A stretch of 55,118 nt of DNA. Source: Lachnospiraceae bacterium A4. Its GTDB lineage: Bacteria > Bacillota > Clostridia > Lachnospirales > Lachnospiraceae. Below, one piece after another: positions 1 to 55,118 of this stretch; the first letter of the stretch is position 1; the number at the start of each line of letters is the position of its first letter. The stretch lies in contig KE159529.1 in assembly GCA_000403215.2 (NCBI GenBank), positions 155,524 through 210,641 of the forward strand, given 5' to 3'. The position numbers and the translations under genes were made by a program. The notes under the pieces are model-generated. The model was not told the origin of the DNA. It saw only the letters and a program-made list of their open reading frames with translations, and did no database searches.

Positions 1-356
1 GGCTGGAGGGTCTGGCAGTATTCCACGACAGAGAGGATGCAGATGAGCCCCTCATCTACCGGCTGGTCCTGAAGGAGCTGTAAGGCAGCCTGTTCTTTGG
101 AAGCCTGAGAAGATGTAAGGTAGATCAAAGGTCGTTTTTCAGAGACAGCCATATTTTCCACATGGGAAACAATCCTTGCAGTTACCTGATTGGCGTAAGC
201 CGAAAAATCTTTGAGCAGCACATTCTGTTCAGATAGGAAAAACCCTTTTCCAGATGTGGAAAAGAACTGACGGATGTGCCCTTTTATGATCATCCTGTCA
301 AAAAAGGAAAAAGTGCCATTGATTTTATCTTTATATTGTTCTAAAATAGTGTTCAT
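1..356 (-). CDS. Partial unidentified protein (N-terminal 118 residues), possibly transposase-like
   Basis: An open frame runs from an ATG at 354-356 (minus strand) off the left edge of the window without a stop; 118 codons are visible. It begins MNTILEQYKDKINGTFSFFD. An AGGA box sits a few bases upstream of the ATG and an extended -10 promoter further upstream. I do not recognise the domain with certainty. The opening pattern (short helix, then GTFSFFDRMIIKG) reminds me of a repeated family of long uncharacterised proteins that occur in many copies in some genomes and may be transposases. That is memory, not a search result. The C-terminal part, which would settle the question, lies outside the window. 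Confidence 0.6.
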   Translation of the reverse strand, partial: MNTILEQYKDKINGTFSFFDRMIIKGHIRQFFSTSGKGFFLSEQNVLLKDFSAYANQVTARIVSHVENMAVSEKRPLIYLTSSQASKEQAALQLLQDQPVDEGLICILSVVEYCQTLQ

Positions 357-653
357 AGGATCATCCTTTCGTATGAATGCTTGCAGGGGAATTTAGTTCC
401 CGATGGATTGGTACACAGATACCGTATAAGTGCATTATAGCACATGCATCTACGAATAGGATGATTCTTTTTGTTTGATTGCAGCCATTGGCTGCGGTAT
501 GGTATATTTTGTATATTTAGTATATTGTACCATATAATTACCTGTCATTAATATAGGAATTTTTGTAGAAATTGAAATAGAAAAGTATATTTGGTAAAAA
601 TTAGGGATAAAAATGACAATGTTTTCAAATGTTAACGAATTATGTAAAACCCA
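357..653. other. Divergent intergenic region
   Basis: AT-rich spacer between the left-edge minus-strand gene and the DUF5722 gene. I see only the minus-strand extended -10 box at 434-442 and AT-rich runs around 500-640; no convincing small gene, RNA or terminator. Confidence 0.5.
434..442 (-). promoter_or_regulatory. Extended -10 promoter for the left-edge gene
   Basis: Read on the minus strand this is TGCTATAAT, an extended -10 element (TG-N-TATAAT). No good -35 is seen 17 bases upstream. It lies about 78 bases before the ATG at 356. Confidence 0.45.
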
Positions 654-682
654 TTGCGGACATGCCCAAAAACTGATATACT
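654..682 (+). promoter_or_regulatory. Sigma-A promoter of the DUF5722-tetR pair
   Basis: TTGCGG at 654-659, 17-base spacer, TATACT at 677-682. It is 35 bases upstream of the first ATG. No sigma-28 box is seen here, so this pair is probably not part of the flagellar regulon. Confidence 0.65.
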
Positions 683-716
683 GGACAGGACATGAAAAAA
701 TGAGGTATGGAGGGAT

Positions 717-2162
717 ATGATGAAAAATGTAAAATCAACTAGACATGTGTACGGGCTTGTGCTCGCGCTGTTTGTCCTCATGGCGGGCATACAGGCAAAT
801 GCCGCAAAAGCGTTGAATCAGGCGTTTGCGGTGATGGCAGGCAGTGTTCTCTTGGATAAGAACACAATATCTTACACTGCGGTGCTTCCTGAGCTGCCCG
901 CAAGTGACGACGGCGCTGTTTACCTGTATGAACTTCAGCCGTTTGAGTACGCAGTCGCACCGACAGCAGTCCCCGTAGCGTCAGCGCCCGCAACGCTGAA
1001 CCCGGCATTCACACTGCCTTACACAGAGGCGCGGCTCTATACGAAGCTTGGGCTTGCAGTCAAGTCTGGCGGACAGAATGTCCTGATCGCCAATCCGCAG
1101 TATATTGCCAATCCAGAGCTGTTGGCCACACACACCAAGGCAAGACAGACAAGAGTGCTAAAGTCAGAGCAGGGAAAAGATTTCTGCAACCTCTATCTGT
1201 CAGAAAATGCCGCAGGCATCATCGCAGGCAGGTATACGACGGCGCAGGTGATGAACAACGGCGGCAATCAGGCGATTACCAATCCGTATTCGCGGGCAGC
1301 CATCATGCCCACAGACACGCGCCCAGTACAGCCGCGCCACTATATGCTCAACGCGTCTGAGCCGGCTGGAATCGCTGCACTTGCGTCTGAACTGTCCAAG
1401 ATTGCTGCCAACTCAACCGTCGAGAATTTTATTATCGGAAACGAAGTCAATGTCCGCGCATGGAACTATATGATCTGGACGGACTGGGACAGCTATATCA
1501 GAGAGTATGCACAGTCCTTCCGCGTAGCCTACAACGCAGTCAAGAGCCAGAATGCAAACGCACGTGTGTTTGTGTGTATTGACCAGAACTGGGACAGAAA
1601 CCGTCCTATAGGACATCAGGAATACTATGAATTTATTGACGGAAAAGATTTTCTGGAAAAGTTCAATGCACTGGTTGCAGGCGAGGGAAATATTGACTGG
1701 GGCGTGGCACAGCATCCCTACCCCGTACCATTGACGTATGCAAAGTTCTGGGATATGTCAGGATGCCCGAGCGGCAGCTACATGGCAGCGCAGGTATCAT
1801 CAGGCAAGATGATGACCTTCCAGAATCTCTCGCTGCTCACGAACTATTTGCAGTCCCCGGAGATGCTCAGCCCGCAGGGCGCAGTACGGCATGTAATCCT
1901 GAGTGAGATAGGGCTGACCAACGCGCAGGGAACAGAGGTACAGGCAGCGGCGCTCTATGCGTCCTATGTGGCGGCAAAATCCAATCCGTTTGTGGAGGAG
2001 ATCATCTATCTTCTGAGCTTTAGCGAACCGCAGGTGGACACACGCTTGTCAGGACAGTCGCAGCTTGTGTATGACAGCCTTGGCACAGCGAATGAAGCTG
2101 TCTACGATGCATGGGCAAAGGCGTTCATCGGCATCAGCGACTGGTCACAGGTTATCAGGTAA
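717..2162 (+). CDS. Secreted DUF5722-type glycosidase-like protein
   Basis: A 481-residue protein with a signal peptide (about residues 1-30, hydrophobic core and an Ala-rich cleavage region ending NAA). The remainder resembles DUF5722 proteins, which look like TIM-barrel glycoside hydrolases: FIIGNEVN near residues 238-245 has the Asn-Glu pair typical of an acid/base glutamate, and ILSEIGL near 394-400 looks like the nucleophile strand. Substrate is unknown. Two ATGs stand in tandem at 717 and 720; GGAGGG at 709-714 is only 2 bases from the first and 5 from the second, so 720 may be the true start. The stop overlaps the tetR start (TAATG), implying one transcript and coupled translation. It could be an inactive carbohydrate-binding relative; activity is inferred from motifs only. 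Confidence 0.8.
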   Translation: MMKNVKSTRHVYGLVLALFVLMAGIQANAAKALNQAFAVMAGSVLLDKNTISYTAVLPELPASDDGAVYLYELQPFEYAVAPTAVPVASAPATLNPAFTLPYTEARLYTKLGLAVKSGGQNVLIANPQYIANPELLATHTKARQTRVLKSEQGKDFCNLYLSENAAGIIAGRYTTAQVMNNGGNQAITNPYSRAAIMPTDTRPVQPRHYMLNASEPAGIAALASELSKIAANSTVENFIIGNEVNVRAWNYMIWTDWDSYIREYAQSFRVAYNAVKSQNANARVFVCIDQNWDRNRPIGHQEYYEFIDGKDFLEKFNALVAGEGNIDWGVAQHPYPVPLTYAKFWDMSGCPSGSYMAAQVSSGKMMTFQNLSLLTNYLQSPEMLSPQGAVRHVILSEIGLTNAQGTEVQAAALYASYVAAKSNPFVEEIIYLLSFSEPQVDTRLSGQSQLVYDSLGTANEAVYDAWAKAFIGISDWSQVIR

Positions 2163-2764
2163 TGGGCAAAATTGACCAAAACAAACAGATCAAGAGAGAG
2201 TCTTTGCTGGAGACAGCCTACAAGCTGTTTACCAGCAAAGGCATTCATAAGACCTCAATCTCCGATATTGTGGACAATGCCGGCGTGGCGAAGGGAACCT
2301 TTTATCTGTATTTCAAAGATAAATACGATATTAGAAACAAGCTGATTGCCCACAAATCCGGCGAGGTGTTCCGGCGGGCGGATCTCGCCCTCAAGGAGAC
2401 GGACATCACAGATTTGGAGGAGCGTGTTATTTTTCTGATCGACCATATTATCAACCAGCTTGTAGAGAACAAAACTTTACTGGAATTTATCACCAAAAAT
2501 CTAAGCTGGGGTGTGTTCAAGAATGTGCTCATCGGTGCAGGGGACTACAGCGAGGTCGATTTCTATGATGTTTACCACAGCATGTTTCAGAACGAAGGTA
2601 AGTTCAAGGCGCCCGAGGTGATGGTCTTTATGATGATTGAGCTTGTAGGGGCGACGTGCTACAGCTCGATTCTCTACAGTGAGCCTGTTGGAATCGGGGA
2701 GTTAAAACCGTATATTTTCCACACAATCAGGGGCATTATGGCGGCGCACCGGATTGAGGAATAG
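2162..2764 (+). CDS. TetR/AcrR-family transcriptional regulator
   Basis: A 200-residue regulator. The N-terminal helix-turn-helix spans about residues 12-52, with the family signature TSISDIVDNAGVAKGTFYLY followed by F-K-D-K. The C-terminal part is helical and variable, as expected for the ligand-binding and dimer domain; ligand unknown. I start it at the ATG at 2162, which overlaps the upstream TAA as TAATG, rather than at an in-frame ATG at 2111 that would overlap the preceding gene by 52 bases and adds residues unlike the family. The neighbour suggests it controls the DUF5722 gene or its own operon. No flagellar role is evident, although it lies just before the flagellar operon. Confidence 0.88.
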   Translation: MGKIDQNKQIKRESLLETAYKLFTSKGIHKTSISDIVDNAGVAKGTFYLYFKDKYDIRNKLIAHKSGEVFRRADLALKETDITDLEERVIFLIDHIINQLVENKTLLEFITKNLSWGVFKNVLIGAGDYSEVDFYDVYHSMFQNEGKFKAPEVMVFMMIELVGATCYSSILYSEPVGIGELKPYIFHTIRGIMAAHRIEE

Positions 2765-2806
2765 AGCGCCGCGGTACGGTTTACAGAATTAAATTTCAAA
2801 TAACTA

Positions 2807-2834
2807 TAAAGTAAATCAAAAAAAATCCGATAAA
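2807..2834 (+). promoter_or_regulatory. Sigma-28 promoter of the flgM operon
   Basis: TAAA at 2807-2810, 16-base spacer, CCGATAAA at 2827-2834. This fits the SigD/FliA consensus (TAAA-N16-CCGATAT). It lies 65 bases before the flgM ATG, and would place flgM, flgN, both flgK genes, flgL, fliW and csrA under late flagellar control. Confidence 0.82.
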
Positions 2835-2898
2835 TTATGTATAAAAGAACTAACAACATAATTTTTTCGACTAGTTTATTAGGAAGGAGGAGTCCGGT

Positions 2899-3180
2899 AT
2901 GCGTATAGATGCTTATAATCAAATCCAACAGATTTACGGAACAAAAAAGTTATCAAAGGTTGAGGAAAAGAAGACAACAGGAGCAAGCTTTAAGGATCAG
3001 CTTTTACTCTCAACGACTGCTCAGGATGCTTCCGCAGCAAAAAAGGCACTCTCAGCAACGCCTGATGTGCGCCAGAATCTTGTGAACTCCATCAAGGAGC
3101 GCATAGACAATGACACTTATGAGGTAGACATGGAGGATTTTGCAGGAAAGCTCTTAGAAAAGTATAGTGGCCTATTTTAA
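2899..3180 (+). CDS. flgM: Anti-sigma-28 factor FlgM
   Basis: A 93-residue protein beginning MRIDAYNQIQQIYG, with a flexible Lys/Thr/Ser-rich middle and a C-terminal helical segment (about 52-90; VRQNLVNSIKERIDNDTYEV) that matches the sigma-28-binding part of FlgM. In the family, FlgM binds and silences sigma-28 until the hook-basal body is complete. A strong GGAAGGAGGAG ribosome binding site precedes the ATG. It is the first gene of the operon and lies behind a sigma-28 promoter, so the inhibitor is made by the factor it inhibits. Order flgM-flgN-flgK-flgL-fliW-csrA is the usual Firmicute arrangement, which supports the call for such a small protein. Confidence 0.9.
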   Translation: MRIDAYNQIQQIYGTKKLSKVEEKKTTGASFKDQLLLSTTAQDASAAKKALSATPDVRQNLVNSIKERIDNDTYEVDMEDFAGKLLEKYSGLF

Positions 3181-3211
3181 AAATGCCGTGATATGACAGT
3201 GAGGTGAATAG

Positions 3212-3730
3212 GTGGCAAGCTTATTGGAAAACTTGATCGACGTGCTCGACAGAGAGAATGCAGCGTATGAAAGAGTTGCAGTGCTCGCGGAGAGCAAGAC
3301 TTCTGCCATTGTGGCAGGAGACATCGAAAACCTGGGCAAAATCATGGAGGAAGAACAGGAGATCGTAGGCAAAATCCAGGGAATGGAGAAGCAAAGAGAT
3401 AAATTTCTGGCTGATATTGCCAACGTAGTTAACAGGGATGTTGAAACATTGAAACTCATAGACCTGATTCAGATGCTCGAATCTATGCCCGACCAGCAGC
3501 AAAAGCTGAAGGACGTGCAGAAACGCTTGAGGGAGACCATAGACAAGCTGAGGGAGACCAATGGGAAAAACCAGTTGCTCCTTGCAGAACGCCTTGACAT
3601 GGTAGATTTTAACCTCAACATGATACGAGCGGTGAAGTCTGCGCCGCAAACAGCCAATTATTCAAAGAATGCATATACAAACGGACAATCGCTTGGTATC
3701 TTTCATGGTGGTTTCGACGCGAAACAATAA
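3212..3730 (+). CDS. flgN: Flagellar export chaperone FlgN
   Basis: A 172-residue, almost wholly helical, charged protein. Residues 1-140 are heptad-like (MASLLENLIDVLDRENAAYE at the start) and the last 30 are a flexible tail. The family binds the C termini of the hook-filament junction proteins FlgK and FlgL and delivers them to the flagellar export apparatus in the cytoplasm; both clients are encoded directly downstream. The start is GTG at 3212 behind AGGTGA, 31 bases after flgM. Sequence identity within FlgN is always low, so the call depends on size, helical content and position. Confidence 0.82.
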   Translation: MASLLENLIDVLDRENAAYERVAVLAESKTSAIVAGDIENLGKIMEEEQEIVGKIQGMEKQRDKFLADIANVVNRDVETLKLIDLIQMLESMPDQQQKLKDVQKRLRETIDKLRETNGKNQLLLAERLDMVDFNLNMIRAVKSAPQTANYSKNAYTNGQSLGIFHGGFDAKQ

Positions 3731-3754
3731 CGACGAAACACGAGGTGAGATACC

Positions 3755-5557
3755 ATGTCTTTGTTTGGATCATTATATTTAGGCGATAGCGGACTGCGCA
3801 CATCGCAGAATGCGCTGAACACCGTAGCGCACAATTTATCAAATCTGAATACACCCGGATATGTCCGCCAGCAGGTGGCAAATTCCGATACGACATATAT
3901 TAATGGAGGAAGTTCAGTCAGGGGATACAAGTTCCAAGTAGGGACAGGGTCAAAATACTCTGAGTGCAGACATGTCAGAGACCTGTTTATGGACCGGGCA
4001 TATCGTCTCGAGAACGGCAGAATGTCCTACTATGACGCTTCCTACTCGGCAGTCTTAGAAGTCGAGGATATTCTGGGCGAGCTTGATGGTGCAGCCTTCA
4101 AGAACTCCGTCTCAGGACTGTGGACCGCGATGCAGGAGCTTGCAAAGGACCCCAGTGATACCGTCAATATGTCGATGTTGGTATCAAAGGCGGCAAGCTT
4201 CATGGAGAATGCATCTGCTGTCTACAAATCCTTTCAGGAATATCAGAACAATCTGAACAGACAGATCAAAGATGCTGTCAAAGATATTAATTCCATCGGA
4301 AACAGAATTTATGAATTGAATAAAGAAATCATGAAAATCGAGTGCGGCGGCGTCGAGCACGCAAATGATCTGCGCGATGAGCGCGACCAGCTGCTTGATA
4401 TGCTCTCGGGATACGGCAACATTGATTACACAGAGGAGAGAAACAATTCCGTGACAGTGCGTTTTAACGGCGCAGATTTTGTCACAGAAGGTCATGTATA
4501 TGAGATGCAGCTCTACACAGATGAGAAAACAGGCTTTGTGACGCCATATTGGAACCAGACGCTCTCTTTTAAGACAGATGCGAGTGGCAAACGCGTTCCA
4601 GACTATGAGGCTGCGGCAGTTTTTAACCTCAAGGATAAGATCTCGTCAGCGGCAAACACCGATGTCGGAGCGCTCAGGGCGCTGCTGCTTGCCAGAGGCG
4701 ATCATGTGGCAAATTACACGGACCTGGATGTGAGCCTTGGCACCGATCTCAAGCTTGATAAACTTGGCATCAAAGAGAGTGCATACAATGACAAGGCGGG
4801 CTTAAAATATTACGAGGATTATATTTCCAAGTCCATCATCATGAACGTGCAGGCAGAGTTTGACAACATTGTCCACGCAATTGTCACAAAGGTCAATGAG
4901 GTGCTTGCTGAAAACTGCGATCCTAAGACCAAATATCTGTGTAATGCAGACGGCTCACCGCTGCAAATGTTCCAGAAAACAAACTCAGCCTCCTACGAAA
5001 AGGTGGTGCTCAGCAACGCCGAGGCAGAGGTGCTCAGAGCACAGGGCGTAAAGCTCTACGAGATTTATAATGATGATGAAGAGCTGGTTTCTAATGTATA
5101 TTGGAAATATATTGAGGAGGATCCCAACGCGCCGCATACGCTGTACAACGCAGAGAATGCCAAGATCAACCAGAAGCTTGTGCAGACGCCAGCGATGCTT
5201 GGCTTTACCAAGGAAGAGAGCTCTGTAGACTTTAATATTGGTGAGAAGTTTGTAAAGGCATTTCAGGAGGAGGGCATCTACCTCAACCCGAAGGCAACGG
5301 ATATCAGCAGCTTTGAGAACTGCTATATCGACTTGATCCGGCAGGCGTCCACCTCAGGCTATGTATTTCAGGGCTTGTATGAGTATGAGCAGCTTGCACT
5401 AGAGCAGGCGGACAATGAGCGACAGACCGTAATTGGCGTATCCTCCGACGAGGAGCTTGAACATATGATTATGTATCAGAATGCATACAACGCAGCCAGC
5501 CGGTATATCAACGTGATCAACTCTATGCTCGACAACTTGTTGAGTATGGGCGCATAA
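3755..5557 (+). CDS. flgK: Flagellar hook-associated protein 1 (FlgK), first copy
   Basis: A 600-residue FlgK, the first junction protein between hook and filament. The N terminus shows the rod/hook signature with ALNTVAHNLSNLNTPGYVRQ (about residues 20-39). The C terminus has the matching axial helix NAYNAASRYINVINSMLDNL. The middle contains a VANDLRDERDQLLD-type motif (HANDLRDERDQLLD, about 205-218) that is typical of FlgK. The start has a good GAGGTGAG box. A second, distinct FlgK follows 29 bases later, so the junction may be built from two FlgK proteins, or one may serve another junction function. Confidence 0.9.
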   Translation: MSLFGSLYLGDSGLRTSQNALNTVAHNLSNLNTPGYVRQQVANSDTTYINGGSSVRGYKFQVGTGSKYSECRHVRDLFMDRAYRLENGRMSYYDASYSAVLEVEDILGELDGAAFKNSVSGLWTAMQELAKDPSDTVNMSMLVSKAASFMENASAVYKSFQEYQNNLNRQIKDAVKDINSIGNRIYELNKEIMKIECGGVEHANDLRDERDQLLDMLSGYGNIDYTEERNNSVTVRFNGADFVTEGHVYEMQLYTDEKTGFVTPYWNQTLSFKTDASGKRVPDYEAAAVFNLKDKISSAANTDVGALRALLLARGDHVANYTDLDVSLGTDLKLDKLGIKESAYNDKAGLKYYEDYISKSIIMNVQAEFDNIVHAIVTKVNEVLAENCDPKTKYLCNADGSPLQMFQKTNSASYEKVVLSNAEAEVLRAQGVKLYEIYNDDEELVSNVYWKYIEEDPNAPHTLYNAENAKINQKLVQTPAMLGFTKEESSVDFNIGEKFVKAFQEEGIYLNPKATDISSFENCYIDLIRQASTSGYVFQGLYEYEQLALEQADNERQTVIGVSSDEELEHMIMYQNAYNAASRYINVINSMLDNLLSMGA

Positions 5558-5586
5558 TACATGGAAACAGATGGAGGAAAGTATAC

Positions 5587-7473
5587 ATGGCATCAACATT
5601 TATGGGGTTAAATATATCGTATTCAGGCTTGGTCGCTTCAAATGCGGCGCTGAACACGACAGCGAATAATATTGCAAACGTTGAGACAGTCGGCTATTCC
5701 AGACAGATCATCAACCAGACTGCGGCAGATGCGATGCGCGCCTTTGCAAGCTACGGCTGTATCGGCGCCGGCGTGGATACCCTTGGAGCTGAGAGAGTCC
5801 GGGATGTCTACTATGATGAAAAGTATTGGAACAATAATTCCAAACTCGGCGAATTTGACAAGAAATCTTACTATTGTGCAGTGATCGAGAACTATCTTCG
5901 AGATGAGAGAGGGACAAATGAGGTAAAAGGCTTCAGCACGATATTCAGTGAAATGCACACTGCGCTGGATTCCCTTTCAAATCATGCAGACGAAGCAGAT
6001 TATGCACTTCAGTTTATCGGGAAAGCAGGAAACCTCTGCGAGTACTTTAATATTTTATATAATAATTTTCAGAAAATGCAGACAGATGTCAATGATGAGA
6101 TCGCGATCAAAGTCGATGAGATCAACAGCGTTGCACAGCAGATAGCACTGCTGAACAAGCAGATCAATATGGTGGAGGCCAACGGGACGACCGTGGCAAA
6201 CGACCTGCGCGATAAGCGCGACCTGCTGGTTGACCAGCTCTCGGCGGTGGTAGATGTCCAGTGTGAGGAGCGCACAATCGCATCGAGGGACGGAAGCGAG
6301 GCAAATATCAAAGAATATACAGTCATGATCGCCGGCGGCCAGACGCTCGTGAGCGGAAATGATTACAGACAGCTCGACTGCGTGCCAAGGGCATCATGGC
6401 AGAAGGCAAACCAGAATGATGTCGATGGGCTTTATGATGTGCGCTGGAAGGATACAGGAATGGATCTTGGCATCGGCGCGCAGAATGTGAGGGGCGAGCT
6501 CAAAGGACTCTTCGAAATGCGTGATGGAAACAATGACGAGGCATTTCACGGGACAATACAGTCTGTGGACGGTATTAACAGAACCGTCACCATCAAGACC
6601 ACAGCCGATTATCTGACAGATATATCCAAGTGCACACTTCCGCTGACAGGCGGCCAGATTACACTGAGCGGTGAACGCTATTATTATGACAGCTTTACAA
6701 TGGAGGTAGATGAGGAGACAGGTGCGGCATACTACACCTTCAAGATTGCAGAGGAAACCTCCAAGAATCCGACGATGGTGCCATCGTCCTATGCAGGAAA
6801 GAGCGCGCATATCGGCGAGCAGGTGGACTATCAGGGAATCCCGTATTATCTCGAGCAGATGAACGAATGGGTGCGCGATTATGCATATCATTTTAATGAG
6901 ATCTACGGTGTGGAGAATGCGACAGACTTGAATGGAAACACCCACGAGGGCGCGATTTTCTTTACAGGTGACAATAGTGTGACTGGCGGACAGTTTTTAC
7001 TCAATGGTTCGTCCGTCTATGACAAGAGCTTTGACAGCTCAAAAAATACAGGATATTACATGCTGACCGCAGGGAATTTCAATGTGGAGAAGTCCATCCA
7101 GAACGATGCAACGACGATGGCGACACACACCGGTGTGGTAGATGGTGTGGCGAAGTATGATATCTTGGATAATCTCAAGGATTTGTCTACCAACAAGGAC
7201 CGCATGGTATTTAGAGGGTGCAGCGCACAGAGCTTTCTGATCTGTCTGATGGGCGACTCGGGACTGAATGCCAACAGTGCCAACAGCTTTCAGGAGATTT
7301 ATGCAAATATAGAGGAGTCAATCGCAAACAGCCGCTTTTCAGTCAGCGGTGTGGACTCCGACGAGGAGGCAGCGAACATGATTAAGTTCCAGAATGCCTA
7401 CAATCTGGCGAGCAAGATGATTTCTGTATTAAATTCCTGCTACGACAGACTGATCACACAGACCGGAGTATAG
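5587..7473 (+). CDS. flgK: Flagellar hook-associated protein 1 (FlgK), second copy
   Basis: A 628-residue FlgK paralogue. It has the axial motif AALNTTANNIANVETVGYSR (about residues 20-39), the internal TVANDLRDKRDLLVDQLSAV motif and the closing helix KFQNAYNLASKMISVLNSCY. It differs from the first copy in most of its length while keeping both ends, so it is an old divergence and not a recent duplication. RBS is GGAGG 10 bases before the ATG. Both copies look intact with no missing ends. Which of them joins hook to filament cannot be told from sequence; FlgK usually occurs once, so the pair is notable. Confidence 0.9.
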   Translation: MASTFMGLNISYSGLVASNAALNTTANNIANVETVGYSRQIINQTAADAMRAFASYGCIGAGVDTLGAERVRDVYYDEKYWNNNSKLGEFDKKSYYCAVIENYLRDERGTNEVKGFSTIFSEMHTALDSLSNHADEADYALQFIGKAGNLCEYFNILYNNFQKMQTDVNDEIAIKVDEINSVAQQIALLNKQINMVEANGTTVANDLRDKRDLLVDQLSAVVDVQCEERTIASRDGSEANIKEYTVMIAGGQTLVSGNDYRQLDCVPRASWQKANQNDVDGLYDVRWKDTGMDLGIGAQNVRGELKGLFEMRDGNNDEAFHGTIQSVDGINRTVTIKTTADYLTDISKCTLPLTGGQITLSGERYYYDSFTMEVDEETGAAYYTFKIAEETSKNPTMVPSSYAGKSAHIGEQVDYQGIPYYLEQMNEWVRDYAYHFNEIYGVENATDLNGNTHEGAIFFTGDNSVTGGQFLLNGSSVYDKSFDSSKNTGYYMLTAGNFNVEKSIQNDATTMATHTGVVDGVAKYDILDNLKDLSTNKDRMVFRGCSAQSFLICLMGDSGLNANSANSFQEIYANIEESIANSRFSVSGVDSDEEAANMIKFQNAYNLASKMISVLNSCYDRLITQTGV

Positions 7474-7485
7474 GAGGTTTAAACT

Positions 7486-9435
7486 ATGGCAATGAGAATT
7501 ACGACAAAGATGATGCAGAGCACATCTCTTAGAAATCTGAATACAAACAAATACCGGCAGGAAAATCTGGTGAACCAGATGTCCACAGGCAAGAAGATCA
7601 CAAGACCTTCAGATGATCCGGTCATTGCAATCCGTTCCCTCAAGCTGAATTCGACAGTTGACAAGATCGACCAGTTTTATGAGAAAAATGCAGCCGATGC
7701 AGATAGCTGGCTTGATTTGACGCGTTCCGCACTCTCTACAGTAATGGATGTTTTAAAAGATGTTCGGTCAGATATCCTTAAAGCACGCAGCAATTATAAT
7801 CAGGTGAAGGACAGAGACGCCGTAATCAAAAACCTAAAAATGGCGATTGATGAGATATATTCTACTGGAAATGCAGATAGTGCAGGCAGAAGTGTTTTTA
7901 CCGGGTATCGTACAGATATGCCGCTGAGCTTGAAAACAGATAAGAAAGAACTGAATACCATCACAGAGCAGTTTTTTAACAACACGATTGACAAAATTAA
8001 TTTTGTATACGCAGGTGATCTCAGCACCATCAATGAGGGGAATTTTAAGCAGGTCTCAGACAGCGTCAACAAAGACAATATTTTTGATGCTGATATTTAC
8101 AGAAAGCGCCTCGCGTATGATAACATAGATATCAAACAAAAATTAGATGCAGATGGCAAGCCGTTGGTTCCGGCAGAGTATGAGTCCAACATTGACATCG
8201 GCTATATGTCCGACGCATGGGTAAACGGCAACAGCGCAAATCTTACCACAGGCTCGATTTCAGCGTACACGACAATTGATACCTCAATCATGCCAAACGA
8301 GGCAGTCGTAAAGCTGACAGACGCAGCGACAGGAAATGTTGTGGAGGTTCGTGTTCCGCAGGGGAAAGATTCCGATGCGGCAACGTCAATCGTAGACAGC
8401 ACAGGTGCTGCGGCAACGATGCCGGCAGGCGTCAAGGTAGCTTTCGACGAGGACGGCACGATTAGGATTACCAACGACAATACTGTGCCCAAGGAAACTG
8501 CAAGCATCGGAAGCAGCGTCAAGAGAAATGCAGATGGCGAGTATGAAGTTACATTTGACAAGAAATTTAAAACCTCGCTGGAGATTGACCCCAAGAATTT
8601 TTATCCGACAGGAACAAACGACGCCTACAAGTCAGTAATCAGTGACCCGAATGCGATCTCTTATATCGCGGAGACGGGCGAAGTGCTGTTTGGTGATGCG
8701 ATTGCAAAGCGCCTGATGGAGCTGCCGGCAGATAAAGAGCTGCGTGTGACCTATGACAAGACCAATTGGAAGAAAAACGACCTTGATCCAGTACATTATT
8801 TCTATACAGAACGTGCAGGCAAGACAGCTTCAGGAAAAGATAAGACGCTTGTCTATAATGAGAATTTCCTGACAGACCCCTCAAAGAATGGCAAGCAGAT
8901 TATTGAGTATGATGTTGGAAACAATCAAACCCTCCGTGTCAACACGACCGCAGACGAGGCGTTTACGCATGACATGGGCAGAGATATGCAGGAAGTGATT
9001 GCGATGCTGGAGGAATATGAGCGGTATGAGACCAGCAAAAATGAAATTGAGAAGATGATCGAATCCGGGAAATATAAGGATACCGATGATGAACTATTGC
9101 TTAAAAGGCAAAAAGAAGCGTTAGAAGAGGCGATGACCCGCGTTGGCGACAAGATCAGTAAACGTTGTGATAAGCTGATTGCAAATTGCGATGGGTATTC
9201 TGAGCGTGCACAGTTGGCGGAGACCGACTGCGGCGCCAGAATGTCAAGGCTTGCTATGGTAGAGAACCGTCTGAGCATGGAGCAGACGAACTTTGAGGAG
9301 CTTGTCAGCATCAATGAAGATGCAGATTACACGGATCTTGTCATTCAGCTAAAGAGTATCGAGATGACCTACAATGCAGCGCTGTCCTCTATCAGCTACG
9401 TAATGCAGACCTCGCTGCTCGACTTTATCAGATAA
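7486..9435 (+). CDS. flgL: Flagellar hook-associated protein 3 (FlgL), enlarged
   Basis: A 649-residue FlgL, the second junction protein next to the filament. The flagellin-like N terminus (MAMRITTKMM ... LVNQMSTGKKITRPSDDPVI, about residues 27-46) and the C-terminal axial helix (MTYNAALSSISYVMQTSLLD) are clear. The usual FlgL is about 300 residues; the extra length lies in the middle (about 150-560), an inserted surface domain rich in Asp, Lys and Thr. GGAGG ends 9 bases before the ATG, 12 bases after flgK2. The enlargement parallels the long FliD and flagellins in this window, consistent with a thick or decorated filament surface. Confidence 0.88.
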   Translation: MAMRITTKMMQSTSLRNLNTNKYRQENLVNQMSTGKKITRPSDDPVIAIRSLKLNSTVDKIDQFYEKNAADADSWLDLTRSALSTVMDVLKDVRSDILKARSNYNQVKDRDAVIKNLKMAIDEIYSTGNADSAGRSVFTGYRTDMPLSLKTDKKELNTITEQFFNNTIDKINFVYAGDLSTINEGNFKQVSDSVNKDNIFDADIYRKRLAYDNIDIKQKLDADGKPLVPAEYESNIDIGYMSDAWVNGNSANLTTGSISAYTTIDTSIMPNEAVVKLTDAATGNVVEVRVPQGKDSDAATSIVDSTGAAATMPAGVKVAFDEDGTIRITNDNTVPKETASIGSSVKRNADGEYEVTFDKKFKTSLEIDPKNFYPTGTNDAYKSVISDPNAISYIAETGEVLFGDAIAKRLMELPADKELRVTYDKTNWKKNDLDPVHYFYTERAGKTASGKDKTLVYNENFLTDPSKNGKQIIEYDVGNNQTLRVNTTADEAFTHDMGRDMQEVIAMLEEYERYETSKNEIEKMIESGKYKDTDDELLLKRQKEALEEAMTRVGDKISKRCDKLIANCDGYSERAQLAETDCGARMSRLAMVENRLSMEQTNFEELVSINEDADYTDLVIQLKSIEMTYNAALSSISYVMQTSLLDFIR

Positions 9436-9474
9436 AAGCATATTAAATTAATAGATTGGAACGGAGTGAGTACA

Positions 9475-9942
9475 ATGGTAGAAGTAGATACTAGAATATT
9501 TGGCAGAATTGCGATCGAGGAAGATAAAGTTATCCGTTTTGACCACGGCATCTTGGGATTTCCCGATTTGAGGGATTTTACATTAATCTTCAATGAGGAC
9601 AAAGGCGTGGAGTCAAGCATCAAGTGGCTTCAGTCCCTCCAAGAGCCTGCATTTGCCATGCCGGTCATGAACCCGGACCTTGTTGTGGCAGAGTACAGTC
9701 CGAATTTTGCAGCCGATCTCCTGAAACCGCTAGGGGATAATCTTGACAGCGAAAACATCTTAATGTTTGTCACCGTAACAGTGCCCAAGGATATCACCAA
9801 GACCACTGTGAACCTCAAAGCGCCGATTATTGTCAGTGTGGAAAACCGCAAGGCAGTGCAGCTAATCAGTGATGATGACGCCTACAGCGTAAAACATGCG
9901 ATCTATGAGCAGCTGATGGCACAGAAGGCAGTACAGGCATAA
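9475..9942 (+). CDS. fliW: Flagellar assembly factor FliW
   Basis: A 155-residue FliW (MVEVDTRIFGRIAIEEDKVI, then FDHGILGFPDL). FliW binds flagellin and, when flagellin is low, binds and inactivates CsrA; the three form a partner switch that sets flagellin translation. I start at the ATG at 9475. A GTG at 9466 is in frame but lies inside the Shine-Dalgarno GGAG at 9463-9466 and cannot be used with it. csrA follows 38 bases later, the usual pair. The presence of GGA hairpins before the flagellin genes in this window fits the switch. Confidence 0.92.
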   Translation: MVEVDTRIFGRIAIEEDKVIRFDHGILGFPDLRDFTLIFNEDKGVESSIKWLQSLQEPAFAMPVMNPDLVVAEYSPNFAADLLKPLGDNLDSENILMFVTVTVPKDITKTTVNLKAPIIVSVENRKAVQLISDDDAYSVKHAIYEQLMAQKAVQA

Positions 9943-9980
9943 TCAAGGCATAAGGCTACAAAAGGAGGCAGGGGAAAGAT

Positions 9981-10205
9981 ATGCTGGCACTATCAAGAAA
10001 AAAGGGCGAAGCCCTGATGATCAATAACGATATCGAGATCACAGTGCTCGACATCAAAGGCGAGCAGGTTAAAATAGGTATCAGCGCACCCAAGGAGGTG
10101 CCGGTATACCGCAAGGAAGTATATATTCAGATTCAGGAAGCAAACAAGGAAGCCTCTGCAAACATGGAAGGCATGGAGCAGCTCGCAAGCCTGTTTGGAA
10201 AATAA
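9981..10205 (+). CDS. csrA: Carbon storage regulator CsrA (translational repressor of flagellin)
   Basis: A 74-residue CsrA. It carries the whole family pattern: MLALSRKKGEALMINNDIEI, IKGEQVKIGISAPKEVPVYR and KEVY, including the N-terminal LSRK and the APxxVxVxRxE RNA-binding edge. CsrA dimers bind GGA motifs, best when shown in hairpin loops, and block ribosome access. Likely targets are the flagellin leaders downstream, each of which has such motifs. It is the last gene of the operon; a 12-bp hairpin follows at 10241. The last 20 residues form a C-terminal tail (residues 55-74), the part that FliW contacts in other Firmicutes. Confidence 0.95.
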   Translation: MLALSRKKGEALMINNDIEITVLDIKGEQVKIGISAPKEVPVYRKEVYIQIQEANKEASANMEGMEQLASLFGK

Positions 10206-10240
10206 TATGTGAAATGTGAAATGGTAAAACCGCAACGGGT

Positions 10241-10270
10241 AAAAGAGTAATCGGAAGATTACTCTTTTAT
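10241..10270 (+). terminator. Terminator closing the flgM-csrA operon
   Basis: A perfect 12-bp stem, AAAAGAGTAATC (10241-10252) with GATTACTCTTTT (10257-10268), and a GGAA loop, 35 bases after csrA. The right arm provides the T-run. Confidence 0.8.
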
Positions 10271-10305
10271 GTTGTTGAAAAATTCTGTCCATGCGCTGAT
10301 AATGC

Positions 10306-10334
10306 TTTACACCGTTTGCGTAATCTGTTATGAT
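10306..10334 (+). promoter_or_regulatory. Sigma-A promoter of the 42-codon ORF
   Basis: TTTACA at 10306-10311, a 17-base spacer, and TATGAT at 10329-10334. It starts just after the csrA terminator and lies 46 bases before the small ORF. Confidence 0.65.
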
Positions 10335-10380
10335 TAAGTTGGAACAATCAGTACAGATTGAAAGAAAGTAAGGTGATTGT

Positions 10381-10509
10381 ATGACAGGGAAAGAGATCGT
10401 TAATCTCATCCGTAAATTACGTGAAAAGGGCATAGATAGCGATGAGATCTTAAAAATTATTGAATATGTTGAAACACATGAACCGCGTGAAGACAGTGAA
10501 ACAAGATAA
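10381..10509 (+). CDS. Small protein of 42 residues, function unknown
   Basis: An ATG at 10381 behind AAGGTGA opens a 42-codon frame (MTGKEIVNLIRKLREKGIDS at the start, ending ETR). It is flanked by its own sigma-A promoter (10306-10334) and a strong terminator (10529-10574), so it is a complete single-gene unit. The predicted product is two short amphipathic helices (about 3-16 and 19-32) joined at GID, with an acidic tail; no membrane segment or cysteine. The helix-turn-helix-like spacing suggests a small binding protein, but I do not recognise a family. Position between csrA and the flagellins is suggestive only. Confidence 0.65.
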   Translation: MTGKEIVNLIRKLREKGIDSDEILKIIEYVETHEPREDSETR

Positions 10510-10528
10510 AAACTGAATAAAAACAAAC

Positions 10529-10574
10529 AAAAGGTGTAAGGTTTTCATAAATTATGAAGGCTTTACACCTTTTT
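10529..10574 (+). terminator. Terminator after the 42-codon ORF
   Basis: Outer stem AAAAGGTGTAA (10529-10539) with TTACACCTTTT (10563-10573), inner stem TTCATAA/TTATGAA, then a T-run. It separates this unit from the flagellin 1 transcript. Confidence 0.8.
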
Positions 10575-10638
10575 AATTGGCATTGTAGAAAATAGAAAAA
10601 CATCTGAAAAAAAGTTGACATAAAAAGTTAAAAAATAC

Positions 10639-10667
10639 TTGCATTTTAAAAAGTTATGGTGTAGAAT
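10639..10667 (+). promoter_or_regulatory. Sigma-A type promoter upstream of flagellin 1
   Basis: TTGCAT at 10639-10644, 17-base spacer, TAGAAT at 10662-10667; about 300 bases upstream of the ATG. Only a poor sigma-28 match (TAAT-N15-CCGCTAA, 10692-10717) is seen, unlike flagellins 2-5. Confidence 0.55.
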
Positions 10668-10894
10668 AATAACAGATAAAAGATATTATGTTAATCATAA
10701 AACTTTTTCACCGCTAATAACCAAGAATGTTGCAATGGTTCTATAGAATAGGCGCGCGGCCAGCGACGAATTTTGGATTATTATATGAAGATTACAGTTT
10801 AATATTTGGAATAAATATTAAGTGTGATAAGTCGCAGCGTATCAAACCGCTGTACATACAACTGAATAGAAATATAAAACAGGTGCCACAAAAA

Positions 10895-10960
10895 CAGGTG
10901 AAAAGGATTTGCCTGCGGCACACCCCGGATAAGGATATTTGGGGCTGTAAAACAAGGAGG
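10895..10960 (+). promoter_or_regulatory. CsrA-type leader of flagellin 1
   Basis: Two hairpins with GGA in the loop (10895-10915 with loop AAAGGA; 10923-10944 with stem CCCCGGATA/TATTTGGGG and loop AGGA) lie just before the Shine-Dalgarno AAGGAGG (10954-10960), itself preceded by ACA. This matches known CsrA targets: GGA exposed in loops plus a site over the ribosome binding site. Binding is inferred. Confidence 0.6.
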
Positions 10961-10968
10961 TATATTTT

Positions 10969-12333
10969 ATGGTAGTTCAGCACAATCTTAGAGCAATGAA
11001 TTCTAACAGAATGTTAAGCATCACACAGGGATCTCTGAATAAATCTACAGAGAAGTTATCATCAGGCTACAAGGTAAACAGAGCAGCAGATGATGCAGCA
11101 GGTCTTTCAATTTCCGAGAAAATGAGAAAACAGATCAGAGGACTTACACAGGCTTCTCTGAACGCAGAAGATGGTATCAGCGCAGTGCAGACAGCAGAAG
11201 GCGCATTGACAGAAGTTCATGACATGTTACAGAGAATGAACGAGCTGGCAGTAAAGGCTGCAAACGGCACAAACTCAAACTCTGACCGTCAGACAATTCA
11301 GGATGAGGTAGACCAGCTTCTCACAGAAATTGACCGTGTAGCAGAGACAACAAAGTTTAACGAGACGTATCTGTTAAAGGGTGACTCTGGAAAGTCTAAA
11401 AAATATCTTGCAGCTCATGATGCAGGTCTTGAGGGAACATTGACACAGGGCGCTACAAACGCTACATTTACAATGAAGCAGTTAGAGTTCGGCGATACAA
11501 TCAAGATTGGCGGCAGCGAGTATCATATCAGTGGTACAGCAGCACAGCAGCAGAAGGTAGTTGGCTCTATGCAGTCTGGCCAGCAGGTTACAATTGATGG
11601 CATTACATACACCGCAGCATCTGTATCCAATGCAGATAAATTTGAACTGACAGTTGCAGACTTGAAGAAGAAGGTTGATGACAGTGGAAAGAGCACTGTA
11701 AACATCAATGGCAAGACCTATTATGGCGATAAGGTGACTGGCACAAAATCAGCGATTACATCGACGGTTGCTTACAATATGGTGAAGAAAGAAATTGGTC
11801 TGGCAAGCAGCATCGGCGCAGACGCATCGACACAGGCATCTGTTAAATCATATTCAAAGGTTACAGAAAATGGCGTGAAAAAGATAGAATTTGCTATTGA
11901 TAAAGGGCAGGTAGAGTCCCGCAACGACCTTGATTTCAGTCTCCATGTAGGTGCAGACGCAGACATGACCAACAAGATTAGCGTGAAGATCAGCTCACTT
12001 GACACCAAGGGACTTGGCATTCAGGGCTTAAATGTAAAGGACGCGACAGGTGCAGCAGCAACTTATGCAATTGACTCAATCGCTGACGCAGTATCCAAGG
12101 TTTCCGCACAGCGCTCATTGCTTGGTGCAGTACAGAACAGATTAGACCACACGATCAACAACTTGGATAACGTTGTAGAGAATACAACAGCAGCAGAGAG
12201 CCAGATTCGTGATACAGATATGGCGACAGAGATGGTGAAATACTCTAACGCAAACATTCTTTCACAGGCAGGCCAGTCAATGCTTTCACAGGCAAATCAG
12301 GGGAATCAGGGAGTTCTCGCTTTACTTGGCTAA
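10969..12333 (+). CDS. hag: Flagellin 1
   Basis: A 454-residue flagellin, the filament subunit. The N-terminal D0/D1 region (about 1-139) carries KLSSGYKVNRAADDAAGL and LQRMNELAVKAANGTN; the C-terminal D1/D0 region (about 322-454) begins FSLHVGADAD and ends NQGVLALLG. The centre (140-320) is a surface domain like those of flagellins 2 and 3. The ATG is set by AAGGAGG nine bases upstream. No signal peptide, as expected for type III export. Residues that define the TLR5 site in enteric flagellins (QRxxELAV and EIDRV) are kept. Its promoter is sigma-A-like rather than a clean sigma-28, so it may be made earlier or at a different level than the other flagellins. Confidence 0.96.
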   Translation: MVVQHNLRAMNSNRMLSITQGSLNKSTEKLSSGYKVNRAADDAAGLSISEKMRKQIRGLTQASLNAEDGISAVQTAEGALTEVHDMLQRMNELAVKAANGTNSNSDRQTIQDEVDQLLTEIDRVAETTKFNETYLLKGDSGKSKKYLAAHDAGLEGTLTQGATNATFTMKQLEFGDTIKIGGSEYHISGTAAQQQKVVGSMQSGQQVTIDGITYTAASVSNADKFELTVADLKKKVDDSGKSTVNINGKTYYGDKVTGTKSAITSTVAYNMVKKEIGLASSIGADASTQASVKSYSKVTENGVKKIEFAIDKGQVESRNDLDFSLHVGADADMTNKISVKISSLDTKGLGIQGLNVKDATGAAATYAIDSIADAVSKVSAQRSLLGAVQNRLDHTINNLDNVVENTTAAESQIRDTDMATEMVKYSNANILSQAGQSMLSQANQGNQGVLALLG

Positions 12334-12400
12334 TCATCATGATGCAGATGACACATTCAAGGATTATTATATAGAAAAGACATAATAGAGAGATAGATGA

Positions 12401-12434
12401 AAAAGCTCACCGCGGAGTGCGGTGGGCTTTTTTG
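12401..12434 (+). terminator. Terminator after flagellin 1
   Basis: Stem AAAAGCTCACCGC (12401-12413) with GCGGTGGGCTTTT (12419-12431), loop GGAGT, then a T-run. The GT11 gene starts 33 bases later, so it may depend on read-through. Confidence 0.85.
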
Positions 12435-12466
12435 ATAAAATTTTGAATATAAAAAGGAGAAGAAAC

Positions 12467-13357
12467 ATGTATAAAATACAGTTTTTCAATGGCGGCTTGG
12501 CAAATCAGGCATTTCAATATATATTTGCCAGATATTATGAACTGTCCCATCCGGGGAGGATTATGTATCTCGACGATTCCTACTTTGCGTTGAATACCGT
12601 GCACAATGGATACGAGCTTGAGAAAGTGTTTGGCATCAAACCGCATATGTTGAGCGAGATTTTTGATCAGGAGATGTGGCAGTATCTTCTGCAGGAGCGC
12701 AAGGCGGGGAAGAGCATTCCTCAGATTCTGCTCGATAATGGTAATAAAATCGTTCTGATCTCGGAGGTAAAGGATAGTTTTGCTACGTTCAATCCGTTTC
12801 AGGGAGAGGTATTTTATCAGGATGGCAGGGGATTTACACCCCAGATTTTAGAGTATCCGGGAAATGCATACTATCACGGTTACTGGATTTGCAAAGAGTG
12901 GTTCGATACATACAAAGAAAATTTCTTAAAAGAGTTTACCTTTCCAGAATTGGAAGATGACATCAATAAGAGCCGCTTGAATCATATCCTAGAGAGAAAT
13001 TCGCTGTCGATTCATATTCGGAGAGGGGATTATGTACAGCTTGACTGGGCGCTTCCTGTCAAGGATTATAGAGAACGAATTGATGCATGGACAAAAACGA
13101 GGGGAACGGACTGGGATTTATATGTTTTTTCGGACGATCTGGACTGGTGCAGGGCAAACAGTGAAGAAATGGGCTTCAATGCGTTTCGGAGTGTATGCTA
13201 TGTAGACGGCAATACAGGAAGTAAGAGCTATATTGACATGCAGTTAATGAGCCAGTGCAAAGGCGTGATCGCCTCCAACAGTGCGTTTAGTTATTTGGCA
13301 GCGCTGTTAAATACAAGAAAAATCAGTTATATAGGACCAGAGGACAGAGATGTGTAA
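12467..13357 (+). CDS. GT11-family glycosyltransferase (alpha-1,2-fucosyltransferase-like)
   Basis: A 296-residue cytoplasmic enzyme. Motifs of glycosyltransferase family 11 are visible: GGLANQAFQYIFARYYE at residues 9-25 (family form G-L/M-G-N-Q-x-F-Q), LSIHIRRGDYV at about 180-190 (the nucleotide-sugar binding HxRRGDY), and ASNSAFSYLAALL at about 269-281. GT11 enzymes usually transfer fucose from GDP-fucose to galactose in a 1,2 linkage. The start is the ATG at 12467 behind AGGAGAAG, not the in-frame ATG at 12422 inside the terminator. It is boxed between flagellin 1 and flagellin 2, so the glycan is plausibly one on flagellin; the acceptor is inference. Donor specificity could also differ. 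Confidence 0.85.
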   Translation: MYKIQFFNGGLANQAFQYIFARYYELSHPGRIMYLDDSYFALNTVHNGYELEKVFGIKPHMLSEIFDQEMWQYLLQERKAGKSIPQILLDNGNKIVLISEVKDSFATFNPFQGEVFYQDGRGFTPQILEYPGNAYYHGYWICKEWFDTYKENFLKEFTFPELEDDINKSRLNHILERNSLSIHIRRGDYVQLDWALPVKDYRERIDAWTKTRGTDWDLYVFSDDLDWCRANSEEMGFNAFRSVCYVDGNTGSKSYIDMQLMSQCKGVIASNSAFSYLAALLNTRKISYIGPEDRDV

Positions 13358-13367
13358 TCTCTTCAAA

Positions 13368-13399
13368 AAAAGGAGTTGTCGCAAAGACAGCTCCTTTTG
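13368..13399 (+). terminator. Terminator after the GT11 gene
   Basis: Stem AAAAGGAGTTGTC (13368-13380) with GACAGCTCCTTTT (13386-13398), one T-G pair, loop GCAAA. Ten bases after the stop. Confidence 0.82.
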
Positions 13400-13529
13400 C
13401 ATCAATATAGATAGAATCGTATATCAAAAAGATGAAACAAGTAAAAGAGTAATACAATTTACGATATTGTGCTAAAAATCTAAACTTTCATGTTTTTCAA
13501 AACTTTTTCAAAAAAATTGAAAAATAGAC

Positions 13530-13556
13530 TAAAGTATTTTGAATATGCACCGATAT
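13530..13556 (+). promoter_or_regulatory. Sigma-28 promoter of flagellin 2
   Basis: TAAA at 13530-13533, 16-base spacer, CCGATAT at 13550-13556, followed by an AT-rich tract. It leaves a leader of about 210 bases. Confidence 0.88.
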
Positions 13557-13691
13557 ATAAAGTGTAAGCAGACAAAAAGCTTATAAATACAACTAAATAT
13601 GGTAAGTACATAAAGTCAGTTCTCCTGAAAGGTGAAATGGTCAGGACAACTGCAACACAGAAACAAAGTGACAGGTGATACAGAAATCGCC

Positions 13692-13766
13692 CGGGCAAAA
13701 GGAATTGTCCGAGATCAGATTTGCCAGTTGCTTTGGCAAATCTTATACCGTGTAAACACAAGGAGG
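13692..13766 (+). promoter_or_regulatory. CsrA-type leader of flagellin 2
   Basis: Hairpin 1 (13692-13711) is CGGGCAA/TTGTCCG with loop AAGGAA, showing GGA. Hairpin 2 (13717-13743) is a perfect 10-bp stem, AGATTTGCCA/TGGCAAATCT. The Shine-Dalgarno ACAAGGAGG (13758-13766) is a second GGA site. It is almost the same as the flagellin 3 leader. Confidence 0.65.
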
Positions 13767-13790
13767 TATTTATTATGGTAGTACAGCACA
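13719..13790 (+). repeat. Direct repeat: flagellin 2 copy of the leader and 5' coding end
   Basis: Near-identical to 15950-16021 (flagellin 3). It covers the second leader hairpin, CCGTGTAAACACAAGGAGG, the ATG and first codons. A substrate for recombination that could delete or reshuffle flagellin genes. Confidence 0.8.
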
Positions 13791-15157
13791 ATCTTAGAGC
13801 AATGAATTCTAACAGAATGTTAGGCATCACACAGGGATCTTTAAACAAATCGACAGAGAAGCTCTCATCAGGCTACAAGGTAAACAGGGCAGCAGATGAT
13901 GCAGCGGGTCTTTCAATTTCCGAGAAAATGAGAAAACAGATCAGAGGACTGTCACAGGCATCTTTGAATGCTGAGGATGGTATCAGTGCAGTGCAGACCG
14001 CAGAGGGCGCATTGACAGAAGTTCATGACATGTTGCAGAGAATGAACGAGCTGGCAGTAAAGGCTGCAAACGGCACAAACTCTACATCAGACCGTCAGAC
14101 AATTCAGGACGAGGTAGACCAGCTCCTCACAGAAATCGACCGTGTCGCAGAGACCACCAAATTCAATGAGCTGTATACATTGAAGGGTGATGAGGACAAG
14201 GTGACAAGATATCTTTCAGCACATGACGCAGGTATAGAAGGAACCTTGACACAGGGCGCAACAAACGCGACATTTTCAATGGACCAGTTAAAGTTTGGCG
14301 ACACCATCATGATCGCGGGCAGAGAGTACCATATCAGCGGAACACAGAAACAGCAGGGCGAGATTATCACATCATCTGTTAAGATTGGCCAGCAGGTAAC
14401 GATTGATGGAATCATGTACACCTGTACAGCAACTGTATCCAATGCAGACAAATTTGAGCTGACAAAGGATGATTTGATTGCGAAGCTTGACACATCAAGC
14501 CTGAGTATTATGTCAGTGAATGGCAAGACCTACTATGGTGCTGGCATCACAGATGACAGGACTGTTGTAAGCTCAATTGGTGCATACAAGCTGATACAGA
14601 AGGAACTCGGACTGGCAAGCAGCATTGGTGCAGACGGCTCAACACAGGCTTCGGTAAATGCCGGAGTAGATGGCAAGACTTTGAAGAAGCCGAGTTTTGA
14701 GGGCAAATGGGTATTTAGTATCGACAAGGGAAGTGTTCAGGTACGCGAGGACATTGATTTCAGCCTCCATGTAGGTGCAGATGCCGACATGAACAACAAG
14801 ATTGCGGTGAAGATCGGAGCGCTTGACACGAAGGGTCTTGGTATCCAAGGACTGAATGTAAAGGATACGACAGGCGCAGCAGCGACCTACGCGATTGATT
14901 CGATTGCGGACGCAGTGGCAAGAATTTCTGCGCAGCGCTCTTTACTCGGTGCAGTGCAGAACCGGTTAGAGCACACGATCAACAACTTGGATAACGTTGT
15001 AGAGAACACAACCGCAGCAGAGAGCCAGATCCGTGATACAGATATGGCAACAGAGATGGTGAAGTACTCTAATAACAACGTACTTGCACAGGCAGGCCAG
15101 TCAATGTTAGCACAGTCTAATCAGGCAAATCAGGGTGTACTTAGTCTCTTAGGCTAA
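13775..15157 (+). CDS. hag: Flagellin 2
   Basis: A 460-residue flagellin with the same plan as flagellin 1: D0/D1 N (about 1-139), a variable surface domain (140-327), and D1/D0 C from FSLHVGADADM near residue 328, ending NQGVLSLLG. The start is the ATG at 13775 eight bases after AGGAGG; an upstream in-frame ATG at 13721 is within the leader hairpin and adds 18 residues absent from flagellins, so it is rejected. The gene shares long near-identical stretches with flagellin 3, both in the coding ends and in the leader, which suggests recent tandem duplication or gene conversion. Clean sigma-28 promoter. Confidence 0.96.
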   Translation: MVVQHNLRAMNSNRMLGITQGSLNKSTEKLSSGYKVNRAADDAAGLSISEKMRKQIRGLSQASLNAEDGISAVQTAEGALTEVHDMLQRMNELAVKAANGTNSTSDRQTIQDEVDQLLTEIDRVAETTKFNELYTLKGDEDKVTRYLSAHDAGIEGTLTQGATNATFSMDQLKFGDTIMIAGREYHISGTQKQQGEIITSSVKIGQQVTIDGIMYTCTATVSNADKFELTKDDLIAKLDTSSLSIMSVNGKTYYGAGITDDRTVVSSIGAYKLIQKELGLASSIGADGSTQASVNAGVDGKTLKKPSFEGKWVFSIDKGSVQVREDIDFSLHVGADADMNNKIAVKIGALDTKGLGIQGLNVKDTTGAAATYAIDSIADAVARISAQRSLLGAVQNRLEHTINNLDNVVENTTAAESQIRDTDMATEMVKYSNNNVLAQAGQSMLAQSNQANQGVLSLLG

Positions 15158-15258
15158 TAGAAACCGAACAATACAGAAAAGTATCTAACAAAAATATCTT
15201 ATTCATATTAAGAAGAAATACGATTTTATGTTTGAAGATGGTACTTATCATTTCACAT

Positions 15259-15303
15259 AAAAAAGAAAAACTGTCGCGCAGGCGGCAGTTTTTCTTTTTT
15301 GGC
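15259..15303 (+). terminator. Terminator after flagellin 2
   Basis: An 18-bp stem, with its left arm (15259-15276) ending ACTGTCG and its right arm (15283-15300) beginning CGGCAGT, and a T-rich tail. The 20 bases before it, GGTACTTATCATTTCACATA, recur before the flagellin 3 terminator (one mismatch). Confidence 0.88.
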
Positions 15304-15452
15304 TTTGATAGAGAATATTGATAGAGGGTTTTGATCAGGAAAAGAATACTGGGCAATGAATCGTCTGAAAAGTGATTGAATCATATATAATTTTCGAAAA
15401 AACACAATTATATAAATTTTTGAAATTTTTTTAATTTTTCGCACAATAAAGC

Positions 15453-15479
15453 TAATATATTTTCAAGATCCTCCGATAT
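15453..15479 (+). promoter_or_regulatory. Orphan sigma-28 promoter between flagellins 2 and 3
   Basis: TAAT at 15453-15456, 16-base spacer, CCGATAT at 15473-15479, then TATAGTGTAAGCAGA, as in the real flagellin promoters. No gene starts within the next 270 bases. It looks like a copied flagellin promoter, either still active with a longer flagellin 3 leader or a remnant of a lost flagellin. Confidence 0.65.
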
Positions 15480-15750
15480 ATATAGTGTAAGCAGATAAAA
15501 GGCTTATAATATAGAGAACATATCTGAACTATTCTAATAAATCAGACTCGGTTCCAGAGCAGATTTGGGCAAGTACATTCAATTTGCTCTCAGGAAAGAG
15601 ATGATTCATAAAAAAATATTGAGTTGCTGTAAAGATTAAGAAAAGCGGCAAATCCTTGAATTTAGGACGTTTAGAGATAAGCAGAGGTTTACATAATTGT
15701 AGCTGCTTCTGGTTTTATTTGAAAAAAATAAAAAAATCTCTAAATAGGGC

Positions 15751-15777
15751 TAAAGTTTTTTTGCTATCCTCCGATAT
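15751..15777 (+). promoter_or_regulatory. Sigma-28 promoter of flagellin 3
   Basis: TAAA at 15751-15754, 16-base spacer, CCGATAT at 15771-15777, followed by ATAAAGTGTAAGC as in flagellin 2. Confidence 0.88.
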
Positions 15778-15922
15778 ATAAAGTGTAAGCAAGCAAAACA
15801 CTTACAAAACAACTAAATATGGTAAAGTACAATGCAGCTTCCTTTGGTGAAATGGAAATGGTAAAAATTAAAACAAGGAACTGCGAAAGGTAACAAAGTA
15901 ACAATCGGCGATACGAATCGCC

Positions 15923-15996
15923 CGGGCAAAAGGATTTGTCCGAGGTAAGATTTGCCAGTTGCTTTGGCAAATCTCATACCGTGTAAACACAAGGAG
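15923..15996 (+). promoter_or_regulatory. CsrA-type leader of flagellin 3
   Basis: Hairpin CGGGCAA/TTGTCCG (15923-15942) with loop AAGGAT, a second perfect 10-bp hairpin (15948-15974), then the ACAAGGAGG site at 15989-15997. The structure is the same as in flagellin 2; the only loop difference keeps the GGA. Confidence 0.65.
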
Positions 15997-16021
15997 GTAT
16001 TTATTATGGTAGTACAGCACA
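15950..16021 (+). repeat. Direct repeat: flagellin 3 copy of the leader and 5' coding end
   Basis: Partner of 13719-13790, differing by a few bases. The two copies are in direct orientation about 2.2 kb apart. Confidence 0.8.
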
Positions 16022-17376
16022 ATCTTAGAGCAATGAATTCAAACAGAATGTTGAGCATCACACAGGGAACACTCAACAAGTCAACAGAGAAGTTATCATC
16101 AGGCTACAAAGTAAACAGAGCAGCCGATGATGCAGCAGGTCTCTCAATTTCCGAGAAAATGAGAAAGCAGATCAGAGGACTTACACAGGCATCTCTGAAT
16201 GCTGAAGATGGTATCAGTGCAGTGCAGACAGCAGAAGGTGCATTGACAGAAGTTCATGACATGTTACAGAGAATGAACGAGCTGGCAGTAAAGGCTGCAA
16301 ACGGCACAAACTCTACATCAGACCGTCAGACAATTCAGGACGAGGTTGATCAGCTCCTCACAGAAATCGACCGTGTAGCAGAGACAACCAAGTTCAATGA
16401 GACATATCTGTTAAAGGGTGATGAAGATAAGGTAGCAAAATATCTCAACGCACATGATGCAGGTATCGCAGGAACTTTGACACAGGGCGCTACAAACGCT
16501 ACATTCTCAATGACTCAGTTAAAATTTGGTGATACAATCAAGATTGCAGGCAGAGAGTATCATATCAGTGGTACAGCAGCTCAGCAGCAGAGCATTATCA
16601 CAAATTCCGTTAAGGTTGGTCAGCAGGTAACAATTGATGGTATCATGTATACATGTTCTTCTGTATCAAATGCTGATAAGTTTGAACTTACCAAGGCAGA
16701 TTTGGCAGCTAAGATCAACACTACAAGCCAGATCAGCGTAATGGTTGCAAACGGCAAGACCTACTATGGCTCAGGCATTACAAATGACAAGAATGTTACG
16801 ACAACAACAGGCGCTTATGCTCTGGTTCAGAAAGAACTCGGACTGGCAAGCAGCATCGGTGCAGATGGTTCTACACAGGCATCTGTATCAGCAGGTGTAG
16901 CAGGTACAGGTAATTTTGCAGGCAAGCAGGTATTTGCGATTGACAAGGCGAGCGTACAGATTCGCGAAGCGATCGATTTCAGCCTCCATGTAGGTGCAGA
17001 TGCTGATATGACCAACAAGATCGCAGTGAAGATTGACTCTCTTGATACAAAGGGACTCGGAATCCAAGGTTTGAACGTAAAGGATCCGAATGGTGCAGCA
17101 GCTACATACGCAATCGACGCAATTGCAGACGCAGTAGCAAAGATTTCTGCTCAGCGTTCATTACTCGGTGCAGTACAGAACAGATTAGACCACACAATCA
17201 ACAACTTGGATAACGTTGTAGAGAACACAACAGCAGCAGAGAGCCAGATTCGTGATACAGATATGGCTACAGAGATGGTGAAGTACTCTAATAACAACGT
17301 ACTTGCACAGGCAGGCCAGTCAATGTTAGCACAGTCTAATCAGGCAAATCAGGGTGTACTTAGTCTCTTAGGTTAA
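16006..17376 (+). CDS. hag: Flagellin 3
   Basis: A 456-residue flagellin, closest to flagellin 2: same N-terminal D0/D1 (about 1-139), a related but altered central domain (140-322), FSLHVGADADM near 323, and an identical final stretch ending NQANQGVLSLLG. I start at 16006 after AGGAGG; the in-frame ATG at 15952 lies in the leader hairpin and is rejected. The coding sequence, terminator, promoter and leader are all duplicated relative to flagellin 2, so the unit was copied as promoter-leader-gene-terminator. Ends keep all D0 heptads, so it should polymerise. Confidence 0.96.
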   Translation: MVVQHNLRAMNSNRMLSITQGTLNKSTEKLSSGYKVNRAADDAAGLSISEKMRKQIRGLTQASLNAEDGISAVQTAEGALTEVHDMLQRMNELAVKAANGTNSTSDRQTIQDEVDQLLTEIDRVAETTKFNETYLLKGDEDKVAKYLNAHDAGIAGTLTQGATNATFSMTQLKFGDTIKIAGREYHISGTAAQQQSIITNSVKVGQQVTIDGIMYTCSSVSNADKFELTKADLAAKINTTSQISVMVANGKTYYGSGITNDKNVTTTTGAYALVQKELGLASSIGADGSTQASVSAGVAGTGNFAGKQVFAIDKASVQIREAIDFSLHVGADADMTNKIAVKIDSLDTKGLGIQGLNVKDPNGAAATYAIDAIADAVAKISAQRSLLGAVQNRLDHTINNLDNVVENTTAAESQIRDTDMATEMVKYSNNNVLAQAGQSMLAQSNQANQGVLSLLG

Positions 17377-17453
17377 TTTAATACATAACAAAACGTTTAA
17401 AGATTTAATTTGTGACATATGCTTGAAATTGGTACTTACCATTTCACATAGAC

Positions 17454-17493
17454 AGAAAACTGCCGTGTGTGCTGCGCGGCAGTTTTCTTTTTT
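17454..17493 (+). terminator. Terminator after flagellin 3
   Basis: Stem AGAAAACTGCCG (17454-17465) with CGGCAGTTTTCT (17477-17488), then T-run. Preceded by GGTACTTACCATTTCACATA, as after flagellin 2. Confidence 0.87.
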
Positions 17494-17575
17494 GTGTGTA
17501 AAAAAATAATAATGCAGCTAAATTGTGTCAATTTATCAAAATAAAGAAAAAACTCAAAAAGTTTTCTGACAACTA

Positions 17576-17602
17576 TAAAGTATTTAAAAGATTCACCGAT
17601 AT
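17576..17602 (+). promoter_or_regulatory. Sigma-28 promoter of flagellin 4
   Basis: TAAA at 17576-17579, 16-base spacer, CCGATAT at 17596-17602, then ATATAGTGTAAA. Leader of about 210 bases. Confidence 0.88.
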
Positions 17603-17746
17603 ATATAGTGTAAATGAGAGAAATGAATGACAACTCATTTACACATGAAAACCGGTAAAGACTTTCAGGTTGATGCCGATATGGAATCTAAAGAAATTTC
17701 CGGGGAATATAAAATTAAATAAGGTTAATATTAGATGTAACATTTG

Positions 17747-17812
17747 GTGGGCGAAAGGAGTCGCCTATGACCGTTGCAAGGTGAGGAGTCGCCGCGCAAC
17801 AATTACAAGGAG
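17747..17812 (+). promoter_or_regulatory. CsrA-type leader of flagellin 4
   Basis: Hairpin 17747-17768 has stem GGCGA/TCGCC with loop AAGGAG. Hairpin 17773-17800 has outer stem GTTGC/GCAAC and inner stem GGTGA/TCGCC with apical loop GGAG. The Shine-Dalgarno ACAAGGAGG follows. The primary sequence differs from flagellins 2-3 but the GGA-in-loop design is kept. Confidence 0.65.
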
Positions 17813-17820
17813 GTAATTTT

Positions 17821-19275
17821 ATGGTAGTACAGCACAATCTTAGAGCAATGAACGCAAACAGAATGTTAGGAATCACAAATAGTGGATTATCGAAGTCTTC
17901 AGAGAAGCTTTCTTCAGGATATAAAGTTAACCGTGCAGCAGACGACGCAGCAGGACTCTCTATTTCAGAGAAGATGAGAAAGCAGATCAGAGGTCTCACA
18001 CAGGCTTCTGTAAATGCTGAGGATGGCATCAGTGCAGTTCAGACAGCAGAAGGTGCTTTGACAGAAGTACATGATATGTTACAGAGAATGAACGAGCTTG
18101 CAGTTAAGGCAGCAAACGGAACAAATTCCGTTTCAGACCGTCAGACAATACAGGATGAGGTTGACCAGCTTTTAACTGAAATTGATAGAGTAGCAGAGAC
18201 AACCAAGTTCAACGAACTTTACTTGTTAAAGGGTCAGGCAGAGAAAATTGATGTATATTTATCTGCAAAAGACGCCGGTCTCAAGGGAACACTCATGAAT
18301 GGTGCAACATCTGCAACATTTATGATGGATGAGTTAAAGTTTGGCGACAAGATCACAATTGCAGGCAAGGTGTATTCGATTGGTATACCGGCAGAAGCAG
18401 GCGTTTCAGCAGCTTCAATTGCAATCGCAGGCGCAAAAGCAGGCGAGTTGATCACAATTGACGGTGTACAGTATACAGTGACAGATGGCATCGAGAACGA
18501 GGATAAGAATCTTCTGAGTATTTCACATATTCAGGGAAGAATCTCCGTTCAGAGCAAGATTCTGTATAATGGAACAACATATAATGTCATGAAAGACGAA
18601 GATGGCAATGGTATCGCTGATACCGATGCAGCGATTGTCACATCTTTTAGAGCATATCAGATGATTCAGCGTGAGCTGGAGCTCGCAAATAGTGTAGGTG
18701 CAAACAAGAGCAGCGCAAGCGTTTTGTCAGTACAGATGAAAGCGACTGCAACCGTTGCATCAACGAAAGTGAACACGACGGGCGGCGCGGCTGGTGCTTC
18801 GCAGGTGACAACCGTGACAAAAGCGGTATTTACGATTGCAGTAAAGGGTCTTTCAGAAGTCAGAGAAGAGTTAAATTTCAGCCTTCATGTAGGTGCTGAT
18901 GCAGATATGACAAACAAGATTGGTGTATCTATTGATGCGCTGGATACCAAGGGATTAGGCATCTATGGTCTAAATGTAAAGGACGATTCAGGATCAGCAG
19001 CGACATATGCAATTGATGCAATTGCAGATGCAGTAGCACATGTTTCTGCACAGAGATCACTTCTCGGTGCAGTCCAGAACAGATTAGAGCATACCATTAA
19101 CAACTTGGATAACGTTGTAGAGAATACGACAGCAGCAGAGAGCACAATTCGTGATACGGATATGGCTACAGAGATGGTTAAGTTTTCAAATTCAAACATT
19201 CTTGCACAGGCAGGCCAGTCAATGCTGGCACAGTCTAATCAGGCAAATCAGGGTGTACTTAGCTTATTGCAGTAG
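17821..19275 (+). CDS. hag: Flagellin 4
   Basis: A 484-residue flagellin. The N-terminal D0/D1 (about 1-139) and the C-terminal D1/D0 (from FSLHVGADADMTNKI near 352) match its neighbours, but the centre (140-350) is clearly different from flagellins 1-3, with a Val/Ala/Thr-rich segment near 300-335. It ends NQANQGVLSLLQ. ATG follows AAGGAGG by eight bases. The QRMNELAV and EIDRV segments of the TLR5 site are kept. The combination of conserved ends and a divergent middle suggests it gives the filament a different surface, either mixed into one filament or used in turn. Confidence 0.95.
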   Translation: MVVQHNLRAMNANRMLGITNSGLSKSSEKLSSGYKVNRAADDAAGLSISEKMRKQIRGLTQASVNAEDGISAVQTAEGALTEVHDMLQRMNELAVKAANGTNSVSDRQTIQDEVDQLLTEIDRVAETTKFNELYLLKGQAEKIDVYLSAKDAGLKGTLMNGATSATFMMDELKFGDKITIAGKVYSIGIPAEAGVSAASIAIAGAKAGELITIDGVQYTVTDGIENEDKNLLSISHIQGRISVQSKILYNGTTYNVMKDEDGNGIADTDAAIVTSFRAYQMIQRELELANSVGANKSSASVLSVQMKATATVASTKVNTTGGAAGASQVTTVTKAVFTIAVKGLSEVREELNFSLHVGADADMTNKIGVSIDALDTKGLGIYGLNVKDDSGSAATYAIDAIADAVAHVSAQRSLLGAVQNRLEHTINNLDNVVENTTAAESTIRDTDMATEMVKFSNSNILAQAGQSMLAQSNQANQGVLSLLQ

Positions 19276-19317
19276 TCACAGATTCCGAAGGAGTGACAGT
19301 TCAATCTACCATGATAG

Positions 19318-19349
19318 AGGGATTCCCGATGTATCGGGAGTCCCTTTTA
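19318..19349 (+). terminator. Terminator after flagellin 4
   Basis: Stem AGGGATTCCCGA (19318-19329) with TCGGGAGTCCCT (19334-19345), one T-G pair, followed by TTTT. Confidence 0.8.
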
Positions 19350-19352
19350 GCG

Positions 19353-19381
19353 TTGATATGATTTGACAAATGTGGTATACT
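19353..19381 (+). promoter_or_regulatory. Sigma-A promoter of the membrane glycosyltransferase gene
   Basis: TTGATA at 19353-19358, 17-base spacer, TATACT at 19376-19381. It sits directly after the flagellin 4 terminator. Confidence 0.7.
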
Positions 19382-19413
19382 ACTTTTATTGCAAAAAAGG
19401 AGTGCATTTGTCA

Positions 19414-20799
19414 ATGACAATCATAAGTAAAACAAAATCAACAATAATACTGGCATTTATAATAGGAAGCTTTACAATGCTGTACTGCTCCCTGATCTTG
19501 AATCAAAATATCTGGACGGACGAAGCGTTCACGATTGAACTCACCCGCCAGAATGGTCTGCTGGAGATCATACGCCAAACGGCAATCGACGTACATCCGC
19601 CCCTGTATTATTTGATTGTAAAAATTTTTATCTCTTTGTTCGGTTCTTCTTTTCAAGTATATAAATTGGTAAGTATCCTCCCGATGCTGCTTACGATGCT
19701 GCTGTCTATGACCCATATTAGACCGTGGTTTGGCGCGGCACGCGCCGTTCTGTTTCTCATTTTCCTAAATGCCATTCCCTGTGTGATGGAATACAGTGTC
19801 CAGATCAGAATGTACAGTTGGTGCATTTTTTTCATAACGCTTGCAGGGCTGTCCACCTATGGCGTCTATACGCAGGGGACGTTTCGGCAGTACTGTATTT
19901 TGACGCTGGCTGCGCTGTGCGCCTGCTATACGCACAATTTTGCAATGATTAGCGCGGTGTTCCTCTATATACTGCTGGGAATTGCGCTCATTTTCCAGAA
20001 AAAAACAGTTCCTGTCCGCTGGCTGCTGTCAGGGGCGGTTGTCAGCGCTGGCTTTCTTCCATGGCTGCCGGTTTTGCTGCGCCAGACGGGAAGCCGCGTT
20101 GGGAATTACTGGATAGAGCCAGTGACCATGAAAACAATATTCGGGTATTTCAGTGATTTATTCGGTTCGAGGCTGCCCTACACGGCAGTGATGTTTGGCA
20201 TTCTTCTGATTCTGGCGGTTTTCTTTTTCAAGGATACCCGCAGGGAGGAACGCTTCGTGGCGCTGCTTGCGATTGTGCCGCTTCTGACTGTCTTGACGGG
20301 CATACTGGTATCGGTTCTGATCACACCGTTTTTTATTGCGCGCTATCTGCTCCCCTGTATGGGACTGATTGCCTTGTTTCTTGCCGTCAGCTTTGGCGGG
20401 GCACTGCAAAGACGGGCTTCTTTTATGCTGTTAAGTGCGTTTTTGGCTGTGATGGCTGCCAACGCGTATTATACAAATTTTCTTTTGGAATACGACAGCA
20501 CGCACACCAGTGAGCTTCTCCGCTATCTGGAGGCGGCTATGGAGGAAGATGATCTTATTTTATATAATCATCAAGAATATGGGTTCATCTATGAATGTTA
20601 TTTTGATTCAGAAAAACTGTGCTTTTTGGACGATATGGATTTTGAGGCGGCGTATCACCAGATTTGGTATTTCGATAGCTGTGTGAGTCCATGGCTTCCA
20701 GATGATGTGCTGCAAGAACATGGGCTTGCCAAAGAATACATTGCGACGCTTGGCATTGAACAGAATGATTTCATATTATATAGGATTTACAGAAAATAA
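19414..20799 (+). CDS. Polytopic membrane glycosyltransferase, GT39/GT83-like (GT-C fold)
   Basis: About 461 residues with some ten membrane helices. The first extracellular loop has NIWTDEAFTIELTRQNG followed by VHPPLYYLIVKIF: the acidic D-E pair and HPPLY segment of dolichol- or undecaprenyl-phosphate-sugar dependent transferases. Such enzymes move a sugar from a lipid carrier to a glycan or protein on the outer face of the membrane. A soluble C-terminal tail (about 365-461) is rich in Asp/Glu and aromatics. Start: an ATG at 19414 lies 11 bases from AAGGAG; a TTG at 19408, five bases from it, is an equally good choice (two residues longer). The next gene is 20 bases downstream. Acceptor unknown; a flagellar glycan or a cell-wall polymer are both possible. 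Confidence 0.78.
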   Translation: MTIISKTKSTIILAFIIGSFTMLYCSLILNQNIWTDEAFTIELTRQNGLLEIIRQTAIDVHPPLYYLIVKIFISLFGSSFQVYKLVSILPMLLTMLLSMTHIRPWFGAARAVLFLIFLNAIPCVMEYSVQIRMYSWCIFFITLAGLSTYGVYTQGTFRQYCILTLAALCACYTHNFAMISAVFLYILLGIALIFQKKTVPVRWLLSGAVVSAGFLPWLPVLLRQTGSRVGNYWIEPVTMKTIFGYFSDLFGSRLPYTAVMFGILLILAVFFFKDTRREERFVALLAIVPLLTVLTGILVSVLITPFFIARYLLPCMGLIALFLAVSFGGALQRRASFMLLSAFLAVMAANAYYTNFLLEYDSTHTSELLRYLEAAMEEDDLILYNHQEYGFIYECYFDSEKLCFLDDMDFEAAYHQIWYFDSCVSPWLPDDVLQEHGLAKEYIATLGIEQNDFILYRIYRK

Positions 20800-20819
20800 A
20801 TGAAGAAAGAAGGTATCCT

Positions 20820-21449
20820 GTGAAAAAAATCTATTGTTCCGCGGCAGTGCTTAGCGCAGCCGCCATCTTGATATTTCTGTATCTGGCACCGCAGAGGATA
20901 CGGACGAGTATCGTGTCTGAAAACAAGGTTTCATATGAGCAGCCTGTGCCCAGCGTTGCGCATGGATTCATCTTGTCGCAGCAGTTTGTTCCCCGGTATG
21001 AACAGCTTGAAAGGATTGAAGTGTATATCAATGCCCTGTCGTGCAGCAGAGAAGAAGGATATCTTGATATCAGAATAACGGACAGCAGCGCAGAGGTGCT
21101 GTACGAGAACCAGCTTCCGCTGGCAGCGCTGCCGGAATACGGAATGACCCCAGTCGTAAAGGAGGTCCGTCTGGCTGCAGGAAACACCTACAAGCTTTCG
21201 ATTGAAGCGGTGGACACGCTTGACGACGGTCCGGCAATTTCGTTTTTTCCAAATGAGATTGCTGCAAACGAGGAGGAGAGCGGCGGCGGTTTAACCTATG
21301 CAGGGCAGCGCCTTGAAAATGCTGTCCTGCGGGCGTCTTTTTGCTACAGTGTGCCGCTCCCGCCGGTAAATTATCTGGCGTATTGCCTTTTTATTGTCTT
21401 TTTAATATTTTTATGCGCAGAACGTTTGTTTTTGCATCTTAAAAAATAA
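20820..21449 (+). CDS. Bitopic membrane protein with extracellular beta-rich domain, unknown
   Basis: A 209-residue protein starting at GTG 20820 behind AGAAGGT, 20 bases after the GT-C gene and probably co-transcribed. It has one membrane helix at about residues 8-24 and another at about 181-202, with a beta-rich region between (short Val/Ile/Thr strands around EVYINALSCSREEGYLDIRI and YKLSIEAVDTL). I do not recognise the family. The topology, with an exposed domain held at both ends, suggests an accessory of the upstream transferase. Its 3' end overlaps the convergent minus-strand GT-C gene by 11 bases. Confidence 0.75.
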   Translation: MKKIYCSAAVLSAAAILIFLYLAPQRIRTSIVSENKVSYEQPVPSVAHGFILSQQFVPRYEQLERIEVYINALSCSREEGYLDIRITDSSAEVLYENQLPLAALPEYGMTPVVKEVRLAAGNTYKLSIEAVDTLDDGPAISFFPNEIAANEEESGGGLTYAGQRLENAVLRASFCYSVPLPPVNYLAYCLFIVFLIFLCAERLFLHLKK

Positions 21450-22575
21450 AGTAGCATTCACCGGCAAACCACATATAGTACATGAGACCTGTCACAAGAA
21501 TGCAGGTGTTCATAACCACATTTTTTGCCAGCGGCCTGTTCCGAAGGAGCATATACAGCGCGAGATAGACCGCAAAATTTCCCATAATATACCGTGCGGT
21601 CGCGATGGCATCTGTCCGCAGTGAAATTCCTACTGCAAGAATGCCAAAGATTGCTGCCGCAAATTCTTTTTTGTAACACAGGTAAGCAAAGAGCAGAATG
21701 CCAAATACCGCATAGAGCGCCCAGTACTGCGAGGAAGTGCCGCTCCCGGAATCCAGCAGATTGTAAAATAAAGTGCGCAGCACGCCATGATAGGAGTTAT
21801 GCCAAGCGACTTGGATATGGGCGCTCGCCCACACGTCGCCTACAAGCCGGTACAGATAATAAAAGTAGCCGAATATGCCGAGAGGACAGAGGAGCAGTTC
21901 GAGCAGCCTGAGCGGGCTGGTAAAAATGCCCTTGACAAAGCCTGCCAGCTTGGACAGGCTAAAATGCCAGCCATAGTCTGCTTCATACATATATAATAGA
22001 AGCGAAAAAACGAGAAAGACGCCGGCAATTCTTGTGAAGGCGGCAAAAAACGCAGCCACGGCAGCCGGCAGAAAACGCTTCTGGCAGCAAAAATAAAAGA
22101 AAAATGCCGTAAACATCAAAAACATCGCTTCGGTATAGGTCATGGAAAAATAAATTGTGTGCGGGGCAAAAAAGATCAAAAATGCGATCAAGTATCCTTC
22201 GTCCTTGGGGTATTTGATGCGCACTGCCGCGACAGCGGTGTACCCGGCAATGAGTGTGCACAGATTTGACACCAGAATGCCAATCTGATTTGTCGTAAAT
22301 CTGTCTGGCAGAAAGGCTTTCACAAACCGCAGCACCATCGGATAAAAAGGATAAAACGCGTAGTTGGCATACCCTGTGACACTGTTTGGCACCGACTGGT
22401 AGCCGTGTTCTGCGATATCCACATACCAGAGCGCATCAAATTGATAGAGCAAATCCCACGTCTTGACATACCCCTGTGTGATATAATTGTAGACACAAGC
22501 TGCAAATGTCAGCAGCAGCCGTGACAGAATAAATAATAAAAGCACATAAAATGCAGTCTGAACCGTCTTTTTCAT
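21439..22575 (-). CDS. Integral membrane mannosyltransferase-like protein (PIG-V/GT76-like, GT-C fold)
   Basis: About 378 residues with roughly nine to ten membrane helices. After the first helix there is WDLLYQFDALWYVDIAEHGY, the FDxxWYxxIAxxGY pattern of PIG-V-like GT-C transferases with the catalytic Asp. FYPFYPMVLR and TYTEAMFLMF are further family-like segments. It would use a lipid-linked sugar on the outside of the membrane. I start at the ATG at 22575 (MKKTVQTAFYVLLL), 7 bases after a G-run; in-frame ATGs at 22605 and 22647 are possible, but the longer one would overlap the small upstream gene. Transcribed opposite to the other glycosyltransferases, from a promoter at 22812-22840. Confidence 0.78.
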   Translation of the reverse strand: MKKTVQTAFYVLLLFILSRLLLTFAACVYNYITQGYVKTWDLLYQFDALWYVDIAEHGYQSVPNSVTGYANYAFYPFYPMVLRFVKAFLPDRFTTNQIGILVSNLCTLIAGYTAVAAVRIKYPKDEGYLIAFLIFFAPHTIYFSMTYTEAMFLMFTAFFFYFCCQKRFLPAAVAAFFAAFTRIAGVFLVFSLLLYMYEADYGWHFSLSKLAGFVKGIFTSPLRLLELLLCPLGIFGYFYYLYRLVGDVWASAHIQVAWHNSYHGVLRTLFYNLLDSGSGTSSQYWALYAVFGILLFAYLCYKKEFAAAIFGILAVGISLRTDAIATARYIMGNFAVYLALYMLLRNRPLAKNVVMNTCILVTGLMYYMWFAGECYFIF

Positions 22576-22615
22576 ACAGGCGCCCCCATTCTCTCGTCTA
22601 ATCATATGCAGGCCG

Positions 22616-22768
22616 TTACTGCGGCCATGCCGAAATCGTATGGTCAATATAATAGGCGCGGTACTCGTCTGATACTTGCGGGTAAAATCCTAAAATAAGC
22701 ACATAGAGATAAAAGGCAATGAGCATCAGGCAGGGTATGTACAACAAAAACTTTCCAACTGTTTTCAT
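22616..22768 (-). CDS. Small single-pass membrane protein, 50 residues
   Basis: A 50-codon frame from ATG 22768 to TAA, behind AGAAGGG at a normal distance. It reads MKTVGKFLLYIPCLMLIAFY at the start: one hydrophobic helix (about 8-29) and then a short polar tail ending SAWPQ. It follows a good minus-strand promoter and is about 40 bases from the GT-C start, so the two should be one operon. Function unknown. The layout of a helix plus short tail next to a GT-C enzyme matches small accessory membrane subunits, but this is a guess. Confidence 0.65.
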   Translation of the reverse strand: MKTVGKFLLYIPCLMLIAFYLYVLILGFYPQVSDEYRAYYIDHTISAWPQ

Positions 22769-22811
22769 AGAAATCCCTTCTTTTTTATAAATTCATAAAA
22801 TTTTTATGCAA

Positions 22812-22840
22812 ACTTTAGCACAGGCATATTTGGTTGTCAA
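22812..22840 (-). promoter_or_regulatory. Sigma-A promoter of the small membrane protein-GT-C operon
   Basis: On the minus strand TTGACA (22840-22835), a 17-base spacer, and TAAAGT (22817-22812), 44 bases before the ATG at 22768. Confidence 0.75.
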
Positions 22841-22963
22841 GGCAGCAGCGGCGTTCTTCATAAAAAATTAATCATTGTCCTCAAAAGAGAAGGTTGAGCG
22901 AAGTTTGGTAGAAAAGATGGTTGTATTTTACGGCAATTTCATATAAAATATAATCATACCCAT

Positions 22964-22990
22964 TAATTTTTCAAATTGAAGTGACGATAT
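22964..22990 (+). promoter_or_regulatory. Sigma-28-like promoter of flaG-fliD
   Basis: TAAT at 22964-22967, 16-base spacer, ACGATAT at 22984-22990. One mismatch in each element from the flagellin promoters, so likely weaker. Leader of about 85 bases before flaG. Confidence 0.62.
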
Positions 22991-23081
22991 AATAATTGAA
23001 AAGATTGATTGTAGTCTAAGAAGTTGCGTATGCGGAAGGCTGCATGAGATTATGCACATGCATGACATGGAGGTGATTAGC

Positions 23082-23507
23082 ATGTATATAGAGGCTTTAA
23101 CAAATACATATACTCAGCCAGTCAATCAGGCAGCAAATCAGCGGGTGGAGACGCCTAAGACTGCTGAGACAAGCAAAGCAGAATCCACGGATGGAGGCGT
23201 AAATGTTTCGATTGCAAAGGAAGCAGATGAATCGGTAACATTGTCAATTATGGCGGATGAGCGTCTGGTTGACGAACAGAAAAATGTCGATATGGATAGA
23301 CTGAAGAAAGTTATGGAACAAGTTACCTCAGGGTGGCCGCATTCCGCAGCGAAATTTGGAATCCATGAGAAAACGAACCGCATAACCATCAAACTTGTGG
23401 ATAAGGACACACAGAAAGTAATCAAGGAAATCCCACCCGAAAGAACCCTTGATCTGCTGGCAAAGAGAATGGAGCTTGCGGGCGTTATGGTCGATGCGAA
23501 ACTATAA
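23082..23507 (+). CDS. flaG: FlaG family protein
   Basis: A 141-residue FlaG. The first 50 residues are a low-complexity Thr/Ala/Glu segment; the conserved half (about 75-141) contains FGIHEKTNRITIKLVDKDTQ and KVIKEIPPERTLDLLAKRME, the pattern seen in FlaG proteins. FlaG occurs next to fliD and affects filament length in several bacteria; its mechanism is unclear. I use the ATG at 23082 with GGAGGTGA at a proper distance; the ATG at 23052 and the one at 23064 are upstream and lack such a site. fliD follows 39 bases later. Confidence 0.88.
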   Translation: MYIEALTNTYTQPVNQAANQRVETPKTAETSKAESTDGGVNVSIAKEADESVTLSIMADERLVDEQKNVDMDRLKKVMEQVTSGWPHSAAKFGIHEKTNRITIKLVDKDTQKVIKEIPPERTLDLLAKRMELAGVMVDAKL

Positions 23508-23546
23508 ATACAGCAATACCAGCAAAAATTAATGGGAGGGACCACA

Positions 23547-26141
23547 ATGTCAGATTTATTGAGAATGACAGGCATGTATTCCGGCATGGATACAGAGTCG
23601 ATTATACAGCAGTTAGTGAGTGCAAAGGCAACAAAGGTTACAAACCTGAAAAACGACCAAAAGAAACTTGAGTGGAAGCAGACTTTATGGCAGGATTTAA
23701 ACAAGAGGATTTATAAGCTCTATACAGGCACATTGTCCAATATGCGACTGACGGGCAGTTATTCCAAGAAAAAGTCCACGATTTCAGACCCCACCAAGGC
23801 TACGATCGTAGCGGGAGACGGGGCTGTCAATGGTGTGCAGTCGCTCGAGGTCAAGAAGATTGCCAAGTCAGGATATTTGACAGGAGCTGTGGTTTCCAAG
23901 AAATCATCAAAGGTTACAAAGGATACGACGCTGTCTGAGTTAGGCGTAAAGGCAGGTTCGACATTAAATCTGACGATTGATGGAACGAAACTTCCAAGTG
24001 GAATGACAGTTGACGCCAACGACACTATTGACAGTTTCATTGATAAGTTTAATAACTTCTATGGTTCACAGGGCGTAAAAATGTCCTTTGCCAGCGGGAA
24101 GGTAACAGTAGAAGGCCCTGCTGGTAAGAAATTTGGTTTGTCTACAAGCGGGTCTACAGCGCCGACTGTTGTAGGTGCGTTAGGACTGTCAAACTGTACA
24201 CCGAGCGACAATGTCAGCGGCACCTTTACAGGTGATAAGATTCGCTTCCCGGGTGATAACAGCCAAGTGGATTTGACAACCACCTTGGAGGATCTCAACA
24301 TCAAGGGCGGCAAACTGACCGTTAAAGTAGGCAACACAACGCACACGATTGTGATTGATAAGTCAAAGACTGTCAACAGCTTTATGACAGAGTTCAATAA
24401 ACAGACAGGTCTCACGATGAGCCTTGAACACGGCAAGATTTCTGTGGAAGCACCAAGCGGCACAGACTTTACAATGACAAGTGAAAATGAAGGCTTTGGT
24501 GGTGTTACAGTTCTGGCAGGACTGGGCTTGGGAGATCTCAGCGGCGACAAGCAGACTGGAAAAGTGACAGGTAATCTGGTTTCCCAACTGCTCAATGCAT
24601 CTGAGAATTATCAAGATGAGACTACTGTCACACTAGAGGATCTCAAAATAGGTGACGGAGAACTGCACATTAAGAGACCCGGGCAGACAGACCTTGTCGT
24701 GAAATACGATAAATCCATGACTGTTGAGCAGTTGATGGATAAATTCAACGAGGAAAACCGAAACAACAATACAGGACTGAGCATGAGCATTGAAGATGGC
24801 AAGATTTCAGTGAACTCAGACGCGTCCTCTGGAAAGTACACGCTGGAATCTGTGCAGAATGGCACCAGCGGCAATACACTCTTGCAGGGACTGGGCTTGG
24901 AGAAGTTTGAGAAGGTTGAGCAGGATGGCGGCGGCGCCTCCATCACAGGAGACATGGTTTCCAAACTGAATCCGGTTCTGATCTCCAATGATTTTACAAT
25001 GGAATCAATGCTTGGCGAGATTGACCCGTCACTTGCAGGACAGACAATCAGCATCACAGTGGGCACAGGACTGAATGCAAAGACAACACAGATTGAGCTG
25101 ACAGCGGATATGAAGATCAGCGAATTTGTAAGCAAATTGAAAGACAGTGGTGTGGGCGCATCGTTTGATGCCACAAACCAGCGCTTCTTTATCAATTCAA
25201 CAGGTACAGGAGAGGCGAAGGAGTTTAAGCTTACCGCATCTGGCGGCGCACTGCAGTCGCTTGGTCTTGACCCGGATGCGAAGTATGCAAATGGCTCAAC
25301 CAGTACAAGAGTTTATGCGGAGGATGCACAGATCGTACTCAACGGCGCAACGTTTACCTCCGATACAAATACATTTAATGTGAACGGACTCAGCATTACG
25401 ACTCAGGCAGTGACAGATGAGCCGATCACGATCACGACAGATACGGACTATGACGGCATCTACAATATGATCAAGGACTTTATCACAGAGTACAACGACA
25501 TTATGAACGAGATGACGAAGCTCTATAATGCGAACTCGGCAAGAAAGTACACTATGCTGAGCGATGAAGAGAAGGAAGCCATGTCAGATGATGAGGTGGA
25601 GAAATGGGAAGGTACCATCAAGGATTCCCTGCTTCGGCGGGACAAAGATCTCAACAACGTTATGGAATGTATGAAAGGCGCGATCAACAAAGGCTATGAT
25701 ATTGGCGGCGAGACATTATTCCTTGTCAATTTCGGCGTCGGAACAGGCAGCTATTTCGACACGGAGAAGGCGGAGAGAAATGCACTTCACATCTATGGCG
25801 ACAGCGATGATGAGAAGTACGCGGACAAGGATAACGAGCTGAAGGCGGCAATCTCCAAAGATCCTGAAAAGGTAATCGAACTTTTCGCGGCAATGAGTAA
25901 AGATATGTACGATTCACTCCATGAAACGATGGGAAGTACAGATTACAGAAGTATCTACAAAGTATATGATGACAAGCGCATGAAGATAGAATATGATGCC
26001 TATACCCAGAAGATCAAGGAAGAGGAGAAAAAGCTGAATGCGTTTGAGGACAAATGGTATAAGAAGTTTTCTGCAATGGAGGTTGCATTGTCAAAATTGC
26101 AGTCCAGCCAGAACTCCCTTGCAAGTATGCTGGGACAGTAA
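23547..26141 (+). CDS. fliD: Flagellar filament cap FliD (hook-associated protein 2), enlarged
   Basis: An 864-residue FliD, which caps the filament tip and guides flagellin folding. The N-terminal signature is LLRMTGMYSGMDTESIIQQL followed by a helical stretch (about 1-65). Near 640-720 is the conserved IYNMIKDFITEYNDIMNEMT core, and the C terminus is a coiled coil (about 805-864). The usual length is about 450-700; the extra part is several repeats of one module with strands such as TLEDLNIKGGKLTVKVG, TLEDLKIGDGELHIKR and SMEDGKISV-like segments, forming a multi-domain leg. Start at 23547, 7 bases after GGGAGGG (an ATG at 23532 precedes the ribosome binding site). It is the main cap candidate; a shorter relative is at 35116. 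Confidence 0.9.
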   Translation: MSDLLRMTGMYSGMDTESIIQQLVSAKATKVTNLKNDQKKLEWKQTLWQDLNKRIYKLYTGTLSNMRLTGSYSKKKSTISDPTKATIVAGDGAVNGVQSLEVKKIAKSGYLTGAVVSKKSSKVTKDTTLSELGVKAGSTLNLTIDGTKLPSGMTVDANDTIDSFIDKFNNFYGSQGVKMSFASGKVTVEGPAGKKFGLSTSGSTAPTVVGALGLSNCTPSDNVSGTFTGDKIRFPGDNSQVDLTTTLEDLNIKGGKLTVKVGNTTHTIVIDKSKTVNSFMTEFNKQTGLTMSLEHGKISVEAPSGTDFTMTSENEGFGGVTVLAGLGLGDLSGDKQTGKVTGNLVSQLLNASENYQDETTVTLEDLKIGDGELHIKRPGQTDLVVKYDKSMTVEQLMDKFNEENRNNNTGLSMSIEDGKISVNSDASSGKYTLESVQNGTSGNTLLQGLGLEKFEKVEQDGGGASITGDMVSKLNPVLISNDFTMESMLGEIDPSLAGQTISITVGTGLNAKTTQIELTADMKISEFVSKLKDSGVGASFDATNQRFFINSTGTGEAKEFKLTASGGALQSLGLDPDAKYANGSTSTRVYAEDAQIVLNGATFTSDTNTFNVNGLSITTQAVTDEPITITTDTDYDGIYNMIKDFITEYNDIMNEMTKLYNANSARKYTMLSDEEKEAMSDDEVEKWEGTIKDSLLRRDKDLNNVMECMKGAINKGYDIGGETLFLVNFGVGTGSYFDTEKAERNALHIYGDSDDEKYADKDNELKAAISKDPEKVIELFAAMSKDMYDSLHETMGSTDYRSIYKVYDDKRMKIEYDAYTQKIKEEEKKLNAFEDKWYKKFSAMEVALSKLQSSQNSLASMLGQ

Positions 26142-26180
26142 CAATATCAGAACTAATTATTAATTATACAATATTAACAT

Positions 26181-26206
26181 GGGCACTCTTATGGGTAAGA
26201 GTGCCC
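26181..26206 (+). other. Strong hairpin between fliD and fliS without a T-run
   Basis: Perfect 11-bp stem GGGCACTCTTA (26181-26191) with TAAGAGTGCCC (26196-26206) and loop TGGG. It is followed by GCAGCAAAG, not Ts, so it is probably not an intrinsic terminator. It may stop 3' exonucleases, mark a processing site, or shape fliS translation (start 24 bases later). Confidence 0.7.
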
Positions 26207-26229
26207 GCAGCAAAGAAAGAAGGAATCGC

Positions 26230-26682
26230 ATGCTCAAACAAAATGGATACGCACAGTATCAAAGTGCCAAGATTATGACTGCATCGCCGGCAGAGCTGAC
26301 CCTGATGCTTTATGATGGGGCAATCAAGTTCGGAAACATTGCAATTCTGGGTATGGAGAATAACGATCCTGCCAAAGCACATGAGAACATTGTCAAGGTG
26401 GAGAAGATTATCCAGAATTTCAGGGACACGCTCGACAGGAAGTACGCCGTATCAAAGGATTTTGAGAATGTGTATGTGTATCTGTTGAGACGATGCCATG
26501 AAGCAAATATTAATAAAGATCCTGAAATTATGGAGGAGGTGCTCAGGCATCTGCGCTCTATGAGGGATAATTGGAAAGAAGTCATGAAGAAGGTTGCCGG
26601 AGATAAATCAAACCCAGTCGCACAGGCGAGAGTTGCAGGCGGACAGGGAAATGCGGCGGCATATAAGAGGACTGGGACATGA
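26230..26682 (+). CDS. fliS: Flagellin-specific chaperone FliS
   Basis: A 150-residue FliS. The family pattern is clear: YAQYQSAKIMTASPAELTLM followed by LYDGAIKFGNIA. FliS wraps the flagellin C-terminal D0 helix and stops it from polymerising in the cytoplasm. With five flagellins and a mini-flagellin here it may have several clients. I start at the ATG at 26230 (MLKQNGYAQYQ) behind AAGGAAT; the in-frame ATG at 26179 is inside the hairpin and adds a basic stretch that is not in the family. The last 25 residues are a Gly/Ala-rich tail. It overlaps the next gene by four bases (ATGA). Confidence 0.92.
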   Translation: MLKQNGYAQYQSAKIMTASPAELTLMLYDGAIKFGNIAILGMENNDPAKAHENIVKVEKIIQNFRDTLDRKYAVSKDFENVYVYLLRRCHEANINKDPEIMEEVLRHLRSMRDNWKEVMKKVAGDKSNPVAQARVAGGQGNAAAYKRTGT

Positions 26683-27155
26683 CAGAAAACTATCTGCAGA
26701 TTATGACGGAGAGTCTGGAAAAGAAACTTGATGTACTGGACAGAATAAGCGAGGTAAACAAACGTCAGTTTGAAGCTTCGACCAAACGGCCTTTTAACAT
26801 GGAAGCATATGATGCTGTTATGGAGGAGAAGGGAGCGTTGATTGAGGAGTTAAATCATCTTGATGAAGGATTTACATCAACGTATGAGCTTGTTCGGGAG
26901 GAGGTACAGAAGGAGCCGGAGAAATACCGTCAGCAAGTCCTTCGCATGCAGGAGCTTGTTCGGGAAGCAGTCGATAAAGGTGTCTCGATTGAAGCGCAGG
27001 AGAAACGCAACAAGGCTTCTATGGAGGCAGCACTGAATACAAAACGCAAGGAGATGCGGGAACGCAAAGTTTCTGCGAGTGTCGCCACAAAGTATTATAG
27101 TGCTGTCAGCAGATTGAACAATGTAGACCCACAGCTCATGGACCGCAAAAAATAG
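26679..27155 (+). CDS. FliT-like flagellar helical protein
   Basis: A 158-residue, all-helical, charged protein whose ATG overlaps the fliS stop as ATGA, so it is translationally coupled to FliS. It has long heptad-like stretches (about 1-35 and 75-140) and no cysteine or membrane part. In FliS-containing operons this slot is often held by a FliT-like chaperone, which binds FliD. Similarity to FliT in sequence is not obvious to me, so the name rests on length, helical content and position. It might also be a FlgN-like chaperone. A strong terminator follows. Confidence 0.7.
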   Translation: MTENYLQIMTESLEKKLDVLDRISEVNKRQFEASTKRPFNMEAYDAVMEEKGALIEELNHLDEGFTSTYELVREEVQKEPEKYRQQVLRMQELVREAVDKGVSIEAQEKRNKASMEAALNTKRKEMRERKVSASVATKYYSAVSRLNNVDPQLMDRKK

Positions 27156-27176
27156 GATGTTACAACGTCATGGAGG

Positions 27177-27215
27177 ACGCGCAGACATATTTTTAATATG
27201 TCTGCGCGTTGTTTT
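27177..27215 (+). terminator. Terminator after fliS and the FliT-like gene
   Basis: A perfect 14-bp stem ACGCGCAGACATAT (27177-27190) with ATATGTCTGCGCGT (27196-27209), loop TTTTA, then TGTTTT. Confidence 0.85.
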
Positions 27216-27255
27216 GTATTGATACAGGGATTGATATAGGGGAGGAACAGCAAAG

Positions 27256-28329
27256 ATGTCAAAGATACCAGTTACAGTTTGCATTATAGCAAAAAACGAG
27301 GAGAAGCATATTGAGAACTGCCTGAAACATTTAAAGAAATATGATTTGGAGGTCATCGTCACGGATACAGGCTCTACAGACCGCACGAAGGAGATTGCAG
27401 AGAAGTATGCGGACAAGGTGGTTGACTTTGAGTGGGTGAATGATTTTGCAGCCGCGAGGAACTATTGCACTTCATTTGCCAAAAACAACTGGATACTGGC
27501 GATTGACTGCGACGAGTATGTCACGAATATCGATGTGCGGATTCTGAGAATCCTGATGCAGAAATATCCGCGCTACACAGGCGTACTGCGTCTCAAGAAT
27601 CTGATTCCAGAGGGAAACAACGGTGCGAAGGGCTACGTCTCGGACGATGTGCCCAGGATGTACAACAAAAATTACTTTGAATTTGACTTTCCGATTCATG
27701 AGCAGCTCCGCTTCAAGGACAGAACAAAGTCGGATGATGTGATGGAGGCGTTTCTGCTTCCGATCGAGGTAATTCATCATGGCTATGCGCTCACCGGCGA
27801 TGACATGCGCAAAAAACAGGAGAGAAACATCAAACTCTTGGAGGGAAGCATCGAGGAGAATCCGACGAACGGATACTATTATTTCCAGATGGGACAGTCA
27901 AACTTTGTGCTTGGCGACGTTGACAAAGCGATCGAGGCATATGAGAAGGGAATGGAGCTTGTAGACAATCTGGACAATGTGTATGTGCCGGAGATGATTA
28001 TGTCCTTGGCAAAGGCATACACCGCCAAGAGACGGGTTGATGATGCGCTGAATTTTCTTGAGAAGTATGTGAAATACTACAATACGGCGAAGTTTCAGTT
28101 TGAATACGCTGAGCTGCTGCGCAAGAATAATCAGGTGCTCAAGGCGCTTGCCATGTACATCAAAGTGACGACCATGCAGGACGTGGAGACAATCGGTGAA
28201 AATCTGATAACGTGCTATGGCTGTATTATCAGCATTTATGAGTCTATGGGCAACAAGGAGATGGCAGAGTTATTCCACAACCAGTTTTTGCAGTGTGTGG
28301 CAGAAAAGGAACGCATCGTCAACAGTTAA
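27256..28329 (+). CDS. GT2 glycosyltransferase with C-terminal TPR repeats (1)
   Basis: A 357-residue protein. The GT-A domain (about 1-190) opens TVCIIAKNEEKHIENCLKHL, has VTDTGSTDRTKEIAE (the nucleotide-binding loop) and ILAIDCDEY (the DxD metal site, about 80-85). It is followed by helical repeats (about 195-350; ENPTNGYYYFQMGQSNFVLG, then DVDKAIEAYEKGM) of TPR type. Cytoplasmic. GT2-TPR proteins of this kind sit in flagellin glycosylation loci of other Clostridia (the TPR part may bind the protein acceptor). Together with a close relative at 31009 it flanks the mini-flagellin and flagellin 5. RBS GGGGAGGA. Sugar donor unknown. Confidence 0.85.
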   Translation: MSKIPVTVCIIAKNEEKHIENCLKHLKKYDLEVIVTDTGSTDRTKEIAEKYADKVVDFEWVNDFAAARNYCTSFAKNNWILAIDCDEYVTNIDVRILRILMQKYPRYTGVLRLKNLIPEGNNGAKGYVSDDVPRMYNKNYFEFDFPIHEQLRFKDRTKSDDVMEAFLLPIEVIHHGYALTGDDMRKKQERNIKLLEGSIEENPTNGYYYFQMGQSNFVLGDVDKAIEAYEKGMELVDNLDNVYVPEMIMSLAKAYTAKRRVDDALNFLEKYVKYYNTAKFQFEYAELLRKNNQVLKALAMYIKVTTMQDVETIGENLITCYGCIISIYESMGNKEMAELFHNQFLQCVAEKERIVNS

Positions 28330-28400
28330 GCGATACTTTAACCTTTTTGTGTCGAATTGTCTGAAATCAAATAAATTTACATAAAATTTCAAAATATTAG

Positions 28401-28429
28401 TTGACATAGTCAGACAATTCAGGTACAAT
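28401..28429 (+). promoter_or_regulatory. Sigma-A promoter of the mini-flagellin gene
   Basis: TTGACA at 28401-28406, 17-base spacer, TACAAT at 28424-28429. A nearly ideal vegetative promoter, unlike the sigma-28 promoters of flagellins 2-5. Confidence 0.85.
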
Positions 28430-28444
28430 GTAATTGTTAAGGGA

Positions 28445-28504
28445 GATGACATAACATGTCATCATAATAATACATAAAGGATTAATGTATTTCACAAGGA
28501 GGTA
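28445..28504 (+). promoter_or_regulatory. CsrA-type leader of the mini-flagellin gene
   Basis: First hairpin GATGACAT/ATGTCATC (28445-28463). Second hairpin AATACAT/ATGTATT (28469-28491) shows AAAGGATTA in the loop. The Shine-Dalgarno ACAAGGAGGT (28494-28503) follows. This is the same GGA-loop plus GGA Shine-Dalgarno design as for the full flagellins. Confidence 0.65.
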
Positions 28505-28509
28505 AAGGT

Positions 28510-28851
28510 ATGGATATCAGAAGTAATCTTATGTATGGAAACGTAGCAGTAAACGAAGCGTACACAGCGAAGGCAAACGCAGCAGCATCAAAAGAGAGCA
28601 GGCTTGCAACTGGAAAGAAATTGTCAGCATTGTCATCTGACGCAGCATCTCTTCAGATTAAGTCTAAGACAGGTGAAGTGCCAGACGCAGCGCTTGAGAA
28701 CATCAATGCAGCATCAAGCCTGGCAGCAGATGTGGCAAAGGCTGAGGAGATGATCCGCGAGGCGAACCGCCGGATTCTGGCACAGTCTGATGATTCAGTG
28801 CTTGCACAGGCAAATCAGACCTCTGATGCAGTGACAAAGCTTTTGGATTAA
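28510..28851 (+). CDS. Mini-flagellin: 113-residue protein with flagellin D0/D1-like ends only
   Basis: A complete small gene with its own promoter, leader and terminator. Residues about 27-53 (ESRLATGKKLSALSSDAASL, then QIKSK) line up with the D1 signature KLSSGYKVNRAADDAAGL of the flagellins. Residues about 80-113 (EEMIREANRRILAQSDDSVL, then AQANQTSDAVTKLLD) match the C-terminal D0 region with its LAQAGQSMLAQSNQ repeat. Everything between D1 N and D0 C in a normal flagellin, some 340 residues, is absent. There is no stop or frameshift, so it is not a broken pseudogene. It could be a filament-end subunit, a polymerisation modulator, a FliS or FliW ligand, or a decoy of the FliW-CsrA switch. 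Function is unknown. Confidence 0.82.
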   Translation: MDIRSNLMYGNVAVNEAYTAKANAAASKESRLATGKKLSALSSDAASLQIKSKTGEVPDAALENINAASSLAADVAKAEEMIREANRRILAQSDDSVLAQANQTSDAVTKLLD

Positions 28852-28875
28852 TGTTTATTCATATAAGAAGAAAGA

Positions 28876-28904
28876 AAGTCGGTCTTTTGACCGGCTTTTT
28901 TGTT
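28876..28904 (+). terminator. Terminator after the mini-flagellin gene
   Basis: Stem AAGTCGGTC (28876-28884) with GACCGGCTT (28889-28897), loop TTTT, then a run of T. Confidence 0.82.
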
Positions 28905-28927
28905 TGACTTTTTGCCGTTTACATAGA

Positions 28928-28984
28928 TAAAATTGAAAAATATTTGCCGATACATATAATATTTACATAACAGTTAGCCGATAA
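28928..28984 (+). promoter_or_regulatory. Two further sigma-28-like boxes upstream of flagellin 5
   Basis: TAAA (28928-28931)-N15-CCGATAC (28947-28953), and TAAT-N17-CCGATAA (28978-28984). Both are imperfect in spacing or sequence. With the good promoter at 29068-29094 they make a cluster of three. Confidence 0.45.
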
Positions 28985-29067
28985 AATAAATAGTTGGAAT
29001 TGTTTGCTGAAATGTGGACAATAAATACATATTTTAGTAAAAAATCTGAAAATTACGTACAATTCCC

Positions 29068-29094
29068 TAAATTTTCAGAAAATTATTCCGATAT
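29068..29094 (+). promoter_or_regulatory. Sigma-28 promoter of flagellin 5
   Basis: TAAA at 29068-29071, 16-base spacer, CCGATAT at 29088-29094, then ATATACTGTAAAC as in the other flagellin promoters. Confidence 0.87.
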
Positions 29095-29201
29095 ATATAC
29101 TGTAAACGGAGTTACAGAAAATCTTTACAATAAAAATGGCTTGATCTATTTCAAGGGGAATGATTCAGTGAGAATATAATAAATAATTTTATGGGAAAGT
29201 T

Positions 29202-29239
29202 GCTTGGAGAAAGGGATGTCCTCGGGCTGCTATAGGAGG
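29202..29239 (+). promoter_or_regulatory. Possible CsrA-type leader of flagellin 5
   Basis: A weaker hairpin, GCTT-G-GAG with CTC-GGGC (29202-29227), and an 11-base loop containing GGGA, lies just before the GGAGGAGG site at 29234-29241. It keeps the motif arrangement but with a bulge and T-G pairs. Confidence 0.4.
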
Positions 29240-29247
29240 AGGAAAAT

Positions 29248-30879
29248 ATGGTAGTACAGCACAATCTTAAAGCTATGAATGCGAACAGAATGTTAAACAT
29301 TAACGCAAAAGCTTCATCAGGGTCTACAGAAAAACTTTCAAGCGGCTATCGCGTAAACAGAGCTGCGGACGACGCAGCGGGACTGGCTATATCAGAGAAG
29401 ATGAGAAAGCAGATTCGTGGTCTGACACAGGGCTCACGAAATGCAGAAGATGGTATCTCCTGTGTGCAGACAGCAGAAGGCGCACTTGCAGAGGTGCAGG
29501 ATATGCTCCAGAGAATGAACGAGCTGGCTGTACAGGCGGCAAACGGTACCAATTCCGTTACAGACCGTAAATATATTCAGGATGAGATTGACCAGCTTGT
29601 AACCGAGATTGACAGAGTTTCTGAGACGACAAAGTTCAATGAGACATATCTCTTAAAGGGCGACGAGGAGTTGCCGGAGAATCTGGTACATACATTTAAC
29701 TATGTGAAGGGCGACAAGATTGACCAGCTTGGAACTTCCTCTGTCTTAAATGCCAAGAGCGACAGAGTGATGGTGAACTACAATGGTGTGGATAACGTAT
29801 ATGTTGTGAGCGCCAGCATTAGTTCAGCAGGTTCAAAGGAGTCTATGACAGCAGATGTAAAGACAAAGGGATCTGATTTCACAAAATATCTTGCAAGCGG
29901 TGAAGTTGGAACGAGTTCTTCTGTCACAAGCGTTGCAATGAGTACTTCCTATGCAATGTTTAAGAACACAAATCTAAACGGCGTAGCATTGCAGAAAATG
30001 GCAAATGGTACAGTTTATGCGGATAAGGATGCATATATATACGATACAGAGACAAAGAATATCATTCATATCAAAGCAACAGAGGATTTAGGGCCTTATG
30101 TAAAGCATATTGACGGGGCAGATGATTCTACCTATACGATGGATAAGCGCTACAGGCTGCTGTACAATGTCAATCCAGAAGTGACTGGCTTTGAGGATAC
30201 ACTGGGTATGCCTAAGACAGTAGATCTGCTGACAAAGAACGATTTCCTCGGTGCGACATCAGAGAACCAGCTCTATAACAAAGACGGTGAGGCAATCACT
30301 GGCATGGGACTCTACAAATACTTTAATGAGAACGGGGATTATACAGGCGGCTTGTATGCAGACAAGGACGCAACCAAGAAGATTATTGAGAACGATACAA
30401 CCAGCTCACTGTACTATGGAAAATATATCACAAACCTCACCGAGAAGGTGACAGCGGCACTGACATTCTCTGTTCATGCAGGTGCAGATTCTGACCTGAA
30501 TAACAGAATCTCAGCGACAATTGATACCATGTCAGCAGCAGGACTTGGCGTGAACAAGTTAAAGAGCAGCTCGATCGGTATCGTAGATGAGACAGGTGAC
30601 AATGCGAGAGAGTCGATTGACGTAGTTGGAGAGGCATTGAAGATTGTATCCACCCAGCGTTCAATCCTCGGTGCGGTTCAGAACCGTTTGGAGCACACGA
30701 TTGCAAACCTCGATAACGTAGTTGAGAATACAACGGCTGCAGAGTCTGCAATCCGCGATACAGATATGGCTGACGAGATGGTGAAATTCTCGAACAACCA
30801 GGTGCTTTTACAGGCAGGCCAGTCCATTCTTGCACAGGCAAACCAGTCAAATCAGGGTGTACTTTCACTCTTACAGTAA
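29248..30879 (+). CDS. hag: Flagellin 5 (largest)
   Basis: A 543-residue flagellin, the largest and most divergent of the five. N-terminal D0/D1 (about 1-139) has KLSSGYRVNRAADDAAGLAI and LQRMNELAVQAANGTN; the centre (140-405) is a long domain with no similarity to the other four that I can see; the C-terminal part (from FSVHAGADSDLNNRI, about 407) ends NQGVLSLLQ. There are differences in D1 also (GLTQGSRNAEDGIS in place of GLTQASLNAEDGIS). It is separated from the other flagellins by some 10 kb and lies between two GT2-TPR genes, which suggests that it is the preferred or specially glycosylated filament protein. Inference only. Confidence 0.95.
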   Translation: MVVQHNLKAMNANRMLNINAKASSGSTEKLSSGYRVNRAADDAAGLAISEKMRKQIRGLTQGSRNAEDGISCVQTAEGALAEVQDMLQRMNELAVQAANGTNSVTDRKYIQDEIDQLVTEIDRVSETTKFNETYLLKGDEELPENLVHTFNYVKGDKIDQLGTSSVLNAKSDRVMVNYNGVDNVYVVSASISSAGSKESMTADVKTKGSDFTKYLASGEVGTSSSVTSVAMSTSYAMFKNTNLNGVALQKMANGTVYADKDAYIYDTETKNIIHIKATEDLGPYVKHIDGADDSTYTMDKRYRLLYNVNPEVTGFEDTLGMPKTVDLLTKNDFLGATSENQLYNKDGEAITGMGLYKYFNENGDYTGGLYADKDATKKIIENDTTSSLYYGKYITNLTEKVTAALTFSVHAGADSDLNNRISATIDTMSAAGLGVNKLKSSSIGIVDETGDNARESIDVVGEALKIVSTQRSILGAVQNRLEHTIANLDNVVENTTAAESAIRDTDMADEMVKFSNNQVLLQAGQSILAQANQSNQGVLSLLQ

Positions 30880-30914
30880 TTTATTACGCTCACTCTGACC
30901 ATAATTTTATAAAC

Positions 30915-30948
30915 AAAAAGACCGGCAGTACTTTGAGTCGGTCTTTTT
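30915..30948 (+). terminator. Terminator after flagellin 5
   Basis: Stem AAAAAGACCGGC (30915-30926) with GTCGGTCTTTTT (30937-30948), one T-G pair, loop AGTACTTTGA. Confidence 0.82.
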
Positions 30949-31008
30949 GATTTGAAGGTGAAAAAATTGATAAATTAATTTGAAAAGAAAAAAACAGGAG
31001 GAAACAGC

Positions 31009-32091
31009 ATGTCAAAGATACCAGTATCAGTCTGTATCATTGCAAAGAATGAGGAAAAGTATATCGGAGAATGCCTGAAACGGCTCGAACCGTATGGATT
31101 TGAGATTGTTGTCACGGATACGGGTTCCACAGACCAGACCGTCGAAATAGCAAAACAATATACGGACAAGGTGTTTGAATTTGAGTGGGTCAGTGATTTT
31201 AGCGCTGCCAGAAATTTTTGTGTGTCACACGCGTCAAATAACTGGATTCTTGCGCTGGATTGTGACGAGTATGTGCACAGCATTGATGTGCCGTCGCTGC
31301 GCAGGATTATGCAGCAGTATCCGCGCGCGCTTGGCGAGATTCAGATGAAAAGCCTTGTGCAGAGCAGGGGCGTCACCTCTTACGCAGTGGACGTGGTCAG
31401 GCGGTTTTACAACAAAAATTATTATTTTTTCGAGGGTGCAATTCATGAGCAGCTTCAGGCAAAAGATGAGAAACAGCGGGGAAAAGCCTTTGAGGAGATC
31501 ACTCTCCCAATGGAAGTAATTCACCACGGCTACAATCTGACGCCAGAGGAAATGAAGAAAAAGAGCGAGCGGAACCTGACAATGCTGTATCAGGCGCTCG
31601 AGACAGACCCCAATAATACCTATATGCTGTATCAGGCGGCACACGCTGAGTCCATGCGGGGAAATTATTTAGAGGCAATACCGCTGTATGAGAGGGCGCT
31701 TGGCATGATAGATACTGTCACCTGTGAGTTTGAGCGGCTGATGATTATGGCACTGGGGGTCGATTATGTCAGAACAGGGCAGTTCCAGAAGGCTGTGGCG
31801 TTGATGGAGCGGTATGCAGACCAGTGCAAGACTGCAAAATATATGTTTACGCACGCCAATGTGCTGCTTGACAGCGGCGACCATCTGCGGGCACTGCTGC
31901 TGTATATTAAGACGATTATGATGCCAGACGCGGATACATTGGGCGTCAACAAGCTGCATTGTTTTGAAAATATTATCAGAATCTACACAGAGATGGGAAA
32001 CACAGAGATGGCAGCGCTTTTCCAGCAGCGCTATGAGGAGTGCAGACAGGAAAATGATAAGATTGTAACGGGTACGCCGTCCGGCGAGTAA
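31009..32091 (+). CDS. GT2 glycosyltransferase with C-terminal TPR repeats (2)
   Basis: A 360-residue paralogue of the protein at 27256. The N terminus is nearly the same (MSKIPVSVCIIAKNEEKYIG), with VTDTGSTDQTVEIA and ILALDCDEYV as nucleotide and metal (DxD) motifs. The second half (about 190-350) is helical, with TPR-like YMLYQAAHAESMRGNYLEAI and PLYERALGMI. The ends differ most in the TPR part, so the two may recognise different acceptors. It starts at ATG 31009 behind AGGAGG. It lies directly after flagellin 5 and before a convergent gene that shares a bidirectional terminator with it. Confidence 0.85.
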   Translation: MSKIPVSVCIIAKNEEKYIGECLKRLEPYGFEIVVTDTGSTDQTVEIAKQYTDKVFEFEWVSDFSAARNFCVSHASNNWILALDCDEYVHSIDVPSLRRIMQQYPRALGEIQMKSLVQSRGVTSYAVDVVRRFYNKNYYFFEGAIHEQLQAKDEKQRGKAFEEITLPMEVIHHGYNLTPEEMKKKSERNLTMLYQALETDPNNTYMLYQAAHAESMRGNYLEAIPLYERALGMIDTVTCEFERLMIMALGVDYVRTGQFQKAVALMERYADQCKTAKYMFTHANVLLDSGDHLRALLLYIKTIMMPDADTLGVNKLHCFENIIRIYTEMGNTEMAALFQQRYEECRQENDKIVTGTPSGE

Positions 32092-32098
32092 CTGAAAA

Positions 32099-32122
32099 AG
32101 GGGAAGGCAACCCTTCCCCGCA
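32099..32122. terminator. Bidirectional terminator between convergent genes
   Basis: Stem GGGGAAGG (32100-32107) with CCTTCCCC (32112-32119), loop CAAC. The minus-strand reading has a following run of T (AAAAA at 32095-32099 on plus); the plus-strand reading has ATTATTTTTT. It serves the GT2-TPR gene at 31009 and the minus-strand gene at 32123. Confidence 0.8.
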
Positions 32123-32596
32123 TTATTTTTTGGTTTCCGGTACAAGCATAAACACCTGTTTCTCGGAAGCTGGCACTTCACTGATGGCTTTATCCAGTTC
32201 CAAAGAGGCTTTGTAGGCATTTAGACGGTCGATAATGTCTGGATTGTTGATATCCTCTTTGTTGATAATCTTTTGAATGGCATAGTAGATCACATATTCT
32301 AAATTCTGCATACGGCGGTACTGCGGATGCACGCTGACCTCCTGACAGATGGACATGATGGCGTCAAGCTGCTGGTGTATGGGCTCGATCGCGATAGAAA
32401 TCTTATCAATCGTCACGATCAGCCGGTCCTTGCAGTCTGTGACTCCGCAGACCTCCTCAACACTTGGGCGGTTGATCAGGGACAGGCGGTTCAGTTCATG
32501 GTCGCATTGTTCTACACCTTCTAATAATTGATACATCTTCGTATAGGCATCACATAAGATCTGTAATAAATTTTCATAACGTTGTCTAAAATCCAT
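32123..32596 (-). CDS. Helical 157-residue protein of unknown function, probably flagellar
   Basis: A 157-residue minus-strand protein beginning MDFRQRYENLLQILCDAYTK. It is almost entirely helical with two heptad-like runs (about 5-45 and 65-100) and a charged C-terminal tail ending PETKK. No known motif. Size and composition resemble FlgN/FliT-type export chaperones. It sits alone, convergent with a GT2-TPR gene, and has a sigma-28-like promoter (32677-32704), which supports a late flagellar role such as a substrate chaperone for a cap or flagellin. That function is inference. Confidence 0.72.
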   Translation of the reverse strand: MDFRQRYENLLQILCDAYTKMYQLLEGVEQCDHELNRLSLINRPSVEEVCGVTDCKDRLIVTIDKISIAIEPIHQQLDAIMSICQEVSVHPQYRRMQNLEYVIYYAIQKIINKEDINNPDIIDRLNAYKASLELDKAISEVPASEKQVFMLVPETKK

Positions 32597-32676
32597 ATGG
32601 TTTCCCTCATTCCTGTACAGCCCGACTCCCCGGGTGCAAACTTTTATTAAAGTTACATAATGATACTACATAAGTT

Positions 32677-32704
32677 ATATCGTCAGAGTATTCTGAAAAC
32701 TTTA
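32677..32704 (-). promoter_or_regulatory. Sigma-28-like promoter of the 157-residue gene
   Basis: Minus strand TAAA (32704-32701), 17-base spacer, ACGATAT (32683-32677). The spacer is one longer than in the flagellin promoters, and ACGATAT repeats the flaG variant. About 80 bases before the ATG. Confidence 0.5.
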
Positions 32705-32764
32705 GCCAGAAAGCGAGAAATGTCTCATTATTTTCAAAAAATATACATTTTCATAAAGAAACAG

Positions 32765-32793
32765 TTGAGATTTTATGTAAAGTTCGTTACAAT
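32765..32793 (+). promoter_or_regulatory. Sigma-A promoter of the third GT2-TPR gene and glf
   Basis: TTGAGA at 32765-32770, 17-base spacer, TACAAT at 32788-32793; 48 bases before the ATG at 32842. Confidence 0.72.
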
Positions 32794-32841
32794 GATATCA
32801 AATCTATCAAATGAAAACACATAAAAGAACGGAGGAGTGCG

Positions 32842-33942
32842 ATGAAATTTAGTTTGTGCATGATTGTAAAAAATGAATCCGCAGTGCTGAGGGCATGTCT
32901 GGATTCGCTCAAGGAGATCATGGATGAGATTATTATTGTGGATACCGGCTCTACAGATGACACCAAAAAAATTGCAGCAGAGTACACGCCTTATCTGTAT
33001 GATTTTGAGTGGCACAATGATTTTGCGGCGGCGAGAAATTTTGCCTTTTCCAAGGCGACGGGGGATTATATCTACTCTGCGGATGCGGACGAGGTGGTAG
33101 ATCAGGAAAATCAGGACAAGCTCAAGGCGTTAAAGCGCGCGATGCTTCCAGAGGTCGAGATCGTGCAGATGATCTATGTGACCGAGCAGATTAACCATCC
33201 GACAGAAAATTTTGCGCGGGATTTAAGACCGAAGCTGTTCAAGCGGCTGCGGGCATTTACATGGATTGAGCCAATCCACGAGACAGTGAATCTCAATCCT
33301 GTGATTTTTGACAGTGATATCGAGATTCACCACTGTCCGCAGGGGAACCACAGCAGCAGGGATTTTGGCGTGTTTGAGCGCATCATTGCGGACAAGGGCG
33401 TTCTGTCTGACCGGCTGATGGGGATGTATTTAAGAGAGCTGTACAAAGCGGGGACGGAGGAAGAGCTCAGGCGCGCGGAGGGATTTTTCGAGGGGGCGCT
33501 GTCCAGCAAGCGCGCGGAGGGAAAGACACTGCTGTGCCGCCAGATTATCGCGGTGCTGTTAAAGATTTACCGTCTGGCAGATACGCCGGTCAAGATGTTG
33601 AAGGTATCGCTGAGTGAGGAGGCTACGATTCCGTCGGCGGAAATGTGCATGGAACTGGGATACTTTTTTATGAAGAAGGAGGATTTTCAGGAGGCGGCAG
33701 AGTGGTTTCACCGGGCTGGATACGACTGCGAGAGTGATATTGACGTGGCAAGCAGCGGCACGTCTGCCTTGATGGCGCTGGCGCTGTGCTTCCGCAAGCT
33801 GGCAAAATCGCCCAAGGTCAAGGCGCTTCCGCAGAGAGAGTACGAGATTGAGCACAGGCGCCTGATGGAGAGGGCGACAGAGTATGAACAGCTCGCAAGG
33901 GATTGGAAACCCGTCGAGCCAAAGCTGATTAAGGAGGAGTGA
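32842..33942 (+). CDS. GT2 glycosyltransferase with C-terminal helical repeats (3)
   Basis: A 366-residue GT2 protein, distantly related to the two at 27256 and 31009. The GT-A domain has SLCMIVKNESAVLRACLDSL, VDTGSTDDTKKIAAEY and YSADADEVVD (the DxD site, about 76-80). The C-terminal half (about 175-360) is helical, with TPR-like stretches (AEMCMELGYFFMKKEDFQEA). The GT2 domain is like those of SunS/lgtF-like and flagellin glycosylation enzymes. Start at ATG 32842 behind GGAGGAG. It is followed seven bases later by glf, so the donor may involve UDP-galactofuranose or a linked pathway; that is inference from proximity. Confidence 0.85.
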   Translation: MKFSLCMIVKNESAVLRACLDSLKEIMDEIIIVDTGSTDDTKKIAAEYTPYLYDFEWHNDFAAARNFAFSKATGDYIYSADADEVVDQENQDKLKALKRAMLPEVEIVQMIYVTEQINHPTENFARDLRPKLFKRLRAFTWIEPIHETVNLNPVIFDSDIEIHHCPQGNHSSRDFGVFERIIADKGVLSDRLMGMYLRELYKAGTEEELRRAEGFFEGALSSKRAEGKTLLCRQIIAVLLKIYRLADTPVKMLKVSLSEEATIPSAEMCMELGYFFMKKEDFQEAAEWFHRAGYDCESDIDVASSGTSALMALALCFRKLAKSPKVKALPQREYEIEHRRLMERATEYEQLARDWKPVEPKLIKEE

Positions 33943-33949
33943 ACAGCAT

Positions 33950-35086
33950 ATGAAATATGATTATTTGGTGGTGGGCGCAGGGCTTTTTGGCGCTGTGTTT
34001 GCAAATGAGATGAAGCAGGCAGGGAAGAAGTGCCTTGTGATTGACAGGCGGCATCATATTGCCGGAAACATTTATACAGAGAATGTCCGCGGCATTCAGG
34101 TACACAAATACGGGGCGCATATTTTCCATACGTCGGACAAAAAAGTCTGGGATTATGTCAATGCGCTGGCGGAGTTTAACAACTATATCAACTCGCCGGT
34201 CGCAGTATACAAGGACGAGCTTTACAATCTGCCATTCAACATGAATACCTTTGCAAAGATGTGGAACATCAAAACGCCAAAGGAGGCAGCAGCGCGCATA
34301 CAGTCGCAGATTGCAGACTTAAAGATTACAGACCCGCAGAATCTTGAGGAGCAGGCGCTCTCCCTTGTCGGCAGAGATATTTATGAGAAGCTTGTGAAGG
34401 GCTATACGGAGAAGCAGTGGGGACGTGACTGCAAGGAGCTGCCTGCGTTTATCATCAAGCGGCTTCCGGTTCGTTTTACTTATGACAACAATTACTTTAA
34501 CGACCCCTATCAAGGGATTCCCAAAGGGGGATATACAGGCATCGCTGCAAAGCTGCTAGAGGGCATAGAGGTGCGGCTTGACACTGCGTTTGAGACCTTT
34601 GTCCGCAAAAATGAAAATGACACGTATGTCACAGCAGACGGCGGCGATACCTTTGAGAAAGTGCTTTATACGGGCATGATTGATGAATTTTTTGCATATT
34701 GTGAAGGCGCGCTGGAATATCGTTCCCTTGATTTTCAGACAGATCTTTTGGAGGGTGAGGAAAACTATCAAGGCAATGCGGTTGTCAACTACACAGCGCG
34801 GGAGATTCCCTATACGCGCATTATTGAACATAAGCATTTTGAGTTTGGGCAGCAGCCGGACACGGTGATTACGAGGGAGTACCCAAAAGAATGGAAGCGC
34901 GGCGACGAGCCGTATTATCCTGTCAATGACGAGAAAAATGCGGCGCTGTATCAAAAGTATGCGGCGCTTGCTGCAAAACAGAAAAATGTGCTGTTCGGGG
35001 GACGGCTTGGACAATACAAATATTATGATATGGATAAAGTGATACTGGCGGCGCTTGAGATGGCGCAGCAGGAAAAAGCAGGCTGA
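33950..35086 (+). CDS. glf: UDP-galactopyranose mutase
   Basis: A 378-residue flavoprotein. The FAD-binding region is VVGAGLFGAVFANEM at residues 7-21, followed by GIQVHKYGAHIFHT (about 48-61), a classic Glf motif. Other family marks are FNMNTFAKMW, GYTEKQWGRDCKELP (about 151-165), RFTYDNNYFNDPYQGIPKGG, and VLFGGRLGQYKYYDMD (about 350-365). It converts UDP-galactopyranose to UDP-galactofuranose in the cytoplasm, using reduced FAD. Galactofuranose may go into a flagellar or surface glycan. The ATG is seven bases after the GT2-TPR stop, so the two are co-transcribed. No missing key residues are apparent. Confidence 0.95.
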   Translation: MKYDYLVVGAGLFGAVFANEMKQAGKKCLVIDRRHHIAGNIYTENVRGIQVHKYGAHIFHTSDKKVWDYVNALAEFNNYINSPVAVYKDELYNLPFNMNTFAKMWNIKTPKEAAARIQSQIADLKITDPQNLEEQALSLVGRDIYEKLVKGYTEKQWGRDCKELPAFIIKRLPVRFTYDNNYFNDPYQGIPKGGYTGIAAKLLEGIEVRLDTAFETFVRKNENDTYVTADGGDTFEKVLYTGMIDEFFAYCEGALEYRSLDFQTDLLEGEENYQGNAVVNYTAREIPYTRIIEHKHFEFGQQPDTVITREYPKEWKRGDEPYYPVNDEKNAALYQKYAALAAKQKNVLFGGRLGQYKYYDMDKVILAALEMAQQEKAG

Positions 35087-35100
35087 TGCCTGCTTTTTTT
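35073..35100 (+). terminator. Terminator overlapping the end of glf
   Basis: Stem AAAAAGCAGGC (35073-35083) with GCCTGCTTTTT (35088-35098), loop TGAT. The loop holds the glf stop codon. Confidence 0.85.
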
Positions 35101-35115
35101 CTGCACGTGGGCAGT

Positions 35116-36477
35116 TTACATATAACCGTTATACAGCATTCCTGTATAGATGCTCGTCATGTATGGGTTCGGATAACTTGCGTTGGGATTGGAATATGCG
35201 CAGATTCTCCGGTCGATATATTCCATCGGGTCGAGAGAGATTGCGTTTAATTTGCGCAGAATCTGTGAGCCGAAGCCTTTGATGCCGGCGGCGTCTGAGA
35301 TCTCGTCGCCCTTCTGATATTCGAGTGTGGCATCTTCATTGACCACAATCCCGTATTTTTCAAGATTATAGCTGTGCAGGTCCAAAAACTTGTGCAGGTC
35401 TTTGGATAAAAGTTTTGTGAGCGGCGCATCAGTCTGGTCATTGATCACGCCATTCATAAAGCTGTTATAGCCTTCGACAAAGGTCTCAATATTGTTGGCG
35501 AGCGACTCGGAGTCGGGGTATAGTCCGATGGTGACGCTGGTGTTCTGCCCTGCGCTTTTGGCGGCATTGGCAGTGATCTGGTCAGACGGGGGCGCGCTGG
35601 CATCGGCATTTTCGGGATGCAGGGTCACATGGTAGGCGCCGAATACGCTGAAATTGTTAGAGTAAGAGGACTCCTCGCTTCCGTTAATGCTGTAGACTGC
35701 GTTGGTGGCTTCTTTAATATGTTTATTTAAACCCAGATAATCGACGATGCCGTCCTGATAACTGGTATTTTCGTCTGTGATTGTGAAGTGCCGTTCGCCT
35801 TGTACGGGAAGCCCGTAGGCGTCAGAGGTAACTTCCAGCGCCGACAGTCCGCGTGCTTCGACGACGCGCGCCGACAAGCCGATATCAGAGTTGTTGATCA
35901 GGCGGGAAAGTTTGCTCTGCAAATCCTTGTTGGTGTCACCCTCGTTGACATTAAACTGAAGCTCATAGTGGAGCTTGTTTGTCAGAATGTCAAAGGAATA
36001 ACTGTCCGGCGTGAGGTTTACAGGCTGGTTTGCCCGCATGTACTTGCTGGTGTTGACCTGCGGCGAAGCGAACTTCTCGACTTCGAGCGTGAAATCCAGC
36101 GGAACATACCCTTCCGCGTCCTCCGGCTCGTACTCTACGCTTGCGAGTGCTTCATTGTCGCTGTAGGCTGATTTCATCGAAAACAGGTCGTTGTCGTCAC
36201 CGCTGAGCGAGTCAATCGTCTGTTTCAGATCGTTGGCGCTCTCCTTGAGATGAATCGCATAAGCGATGGATTTGGGCGATGGATCTGTCATATAGAGCGG
36301 TGCAAAGCGGTTTTTCCACTGGATTGCATTGTATAGATTTTTGAGTTCGCTGGTGTCATGCGTGGCGTGGCGCAGGCTGCGCTTGCTGTTTTTGCCGCTT
36401 GAATTTGAATTATTTTTGCTGCGGTACGCATTTAGATACTCATCATAAATTGGTAGTGTAGTTAAAGAAACTGACAT
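35116..36477 (-). CDS. FliD-like second cap protein or related filament protein
   Basis: A 453-residue minus-strand protein. Near residues 345-365 it has ETFVEGYNSFMNGVINDQ, which resembles the conserved IKDFITEYNDIMNEMT core of FliD, and the region before it (about 130-320) is beta-rich with FTLEVEKFASPQ. The N terminus (about 1-65) is helical with DTSELKNLYNAIQWKNRFAP. Compared with the main FliD it is shorter and lacks the long coiled-coil end, so it might be a second cap, a filament-tip adaptor, or a FliD-like protein of another type. It is preceded by GAGGGGAGGAC as RBS. No clear promoter was found upstream. Its minus strand position is at the end of the flagellar region. Confidence 0.72.
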   Translation of the reverse strand: MSVSLTTLPIYDEYLNAYRSKNNSNSSGKNSKRSLRHATHDTSELKNLYNAIQWKNRFAPLYMTDPSPKSIAYAIHLKESANDLKQTIDSLSGDDNDLFSMKSAYSDNEALASVEYEPEDAEGYVPLDFTLEVEKFASPQVNTSKYMRANQPVNLTPDSYSFDILTNKLHYELQFNVNEGDTNKDLQSKLSRLINNSDIGLSARVVEARGLSALEVTSDAYGLPVQGERHFTITDENTSYQDGIVDYLGLNKHIKEATNAVYSINGSEESSYSNNFSVFGAYHVTLHPENADASAPPSDQITANAAKSAGQNTSVTIGLYPDSESLANNIETFVEGYNSFMNGVINDQTDAPLTKLLSKDLHKFLDLHSYNLEKYGIVVNEDATLEYQKGDEISDAAGIKGFGSQILRKLNAISLDPMEYIDRRICAYSNPNASYPNPYMTSIYTGMLYNGYM

Positions 36478-37095
36478 ACTGATGTCCTCCCCTCTCAGAT
36501 AATCAATTTAAATCTTATGTGAACTTGATTTTACGTCGAAACCAACATGCAAAATTCACAAAAATCCCTTATTTTAAAAGAAATACGGCATATAAATTGT
36601 GTGACTATTTGGCAAAATGTTATGTATATCTCTTTTTATCTTAAAGTTATCATGAATTGCGTGAAAATGCAAGCCCTTCAGCCCATAAAGTTGAAAAAAT
36701 TTTACGTAAACCCCTTTAATATGCTGAAAACAGGGTAAATAGTTTGAATTTTTCTGAAAATTAAGACAACTTACGGTGATTTATAAACCATACCGCCGCA
36801 TGAAATGCTTCATTAATATAGCATATGCACAGGCGCCAAGAAGGAGAAGCGTTTGCCGGTCCGCGCTTATAATGGCTTTGATGATGGCTGCACGGTAAAC
36901 GCAAGCTTTATGAACACATTGTAAACAGATAGGTTTATAGTAAAAAGTTGAGATTATTTTTGCTTAAATTCAAAATTTAAACATATTTAGAGTTTAATCA
37001 AGCTGCTTGTTTTTGTACTATTTCAACAAAAAAATCAAGGTGTTTTTGTTGAAAACAGAGATATGCGTCTACCGTGATGATGGCTGAATTTATGC
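36478..37095. other. Intergenic region between the flagellar and ribosomal clusters
   Basis: AT-rich spacer of 618 bases. I see no gene, terminator hairpin or tRNA. It must contain the minus-strand promoter of the FliD-like gene; the closest candidate (TAAGAT about 36512, minus) lacks a convincing -35. Confidence 0.5.
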
Positions 37096-37124
37096 TTGAC
37101 GGCGCTCTTTGCTTGTGGTATATT
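37096..37124 (+). promoter_or_regulatory. Sigma-A promoter of rpmG-secE-nusG
   Basis: TTGACG at 37096-37101, 17-base spacer, TATATT at 37119-37124. Leader of about 125 bases before rpmG. Confidence 0.8.
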
Positions 37125-37257
37125 TGATAGGCAAGATGTACATTGGGTCTTTTTTTTATGCCATTGAGTCTGTACGACCGCATGGGGTGAGAGAAAACCG
37201 GTGTGTCTGCATGATTAGAGCAAAGGAATTAGTTAGAACGTTAGCGGAGGTGGAATT

Positions 37258-37407
37258 ATGCGTACAAAAATTACATTGGCATGTACAGAGTGCAAGCAGC
37301 GTAACTACAATACTACAAAGGAGAAAAAGACCCATCCTGACAGAATGGAGATCAAGAAGTATTGTAGATTCTGCAAGACTCATACACTGCACAAGGAAAC
37401 AAAATAA
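37258..37407 (+). CDS. rpmG: 50S ribosomal protein L33
   Basis: A 49-residue protein ([20 protein letters not shown], then [20 protein letters not shown] and HTLHKETK) with two CxxC pairs, C9-x-x-C12 and C36-x-x-C39, of the zinc-binding (C+) form. L33 lies on the large subunit near the E site. RBS GGAGGTGG. An overlapping longer ORF in another frame (37109-37435) is a shadow. The gene begins the usual Firmicute rpmG-secE-nusG cluster. Confidence 0.93.
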
Positions 37408-37431
37408 ACAATCGAATCAAATAGGAGGCAC

Positions 37432-37647
37432 ATGATGGCAGATTCAGCTAAGACAGAAGCGAAAAAAGATAACTTCTGGAAAAGTATAAAAACAGAATTT
37501 AAGAAGATCGCCTGGCCTGACCAGAAAGAAACTGTTAAGCAGTCTGTAGCAGTTCTTTGTGTTTCGGTTGTTGTAGGACTTATCATTACCTTTTTGGATA
37601 CCCTGATCCAGTTCGGCGTCAACTTCTTAACAAGTATTGGAGCATAG
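37432..37647 (+). CDS. secE: Preprotein translocase subunit SecE
   Basis: A 71-residue membrane protein of the SecYEG channel. A charged N terminus with FKKIAWPDQKETVKQS (about 23-38; the conserved WP motif) is followed by one membrane helix (VAVLCVSVVVGLIITFLDTL). Two ATGs occur at 37432 and 37435; GGAGG at 37424-37428 is 3 and 6 bases away, so 37435 is more favourable. It lies between rpmG and nusG, and nusG starts 12 bases later. Confidence 0.92.
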   Translation: MMADSAKTEAKKDNFWKSIKTEFKKIAWPDQKETVKQSVAVLCVSVVVGLIITFLDTLIQFGVNFLTSIGA

Positions 37648-37659
37648 AAGGGGATAACC

Positions 37660-38580
37660 ATGATGGAAGAAAAGAAAACACCCAGAGCGGTAGCCAAGAA
37701 GCTCATTACGCCCAATATGCAGGAGTGGCTTCCTGTGTCGCCAAAGATGCCTGAAAAGCCACAGCAAAGTGCAGAGGAAGAGGCGCTGTTAGAGCCTGCA
37801 GCAGCGCAAGGGCTGGAATCTGAAAATCTTGAATCTGAGAATCTTGAATCGGAAGCTGAAAACCACAATGCCGGCAGCCTGGTTCAAAACTTGGAGGCAC
37901 AGGATTTTGAGTCGGATTTAAGAGAGCTGGACTCTGAAGAAGTTGATTCTGAGGAGCTGATCTCGGAAGAGGAAGAGCCGTCCAAAGAGACCTTTGTGTT
38001 TGCGCCGCCGGTTGAGGAGGAGCCGCACAGCAGAGTGGCGCTCAGCGACAATAAGAGCGGGCTTGGCATGGGCTGGTATGTCGTTCATACGTACTCAGGT
38101 TATGAGAATAAGGTAAAGGCAAATATCGAAAAGGCAATAGAAAACAGACACCTTGAGAATGAGATCCTCGAAGTGAGGGTTCCGCTGCAGGATGTCATGG
38201 AGCTCAAAAACGGCGTGGAGAAAACGACACAGAAGAAGATGTTCCCGGGATATGTGCTGCTTCACATGGACGCGGACAACAACGACGCGTGGTATGTGGT
38301 TCGAAACACGAGGGGCGTTACCGGTTTTGTCGGACCGGGAAGTAAGCCTGTGCCGCTCACGGAGGCAGAGCTCAAAGCGCTTGACTTCGGCGTTGATACC
38401 GCTGTAGAGTTTGCAGAGGGAGATGTGATCAGTGTCACCGCGGGCGTGTGGAAGGACACTGTGGGGACTGTCCAGAAGATTGATGCAGCGAGACAGACCG
38501 TCACGATCAATGTTGAGATGTTTGGGCGTGAGACACCTGTCGAGATTAATTTCACAGATGTGAAAAAGATGTGGGATTAA
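37660..38580 (+). CDS. nusG: Transcription termination/antitermination factor NusG with a long acidic N-terminal extension
   Basis: A 306-residue NusG. The conserved part starts at GWYVVHTYSGYENKVKANIE near residue 138; the NGN domain (about 138-245) has KKMFPGYVLLHMD and VRNTRGVTGFVGPG, and the KOW domain (about 250-300) has FAEGDVISVTAGVWKDTVGT. This is the usual 170-residue NusG. Before it lies an extension of about 135 residues: a basic start (KKTPRAVAKKLITPNMQEWL), then low-complexity acidic sequence with repeated LESEN and EEVDSEEL segments. The ATG at 37660 follows AGAAGGGG, with no in-frame stop, so the extension is probably translated. NusG binds RNA polymerase in the cytoplasm. Confidence 0.9.
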   Translation: MMEEKKTPRAVAKKLITPNMQEWLPVSPKMPEKPQQSAEEEALLEPAAAQGLESENLESENLESEAENHNAGSLVQNLEAQDFESDLRELDSEEVDSEELISEEEEPSKETFVFAPPVEEEPHSRVALSDNKSGLGMGWYVVHTYSGYENKVKANIEKAIENRHLENEILEVRVPLQDVMELKNGVEKTTQKKMFPGYVLLHMDADNNDAWYVVRNTRGVTGFVGPGSKPVPLTEAELKALDFGVDTAVEFAEGDVISVTAGVWKDTVGTVQKIDAARQTVTINVEMFGRETPVEINFTDVKKMWD

Positions 38581-38585
38581 ATAGG

Positions 38586-38614
38586 TTGACAAGGTGGTTT
38601 TGTTGGTATAAAAT
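38586..38614 (+). promoter_or_regulatory. Sigma-A promoter of rplK-rplA
   Basis: TTGACA at 38586-38591, 17-base spacer, TAAAAT at 38609-38614. Confidence 0.88.
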
Positions 38615-38628
38615 AATCATCAGACTTG

Positions 38629-38664
38629 CGTCTGCGTGGGAGGGTGATCCGCCCAGACGACCAC
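38629..38664 (+). promoter_or_regulatory. Possible L1-binding leader of the rplK-rplA operon
   Basis: A structured segment with CGTCTG (38629-38634) against CAGACG (38654-38659), or GTGG (38636-38639) against CCAC (38661-38664), and an internal GGGAGGGTGATCC. The GTGGGAGG...CCAC form resembles leaders where ribosomal protein L1 represses its own operon. Structure is read by eye. Confidence 0.45.
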
Positions 38665-38718
38665 AAAACGGTTTATGAGATTTTGATCAAACCGAGAATA
38701 AATTAGGAGGTGCCTAAC

Positions 38719-39144
38719 ATGGCAAAGAAAGTAGAAGGATATATTAAATTACAGATTCCTGCCGCAAAAGCAACACCGGCTCCACCGGTTGGACCTGCTC
38801 TTGGACAGCATGGTGTGAACATTGTAGAGTTCACAAAACAGTTTAACGCACGGACGGCAGATCAGGAAGGCATGATTATTCCTGTTGTCATCACAGTTTA
38901 TGCAGACAGAAGCTTCAGCTTCATCACAAAGACTCCGCCAGCAGCAGTTTTATTGAAGAAGGCATGCAACCTCAAAACTGCTTCAGCAGCGCCGAACAAG
39001 ACGAAAGTTGCAAAGATTTCCAAGGCAAAGATTCAGGAGATTGCTGAGATAAAGATGCCGGATCTGAATGCGGCAAGCCTTGAGGCTGCTATGAGCATGA
39101 TCGCAGGTACAGCAAGATCTATGGGTATCACAGTAGAAGATTAA
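38719..39144 (+). CDS. rplK: 50S ribosomal protein L11
   Basis: A 141-residue L11, the exact family length. [20 protein letters not shown] leads into the conserved [19 protein letters not shown]. The C-terminal half (about 70-141) is the rRNA-binding domain, with [15 protein letters not shown] and [13 protein letters not shown] at the end. L11 is part of the GTPase-associated centre and binds 23S rRNA. The ATG at 38719 follows AGGAGG at a normal distance; a GTG at 38710 overlaps that site and is rejected. rplA follows 16 bases later. Confidence 0.97.
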
Positions 39145-39160
39145 GCGGAGGTAAAGTAGA

Positions 39161-39850
39161 ATGAAACATGGTAAGAAATATAATGAATCCGCGAAGATGA
39201 TTGATCGCGCAACATTTTATGAGTTAGAGGATGCTGTAGCACTGGCAAAGAAGGCTGCTACTGCGAAGTTTGATGAGACTGTAGAAGTGCATATCAGGAC
39301 AGGCTGTGACGGCCGCCACGCTGACCAGCAGATTCGTGGTGCGGTAGTCCTTCCAAACGGAACAGGTAAGACCGTGAAGGTTTTGGTTTTTGCCAAGGGT
39401 GACAAGATCGCAGAGGCGGAGGCAGCAGGCGCTGACTATGTTGGCGGCGATGAGCTGATTCCTAAGATTCAAAATGATGGATGGTTAGATTTTGATGTTG
39501 TGGTTGCTACACCGGACATGATGGGTGTTGTAGGCCGTCTGGGTAAGGTGCTCGGACCTAAGGGCTTGATGCCAAACCCTAAGGCTGGCACTGTCACAAT
39601 GGATGTCACAAAGGCAATCAATGATATCAAAGCTGGTAAGATTGAGTACAGGCTTGACAAGACAAACATCATTCACTGCCCAATTGGAAAGGTTTCTTTC
39701 TCCGAGGAGCAGTTGACACAGAATCTGAACACGCTCTTAGAAGCGATTGTGAAGGCAAAGCCATCTACGTTGAAAGGACAGTACTTAAAGAGTATCACAC
39801 TTTCATCGACAATGGGACCCGGCGTGAAGGTTAGTGTTGCAAAGTTCTAA
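39161..39850 (+). CDS. rplA: 50S ribosomal protein L1
   Basis: A 229-residue L1, the normal size. [20 protein letters not shown] begins the helical N terminus; [20 protein letters not shown] (about 49-68) and [20 protein letters not shown] (about 127-146) are family signatures, and the C terminus has the RNA-binding strands. L1 forms the stalk near the E site and in many bacteria represses translation of its own operon. A 13-bp terminator-like hairpin follows, before an inserted CapA-like gene. Confidence 0.97.
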
Positions 39851-39882
39851 TCAAAGATAGTAGATTTCAAATAGAAGATCTC

Positions 39883-39915
39883 AAGACCTCGTTTTGAACA
39901 AAAACGGGGTCTTTT
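39883..39915 (+). terminator. Terminator after rplA
   Basis: Stem AAGACCTCGTTTT (39883-39895) with AAAACGGGGTCTT (39901-39913), one T-G pair, loop GAACA. It splits rplKA from the following capA and rplJL. Confidence 0.85.
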
Positions 39916-39947
39916 CGCAGTTTGATGGCATATAGTGAGGTGAGTGC

Positions 39948-41276
39948 TTGGCTGGTAAAAAAACACGAAAAAGAAAACGCAGGAAAAGTCAGCTTCGTGT
40001 GTTTGTGGTATCGCTCCTGATCGTATTGTTTGCAGGCAGTGCAGCGATGCTGGCGTACTCTGAGGCGGGGGCGCCAAAGACCGCAAAATCGCCGCTTGTC
40101 ATGAATTTTGACAGTCTGGGCCAGACGCAGGACACGGACAGCGCTGGTGAACAGACAGATACAGGGGAGGCGGGCAGTGCGGCAGTTCAGGATACAGAAG
40201 CAGATTCACAAGAACAGACCACTGGGGCAGCAGATGAGATGCTTGCGGAGAATGAACGACTGTTCGCGGAAGCGGCCGCGAAAGGGGAAAACGTCTATCT
40301 CCTAGACTGTGCGGACAGCGAACGCGTTACATTTGCCTTTGCAGGCGACATTCTGCTGGATGACGCCTATGCGATGATGTTTCGCTACCGCAGCAGAGGG
40401 AGTGATATCAACGATACTTTTTCCGCGGATTTACTGGAACGAATGCGCGGCGCGGATGTGTTTATGCTCAACAATGAATTTCCGTTTTCGAAAAGAGGAA
40501 CGCCGACAGAGGGAAAGACTTTTACATTCAGGGCAAATCCTGACAATATAGAAATGTATGCGCAGTTGGGCGTGGATATTGTGTCGCTTGCCAACAACCA
40601 TGCTTATGATTTTGGCAAGGAGGCGCTGCTTGACACCTTCACAACGCTTGAGACTGCCGGAATACCGTATGTCGGTGCGGGCAGAGATCTCAATGAGGCG
40701 AAAAAGCCCGTGTATTTCATTGCAAACGGCATGAAAATAGGTATTGTAAGCGCGACACAGATTGAGCGCAACGCGGTGCCGGACACCAAGGAGGCGACCA
40801 TGACCAGCCCCGGGGTACTCCGGTGCATGGACCCGTCCGCGCTGCTTGAGGTGATCGCGGAGGCGAAGGCGTCCAGTGATTTTGTGATTCTGTATATCCA
40901 CTGGGGAACAGAGAGTCAGGAGAGCACCGACTGGCTTCAGGATAAGCAGGCGCCAATCTACGCGGAGGCAGGGGTGGACCTCATCATAGGAGACCATCCG
41001 CACTGTCTGCAAAAACTCGATGTCGTCTCAGGGGTTCCTGTCGTGTACAGCTTAGGCAATTACTGGTTTAACTCCAAGACACAAAATACCTGTCTTGTCG
41101 AAGTCGGCATCAACAAGGAGGGAATGGAATATTTTCGCTTTGTGCCGTGTATACAGGAGGACTGCCGGACCAGACATCTTGAGGGGGCAGAGAAGGAAAG
41201 CGTGCTTGACTACATGCGCGGACTGTCGCCGAATGTGGAGATTGACAAGGAAGGTTATGTGACTTTTGGGCGGTAA
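39948..41276 (+). CDS. CapA-like exported metallophosphatase-fold protein
   Basis: A 442-residue protein. A basic N terminus (KKTRKRKRRKSQLRV) and one membrane helix (about 17-38) suggest it is anchored with its bulk outside. A polar, acidic linker (about 45-110) follows, then the CapA domain (about 125-400) with FAGDILLDD (about 130-138), LNNEFPFS, SLANNHAYDFGKEALLDTF, and IIGDHPHCLQKLD (about 344-356). These are the dinuclear-metal phosphoesterase-type motifs of CapA-family proteins, linked to poly-gamma-glutamate capsule in some bacteria. The start is TTG at 39948, behind AGGTGAG. It sits between rplA and rplJ, which is unusual. Function beyond the family is unknown. Confidence 0.85.
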   Translation: MAGKKTRKRKRRKSQLRVFVVSLLIVLFAGSAAMLAYSEAGAPKTAKSPLVMNFDSLGQTQDTDSAGEQTDTGEAGSAAVQDTEADSQEQTTGAADEMLAENERLFAEAAAKGENVYLLDCADSERVTFAFAGDILLDDAYAMMFRYRSRGSDINDTFSADLLERMRGADVFMLNNEFPFSKRGTPTEGKTFTFRANPDNIEMYAQLGVDIVSLANNHAYDFGKEALLDTFTTLETAGIPYVGAGRDLNEAKKPVYFIANGMKIGIVSATQIERNAVPDTKEATMTSPGVLRCMDPSALLEVIAEAKASSDFVILYIHWGTESQESTDWLQDKQAPIYAEAGVDLIIGDHPHCLQKLDVVSGVPVVYSLGNYWFNSKTQNTCLVEVGINKEGMEYFRFVPCIQEDCRTRHLEGAEKESVLDYMRGLSPNVEIDKEGYVTFGR

Positions 41277-41317
41277 TCGCTGAAATAATTTATCATATAA
41301 ATTTATTGGAAAAAAGG

Positions 41318-41346
41318 TTGACAGCCAGCGCGGACTGTGCTATGGT
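41318..41346 (+). promoter_or_regulatory. Sigma-A promoter of rplJ-rplL
   Basis: TTGACA at 41318-41323, 17-base spacer, TATGGT at 41341-41346. Weak -10 but a perfect -35. Confidence 0.75.
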
Positions 41347-41365
41347 AGTAAAGGTTATAAAACCG

Positions 41366-41430
41366 TGCCGAAGACAGTAGGTGCGAAATCAGAAGATTCT
41401 GGTTTTGCGTAAGGGTACCGCCTACCGAGG
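41366..41430 (+). ncRNA. L10 leader (ribosomal protein L10 autoregulatory RNA)
   Basis: Between the promoter and rplJ lies the usual L10-leader form: CCGAAGACAGTAGGTGC, a long central hairpin (GCGAAATCAGAA with TTCTGGTTTTGC) and the closing CCTACCGAGGAG. The L10/L12 complex binds this fold and reduces rplJ-rplL expression. Recognised from memory of the pattern. Confidence 0.8.
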
Positions 41431-41456
41431 AGAAGAGTTTTTATGATATGACTTTT

Positions 41457-41498
41457 ACCTCTTGAAGTGTGTTTTGGCATATTTTGAGAGGTTTTTTA
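41457..41498 (+). terminator. Attenuator-type terminator before rplJ
   Basis: Stem ACCTCTTGAAG (41457-41467) with TTTTGAGAGGT (41481-41491), including wobble pairs, then TTTTTT. It lies between the L10 leader and the rplJ ribosome binding site, so transcription attenuation is likely. Confidence 0.7.
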
Positions 41499-41569
41499 TT
41501 ATTATATCGTATACTCCTGTCGGCAGGACGCGGGAAACGCGTTCATAGAATCTATAAGGAGGTAAGAAA

Positions 41570-42139
41570 ATGGCAAAGATTGAATTAAAACAGCCTATCG
41601 TTGATGAGATTTCAGCTACGATCAAGGATGCTGCCACAGTTGTGATCGTAAAGTACAGCGGAATCACAGTTGCGCAGGATACACAGCTTCGTAAGCAGCT
41701 TCGTGAGGCCGGCGTTACGTACAAAGTATACAAGAATACACTGATGACGCGTGCGTTTAAGGGAACGGAGTTTGAAGGGTTGACAGACAGCCTGAAAGGA
41801 ACCAATGCGATCGCAGTCAGCAAGGACGATGCGACAGCGCCAGCCAGAATCCTGAGCAAGTTTGGCAAAACCTGTCCGGCAATCGAGCTGAAAGCAGGCG
41901 TGGTAGAGGGTATTTTGTACGACGAAAAGGGAATGGCACAGATTGCAAGCATTCCTTCAAGAGAAGAGCTTCTTTCCAAGTTCCTTGGAAGTATCAAGTC
42001 TCCGATTACAAACTTCGCTCGTGTGCTTAATCAGATTGCAGAGAAGGGCGGTCCAGACGCTTGTGAGCCTGCACCTAAGACAGAGGAAGCAGCAGCAGAA
42101 CCTGCAGTTGAGGCGGCAGAGGCGCCAGCGGCTGAGTAG
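41570..42139 (+). CDS. rplJ: 50S ribosomal protein L10
   Basis: A 189-residue L10 that links L12 dimers to the ribosome. MAKIELKQPIVDEISATIKD opens it, with the family strand VVIVKYSGITVAQDTQLRKQ and YKNTLMTRAFKGTEFEGL (about 54-71). The last 20 residues are an Ala/Glu-rich tail (EEAAAEPAVEAAEAPAAE), a common extra in Clostridia. AAGGAGG precedes the ATG by seven bases. It is co-transcribed with rplL from the L10-leader promoter. Confidence 0.97.
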   Translation: MAKIELKQPIVDEISATIKDAATVVIVKYSGITVAQDTQLRKQLREAGVTYKVYKNTLMTRAFKGTEFEGLTDSLKGTNAIAVSKDDATAPARILSKFGKTCPAIELKAGVVEGILYDEKGMAQIASIPSREELLSKFLGSIKSPITNFARVLNQIAEKGGPDACEPAPKTEEAAAEPAVEAAEAPAAE

Positions 42140-42179
42140 TATTTATAAAAATTATGAGAATTAATGGAGGGAAATAATC

Positions 42180-42557
42180 ATGGCAAAGTTAACAACAGCA
42201 GAATTTATTGAAGCGATCAAAGAGCTTACAGTATTAGAGTTAAATGATTTGGTAAAGGCTTGTGAGGAAGAGTTCGGCGTATCCGCAGCAGCAGGAGCAG
42301 TCGTTATGGCAGCAGGCGACGGCGCAGGCGCACCGCAGGAGGAGAAGGACGAGTTCGATGTAGAGCTGACAGAGGTTGGCCCGAACAAGGTTAAGGTAAT
42401 CAAGGTTGTTCGTGAGGCAACTGGCCTTGGCTTGAAGGAAGCTAAGGATCTTGTTGACAGCGCTCCGAAGGTATTGAAAGAGGCAGCATCTAAGGCTGAG
42501 GCTGAGGAGATTAAGACAAAACTTGAAGCAGAAGGCGCAAAAGTTACATTAAAGTAA
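42180..42557 (+). CDS. rplL: 50S ribosomal protein L7/L12
   Basis: A 125-residue L12. The N-terminal dimer domain (about 1-35) is [20 protein letters not shown]; a short Ala/Gly hinge ([20 protein letters not shown]) follows; and the C-terminal domain (about 55-125) has [20 protein letters not shown]-like sequence, here [20 protein letters not shown]. The protein forms the flexible stalk that recruits translation factors. It is followed by a terminator. Confidence 0.97.
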
Positions 42558-42576
42558 TTTTGGCTGGTTTCAACAG

Positions 42577-42606
42577 GTCGGGAGACAATCCCGGCCTTTT
42601 GGTTTT
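42577..42606 (+). terminator. Terminator after rplL
   Basis: Stem GGTCGGGA (42577-42584) with TCCCGGCC (42590-42597), loop GACAA, then TTTTGG. rpoB has its own promoter downstream. Confidence 0.8.
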
Positions 42607-42645
42607 TCATTCAAAATCTTAGTGCCAATTTTTTGAATTTTTTCA

Positions 42646-42674
42646 TTGACTTCAAATTGGACTTGTGGTAGTAT
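42646..42674 (+). promoter_or_regulatory. Sigma-A promoter of rpoB-rpoC
   Basis: TTGACT at 42646-42651, 17-base spacer, TAGTAT at 42669-42674, 100 bases before the rpoB ATG. Confidence 0.75.
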
Positions 42675-42773
42675 GTAGGGTGCACTATTGTGGAAAATTG
42701 TAACCATAAATATAGTCAGTTGTTACAATGATGATATGGATAGATGTATTAAATAAGAACGGGGTGAAATGTC

Positions 42774-45700
42774 ATGGAAAAGAACAGAATACGTCCAGTA
42801 GTCTCAGGTAAGACAATGCGTATGAGTTATCAGAGACAAGAAGAGGTTCTGGAAATGCCGAATCTGATCGAAGTCCAAAAGGATTCCTACAGATGGTTTC
42901 TCGAGGAAGGATTTCGGGAAGCATTGGCGGATATCTCTCCAATTACGGACTACAGCGGACGTCTAAGTCTGGAATTTGTAGACTACGTTTTGGCAGAGGA
43001 CGAAATCAAGCACACAATCGAAGAATGCAAGGAGAGAGACTTAACGTATGAGGCTCCTGTAAAGATCAAGGTTCGTCTTCACAATAAAGAAAAAGAAGAG
43101 ATCACCGAACATGAGATTTTTATGGGTAATTTCCCGCTGATGACAGAGACTGGTACTTTCGTGATCAATGGCGCAGAGCGTGTTATCGTCAGCCAGTTGG
43201 TACGTTCACCGGGTATTTACTATGGCATTGCACATGACAAGATTGGTAAGAGGCTGTTCTCCTGTACAGTGATTCCCAATCGTGGTGCATGGCTTGAGTA
43301 CGAGACTGATTCCAATGATGTTTTCTACGTCCGTGTTGATAGAACAAGAAAGGTGCCTATCACAGTGCTGGTCCGTGCGCTGGGTGTGGGTACCAATGAG
43401 GAGATTCTTGAATTGTTTGGCGATGAGCCAAAGATTCTTGCGAGCTTTACCAAAGATACAGCTGATAATTATCAGGAGGGCTTGAAGGCGCTCTACAGCA
43501 AGATCCGTCCCGGCGAGCCGTTTAGCTTGGACAGCGCGGAGAACCTTGTGACAGCAATGTTTTTTGATCCGAGAAGATACGATCTTGCCAAGGTCGGAAG
43601 ATATAAATTTAATAAAAAACTTGCGCTCAAAAACAGAATCAGAAACCAGATTCTCGCGGAAGATGTGGTGGACCCATTTAGCGGGGAGATTCTGGGACAG
43701 AAGGGCGACAAGGTTACAGCAGAGATGGCAGACAGCATCCAGAATGCGGCTGTTCCGTTTGTCTGGATTCAGACAGAGGAACGGCTTGTCAAGGTACTCT
43801 CAAATATGATGGTGGATATCACGAATTTTGTGGACTGTGAACCGAGGAGCCTCGGCATCACAGAGCAGGTGTATTTTCCTGTACTCCGTCAGATTCTGGA
43901 GGAGTATGCGGAGAACCCGGAGGAGCTGGCGGACGCGATCACCAGAAATGTACATGAGCTGATACCAAAACATATTACAAAGGAAGATATACTGGCTTCG
44001 ATCAATTATAATATGCATCTTGAGTACGGTCTTGGAAACAGTGATGATATCGACCATCTGGGCAACAGACGTATCAGGGCAGTCGGAGAGCTGTTACAAA
44101 ACCAGTACCGTATTGGTCTTTCAAGAATGGAGCGCGTTGTGCGTGAGCGAATGACAACACACGACTCAGATGATGTGTCACCGCAGGCGTTGATCAATAT
44201 CAAACCTGTACAGGCTGCCATCAAGGAGTTCTTTGGTTCTTCACAGTTGTCACAGTTCATGGACCAGAACAATCCGCTCGGCGAGCTGACACACAAGAGA
44301 CGTCTCTCCGCGCTGGGACCGGGTGGTCTTTCCAGAGACCGTGCCGGATTCGAGGTTCGAGATGTTCACTATTCACACTACGGCAGAATGTGTCCGATCG
44401 AGACGCCTGAGGGACCGAATATCGGTCTGATTAACTCGCTTGCATCGTATGCGAGAATTAACGAGTACGGTTTTATCGAGGCGCCGTACCGTAAGATTGA
44501 TAAGACTGACCCTAAGAATCCGCGCGTCACAAACGAAGTGGTCTACATGACGGCTGACGAGGAGGACAATTATCACGTCGCACAGGCAAACGAGCAGCTT
44601 GACGAGAACGGTTATTTTGTGCGTAATTCGGTGTCAGGCCGCTATCTTGATGAGACACAGGAGTATCCCAAGGCAATGTTTGACTATATGGACGTGTCGC
44701 CTAAGATGGTATTCTCCGTTGCGACAGCGCTGATTCCGTTTTTGCAGAACGATGATGCAAACCGTGCGCTGATGGGGTCGAACATGCAGCGTCAGGCGGT
44801 GCCATTGCTGTTTACAGAGGCGCCGGTTGTCGGTACAGGTATCGAGGTGAAAGCGGCGGTGGACTCCGGCGTGTGCGTGGTGGCTAAAAAGCCGGGCACC
44901 ATCACCTATGTGTCGTCAAAAATGATCCGCATCACATATGATGACGGCGAGAAGGCAGAGTTCAAGCTGCATAAGTTTGAGCGCAGTAACCAGTCAAACT
45001 GCTACAACCAGAAACCGATCGTATTTAAGGGAGACCATGTGGAGGCAGGACAGGTGATCGCCGACGGTGCGTCCACCAGCGGCGGAGAGCTTGGGCTTGG
45101 CAAGAATCCGCTCATTGGCTTCATGACATGGGAAGGATACAATTACGAGGACGCAGTACTTTTAAGTGAGCGGCTTGTTATGGAGGATGTCTATACCTCC
45201 ATTCATATAGAAGAGTATGAGACAGATGCGCGCGACACCAAACTCGGACCGGAGGAAATCACCAGAGATGTACCGGGTGTCGGTGATGATGCGCTGAAAG
45301 ATCTTGACGACAGAGGTATTATCAGGATTGGCGCGGAGGTTCGCGCAGGGGATATCCTTGTCGGAAAAGTGACGCCTAAGGGCGAGACAGAGCTGACGGC
45401 CGAGGAGCGCCTTTTGAGGGCGATCTTTGGTGAGAAGGCAAGAGAGGTGCGGGATACTTCATTGAAGGTGCCGCACGGTGAGTATGGCGTGGTCGTCGAT
45501 GCGAAGGTATTCTCAAGAGCAAATGGAGATACTGAGCTTGCGCCCGGCGTCAATCAGACAGTGCGTATCTATATCGCGCAGAAGAGAAAGATCTCTGTCG
45601 GCGACAAGATGGCTGGACGTCATGGAAACAAGGGTGTTGTTTCGCGTGTGCTTCCTGTGGAGGATATGCCGTATCTTCCGAACGGACGCCCGCTTGATAT

Positions 45701-46634
45701 CGTCTTAAATCCATTGGGTGTGCCGTCCCGTATGAATATCGGGCAGGTGCTTGAGATTCACCTTTCTCTGGCGGCAAAAGCGCTTGGCTTTAATGTGTCT
45801 ACACCGGTATTTGACGGTGCGAACGAGTCTGATATCATGGATACACTGGATTTGGCAAACGATTATGTCAATCTTGAATGGGAGGAGTTCGAGGCAAAGC
45901 ATAAGGCAGAGCTTCTGCCGGAAGTGATGAATTATCTGTATGAGAACAGGGCGCACAGAAAACTCTGGAAAGGCGTGCCCATTTCAAGAGATGGCAAGGT
46001 AAGGCTCCGCGACGGCAGAACCGGCGAATATTTTGACAGTCCTGTCACAATCGGCCACATGCATTATCTCAAGCTGCATCATCTGGTAGATGATAAGATT
46101 CACGCGCGCTCGACCGGACCGTATGGTATGGTAACGCAGCAGCCACTCGGCGGTAAGGCACAGTTTGGCGGACAGCGTTTTGGAGAGATGGAGGTGTGGG
46201 CGCTCGAGGCATATGGCGCGTCGCATACCTTGCAGGAGATTCTGACAGTCAAATCCGATGATGTTGTTGGACGAGTAAAGACGTATGAGGCGATCATCAA
46301 AGGCGAAAATATTCCGGAGCCGGGTATTCCGGAGTCCTTTAAGGTATTGCTCAAAGAGCTTCAGTCACTTGGTCTGGACGTGAAAGTATATGACGAAAAT
46401 CAAAATGAAGTGGAACTCAAGGAATCTGTTGATTACACAGAGACAGATTTCCGTGTGGAGATGGAGGGTGACAATAAATACGATAACAGGGAAGGTCTCG
46501 AGGGCTACCAGCAGAAGGAATTTGATGCTGAGAGTGGAGATTTAGTAGATGCCGAGGATGATTTTGAGGAAGATGATTTTTCTGATGATGATTACGATGA
46601 CGGCGATGATGATAGCTTTGATGATGATTTCTAA
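42774..46634 (+). CDS. rpoB: RNA polymerase beta subunit
   Basis: A 1286-residue beta subunit. The rifampicin-binding segment near residues 488-515 reads [20 protein letters not shown] then [20 protein letters not shown], with the Asp, His and Ser of the sensitive form unchanged. [20 protein letters not shown] follows, then later [20 protein letters not shown] and [20 protein letters not shown] near the C terminus. The protein ends with an Asp-rich tail (about 1263-1286; [20 protein letters not shown]) longer than in E. coli. It forms the catalytic core with beta-prime. GGGGTG serves as ribosome binding site. Confidence 0.98.
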
Positions 46635-46654
46635 AATCTGGAAGGAGTGCCAAA

Positions 46655-49600
46655 ATGTCTGAGAATAAAAATGAACAGAGCCAGTCAATCTCTTTTGATG
46701 CCATCAAAATTGGTCTGGCTTCTCCTGAGAAAATCAGAGAATGGTCAAAAGGCGAGGTAACAAAACCGGAGACGATCAACTACAGGACGCTGAAGCCTGA
46801 GCGCGATGGTCTGTACTGCGAAAAGATTTTCGGACCCAGCAAGGACTGGGAGTGTCATTGCGGCAAGTACAAGAAAATCCGTTATAAAGGTGTGATCTGT
46901 GACCGCTGCGGCGTGGAGGTCACAAAGTCGAGCGTGCGCCGGGAGCGCATGGGACACATTGAGCTTGCAGCACCGGTTTCGCATATCTGGTACTTTAAGG
47001 GGATTCCAAGCCGTATGGGACTGATTCTGGACCTGACGCCGCGCGTGCTTGAAAAAGTATTGTACTTTGCATCGTATATCGTGCTTGACCCCAGAGAGAC
47101 GACGCTTGACTACAAGCAGGTCTTGTCCGAGAAGGAGTATCAGGACAATGTTGAAAAATGGGGAAAGAGTGCATTCCGCGTGGGAATGGGTGCAGAGGCA
47201 ATCAAGGAGCTTCTCGAGGCAATTGACTTGGAGAGGGATTGCGAGGAGCTTTCCGCAGAACTCAGGAATGAAAATACAAAGGGGCAAAAGCGCGCCAAGA
47301 TTGTCAAGCGGCTTGAGGTGGTAGAGTCGTTTCGGGCATCGGGAAACCGCCCGGAGTGGATGATCATGGATGCGATTCCAGTGCTCCCGCCAGATTTAAG
47401 ACCGATGCTTCAGCTTGACGGCGGACGGTTTGCAACATCGGATTTGAACGATCTGTACCGCAGAATTATCAATAGAAATAACCGTCTGAAAAGACTGCTT
47501 GAGCTCGGAGCGCCGGATATCATTGTGCGCAATGAGAAGAGAATGCTTCAGGAGGCAGTGGATGCGCTGATTGACAACGGCAGGCGCGGCCGTCCTGTGA
47601 CGGGACCCGGAAACAGGGCGCTCAAATCCCTGTCTGACATGTTAAAGGGTAAAGGCGGGCGTTTCCGCCAGAACCTGCTTGGAAAACGTGTGGATTACTC
47701 CGGCCGTTCGGTTATCGTCGTAGGACCGGAGTTAAAGATTTACCAGTGTGGTCTGCCAAAAGAGATGGCGATTGAGCTTTTCAAGCCTTTTGTGATGAAA
47801 GAGCTCGTGTCAAGGCAGATCTCCCAGAATATCAAACACGCGAAGAAGCTGGTGGAGAAGCTCGATCAGTCTGTGTGGGATGTGCTTGAGGAAGTGATCA
47901 AAGAGCATCCTGTCATGCTCAACCGTGCACCGACACTGCACAGACTCGGGATTCAGGCGTTTGAGCCAATCTTGGTAGAAGGTAAGGCAATCAAGCTGCA
48001 TCCGCTGGTATGTACTGCATTTAACGCGGATTTCGACGGCGACCAGATGGCAGTGCACCTCCCGTTGTCAGTGGAGGCGCAGGCGGAGTGCCGTTTCCTG
48101 CTTCTCTCGCCGAACAATCTGTTAAAGCCCTCCGACGGCGGACCAGTTGCCGTTCCGTCACAGGATATGGTGCTTGGTATTTATTATCTGACACAGGAGA
48201 GACCCGGGGCGCTCGGTGAGGGCAAGTATTTTAAGAATATTAATGAGGCGATACTGGCTTATGAGAACAAGGCATGTACGCTGCATTCAAGAATCAAGGT
48301 GCGTGTCTCTAAGACGATGCCGGACGGTGAGGTGCTCACTGGGACGGTAGAGTCCACGCTGGGGCGTTTTATCTTCAACGAAATTCTTCCACAGGATTTG
48401 GAATTTGTTGACAGAAGCAAGGAGGAGAACAAACTGCTTCCAGAGGTGGATTTCCATGTGGGCAAGAAGGGCTTAAAGCAGATTTTGGAGAAGGTTATCA
48501 ACATTCATGGCGCGACAAAGACCGCAGAGGTGCTCGACAGCATCAAAGCGATGGGCTATAAGTATTCTACGCGGGCTGCCATGACAGTTTCAATCTCCGA
48601 TATGACAGTGCCTGCGGACAAACCGCAGATGCTCGAGGAGGCGCAAAAGACAGTTGACCGCATTACGATGAATTTCAGGCGTGGCCTGATGACTGATGAG
48701 GAGCGCTACAAAGCAGTTGTGGAGACATGGAAAGAGACCGATGACGCGCTGACCGACAAGCTGATCGGCGGTCTTGACAAGTACAACAACATCTTTATGA
48801 TGGCCGACTCCGGTGCGCGTGGTTCCAACCAGCAGATCAAACAGCTGGCAGGTATGCGCGGACTGATGGCGGATACGACAGGGCGGACAATCGAGCTGCC
48901 AATCAAGTCCAACTTCCGAGAGGGACTGGACGTATTGGAGTACTTTATGTCTGCGCACGGCGCACGAAAAGGTATGTCCGATACAGCGCTTCGTACAGCG
49001 GACTCTGGATATCTGACACGCCGAATGGTCGATGTATGCCAAGAGCTCATTATCCGCGAGGTGGACTGCTGTGAAGGCAAAGATACCATTCCCGGCATGG
49101 AAGTGGCTGCGTTCATGGATGGCAAGGAGACGATCGAGGGATTAAAAGACAGAATCACAGGCAGATATTCCTGTGAGGACATCAAAGACCGCGATGGCAA
49201 TATTCTGGTGAAGAAGAATCATATGATCACACCCAGCAGGGCAGCCAGAATTATGAGCAAGGGCGTCAACGAGAAGGGTGAACCGATCGAGAAGGTTAAG
49301 ATCCGTAATATTCTCTGCTGTAAGTCGCATATTGGTATCTGCGCAAAATGTTATGGGGCAAATATGGCGACAGGCGAGGCGGTTCAGATCGGTGAGGCAG
49401 TCGGCATTATCGCTGCGCAGTCAATCGGTGAGCCGGGTACACAGCTCACGATGAGAACCTTCCACAGCGGCGGCGTTGCCGGCGATGATATCACACAGGG
49501 TCTGCCGCGTGTCGAGGAGCTTTTCGAGGCGAGAAAGCCAAAGGGTCTTGCGATCATCGCAGAGTTTGGCGGGACTGCGACCATCAAGGATACCAAAAAG

Positions 49601-50323
49601 AAGCGTGAGATTATTGTCTCTGACGGTGTGAATGAGAAGACGTATCTGATTCCATACGGCTCGCGCATCAAGATTGCGGACGGCGCACAACTTGAGGCGG
49701 GCGATGAGCTGACAGAGGGAAGCATCAATCCGCATGACCTGCTGGAAATCAAGAAGATTGACGCGGTTCAGAATTATCTCTTGCGGGAGGTGCAGAGAGT
49801 TTACCGTCTGCAGGGTGTTGATATCGCGGATAAGCATATCGAAGTCATTGTGCGCCAGATGCTCAAAAAGAAGCGTATCGAGACAAGCGGTGATACCGAA
49901 TTTCTGCCGGGCACGCTGGTCGATGGCATCGAGCTTGAAGATATCAATGAACAGCTAATCGCAGAGGGCAAACAGCCGGCAGAGTACAAAGATGTCATTC
50001 TGGGCATCACGAAGGCAGCGCTTGCCACCAGCTCTTTCTTGTCTGCGGCGTCCTTCCAAGAGACCACAAAGGTGCTTACGGAGGCGGCGATCAAGGGGAA
50101 GGTTGACCCGCTGATCGGTCTGAAAGAGAACGTTATCATCGGTAAGCTGATTCCGGCTGGTACTGGTTTGAGGCGCTACAGAAATGTAAAGCTCAACACC
50201 GATGCAGAGTTAGAGGCTGTACTTGATTATGAGGACGAGATTGATTTTGGCTATGACGAGGAGGAGGAACCCGTGGAGGAGTCCATGCTTCCTGTAGGAG
50301 AGCCAGTCGGTGCGATGGAATAA
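46655..50323 (+). CDS. rpoC: RNA polymerase beta-prime subunit
   Basis: A 1222-residue beta-prime subunit. The first zinc site is [20 protein letters not shown] (C67, C69, C82, C85). The catalytic loop is [20 protein letters not shown] (about 454-473), with the three Mg-binding aspartates. The second zinc site has CCEGKDT and [14 protein letters not shown]. The bridge/trigger region includes [20 protein letters not shown]. The length matches Clostridia, without the large lineage insertions of proteobacteria. The start is 20 bases after rpoB with AAGGAG; both are on one transcript. Terminator at 50331. Confidence 0.98.
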
Positions 50324-50330
50324 CCGTTAA

Positions 50331-50363
50331 AAATGGTCTGCCATGACTGGCAGGCCATTTTTT
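50331..50363 (+). terminator. Terminator after rpoC
   Basis: Stem AAATGGTCTGCCA (50331-50343) with TGGCAGGCCATTT (50348-50360), one T-G pair, loop TGAC, then TTT. Confidence 0.87.
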
Positions 50364-50437
50364 GAGCAGTATTTTTTAGAAATTTTGTTTGTATCTGAAA
50401 AAATGCGAAATTTTTCAAAAAAATTGAAAAAAAGTGA

Positions 50438-50466
50438 TTGACATTCCCAAATTTGGTAAGTATACT
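50438..50466 (+). promoter_or_regulatory. Sigma-A promoter of rpsL-rpsG-fusA
   Basis: TTGACA at 50438-50443, 17-base spacer, TATACT at 50461-50466. A nearly consensus promoter for the str operon. Confidence 0.9.
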
Positions 50467-50550
50467 AATCTAGTATGTGTGAAAATTCATCATACAACGT
50501 GCCTAATTGCTTTGGCATTTAGTTTTGAATAAAATAGGAGGTGAAAAAGA

Positions 50551-50970
50551 ATGCCAACATTTAACCAATTAGTAAGAAAAGGACGCCAGGAAACAGTGAA
50601 GAAGTCTACTGCACCTGCACTTCAGAGAGGATACAACTCTTTAAAGAAGAAAGCGACAGACACATCTGCTCCTCAGAAGAGAGGCGTGTGCACAGCAGTG
50701 AAGACTGCAACACCAAAGAAGCCAAACTCAGCACTTAGAAAGATTGCCAGAGTTCGTCTTTCAAATGGTATGGAAGTGACAAGCTATATCCCGGGAGAGG
50801 GACATAACTTACAGGAGCATAGCGTTGTTCTGATCAGGGGCGGCCGTGTTAAGGACTTACCGGGTACAAGATACCACATTATCAGAGGTACACTTGATAC
50901 TGCGGGAGTTGCTAACAGAAAGCAGGCTCGTTCCAAGTATGGAGCTAAGAGACCAAAAGCAGGTAAATAG
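50551..50970 (+). CDS. rpsL: 30S ribosomal protein S12
   Basis: A 139-residue S12. [20 protein letters not shown] at the start; [20 protein letters not shown] (about 41-60) and [20 protein letters not shown] (about 98-117) are conserved. The lysines that mutate in streptomycin resistance (in TPKKPNS and RVKDLPG) are wild type. It has the extra [13 protein letters not shown] segment of Gram-positive S12, which explains the length. S12 checks decoding at the A site. AGGAGGTG before the ATG. Confidence 0.97.
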
Positions 50971-51113
50971 ATTCATTTACCATGTACTCAAAAAACTAAT
51001 TAGTGTTGGAATTCTTATTTCGTACCTTTTTCAAATCAATATATCAGTAAGGTAGAATAGAAAACCGCACGAACACAAGGTTTTATAAATGTGAGTACCG
51101 TTGATTTAATCGT

Positions 51114-51139
51114 ATAGCGGACAGTTTGCTGTGCGCTAT
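51114..51139 (+). promoter_or_regulatory. Hairpin between rpsL and rpsG
   Basis: ATAGCG-g-ACAG (51114-51124) pairs with CTGT-g-CGCTAT (51129-51139), with a TTTG loop and a single G-G mismatch. In enteric bacteria S7 represses the str operon at the rpsL-rpsG gap; this hairpin, 10 bases before the RBS, may serve that purpose. Confidence 0.5.
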
Positions 51140-51162
51140 CAGTAATTAAGGAGGGAAGAATC

Positions 51163-51633
51163 GTGCCGCGTAAAGGACATATTCAAAAAAGAGACGTATT
51201 AGCAGATCCTATTTACGGAAATAAAGTGGTTACAAAGCTGATCAACAACGTTATGTTAGATGGCAAGAAGGGTGTAGCCCAGAAGATCGTATATGGAGCA
51301 TTTACCAGAGTAGAAGATAAAGCACAGAAGCCTGCATTGGATGTCTTTGAGACTGCGATGAATAACATCATGCCAATGCTTGAGTGTAAAGCGAGACGTA
51401 TCGGTGGAGCTACGTATCAGGTACCGCTTGAGGTAAAGCCTGAGCGCCGTCAGACACTGGGACTTCGCTGGCTGGTATTTTTCGCACGCAAGAGAGGCGA
51501 GAAAACCATGGAGGAGAGACTTGCGAATGAAATTCTGGATGCTTCAAACAACACAGGTGCAGCAGTAAAGAGAAAAGAAGATATGCACAAGATGGCAGAG
51601 GCAAACAAGGCTTTCGCACATTACAGATTCTAA
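51163..51633 (+). CDS. rpsG: 30S ribosomal protein S7
   Basis: A 156-residue S7, the standard length. It begins [20 protein letters not shown] with [20 protein letters not shown] (about 21-40); [20 protein letters not shown] (about 76-95) is a signature. S7 organises the head of the 30S subunit and binds 16S rRNA. The start is GTG at 51163 behind GGAGGG. It lies 193 bases after rpsL, a gap that holds an inverted repeat, and 30 bases before fusA. Confidence 0.97.
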
Positions 51634-51663
51634 TTGTTTCTAAGTTTTTAAGGAGGAAGAACT

Positions 51664-53769
51664 TTGGCTGGAAGAGAATATCCTTTAGATAGAACCAGAA
51701 ACATCGGTATTATGGCGCATATTGATGCTGGTAAGACTACTCTTACAGAGCGTATCTTATACTATACCGGTGTTAATTATAAGATCGGTGATACCCATGA
51801 AGGAACTGCGACAATGGACTGGATGGAGCAGGAGCAGGAGAGAGGTATCACAATCACATCAGCCGCTACGACATGTCATTGGACACATCAGGCGCAGGAG
51901 GGGGCTCTTGAGCATCGTATCAATATCATTGATACACCGGGCCACGTGGACTTCACTGTAGAAGTTGAGCGTTCCCTTCGTGTACTTGACGGCGCTGTCG
52001 GTGTTTTCTGTGCAAAAGGTGGTGTAGAGCCACAGTCAGAAAATGTATGGCGTCAGGCTGATACCTACAATGTACCTAGAATGGCATTCATCAACAAGAT
52101 GGATATCCTGGGCGCTAATTTTTATGGTGCAGTAGACCAAATTAGAACCAGATTAGGCAAAAATGCAATTGTACTTCAGATCCCAATCGGTAAGGAAGAT
52201 GACTTCAAGGGAATCATTGACCTGATGGAGATGAAGGCTTATATCTATAATGATGATAAGGGCGATGATATTACTGTTACAGAGATTCCGGCAGACATGG
52301 CAGACGACGCAGAACTCTATCACTCAGAGATGATTGAGAAGATCTGTGAGTTGGACGATGATCTGACAATGATGTATCTTGAGGGTGAGGAGCCTACAGT
52401 GGAGCAGCTCAAAGCAGCACTGAGAAAAGGCACCTGTGAATGTACAGCAGTTCCTGTATGCTGTGGTTCTGCTTACAGAAACAAGGGCGTACAGAAGCTT
52501 CTTGATGCAATCCTTGACTTTATGCCGGCACCTACGGACATCGCGGCTATTAAGGGTACTGATTTGGAGGGCAACGAAGTTGAGCGTCATTCATCAGATG
52601 ATGAGCCGTTCTCAGCGCTTGCATTTAAGATCATGGCAGATCCGTTTGTCGGAAAACTCGCATTCTTCAGAGTGTATTCCGGTACAATGAACTCTGGTTC
52701 CTATGTGCTGAATGCGACGAAGGACAAGAAGGAGCGCGTGGGACGTATTTTGCAGATGCACGCAAACAAGAGACAGGAGTTAGACAAGGTTTACTCTGGT
52801 GATATTGCCGCAGCAGTTGGATTTAAGTTCACAACAACTGGAGATACCATCTGTGACGACCAGCATCCGGTCATCCTCGAGTCTATGGAATTTCCTGAGC
52901 CGGTTATCGAGCTTGCGATTGAGCCTAAGACAAAGGCTGGACAGGGCAAGATGGGTGAGGCGCTTGCAAAACTTGCGGAGGAAGATCCTACATTCCGTGC
53001 ACACACCAATGCGGAGACAGGACAAACAATCATCGCAGGTATGGGTGAACTTCACCTTGAGATTATCGTGGACAGACTTCTGCGCGAGTTCAAGGTTGAG
53101 GCAAATGTTGGTGCGCCTCAGGTTGCTTACAAAGAGGCAATCACGAAGGAAGTTGAGGTTGACTCGAAGTATGCGAAGCAGTCTGGTGGTCGCGGACAGT
53201 ATGGTCACTGTAAAGTTAAATTTGCACCGATGGATGCAAACGGCGAAGAACTCTTCAAGTTTGAGTCCAGCGTTGTCGGCGGTGCGATTCCGAAGGAGTA
53301 TATCCCGGCAGTCGGCGAAGGAATCGAGGAGGCAACACATGCAGGTATCCTTGGCGGATTCCCTGTAGTTGGCGTCTATGCGAATGTATATGACGGTTCC
53401 TACCATGAAGTTGACTCTTCTGAGATGGCATTCCATATTGCAGGTTCCCTTGCATTCAAGGAAGCAATGCAGAAGGCAGCGCCGGTACTTCTTGAGCCAA
53501 TCATGAAAGTGGAAGTGACTATGCCTGAGGAATATATGGGTGATGTCATTGGTGATATCAACTCACGTCGTGGACGAATCGAGGGTATGGATGACCTTGG
53601 CGGCGGCAAGATCGTCAGAGGCTATGTGCCACTCGCAGAAATGTTTGGTTATTCTACAGATTTGCGTTCCAAGACACAGGGACGCGGAAACTACTCTATG
53701 TTCTTTGAGAAATATGAGCAGGTTCCAAAGCAGGTACAGGAGAAAGTACTTGCAGCAAAAGCAAAATAA
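51664..53769 (+). CDS. fusA: Elongation factor G
   Basis: A 701-residue translocation GTPase. G1 is [20 protein letters not shown] (about 14-33), G3 [21 protein letters not shown]4 [10 protein letters not shown]. Domains III-V include [20 protein letters not shown] and later [20 protein letters not shown] (about 618-637). It drives ribosome translocation and helps recycle ribosomes. The start is a TTG at 51664, behind [30 protein letters not shown] is the usual Firmicute N terminus. It follows rpsG by 30 bases. Confidence 0.97.
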
Positions 53770-53783
53770 TTGTGAAATAATGC

Positions 53784-53812
53784 TTGATAATTCCAACATT
53801 TTTTACTATAAT
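53784..53812 (+). promoter_or_regulatory. Sigma-A promoter of tuf
   Basis: TTGATA at 53784-53789, 17-base spacer, TATAAT at 53807-53812. It gives tuf its own promoter 78 bases before the ATG in addition to read-through from fusA. Confidence 0.88.
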
Positions 53813-53889
53813 GAAAACAGTTGGTTATCGTTTTATTCAATATGAAACTGATATAATTCATAATAACTTTTTTAAGGAGGACTTTTAAA

Positions 53890-55077
53890 ATGGCAAAGGC
53901 TAAATTTGAAAGAAGCAAACCCCATTGCAACATTGGTACAATCGGTCACGTTGATCATGGTAAGACAACTTTGACAGCAGCAATCACAAAAGTATTGGCT
54001 GCAAGAGTTGCAGGTAATGTCGCTACAGATTTCGAGAATATTGACAAGGCTCCAGAAGAGAGAGAGCGTGGTATCACAATCAATACTGCTCACGTTGAGT
54101 ATGAGACAGAGAAGAGACACTATGCACACGTTGACTGCCCGGGCCATGCTGACTATGTAAAGAACATGATCACTGGTGCTGCACAGATGGACGGCGCTAT
54201 CCTTGTTGTTGCTGCAACAGACGGCGTTATGGCTCAGACAAAGGAGCATATCCTTCTGTCTCGTCAGGTAGGCGTACCTAAGATTGTTGTATTCCTGAAC
54301 AAGTGCGATATGGTTGATGACCCTGAGCTGATCGAGCTCGTTGAGATGGAAGTAACAGAGCAGCTTGAGGAGTATGAGTTCACAGACTGCCCGATCATCA
54401 AGGGTTCTGCATTGAAGGCTCTTGAAGATCCTAACGGTGAGTGGGGCGACAAGATCATTGAGCTGATGAACACGGTTGATGAGCATATTCCTGATCCTCA
54501 GAGAGAGACAGACAAGCCATTCCTTATGCCGATCGAGGATATCTTCACAATTACAGGTCGTGGTACTGTTGCTACAGGTAGAGTTGAGCGTGGTGTTCTT
54601 CATATCAATGAGGAAGTTGAGATCGTTGGTATCAGCGAGGAGACAAAGAAGACAGTATGTACAGGTATCGAAATGTTCCGCAAGCTTCTTGATGAGGCTC
54701 AGGCTGGTGATAACATCGGTGCACTGCTTCGTGGTATCCAGAGAACAGAGATCCAGAGAGGACAGGTTCTTGCAAAACCGGGTACCGTTACCTGCCACAA
54801 GAAATTTACAGCACAGGTTTATGTATTGACAAAAGATGAAGGTGGACGTCATACACCGTTCTTCAACAACTACAGACCGCAGTTCTATTTCAGAACAACA
54901 GACGTTACAGGTGTCTGCAATCTTCCAGATGGCACAGAGATGTGTATGCCTGGCGATAATGTAGAGATGACGATTGAATTGATTCATCCGATCGCTATGG
55001 AGCAGGGTCTTACGTTTGCTATTCGTGAGGGTGGTAGAACGGTTGGTTCTGGTCGTGTGGCTACGATTATTGAGTAA
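53890..55077 (+). CDS. tuf: Elongation factor Tu
   Basis: A 395-residue EF-Tu. G1 [20 protein letters not shown] (about 17-36), [20 protein letters not shown] (about 80-99), and G4 [20 protein letters not shown] (about 134-153). The C-terminal part has [20 protein letters not shown] and the final [17 protein letters not shown]. It brings aminoacyl-tRNA to the ribosome. RBS AAGGAGGA. It ends 41 bases before the window edge, so no terminator can be judged; the bases AAAAAGC ... GGGGCTTT may be the start of one. Confidence 0.98.
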
Positions 55078-55118
55078 TTGGTAAAAAGCTAGATTTTATG
55101 GGGCTTTCCGAGAAATCG

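What the first reader, a model, noticed from the sequence alone, without database searches (positions are those of the whole stretch)
28401..28904. A 113-residue mini-flagellin with its own promoter, CsrA-type leader and terminator
The protein aligns with the two ends of the full flagellins nearby (ESRLATGKKLSALSSDAASL against the D1 signature; the last 34 residues against LAQAGQSMLAQSNQANQGVL) but lacks about 340 residues between them. It has an intact frame, an almost ideal sigma-A promoter, a two-hairpin leader with GGA in a loop, and a terminator, so it is a designed gene and not a relic. A protein with only the polymerising ends could cap, dope or block the filament, compete for FliS, or act on the FliW-CsrA switch. 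I know of no described role.
Basis: partly seen in the sequence, partly recalled or inferred. Interest (0 to 1): 0.88.

Follow-up and report, generated by a model that had tools for sequence, protein, structure and literature searches.

The report
Tiny flagellin made of polymerising ends
Some gut Lachnospiraceae carry a small, conserved gene for a flagellin cut down to its two inner ends; it shares the flagellin genes' translation switch but not their promoter, and looks more like a regulator or chaperone ligand than a building block of the filament.

Summary
Window 28510-28851 (+) encodes 113 aa; residues 59-112 pass Pfam Flagellin_C (26.4 bits, cut-off 23) and residues 29-54 match flagellin 27-52 in register (1 of 200 shuffles as good, though hhalign probability is only 18%). 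It is not a relic: 15 of 38 same-genus genomes hold a full-length orthologue and 6 more a diverged short form; median dN/dS is 0.16. No short form was seen outside the genus within the limits. ACAAGGAGGTA before an ATG occurs 7 times in the 6.96-Mb genome: at this gene, at four window flagellins, and twice elsewhere; it resembles the CsrA SELEX consensus. So the gene shares the flagellins' probable CsrA switch, but has a sigma-A-type promoter and no sigma-D-like site. And one face of its C-terminal helix is kept while the other, uncharged in flagellins, is charged. I judge it most likely a non-polymerising flagellin mimic that binds FliS and/or FliW and tunes the FliW-CsrA switch (0.4). No binding was tested.

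The parts
28357..28364 (+). upstream half-site TTGTCTGA, inverted copy of the one in the promoter spacer
   Evidence: exact pair TTGTCTGA-N35..60-TCWGACAA at the promoters of 8 of the 15 orthologues; 6 other places in the genus, and control hits in 4 genomes
28401..28429 (+). sigma-A-type promoter TTGACA-17-TACAAT; 28401-28420 TTGACATAGTCAGACAATTC is a conserved block
   Evidence: 11 of 12; block the same but for one A/T position in 15 of 15; one exact copy in the genome, three others at 3 mismatches, as in the control
28445..28463 (+). leader hairpin 1
   Evidence: (13 of 15 orthologues aligned): 6 consensus pairs, 2 with a change on both sides
28469..28491 (+). leader hairpin 2 with GGA (28479-28481) in the loop; sequence more conserved than structure
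28494..28504 (+). ACAAGGAGGTA: Shine-Dalgarno overlapping a CsrA-consensus-like site
   Evidence: 5 exact copies in the window, all before flagellins or this gene; 7 before an ATG genome-wide, control 0; consensus from PMC7652899
28510..28851 (+). 113-aa D0-only mini-flagellin
28872..28901 (+). intrinsic terminator
   Evidence: orthologues
28928..28952 (+). sigma-D-like promoter TAAA-N15-CCGATA, beyond the terminator, facing flagellin 29248
29068..29093 (+). second sigma-D-like promoter facing flagellin 29248
29248..30879 (+). downstream full-length flagellin (543 aa), without the ACAAGGAGGTA element
26179..26682 (+). FliS, export chaperone of flagellin
26679..27155 (+). FliT-like by position only (no Pfam match; NCBIfam only chance-level)
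9466..9942 (+). FliW
   Evidence: 120.7 bits
9981..10205 (+). CsrA
   Evidence: 90.3 bits
10952..10962 (+). same ACAAGGAGGTA element before flagellin 10969
13758..13768 (+). same element before flagellin 13775
15989..15999 (+). same element before flagellin 16006
17805..17815 (+). same element before flagellin 17821

Best explanation
It is a flagellin paralogue reduced to the D0 domain plus the spoke sequence, no longer built to polymerise. It is made from its own sigma-A-type promoter, so not only in the late sigma-D phase, and its translation is under the same CsrA-type control as four flagellin genes of the same region. I think it works in the cytoplasm as a flagellin mimic: its C-terminal helix occupies FliS and/or its N-terminal part occupies FliW. 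Occupied FliW would leave CsrA free to hold down translation of the flagellins and of the mimic itself; export or loss of the mimic would lift this. Shown: gene, conservation, promoter and leader sequence, the shared element, the charge-switched helix face. Inferred: that CsrA binds the leader, that FliS and/or FliW bind the protein, the direction of the effect, and that it cannot polymerise.
For: Intact and selected: 15 of 38 same-genus genomes; dN/dS median 0.158 over the 65 of 105 pairs with dS 0.05-1.5. Flagellin, FliS or FliT-like genes lie near it in 14 of 15 orthologue loci. ACAAGGAGGTA-N2-9-ATG: 7 in the genome, 5 of them four flagellins and this gene, reversed-pattern control 0. ACAAGGAGGT in 43 same-genus loci: 27 hits = 15 minis, 10 flagellins, 2 counted as other, one of which reads as a flagellin start. 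It fits SELEX RUACARGGAUGU (PMC7652899 passages) at ACA, GGA and GU. GGA-in-loop hairpins also precede the 3 window flagellins folded, of 5. FliW and CsrA are in the window. Flagellin regions kept: B. subtilis N60 and N72 flagellin bind FliW, and FliS grips D0-C (PMC6070490 Results and Discussion). Helix face: charge at 77, 84, 87, 88, 94, 95 and 110 in 16-22 of 22 short forms and at most 1 of 47 flagellins; the switched positions of helix 76-100 cluster opposite the kept ones (P 0.002 and 0.0006, sets chosen after seeing the columns).
Against: No interaction was tested; the single-chain model is poor (pLDDT 63.7, pTM 0.26). Residues 1-28 are not recognisably flagellin; the spoke match has hhalign probability only 18%; the conserved IRGL stretch just after the spoke (R57 in B. 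subtilis by recalled numbering) is absent. By recalled numbering, Hag positions L300 and R304, whose mutation impairs filaments, are changed too. The FliS contact with D1 is lost. 17 of 38 genus members show no such gene, so flagella do without it. Flagellin 29248, right downstream, lacks the shared leader element, and the GGA-in-loop hairpin is absent in 5 of 6 relatives folded. The charged residues could instead line the filament channel; no coordinates were at hand to decide.
Confidence: 0.4

Rival explanations
1. Minor structural subunit: exported by FliS and inserted at the hook-filament junction, the tip, or as a D0-only inner tube, where missing D1-D3 is the point.
For: The LAQANQ..V..LL end and the hydrophobic face are kept; flagellar context; all 55 PDB sequence hits are flagellins.
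Against: Sigma-A-type promoter instead of the sigma-D-like sites before flagellins; charge on the opposite face; D1, the outer tube of the filament, is absent.
Confidence: 0.22
2. Secreted flagellin-like factor with an outside role (matrix, host interaction), like the exported flagellin-homologous proteins of Vibrio.
For: Flagellin-homologous proteins are exported and act in biofilm in Vibrio (PMC6692518, abstract and outline only).
Against: CsrA-type coupling and position near FliS point to flagellin control; nothing here shows secretion.
Confidence: 0.13
3. The mRNA matters most: the leader soaks up CsrA, and the small protein is secondary.
For: C. jejuni flaA mRNA titrates CsrA (PMC4894983 passages); promoter and leader are well conserved.
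Against: The protein itself is under purifying selection; leader hairpin 2 is not conserved as a structure.
Confidence: 0.12
4. Decaying fragment of a flagellin gene.
For: Only the ends of flagellin remain, and flagellin C-terminal fragments do occur in the genus (L080 5557-5862, L081 1433-1756, L093 9799-10107; L261).
Against: 15 intact orthologues, dN/dS 0.16, conserved promoter block, present in all 11 members of one clade that entered the tree; the fragments carry CD1 sequence and QAGQS- or QSVNA-type ends, not DD.
Confidence: 0.02

Closest known systems
Bacterial flagellin (Hag/FliC; Pfam Flagellin_N + Flagellin_C)
   Same: C-terminal D0 helix, in-register spoke match, and the ACAAGGAGGTA leader element shared with four window flagellins.
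   Different: No D1-D3; Flagellin_N below cut-off; sigma-A-type promoter; charged helix face.
YvzB of Bacillus (flagellin-like partial paralogue; recalled, only a search listing seen)
   Same: Short flagellin relative in a flagellated Firmicute.
   Different: As recalled, YvzB is about twice as long and lacks the N-terminal part; not compared here.
EspA, and type III needle proteins (SctF)
   Same: Reduced helical relatives or analogues of flagellin handled by chaperones; EspA has been discussed as a 'mini-flagellin' (PMC1084347 passages); needle likeness recalled and from PMC6070490 Discussion.
   Different: EspA is described as lacking D0, the reverse of this case; no needle protein among the 55 PDB sequence hits.
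Hag-FliW-CsrA homeostasis loop of B. subtilis
   Same: FliW, CsrA and FliS are all in the window; leader with GGA sites, one over the Shine-Dalgarno.
   Different: An additional small flagellin-like node with its own promoter; none was found described in searches.

Membership tests
Flagellin | Flagellin_C domain above Pfam cut-off | tested here: met
   26.4 bits against 23 for the window protein; of 8 other short forms scanned, 2 pass and 6 do not
Flagellin | Flagellin_N domain above Pfam cut-off | tested here: not met
   no match listed; best of the 8 relatives 13.9 bits against 26.6
Flagellin | D1 domain for filament packing | tested here: not met
   113 aa; only ends align
Flagellin | sigma-D (sigma-28) promoter | tested here: not met
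   none of 8 sites precedes the gene; 6 of 8 precede flagellins; flagellin 10969 has none either
Flagellin | polymerises into a filament | not testable with these tools
   helix-face analysis argues against, by inference
CsrA-controlled flagellin-type leader | GGA over the Shine-Dalgarno matching the SELEX consensus | tested here: met
   one mismatch in the ACARGGAUGU core
CsrA-controlled flagellin-type leader | second, upstream GGA in a hairpin loop | tested here: inconclusive
   in the window and 1 of 6 relatives
CsrA-controlled flagellin-type leader | CsrA binding in vitro or in vivo | not testable with these tools
   none
Hag-FliW-CsrA loop component | binds FliW or FliS | not testable with these tools
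   only single-chain folding was available
Pseudogene or flagellin relic | disrupted frames or neutral evolution | tested here: not met
Type III needle protein | sequence relation to SctF | tested here: not met
   all 55 hits named flagellin, flagella or FliC, a few fused to a chaperone or cap

The most novel reading that the evidence does not exclude
A sentinel flagellin: a cheap, polymerisation-dead flagellin made before the sigma-D phase that occupies FliS and FliW and keeps CsrA free to silence flagellin translation; when the export gate opens to filament-class substrates, the sentinel leaves first, FliW is freed, CsrA is caught, and flagellin translation starts. That would add a dedicated export-test molecule to the Hag-FliW-CsrA loop.
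Probability: 0.14. Interest if true: 0.85.

Novelty: new variant of a known kind. Interest (0 to 1): 0.62.

Why it matters
Flagellin homeostasis in B. subtilis is held to rest on three partners in near 1:1:1 ratio (PMC6529632, abstract and passages). A natural flagellin reduced to its chaperone- and FliW-facing ends, placed under the same translational switch but a different promoter, would be an extra input to that loop. It is also a natural minimal construct for asking which parts of flagellin carry chaperone binding, export and polymerisation. Motile Lachnospiraceae make flagellins that the gut immune system sees in unusual ways (PMC13353774, passages), so how they meter flagellin may also bear on host recognition.

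Tried and rejected
Relic or pseudogene: rejected. Phage origin: one weak PHROGs match, E 0.043. Known RNA family at the leader: 6 matches at E up to 1, none near its gathering score. A regulon sharing the promoter block: the 20-mer occurs once exactly; other sites at 3 mismatches are at control level. Paired half-sites: 8 at orthologue promoters, 6 elsewhere in the genus, control hits in 4 of 38 genomes, so the other 6 look like chance. Structure route: AlphaFold2 on A1 (9 rows) gave two helices at pTM 0.26, too poor for fold searches, which I did not run.

Wider distribution: profile A2 (17 rows) over 397 family genomes listed flagellins and short frames; the list was truncated and at most 11 candidates per genome were scored, so diverged short forms in other genera could be missed. 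In one search, 0 of 60 genomes outside the genus had a match at E 1e-15. FliS-anchored check: 60 regions fetched (59 outside the genus) out of the 95 of 200 genomes with a FliS over the cut-off, several cut short by contig ends, plus 30 short loci mostly from the same genomes; no short form outside the genus. Of the 17 genus members without the gene, 15 had a FliS region examined, some ending soon after the FliT-like gene; G305 and G312 rest on the profile search alone. Not every short frame in the truncated lists was opened. Literature: searches listed no description of a D0-only flagellin that I recognised; the library lacks most subscription papers.

Full report
What is there. The window lies in a 6.96-Mb genome, at G000:C3:155524-210641; the 8 named contigs holding close relatives are all Lachnospiraceae. 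It carries FliW, CsrA, FlaG and FliS by Pfam, a FliD and a FliT-like gene named by position, and five flagellins of 454-543 aa (four were scanned with Pfam and confirmed). Between a family-2 glycosyltransferase gene (27256-28329) and the flagellin at 29248 lies an ORF of 113 codons, 28510-28851. Residues 59-112 match Flagellin_C above its cut-off. A profile of the 15 orthologous N-termini aligns residues 29-54 to flagellin 27-52, the spoke after the N-terminal D0 helix, at score 22.96 (probability 18%, E 0.0013); 1 of 200 column shuffles reached that score and the reversed profile scored 11.8. Residues 1-28 are only predicted helical, in a poor model. So it is a flagellin reduced to D0 plus spoke, with the N-terminal half the less certain part.

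It is a selected gene. A scan of 84,980 species genomes for close relatives gave 8 loci, 68-93% identical. A profile over all 38 held genomes of the genus gave full-length orthologues in 15 (E at most 4e-36) and diverged short forms in 6 more (G299, G302, G310, G311, G322, G328), with a second, diverged copy in G300. A weaker short frame in G328:C1 and 20 other short or odd frames opened later are ordinary flagellin C-termini, as are three ORFs of 101-107 aa in L080, L081 and L093 (the L080 one is that same G328:C1 frame). Among the 15, median dN/dS is 0.158 over the 65 of 105 pairs with dS between 0.05 and 1.5 (range 0.039-0.283); dS from the window gene is 0.85-2.08 for 13 of 14. Context is conserved: FliS and/or the FliT-like gene lie upstream on the same stretch in 11 of 15, and a flagellin is the next recognised gene downstream in 9, with the contig ending soon after the gene in 3 more. 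In G333, G304 and G300 a glycosyltransferase follows directly; G300's orthologue has no recognised flagellin or FliS within the 14 kb read. The diverged forms of G328, G299, G322 and G302 sit right after the FliT-like gene; those of G310 and G311 lie in 12-13 kb without a recognised flagellar gene. On a FliS plus FliT-like tree (34 genus rows, 3 outgroup rows) 11 orthologue-bearers form one clade (support 0.994) with no member lacking it; its two sister clades, 7 genomes, lack it; G304 and G300 carry it in another part of the tree, so old age with losses, or transfer, is needed; the four diverged forms next to the FliT-like gene group together (support 0.893). Several genomes are incomplete, so absences are tentative.

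Distribution. Outside the genus I saw no short form in 299 genomes drawn from the family with the single protein, in the 60 non-genus genomes with profile A1, in 397 family genomes with profile A2, or in 59 FliS-anchored regions plus 30 short loci. Lists were truncated and candidates capped; 11 short frames outside the genus that I opened were flagellin ends. Very diverged forms could have been missed.

Expression. The promoter matches 11 of 12 consensus bases with a 17-base spacer. The block TTGACATAGTC(A/T)GACAATTC is the same in 15 of 15 orthologues and occurs once exactly in the genome; an inverted half-site lies upstream in 8. I read this as an operator for a regulator not identified here. 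Sigma-D-like sites (TAAA-N13-17-CCGATA) occur 8 times in the window against 0.29 expected; 6 lie before flagellins and none before this gene, though flagellin 10969 has none either. The leader ends in ACAAGGAGGTA. In the window this 11-mer occurs exactly 5 times, before four flagellins and this gene. Before an ATG it occurs 7 times in the genome (reversed-pattern control 0); the other two precede a sugar-kinase-like and a GntR-like protein, named by eye. In 43 same-genus loci (499,917 bases) ACAAGGAGGT gave 27 hits: 15 minis, 10 flagellins and 2 counted as other, one of which reads as a flagellin start. The published CsrA SELEX consensus is RUACARGGAUGU with ACA and GGA invariant, and in B. 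subtilis CsrA represses hag through two leader sites, one over the Shine-Dalgarno (PMC7652899, passages). The three window flagellin leaders folded (of five) put GGA in hairpin loops; here GGA lies in a loop in the window sequence and in 1 of 6 relatives folded. Downstream flagellin 29248 lacks the element.

Protein chemistry. I aligned the C-termini of 22 short forms and 47 same-genus flagellins (the flagellins were picked by end motifs, which leans to canonical ones). Positions 78, 81, 82, 85, 86, 89, 90, 93, 96, 97, 99 and 100 keep their character. Positions 77 (M to K/R), 84 (Y/F to E/Q), 87 and 88 (N/A/Q to R), 94 and 95 (GQ to DD) and 110 (S to K/E) are charged in 16-22 of 22 short forms and in at most 1 of 47 flagellins. 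On a helical wheel of positions 76-100 the switched positions (77, 84, 87, 88, 91, 94, 95) and the kept ones lie 156 degrees apart (P 0.002 for clustering, 0.0006 for the split; both sets were picked after seeing the columns, so the P values are optimistic). This fits a helix that still meets one flagellin partner, FliS or its own N-terminal helix, but no longer packs as in a filament. Which face meets what was not tested.

Mechanism. In B. subtilis the N-terminal 60 or 72 residues of flagellin suffice for FliW binding, FliS wraps D0-C, and FliW held by flagellin leaves CsrA free to repress (PMC6070490, Results and Discussion); the loop works at near 1:1:1 (PMC6529632, passages). A protein made of those two ends, translated under the flagellin-type switch but transcribed from a sigma-A-type promoter, is best read as an extra ligand in this loop. 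Against it stand the weak N-terminal similarity, the loss of the IRGL stretch, changes at Hag positions needed for normal filaments (recalled numbering), and the lack of any binding data. Rivals are a minor structural subunit, a secreted factor, and an mRNA sponge for CsrA as in C. jejuni flaA (PMC4894983, passages).

Verdict. By sequence it belongs with flagellins, but it misses the features that make a filament subunit, so I call it a new variant of a known kind rather than a flagellin proper. The searches named found no description of it in the library held.

Noticed in passing
G000:C12:714104-714658 (L007): A second flagellin followed by a diverged FliS below the family cut-off; 34 of 38 genus members have two FliS matches.
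   Followed up: no
L082 7307-7621, L085 6476-6790, L079 5507-5860, L086 7151-7504: The diverged forms next to the FliT-like gene share another promoter, TTGACA-17-TATACT with TTGACATTTTCTGTCAA in it, plus an upstream AATTGT..ATACAATT palindrome; a dedicated regulator is likely.
   Followed up: partly
L083 7069-7401 (-), L084 6580-6912 (-): In G310 and G311 the short form lies in about 12-13 kb with no recognised flagellar gene.
   Followed up: no
L097, L098, upstream of the short gene: A perfect palindrome with 15-base arms, TTTACATAATTTTTT/AAAAAATTATGTAAA, just before the promoter.
   Followed up: no
window 27256-28329 and 31009-32091: Glycosyltransferases resembling the SunS peptide S-glycosyltransferase model below its cut-off, the first with TPR repeats; relatives lie next to flagellins in many genus loci.
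   Followed up: partly
window 37660-38580: A 306-aa NusG-domain protein, possibly a specialised NusG paralogue.
   Followed up: no
L255 (G304:C58), L261 (G329:C11): A flagellin frame with an internal stop and a 67-aa flagellin end fragment, so flagellin decay does occur in this genus.
   Followed up: partly
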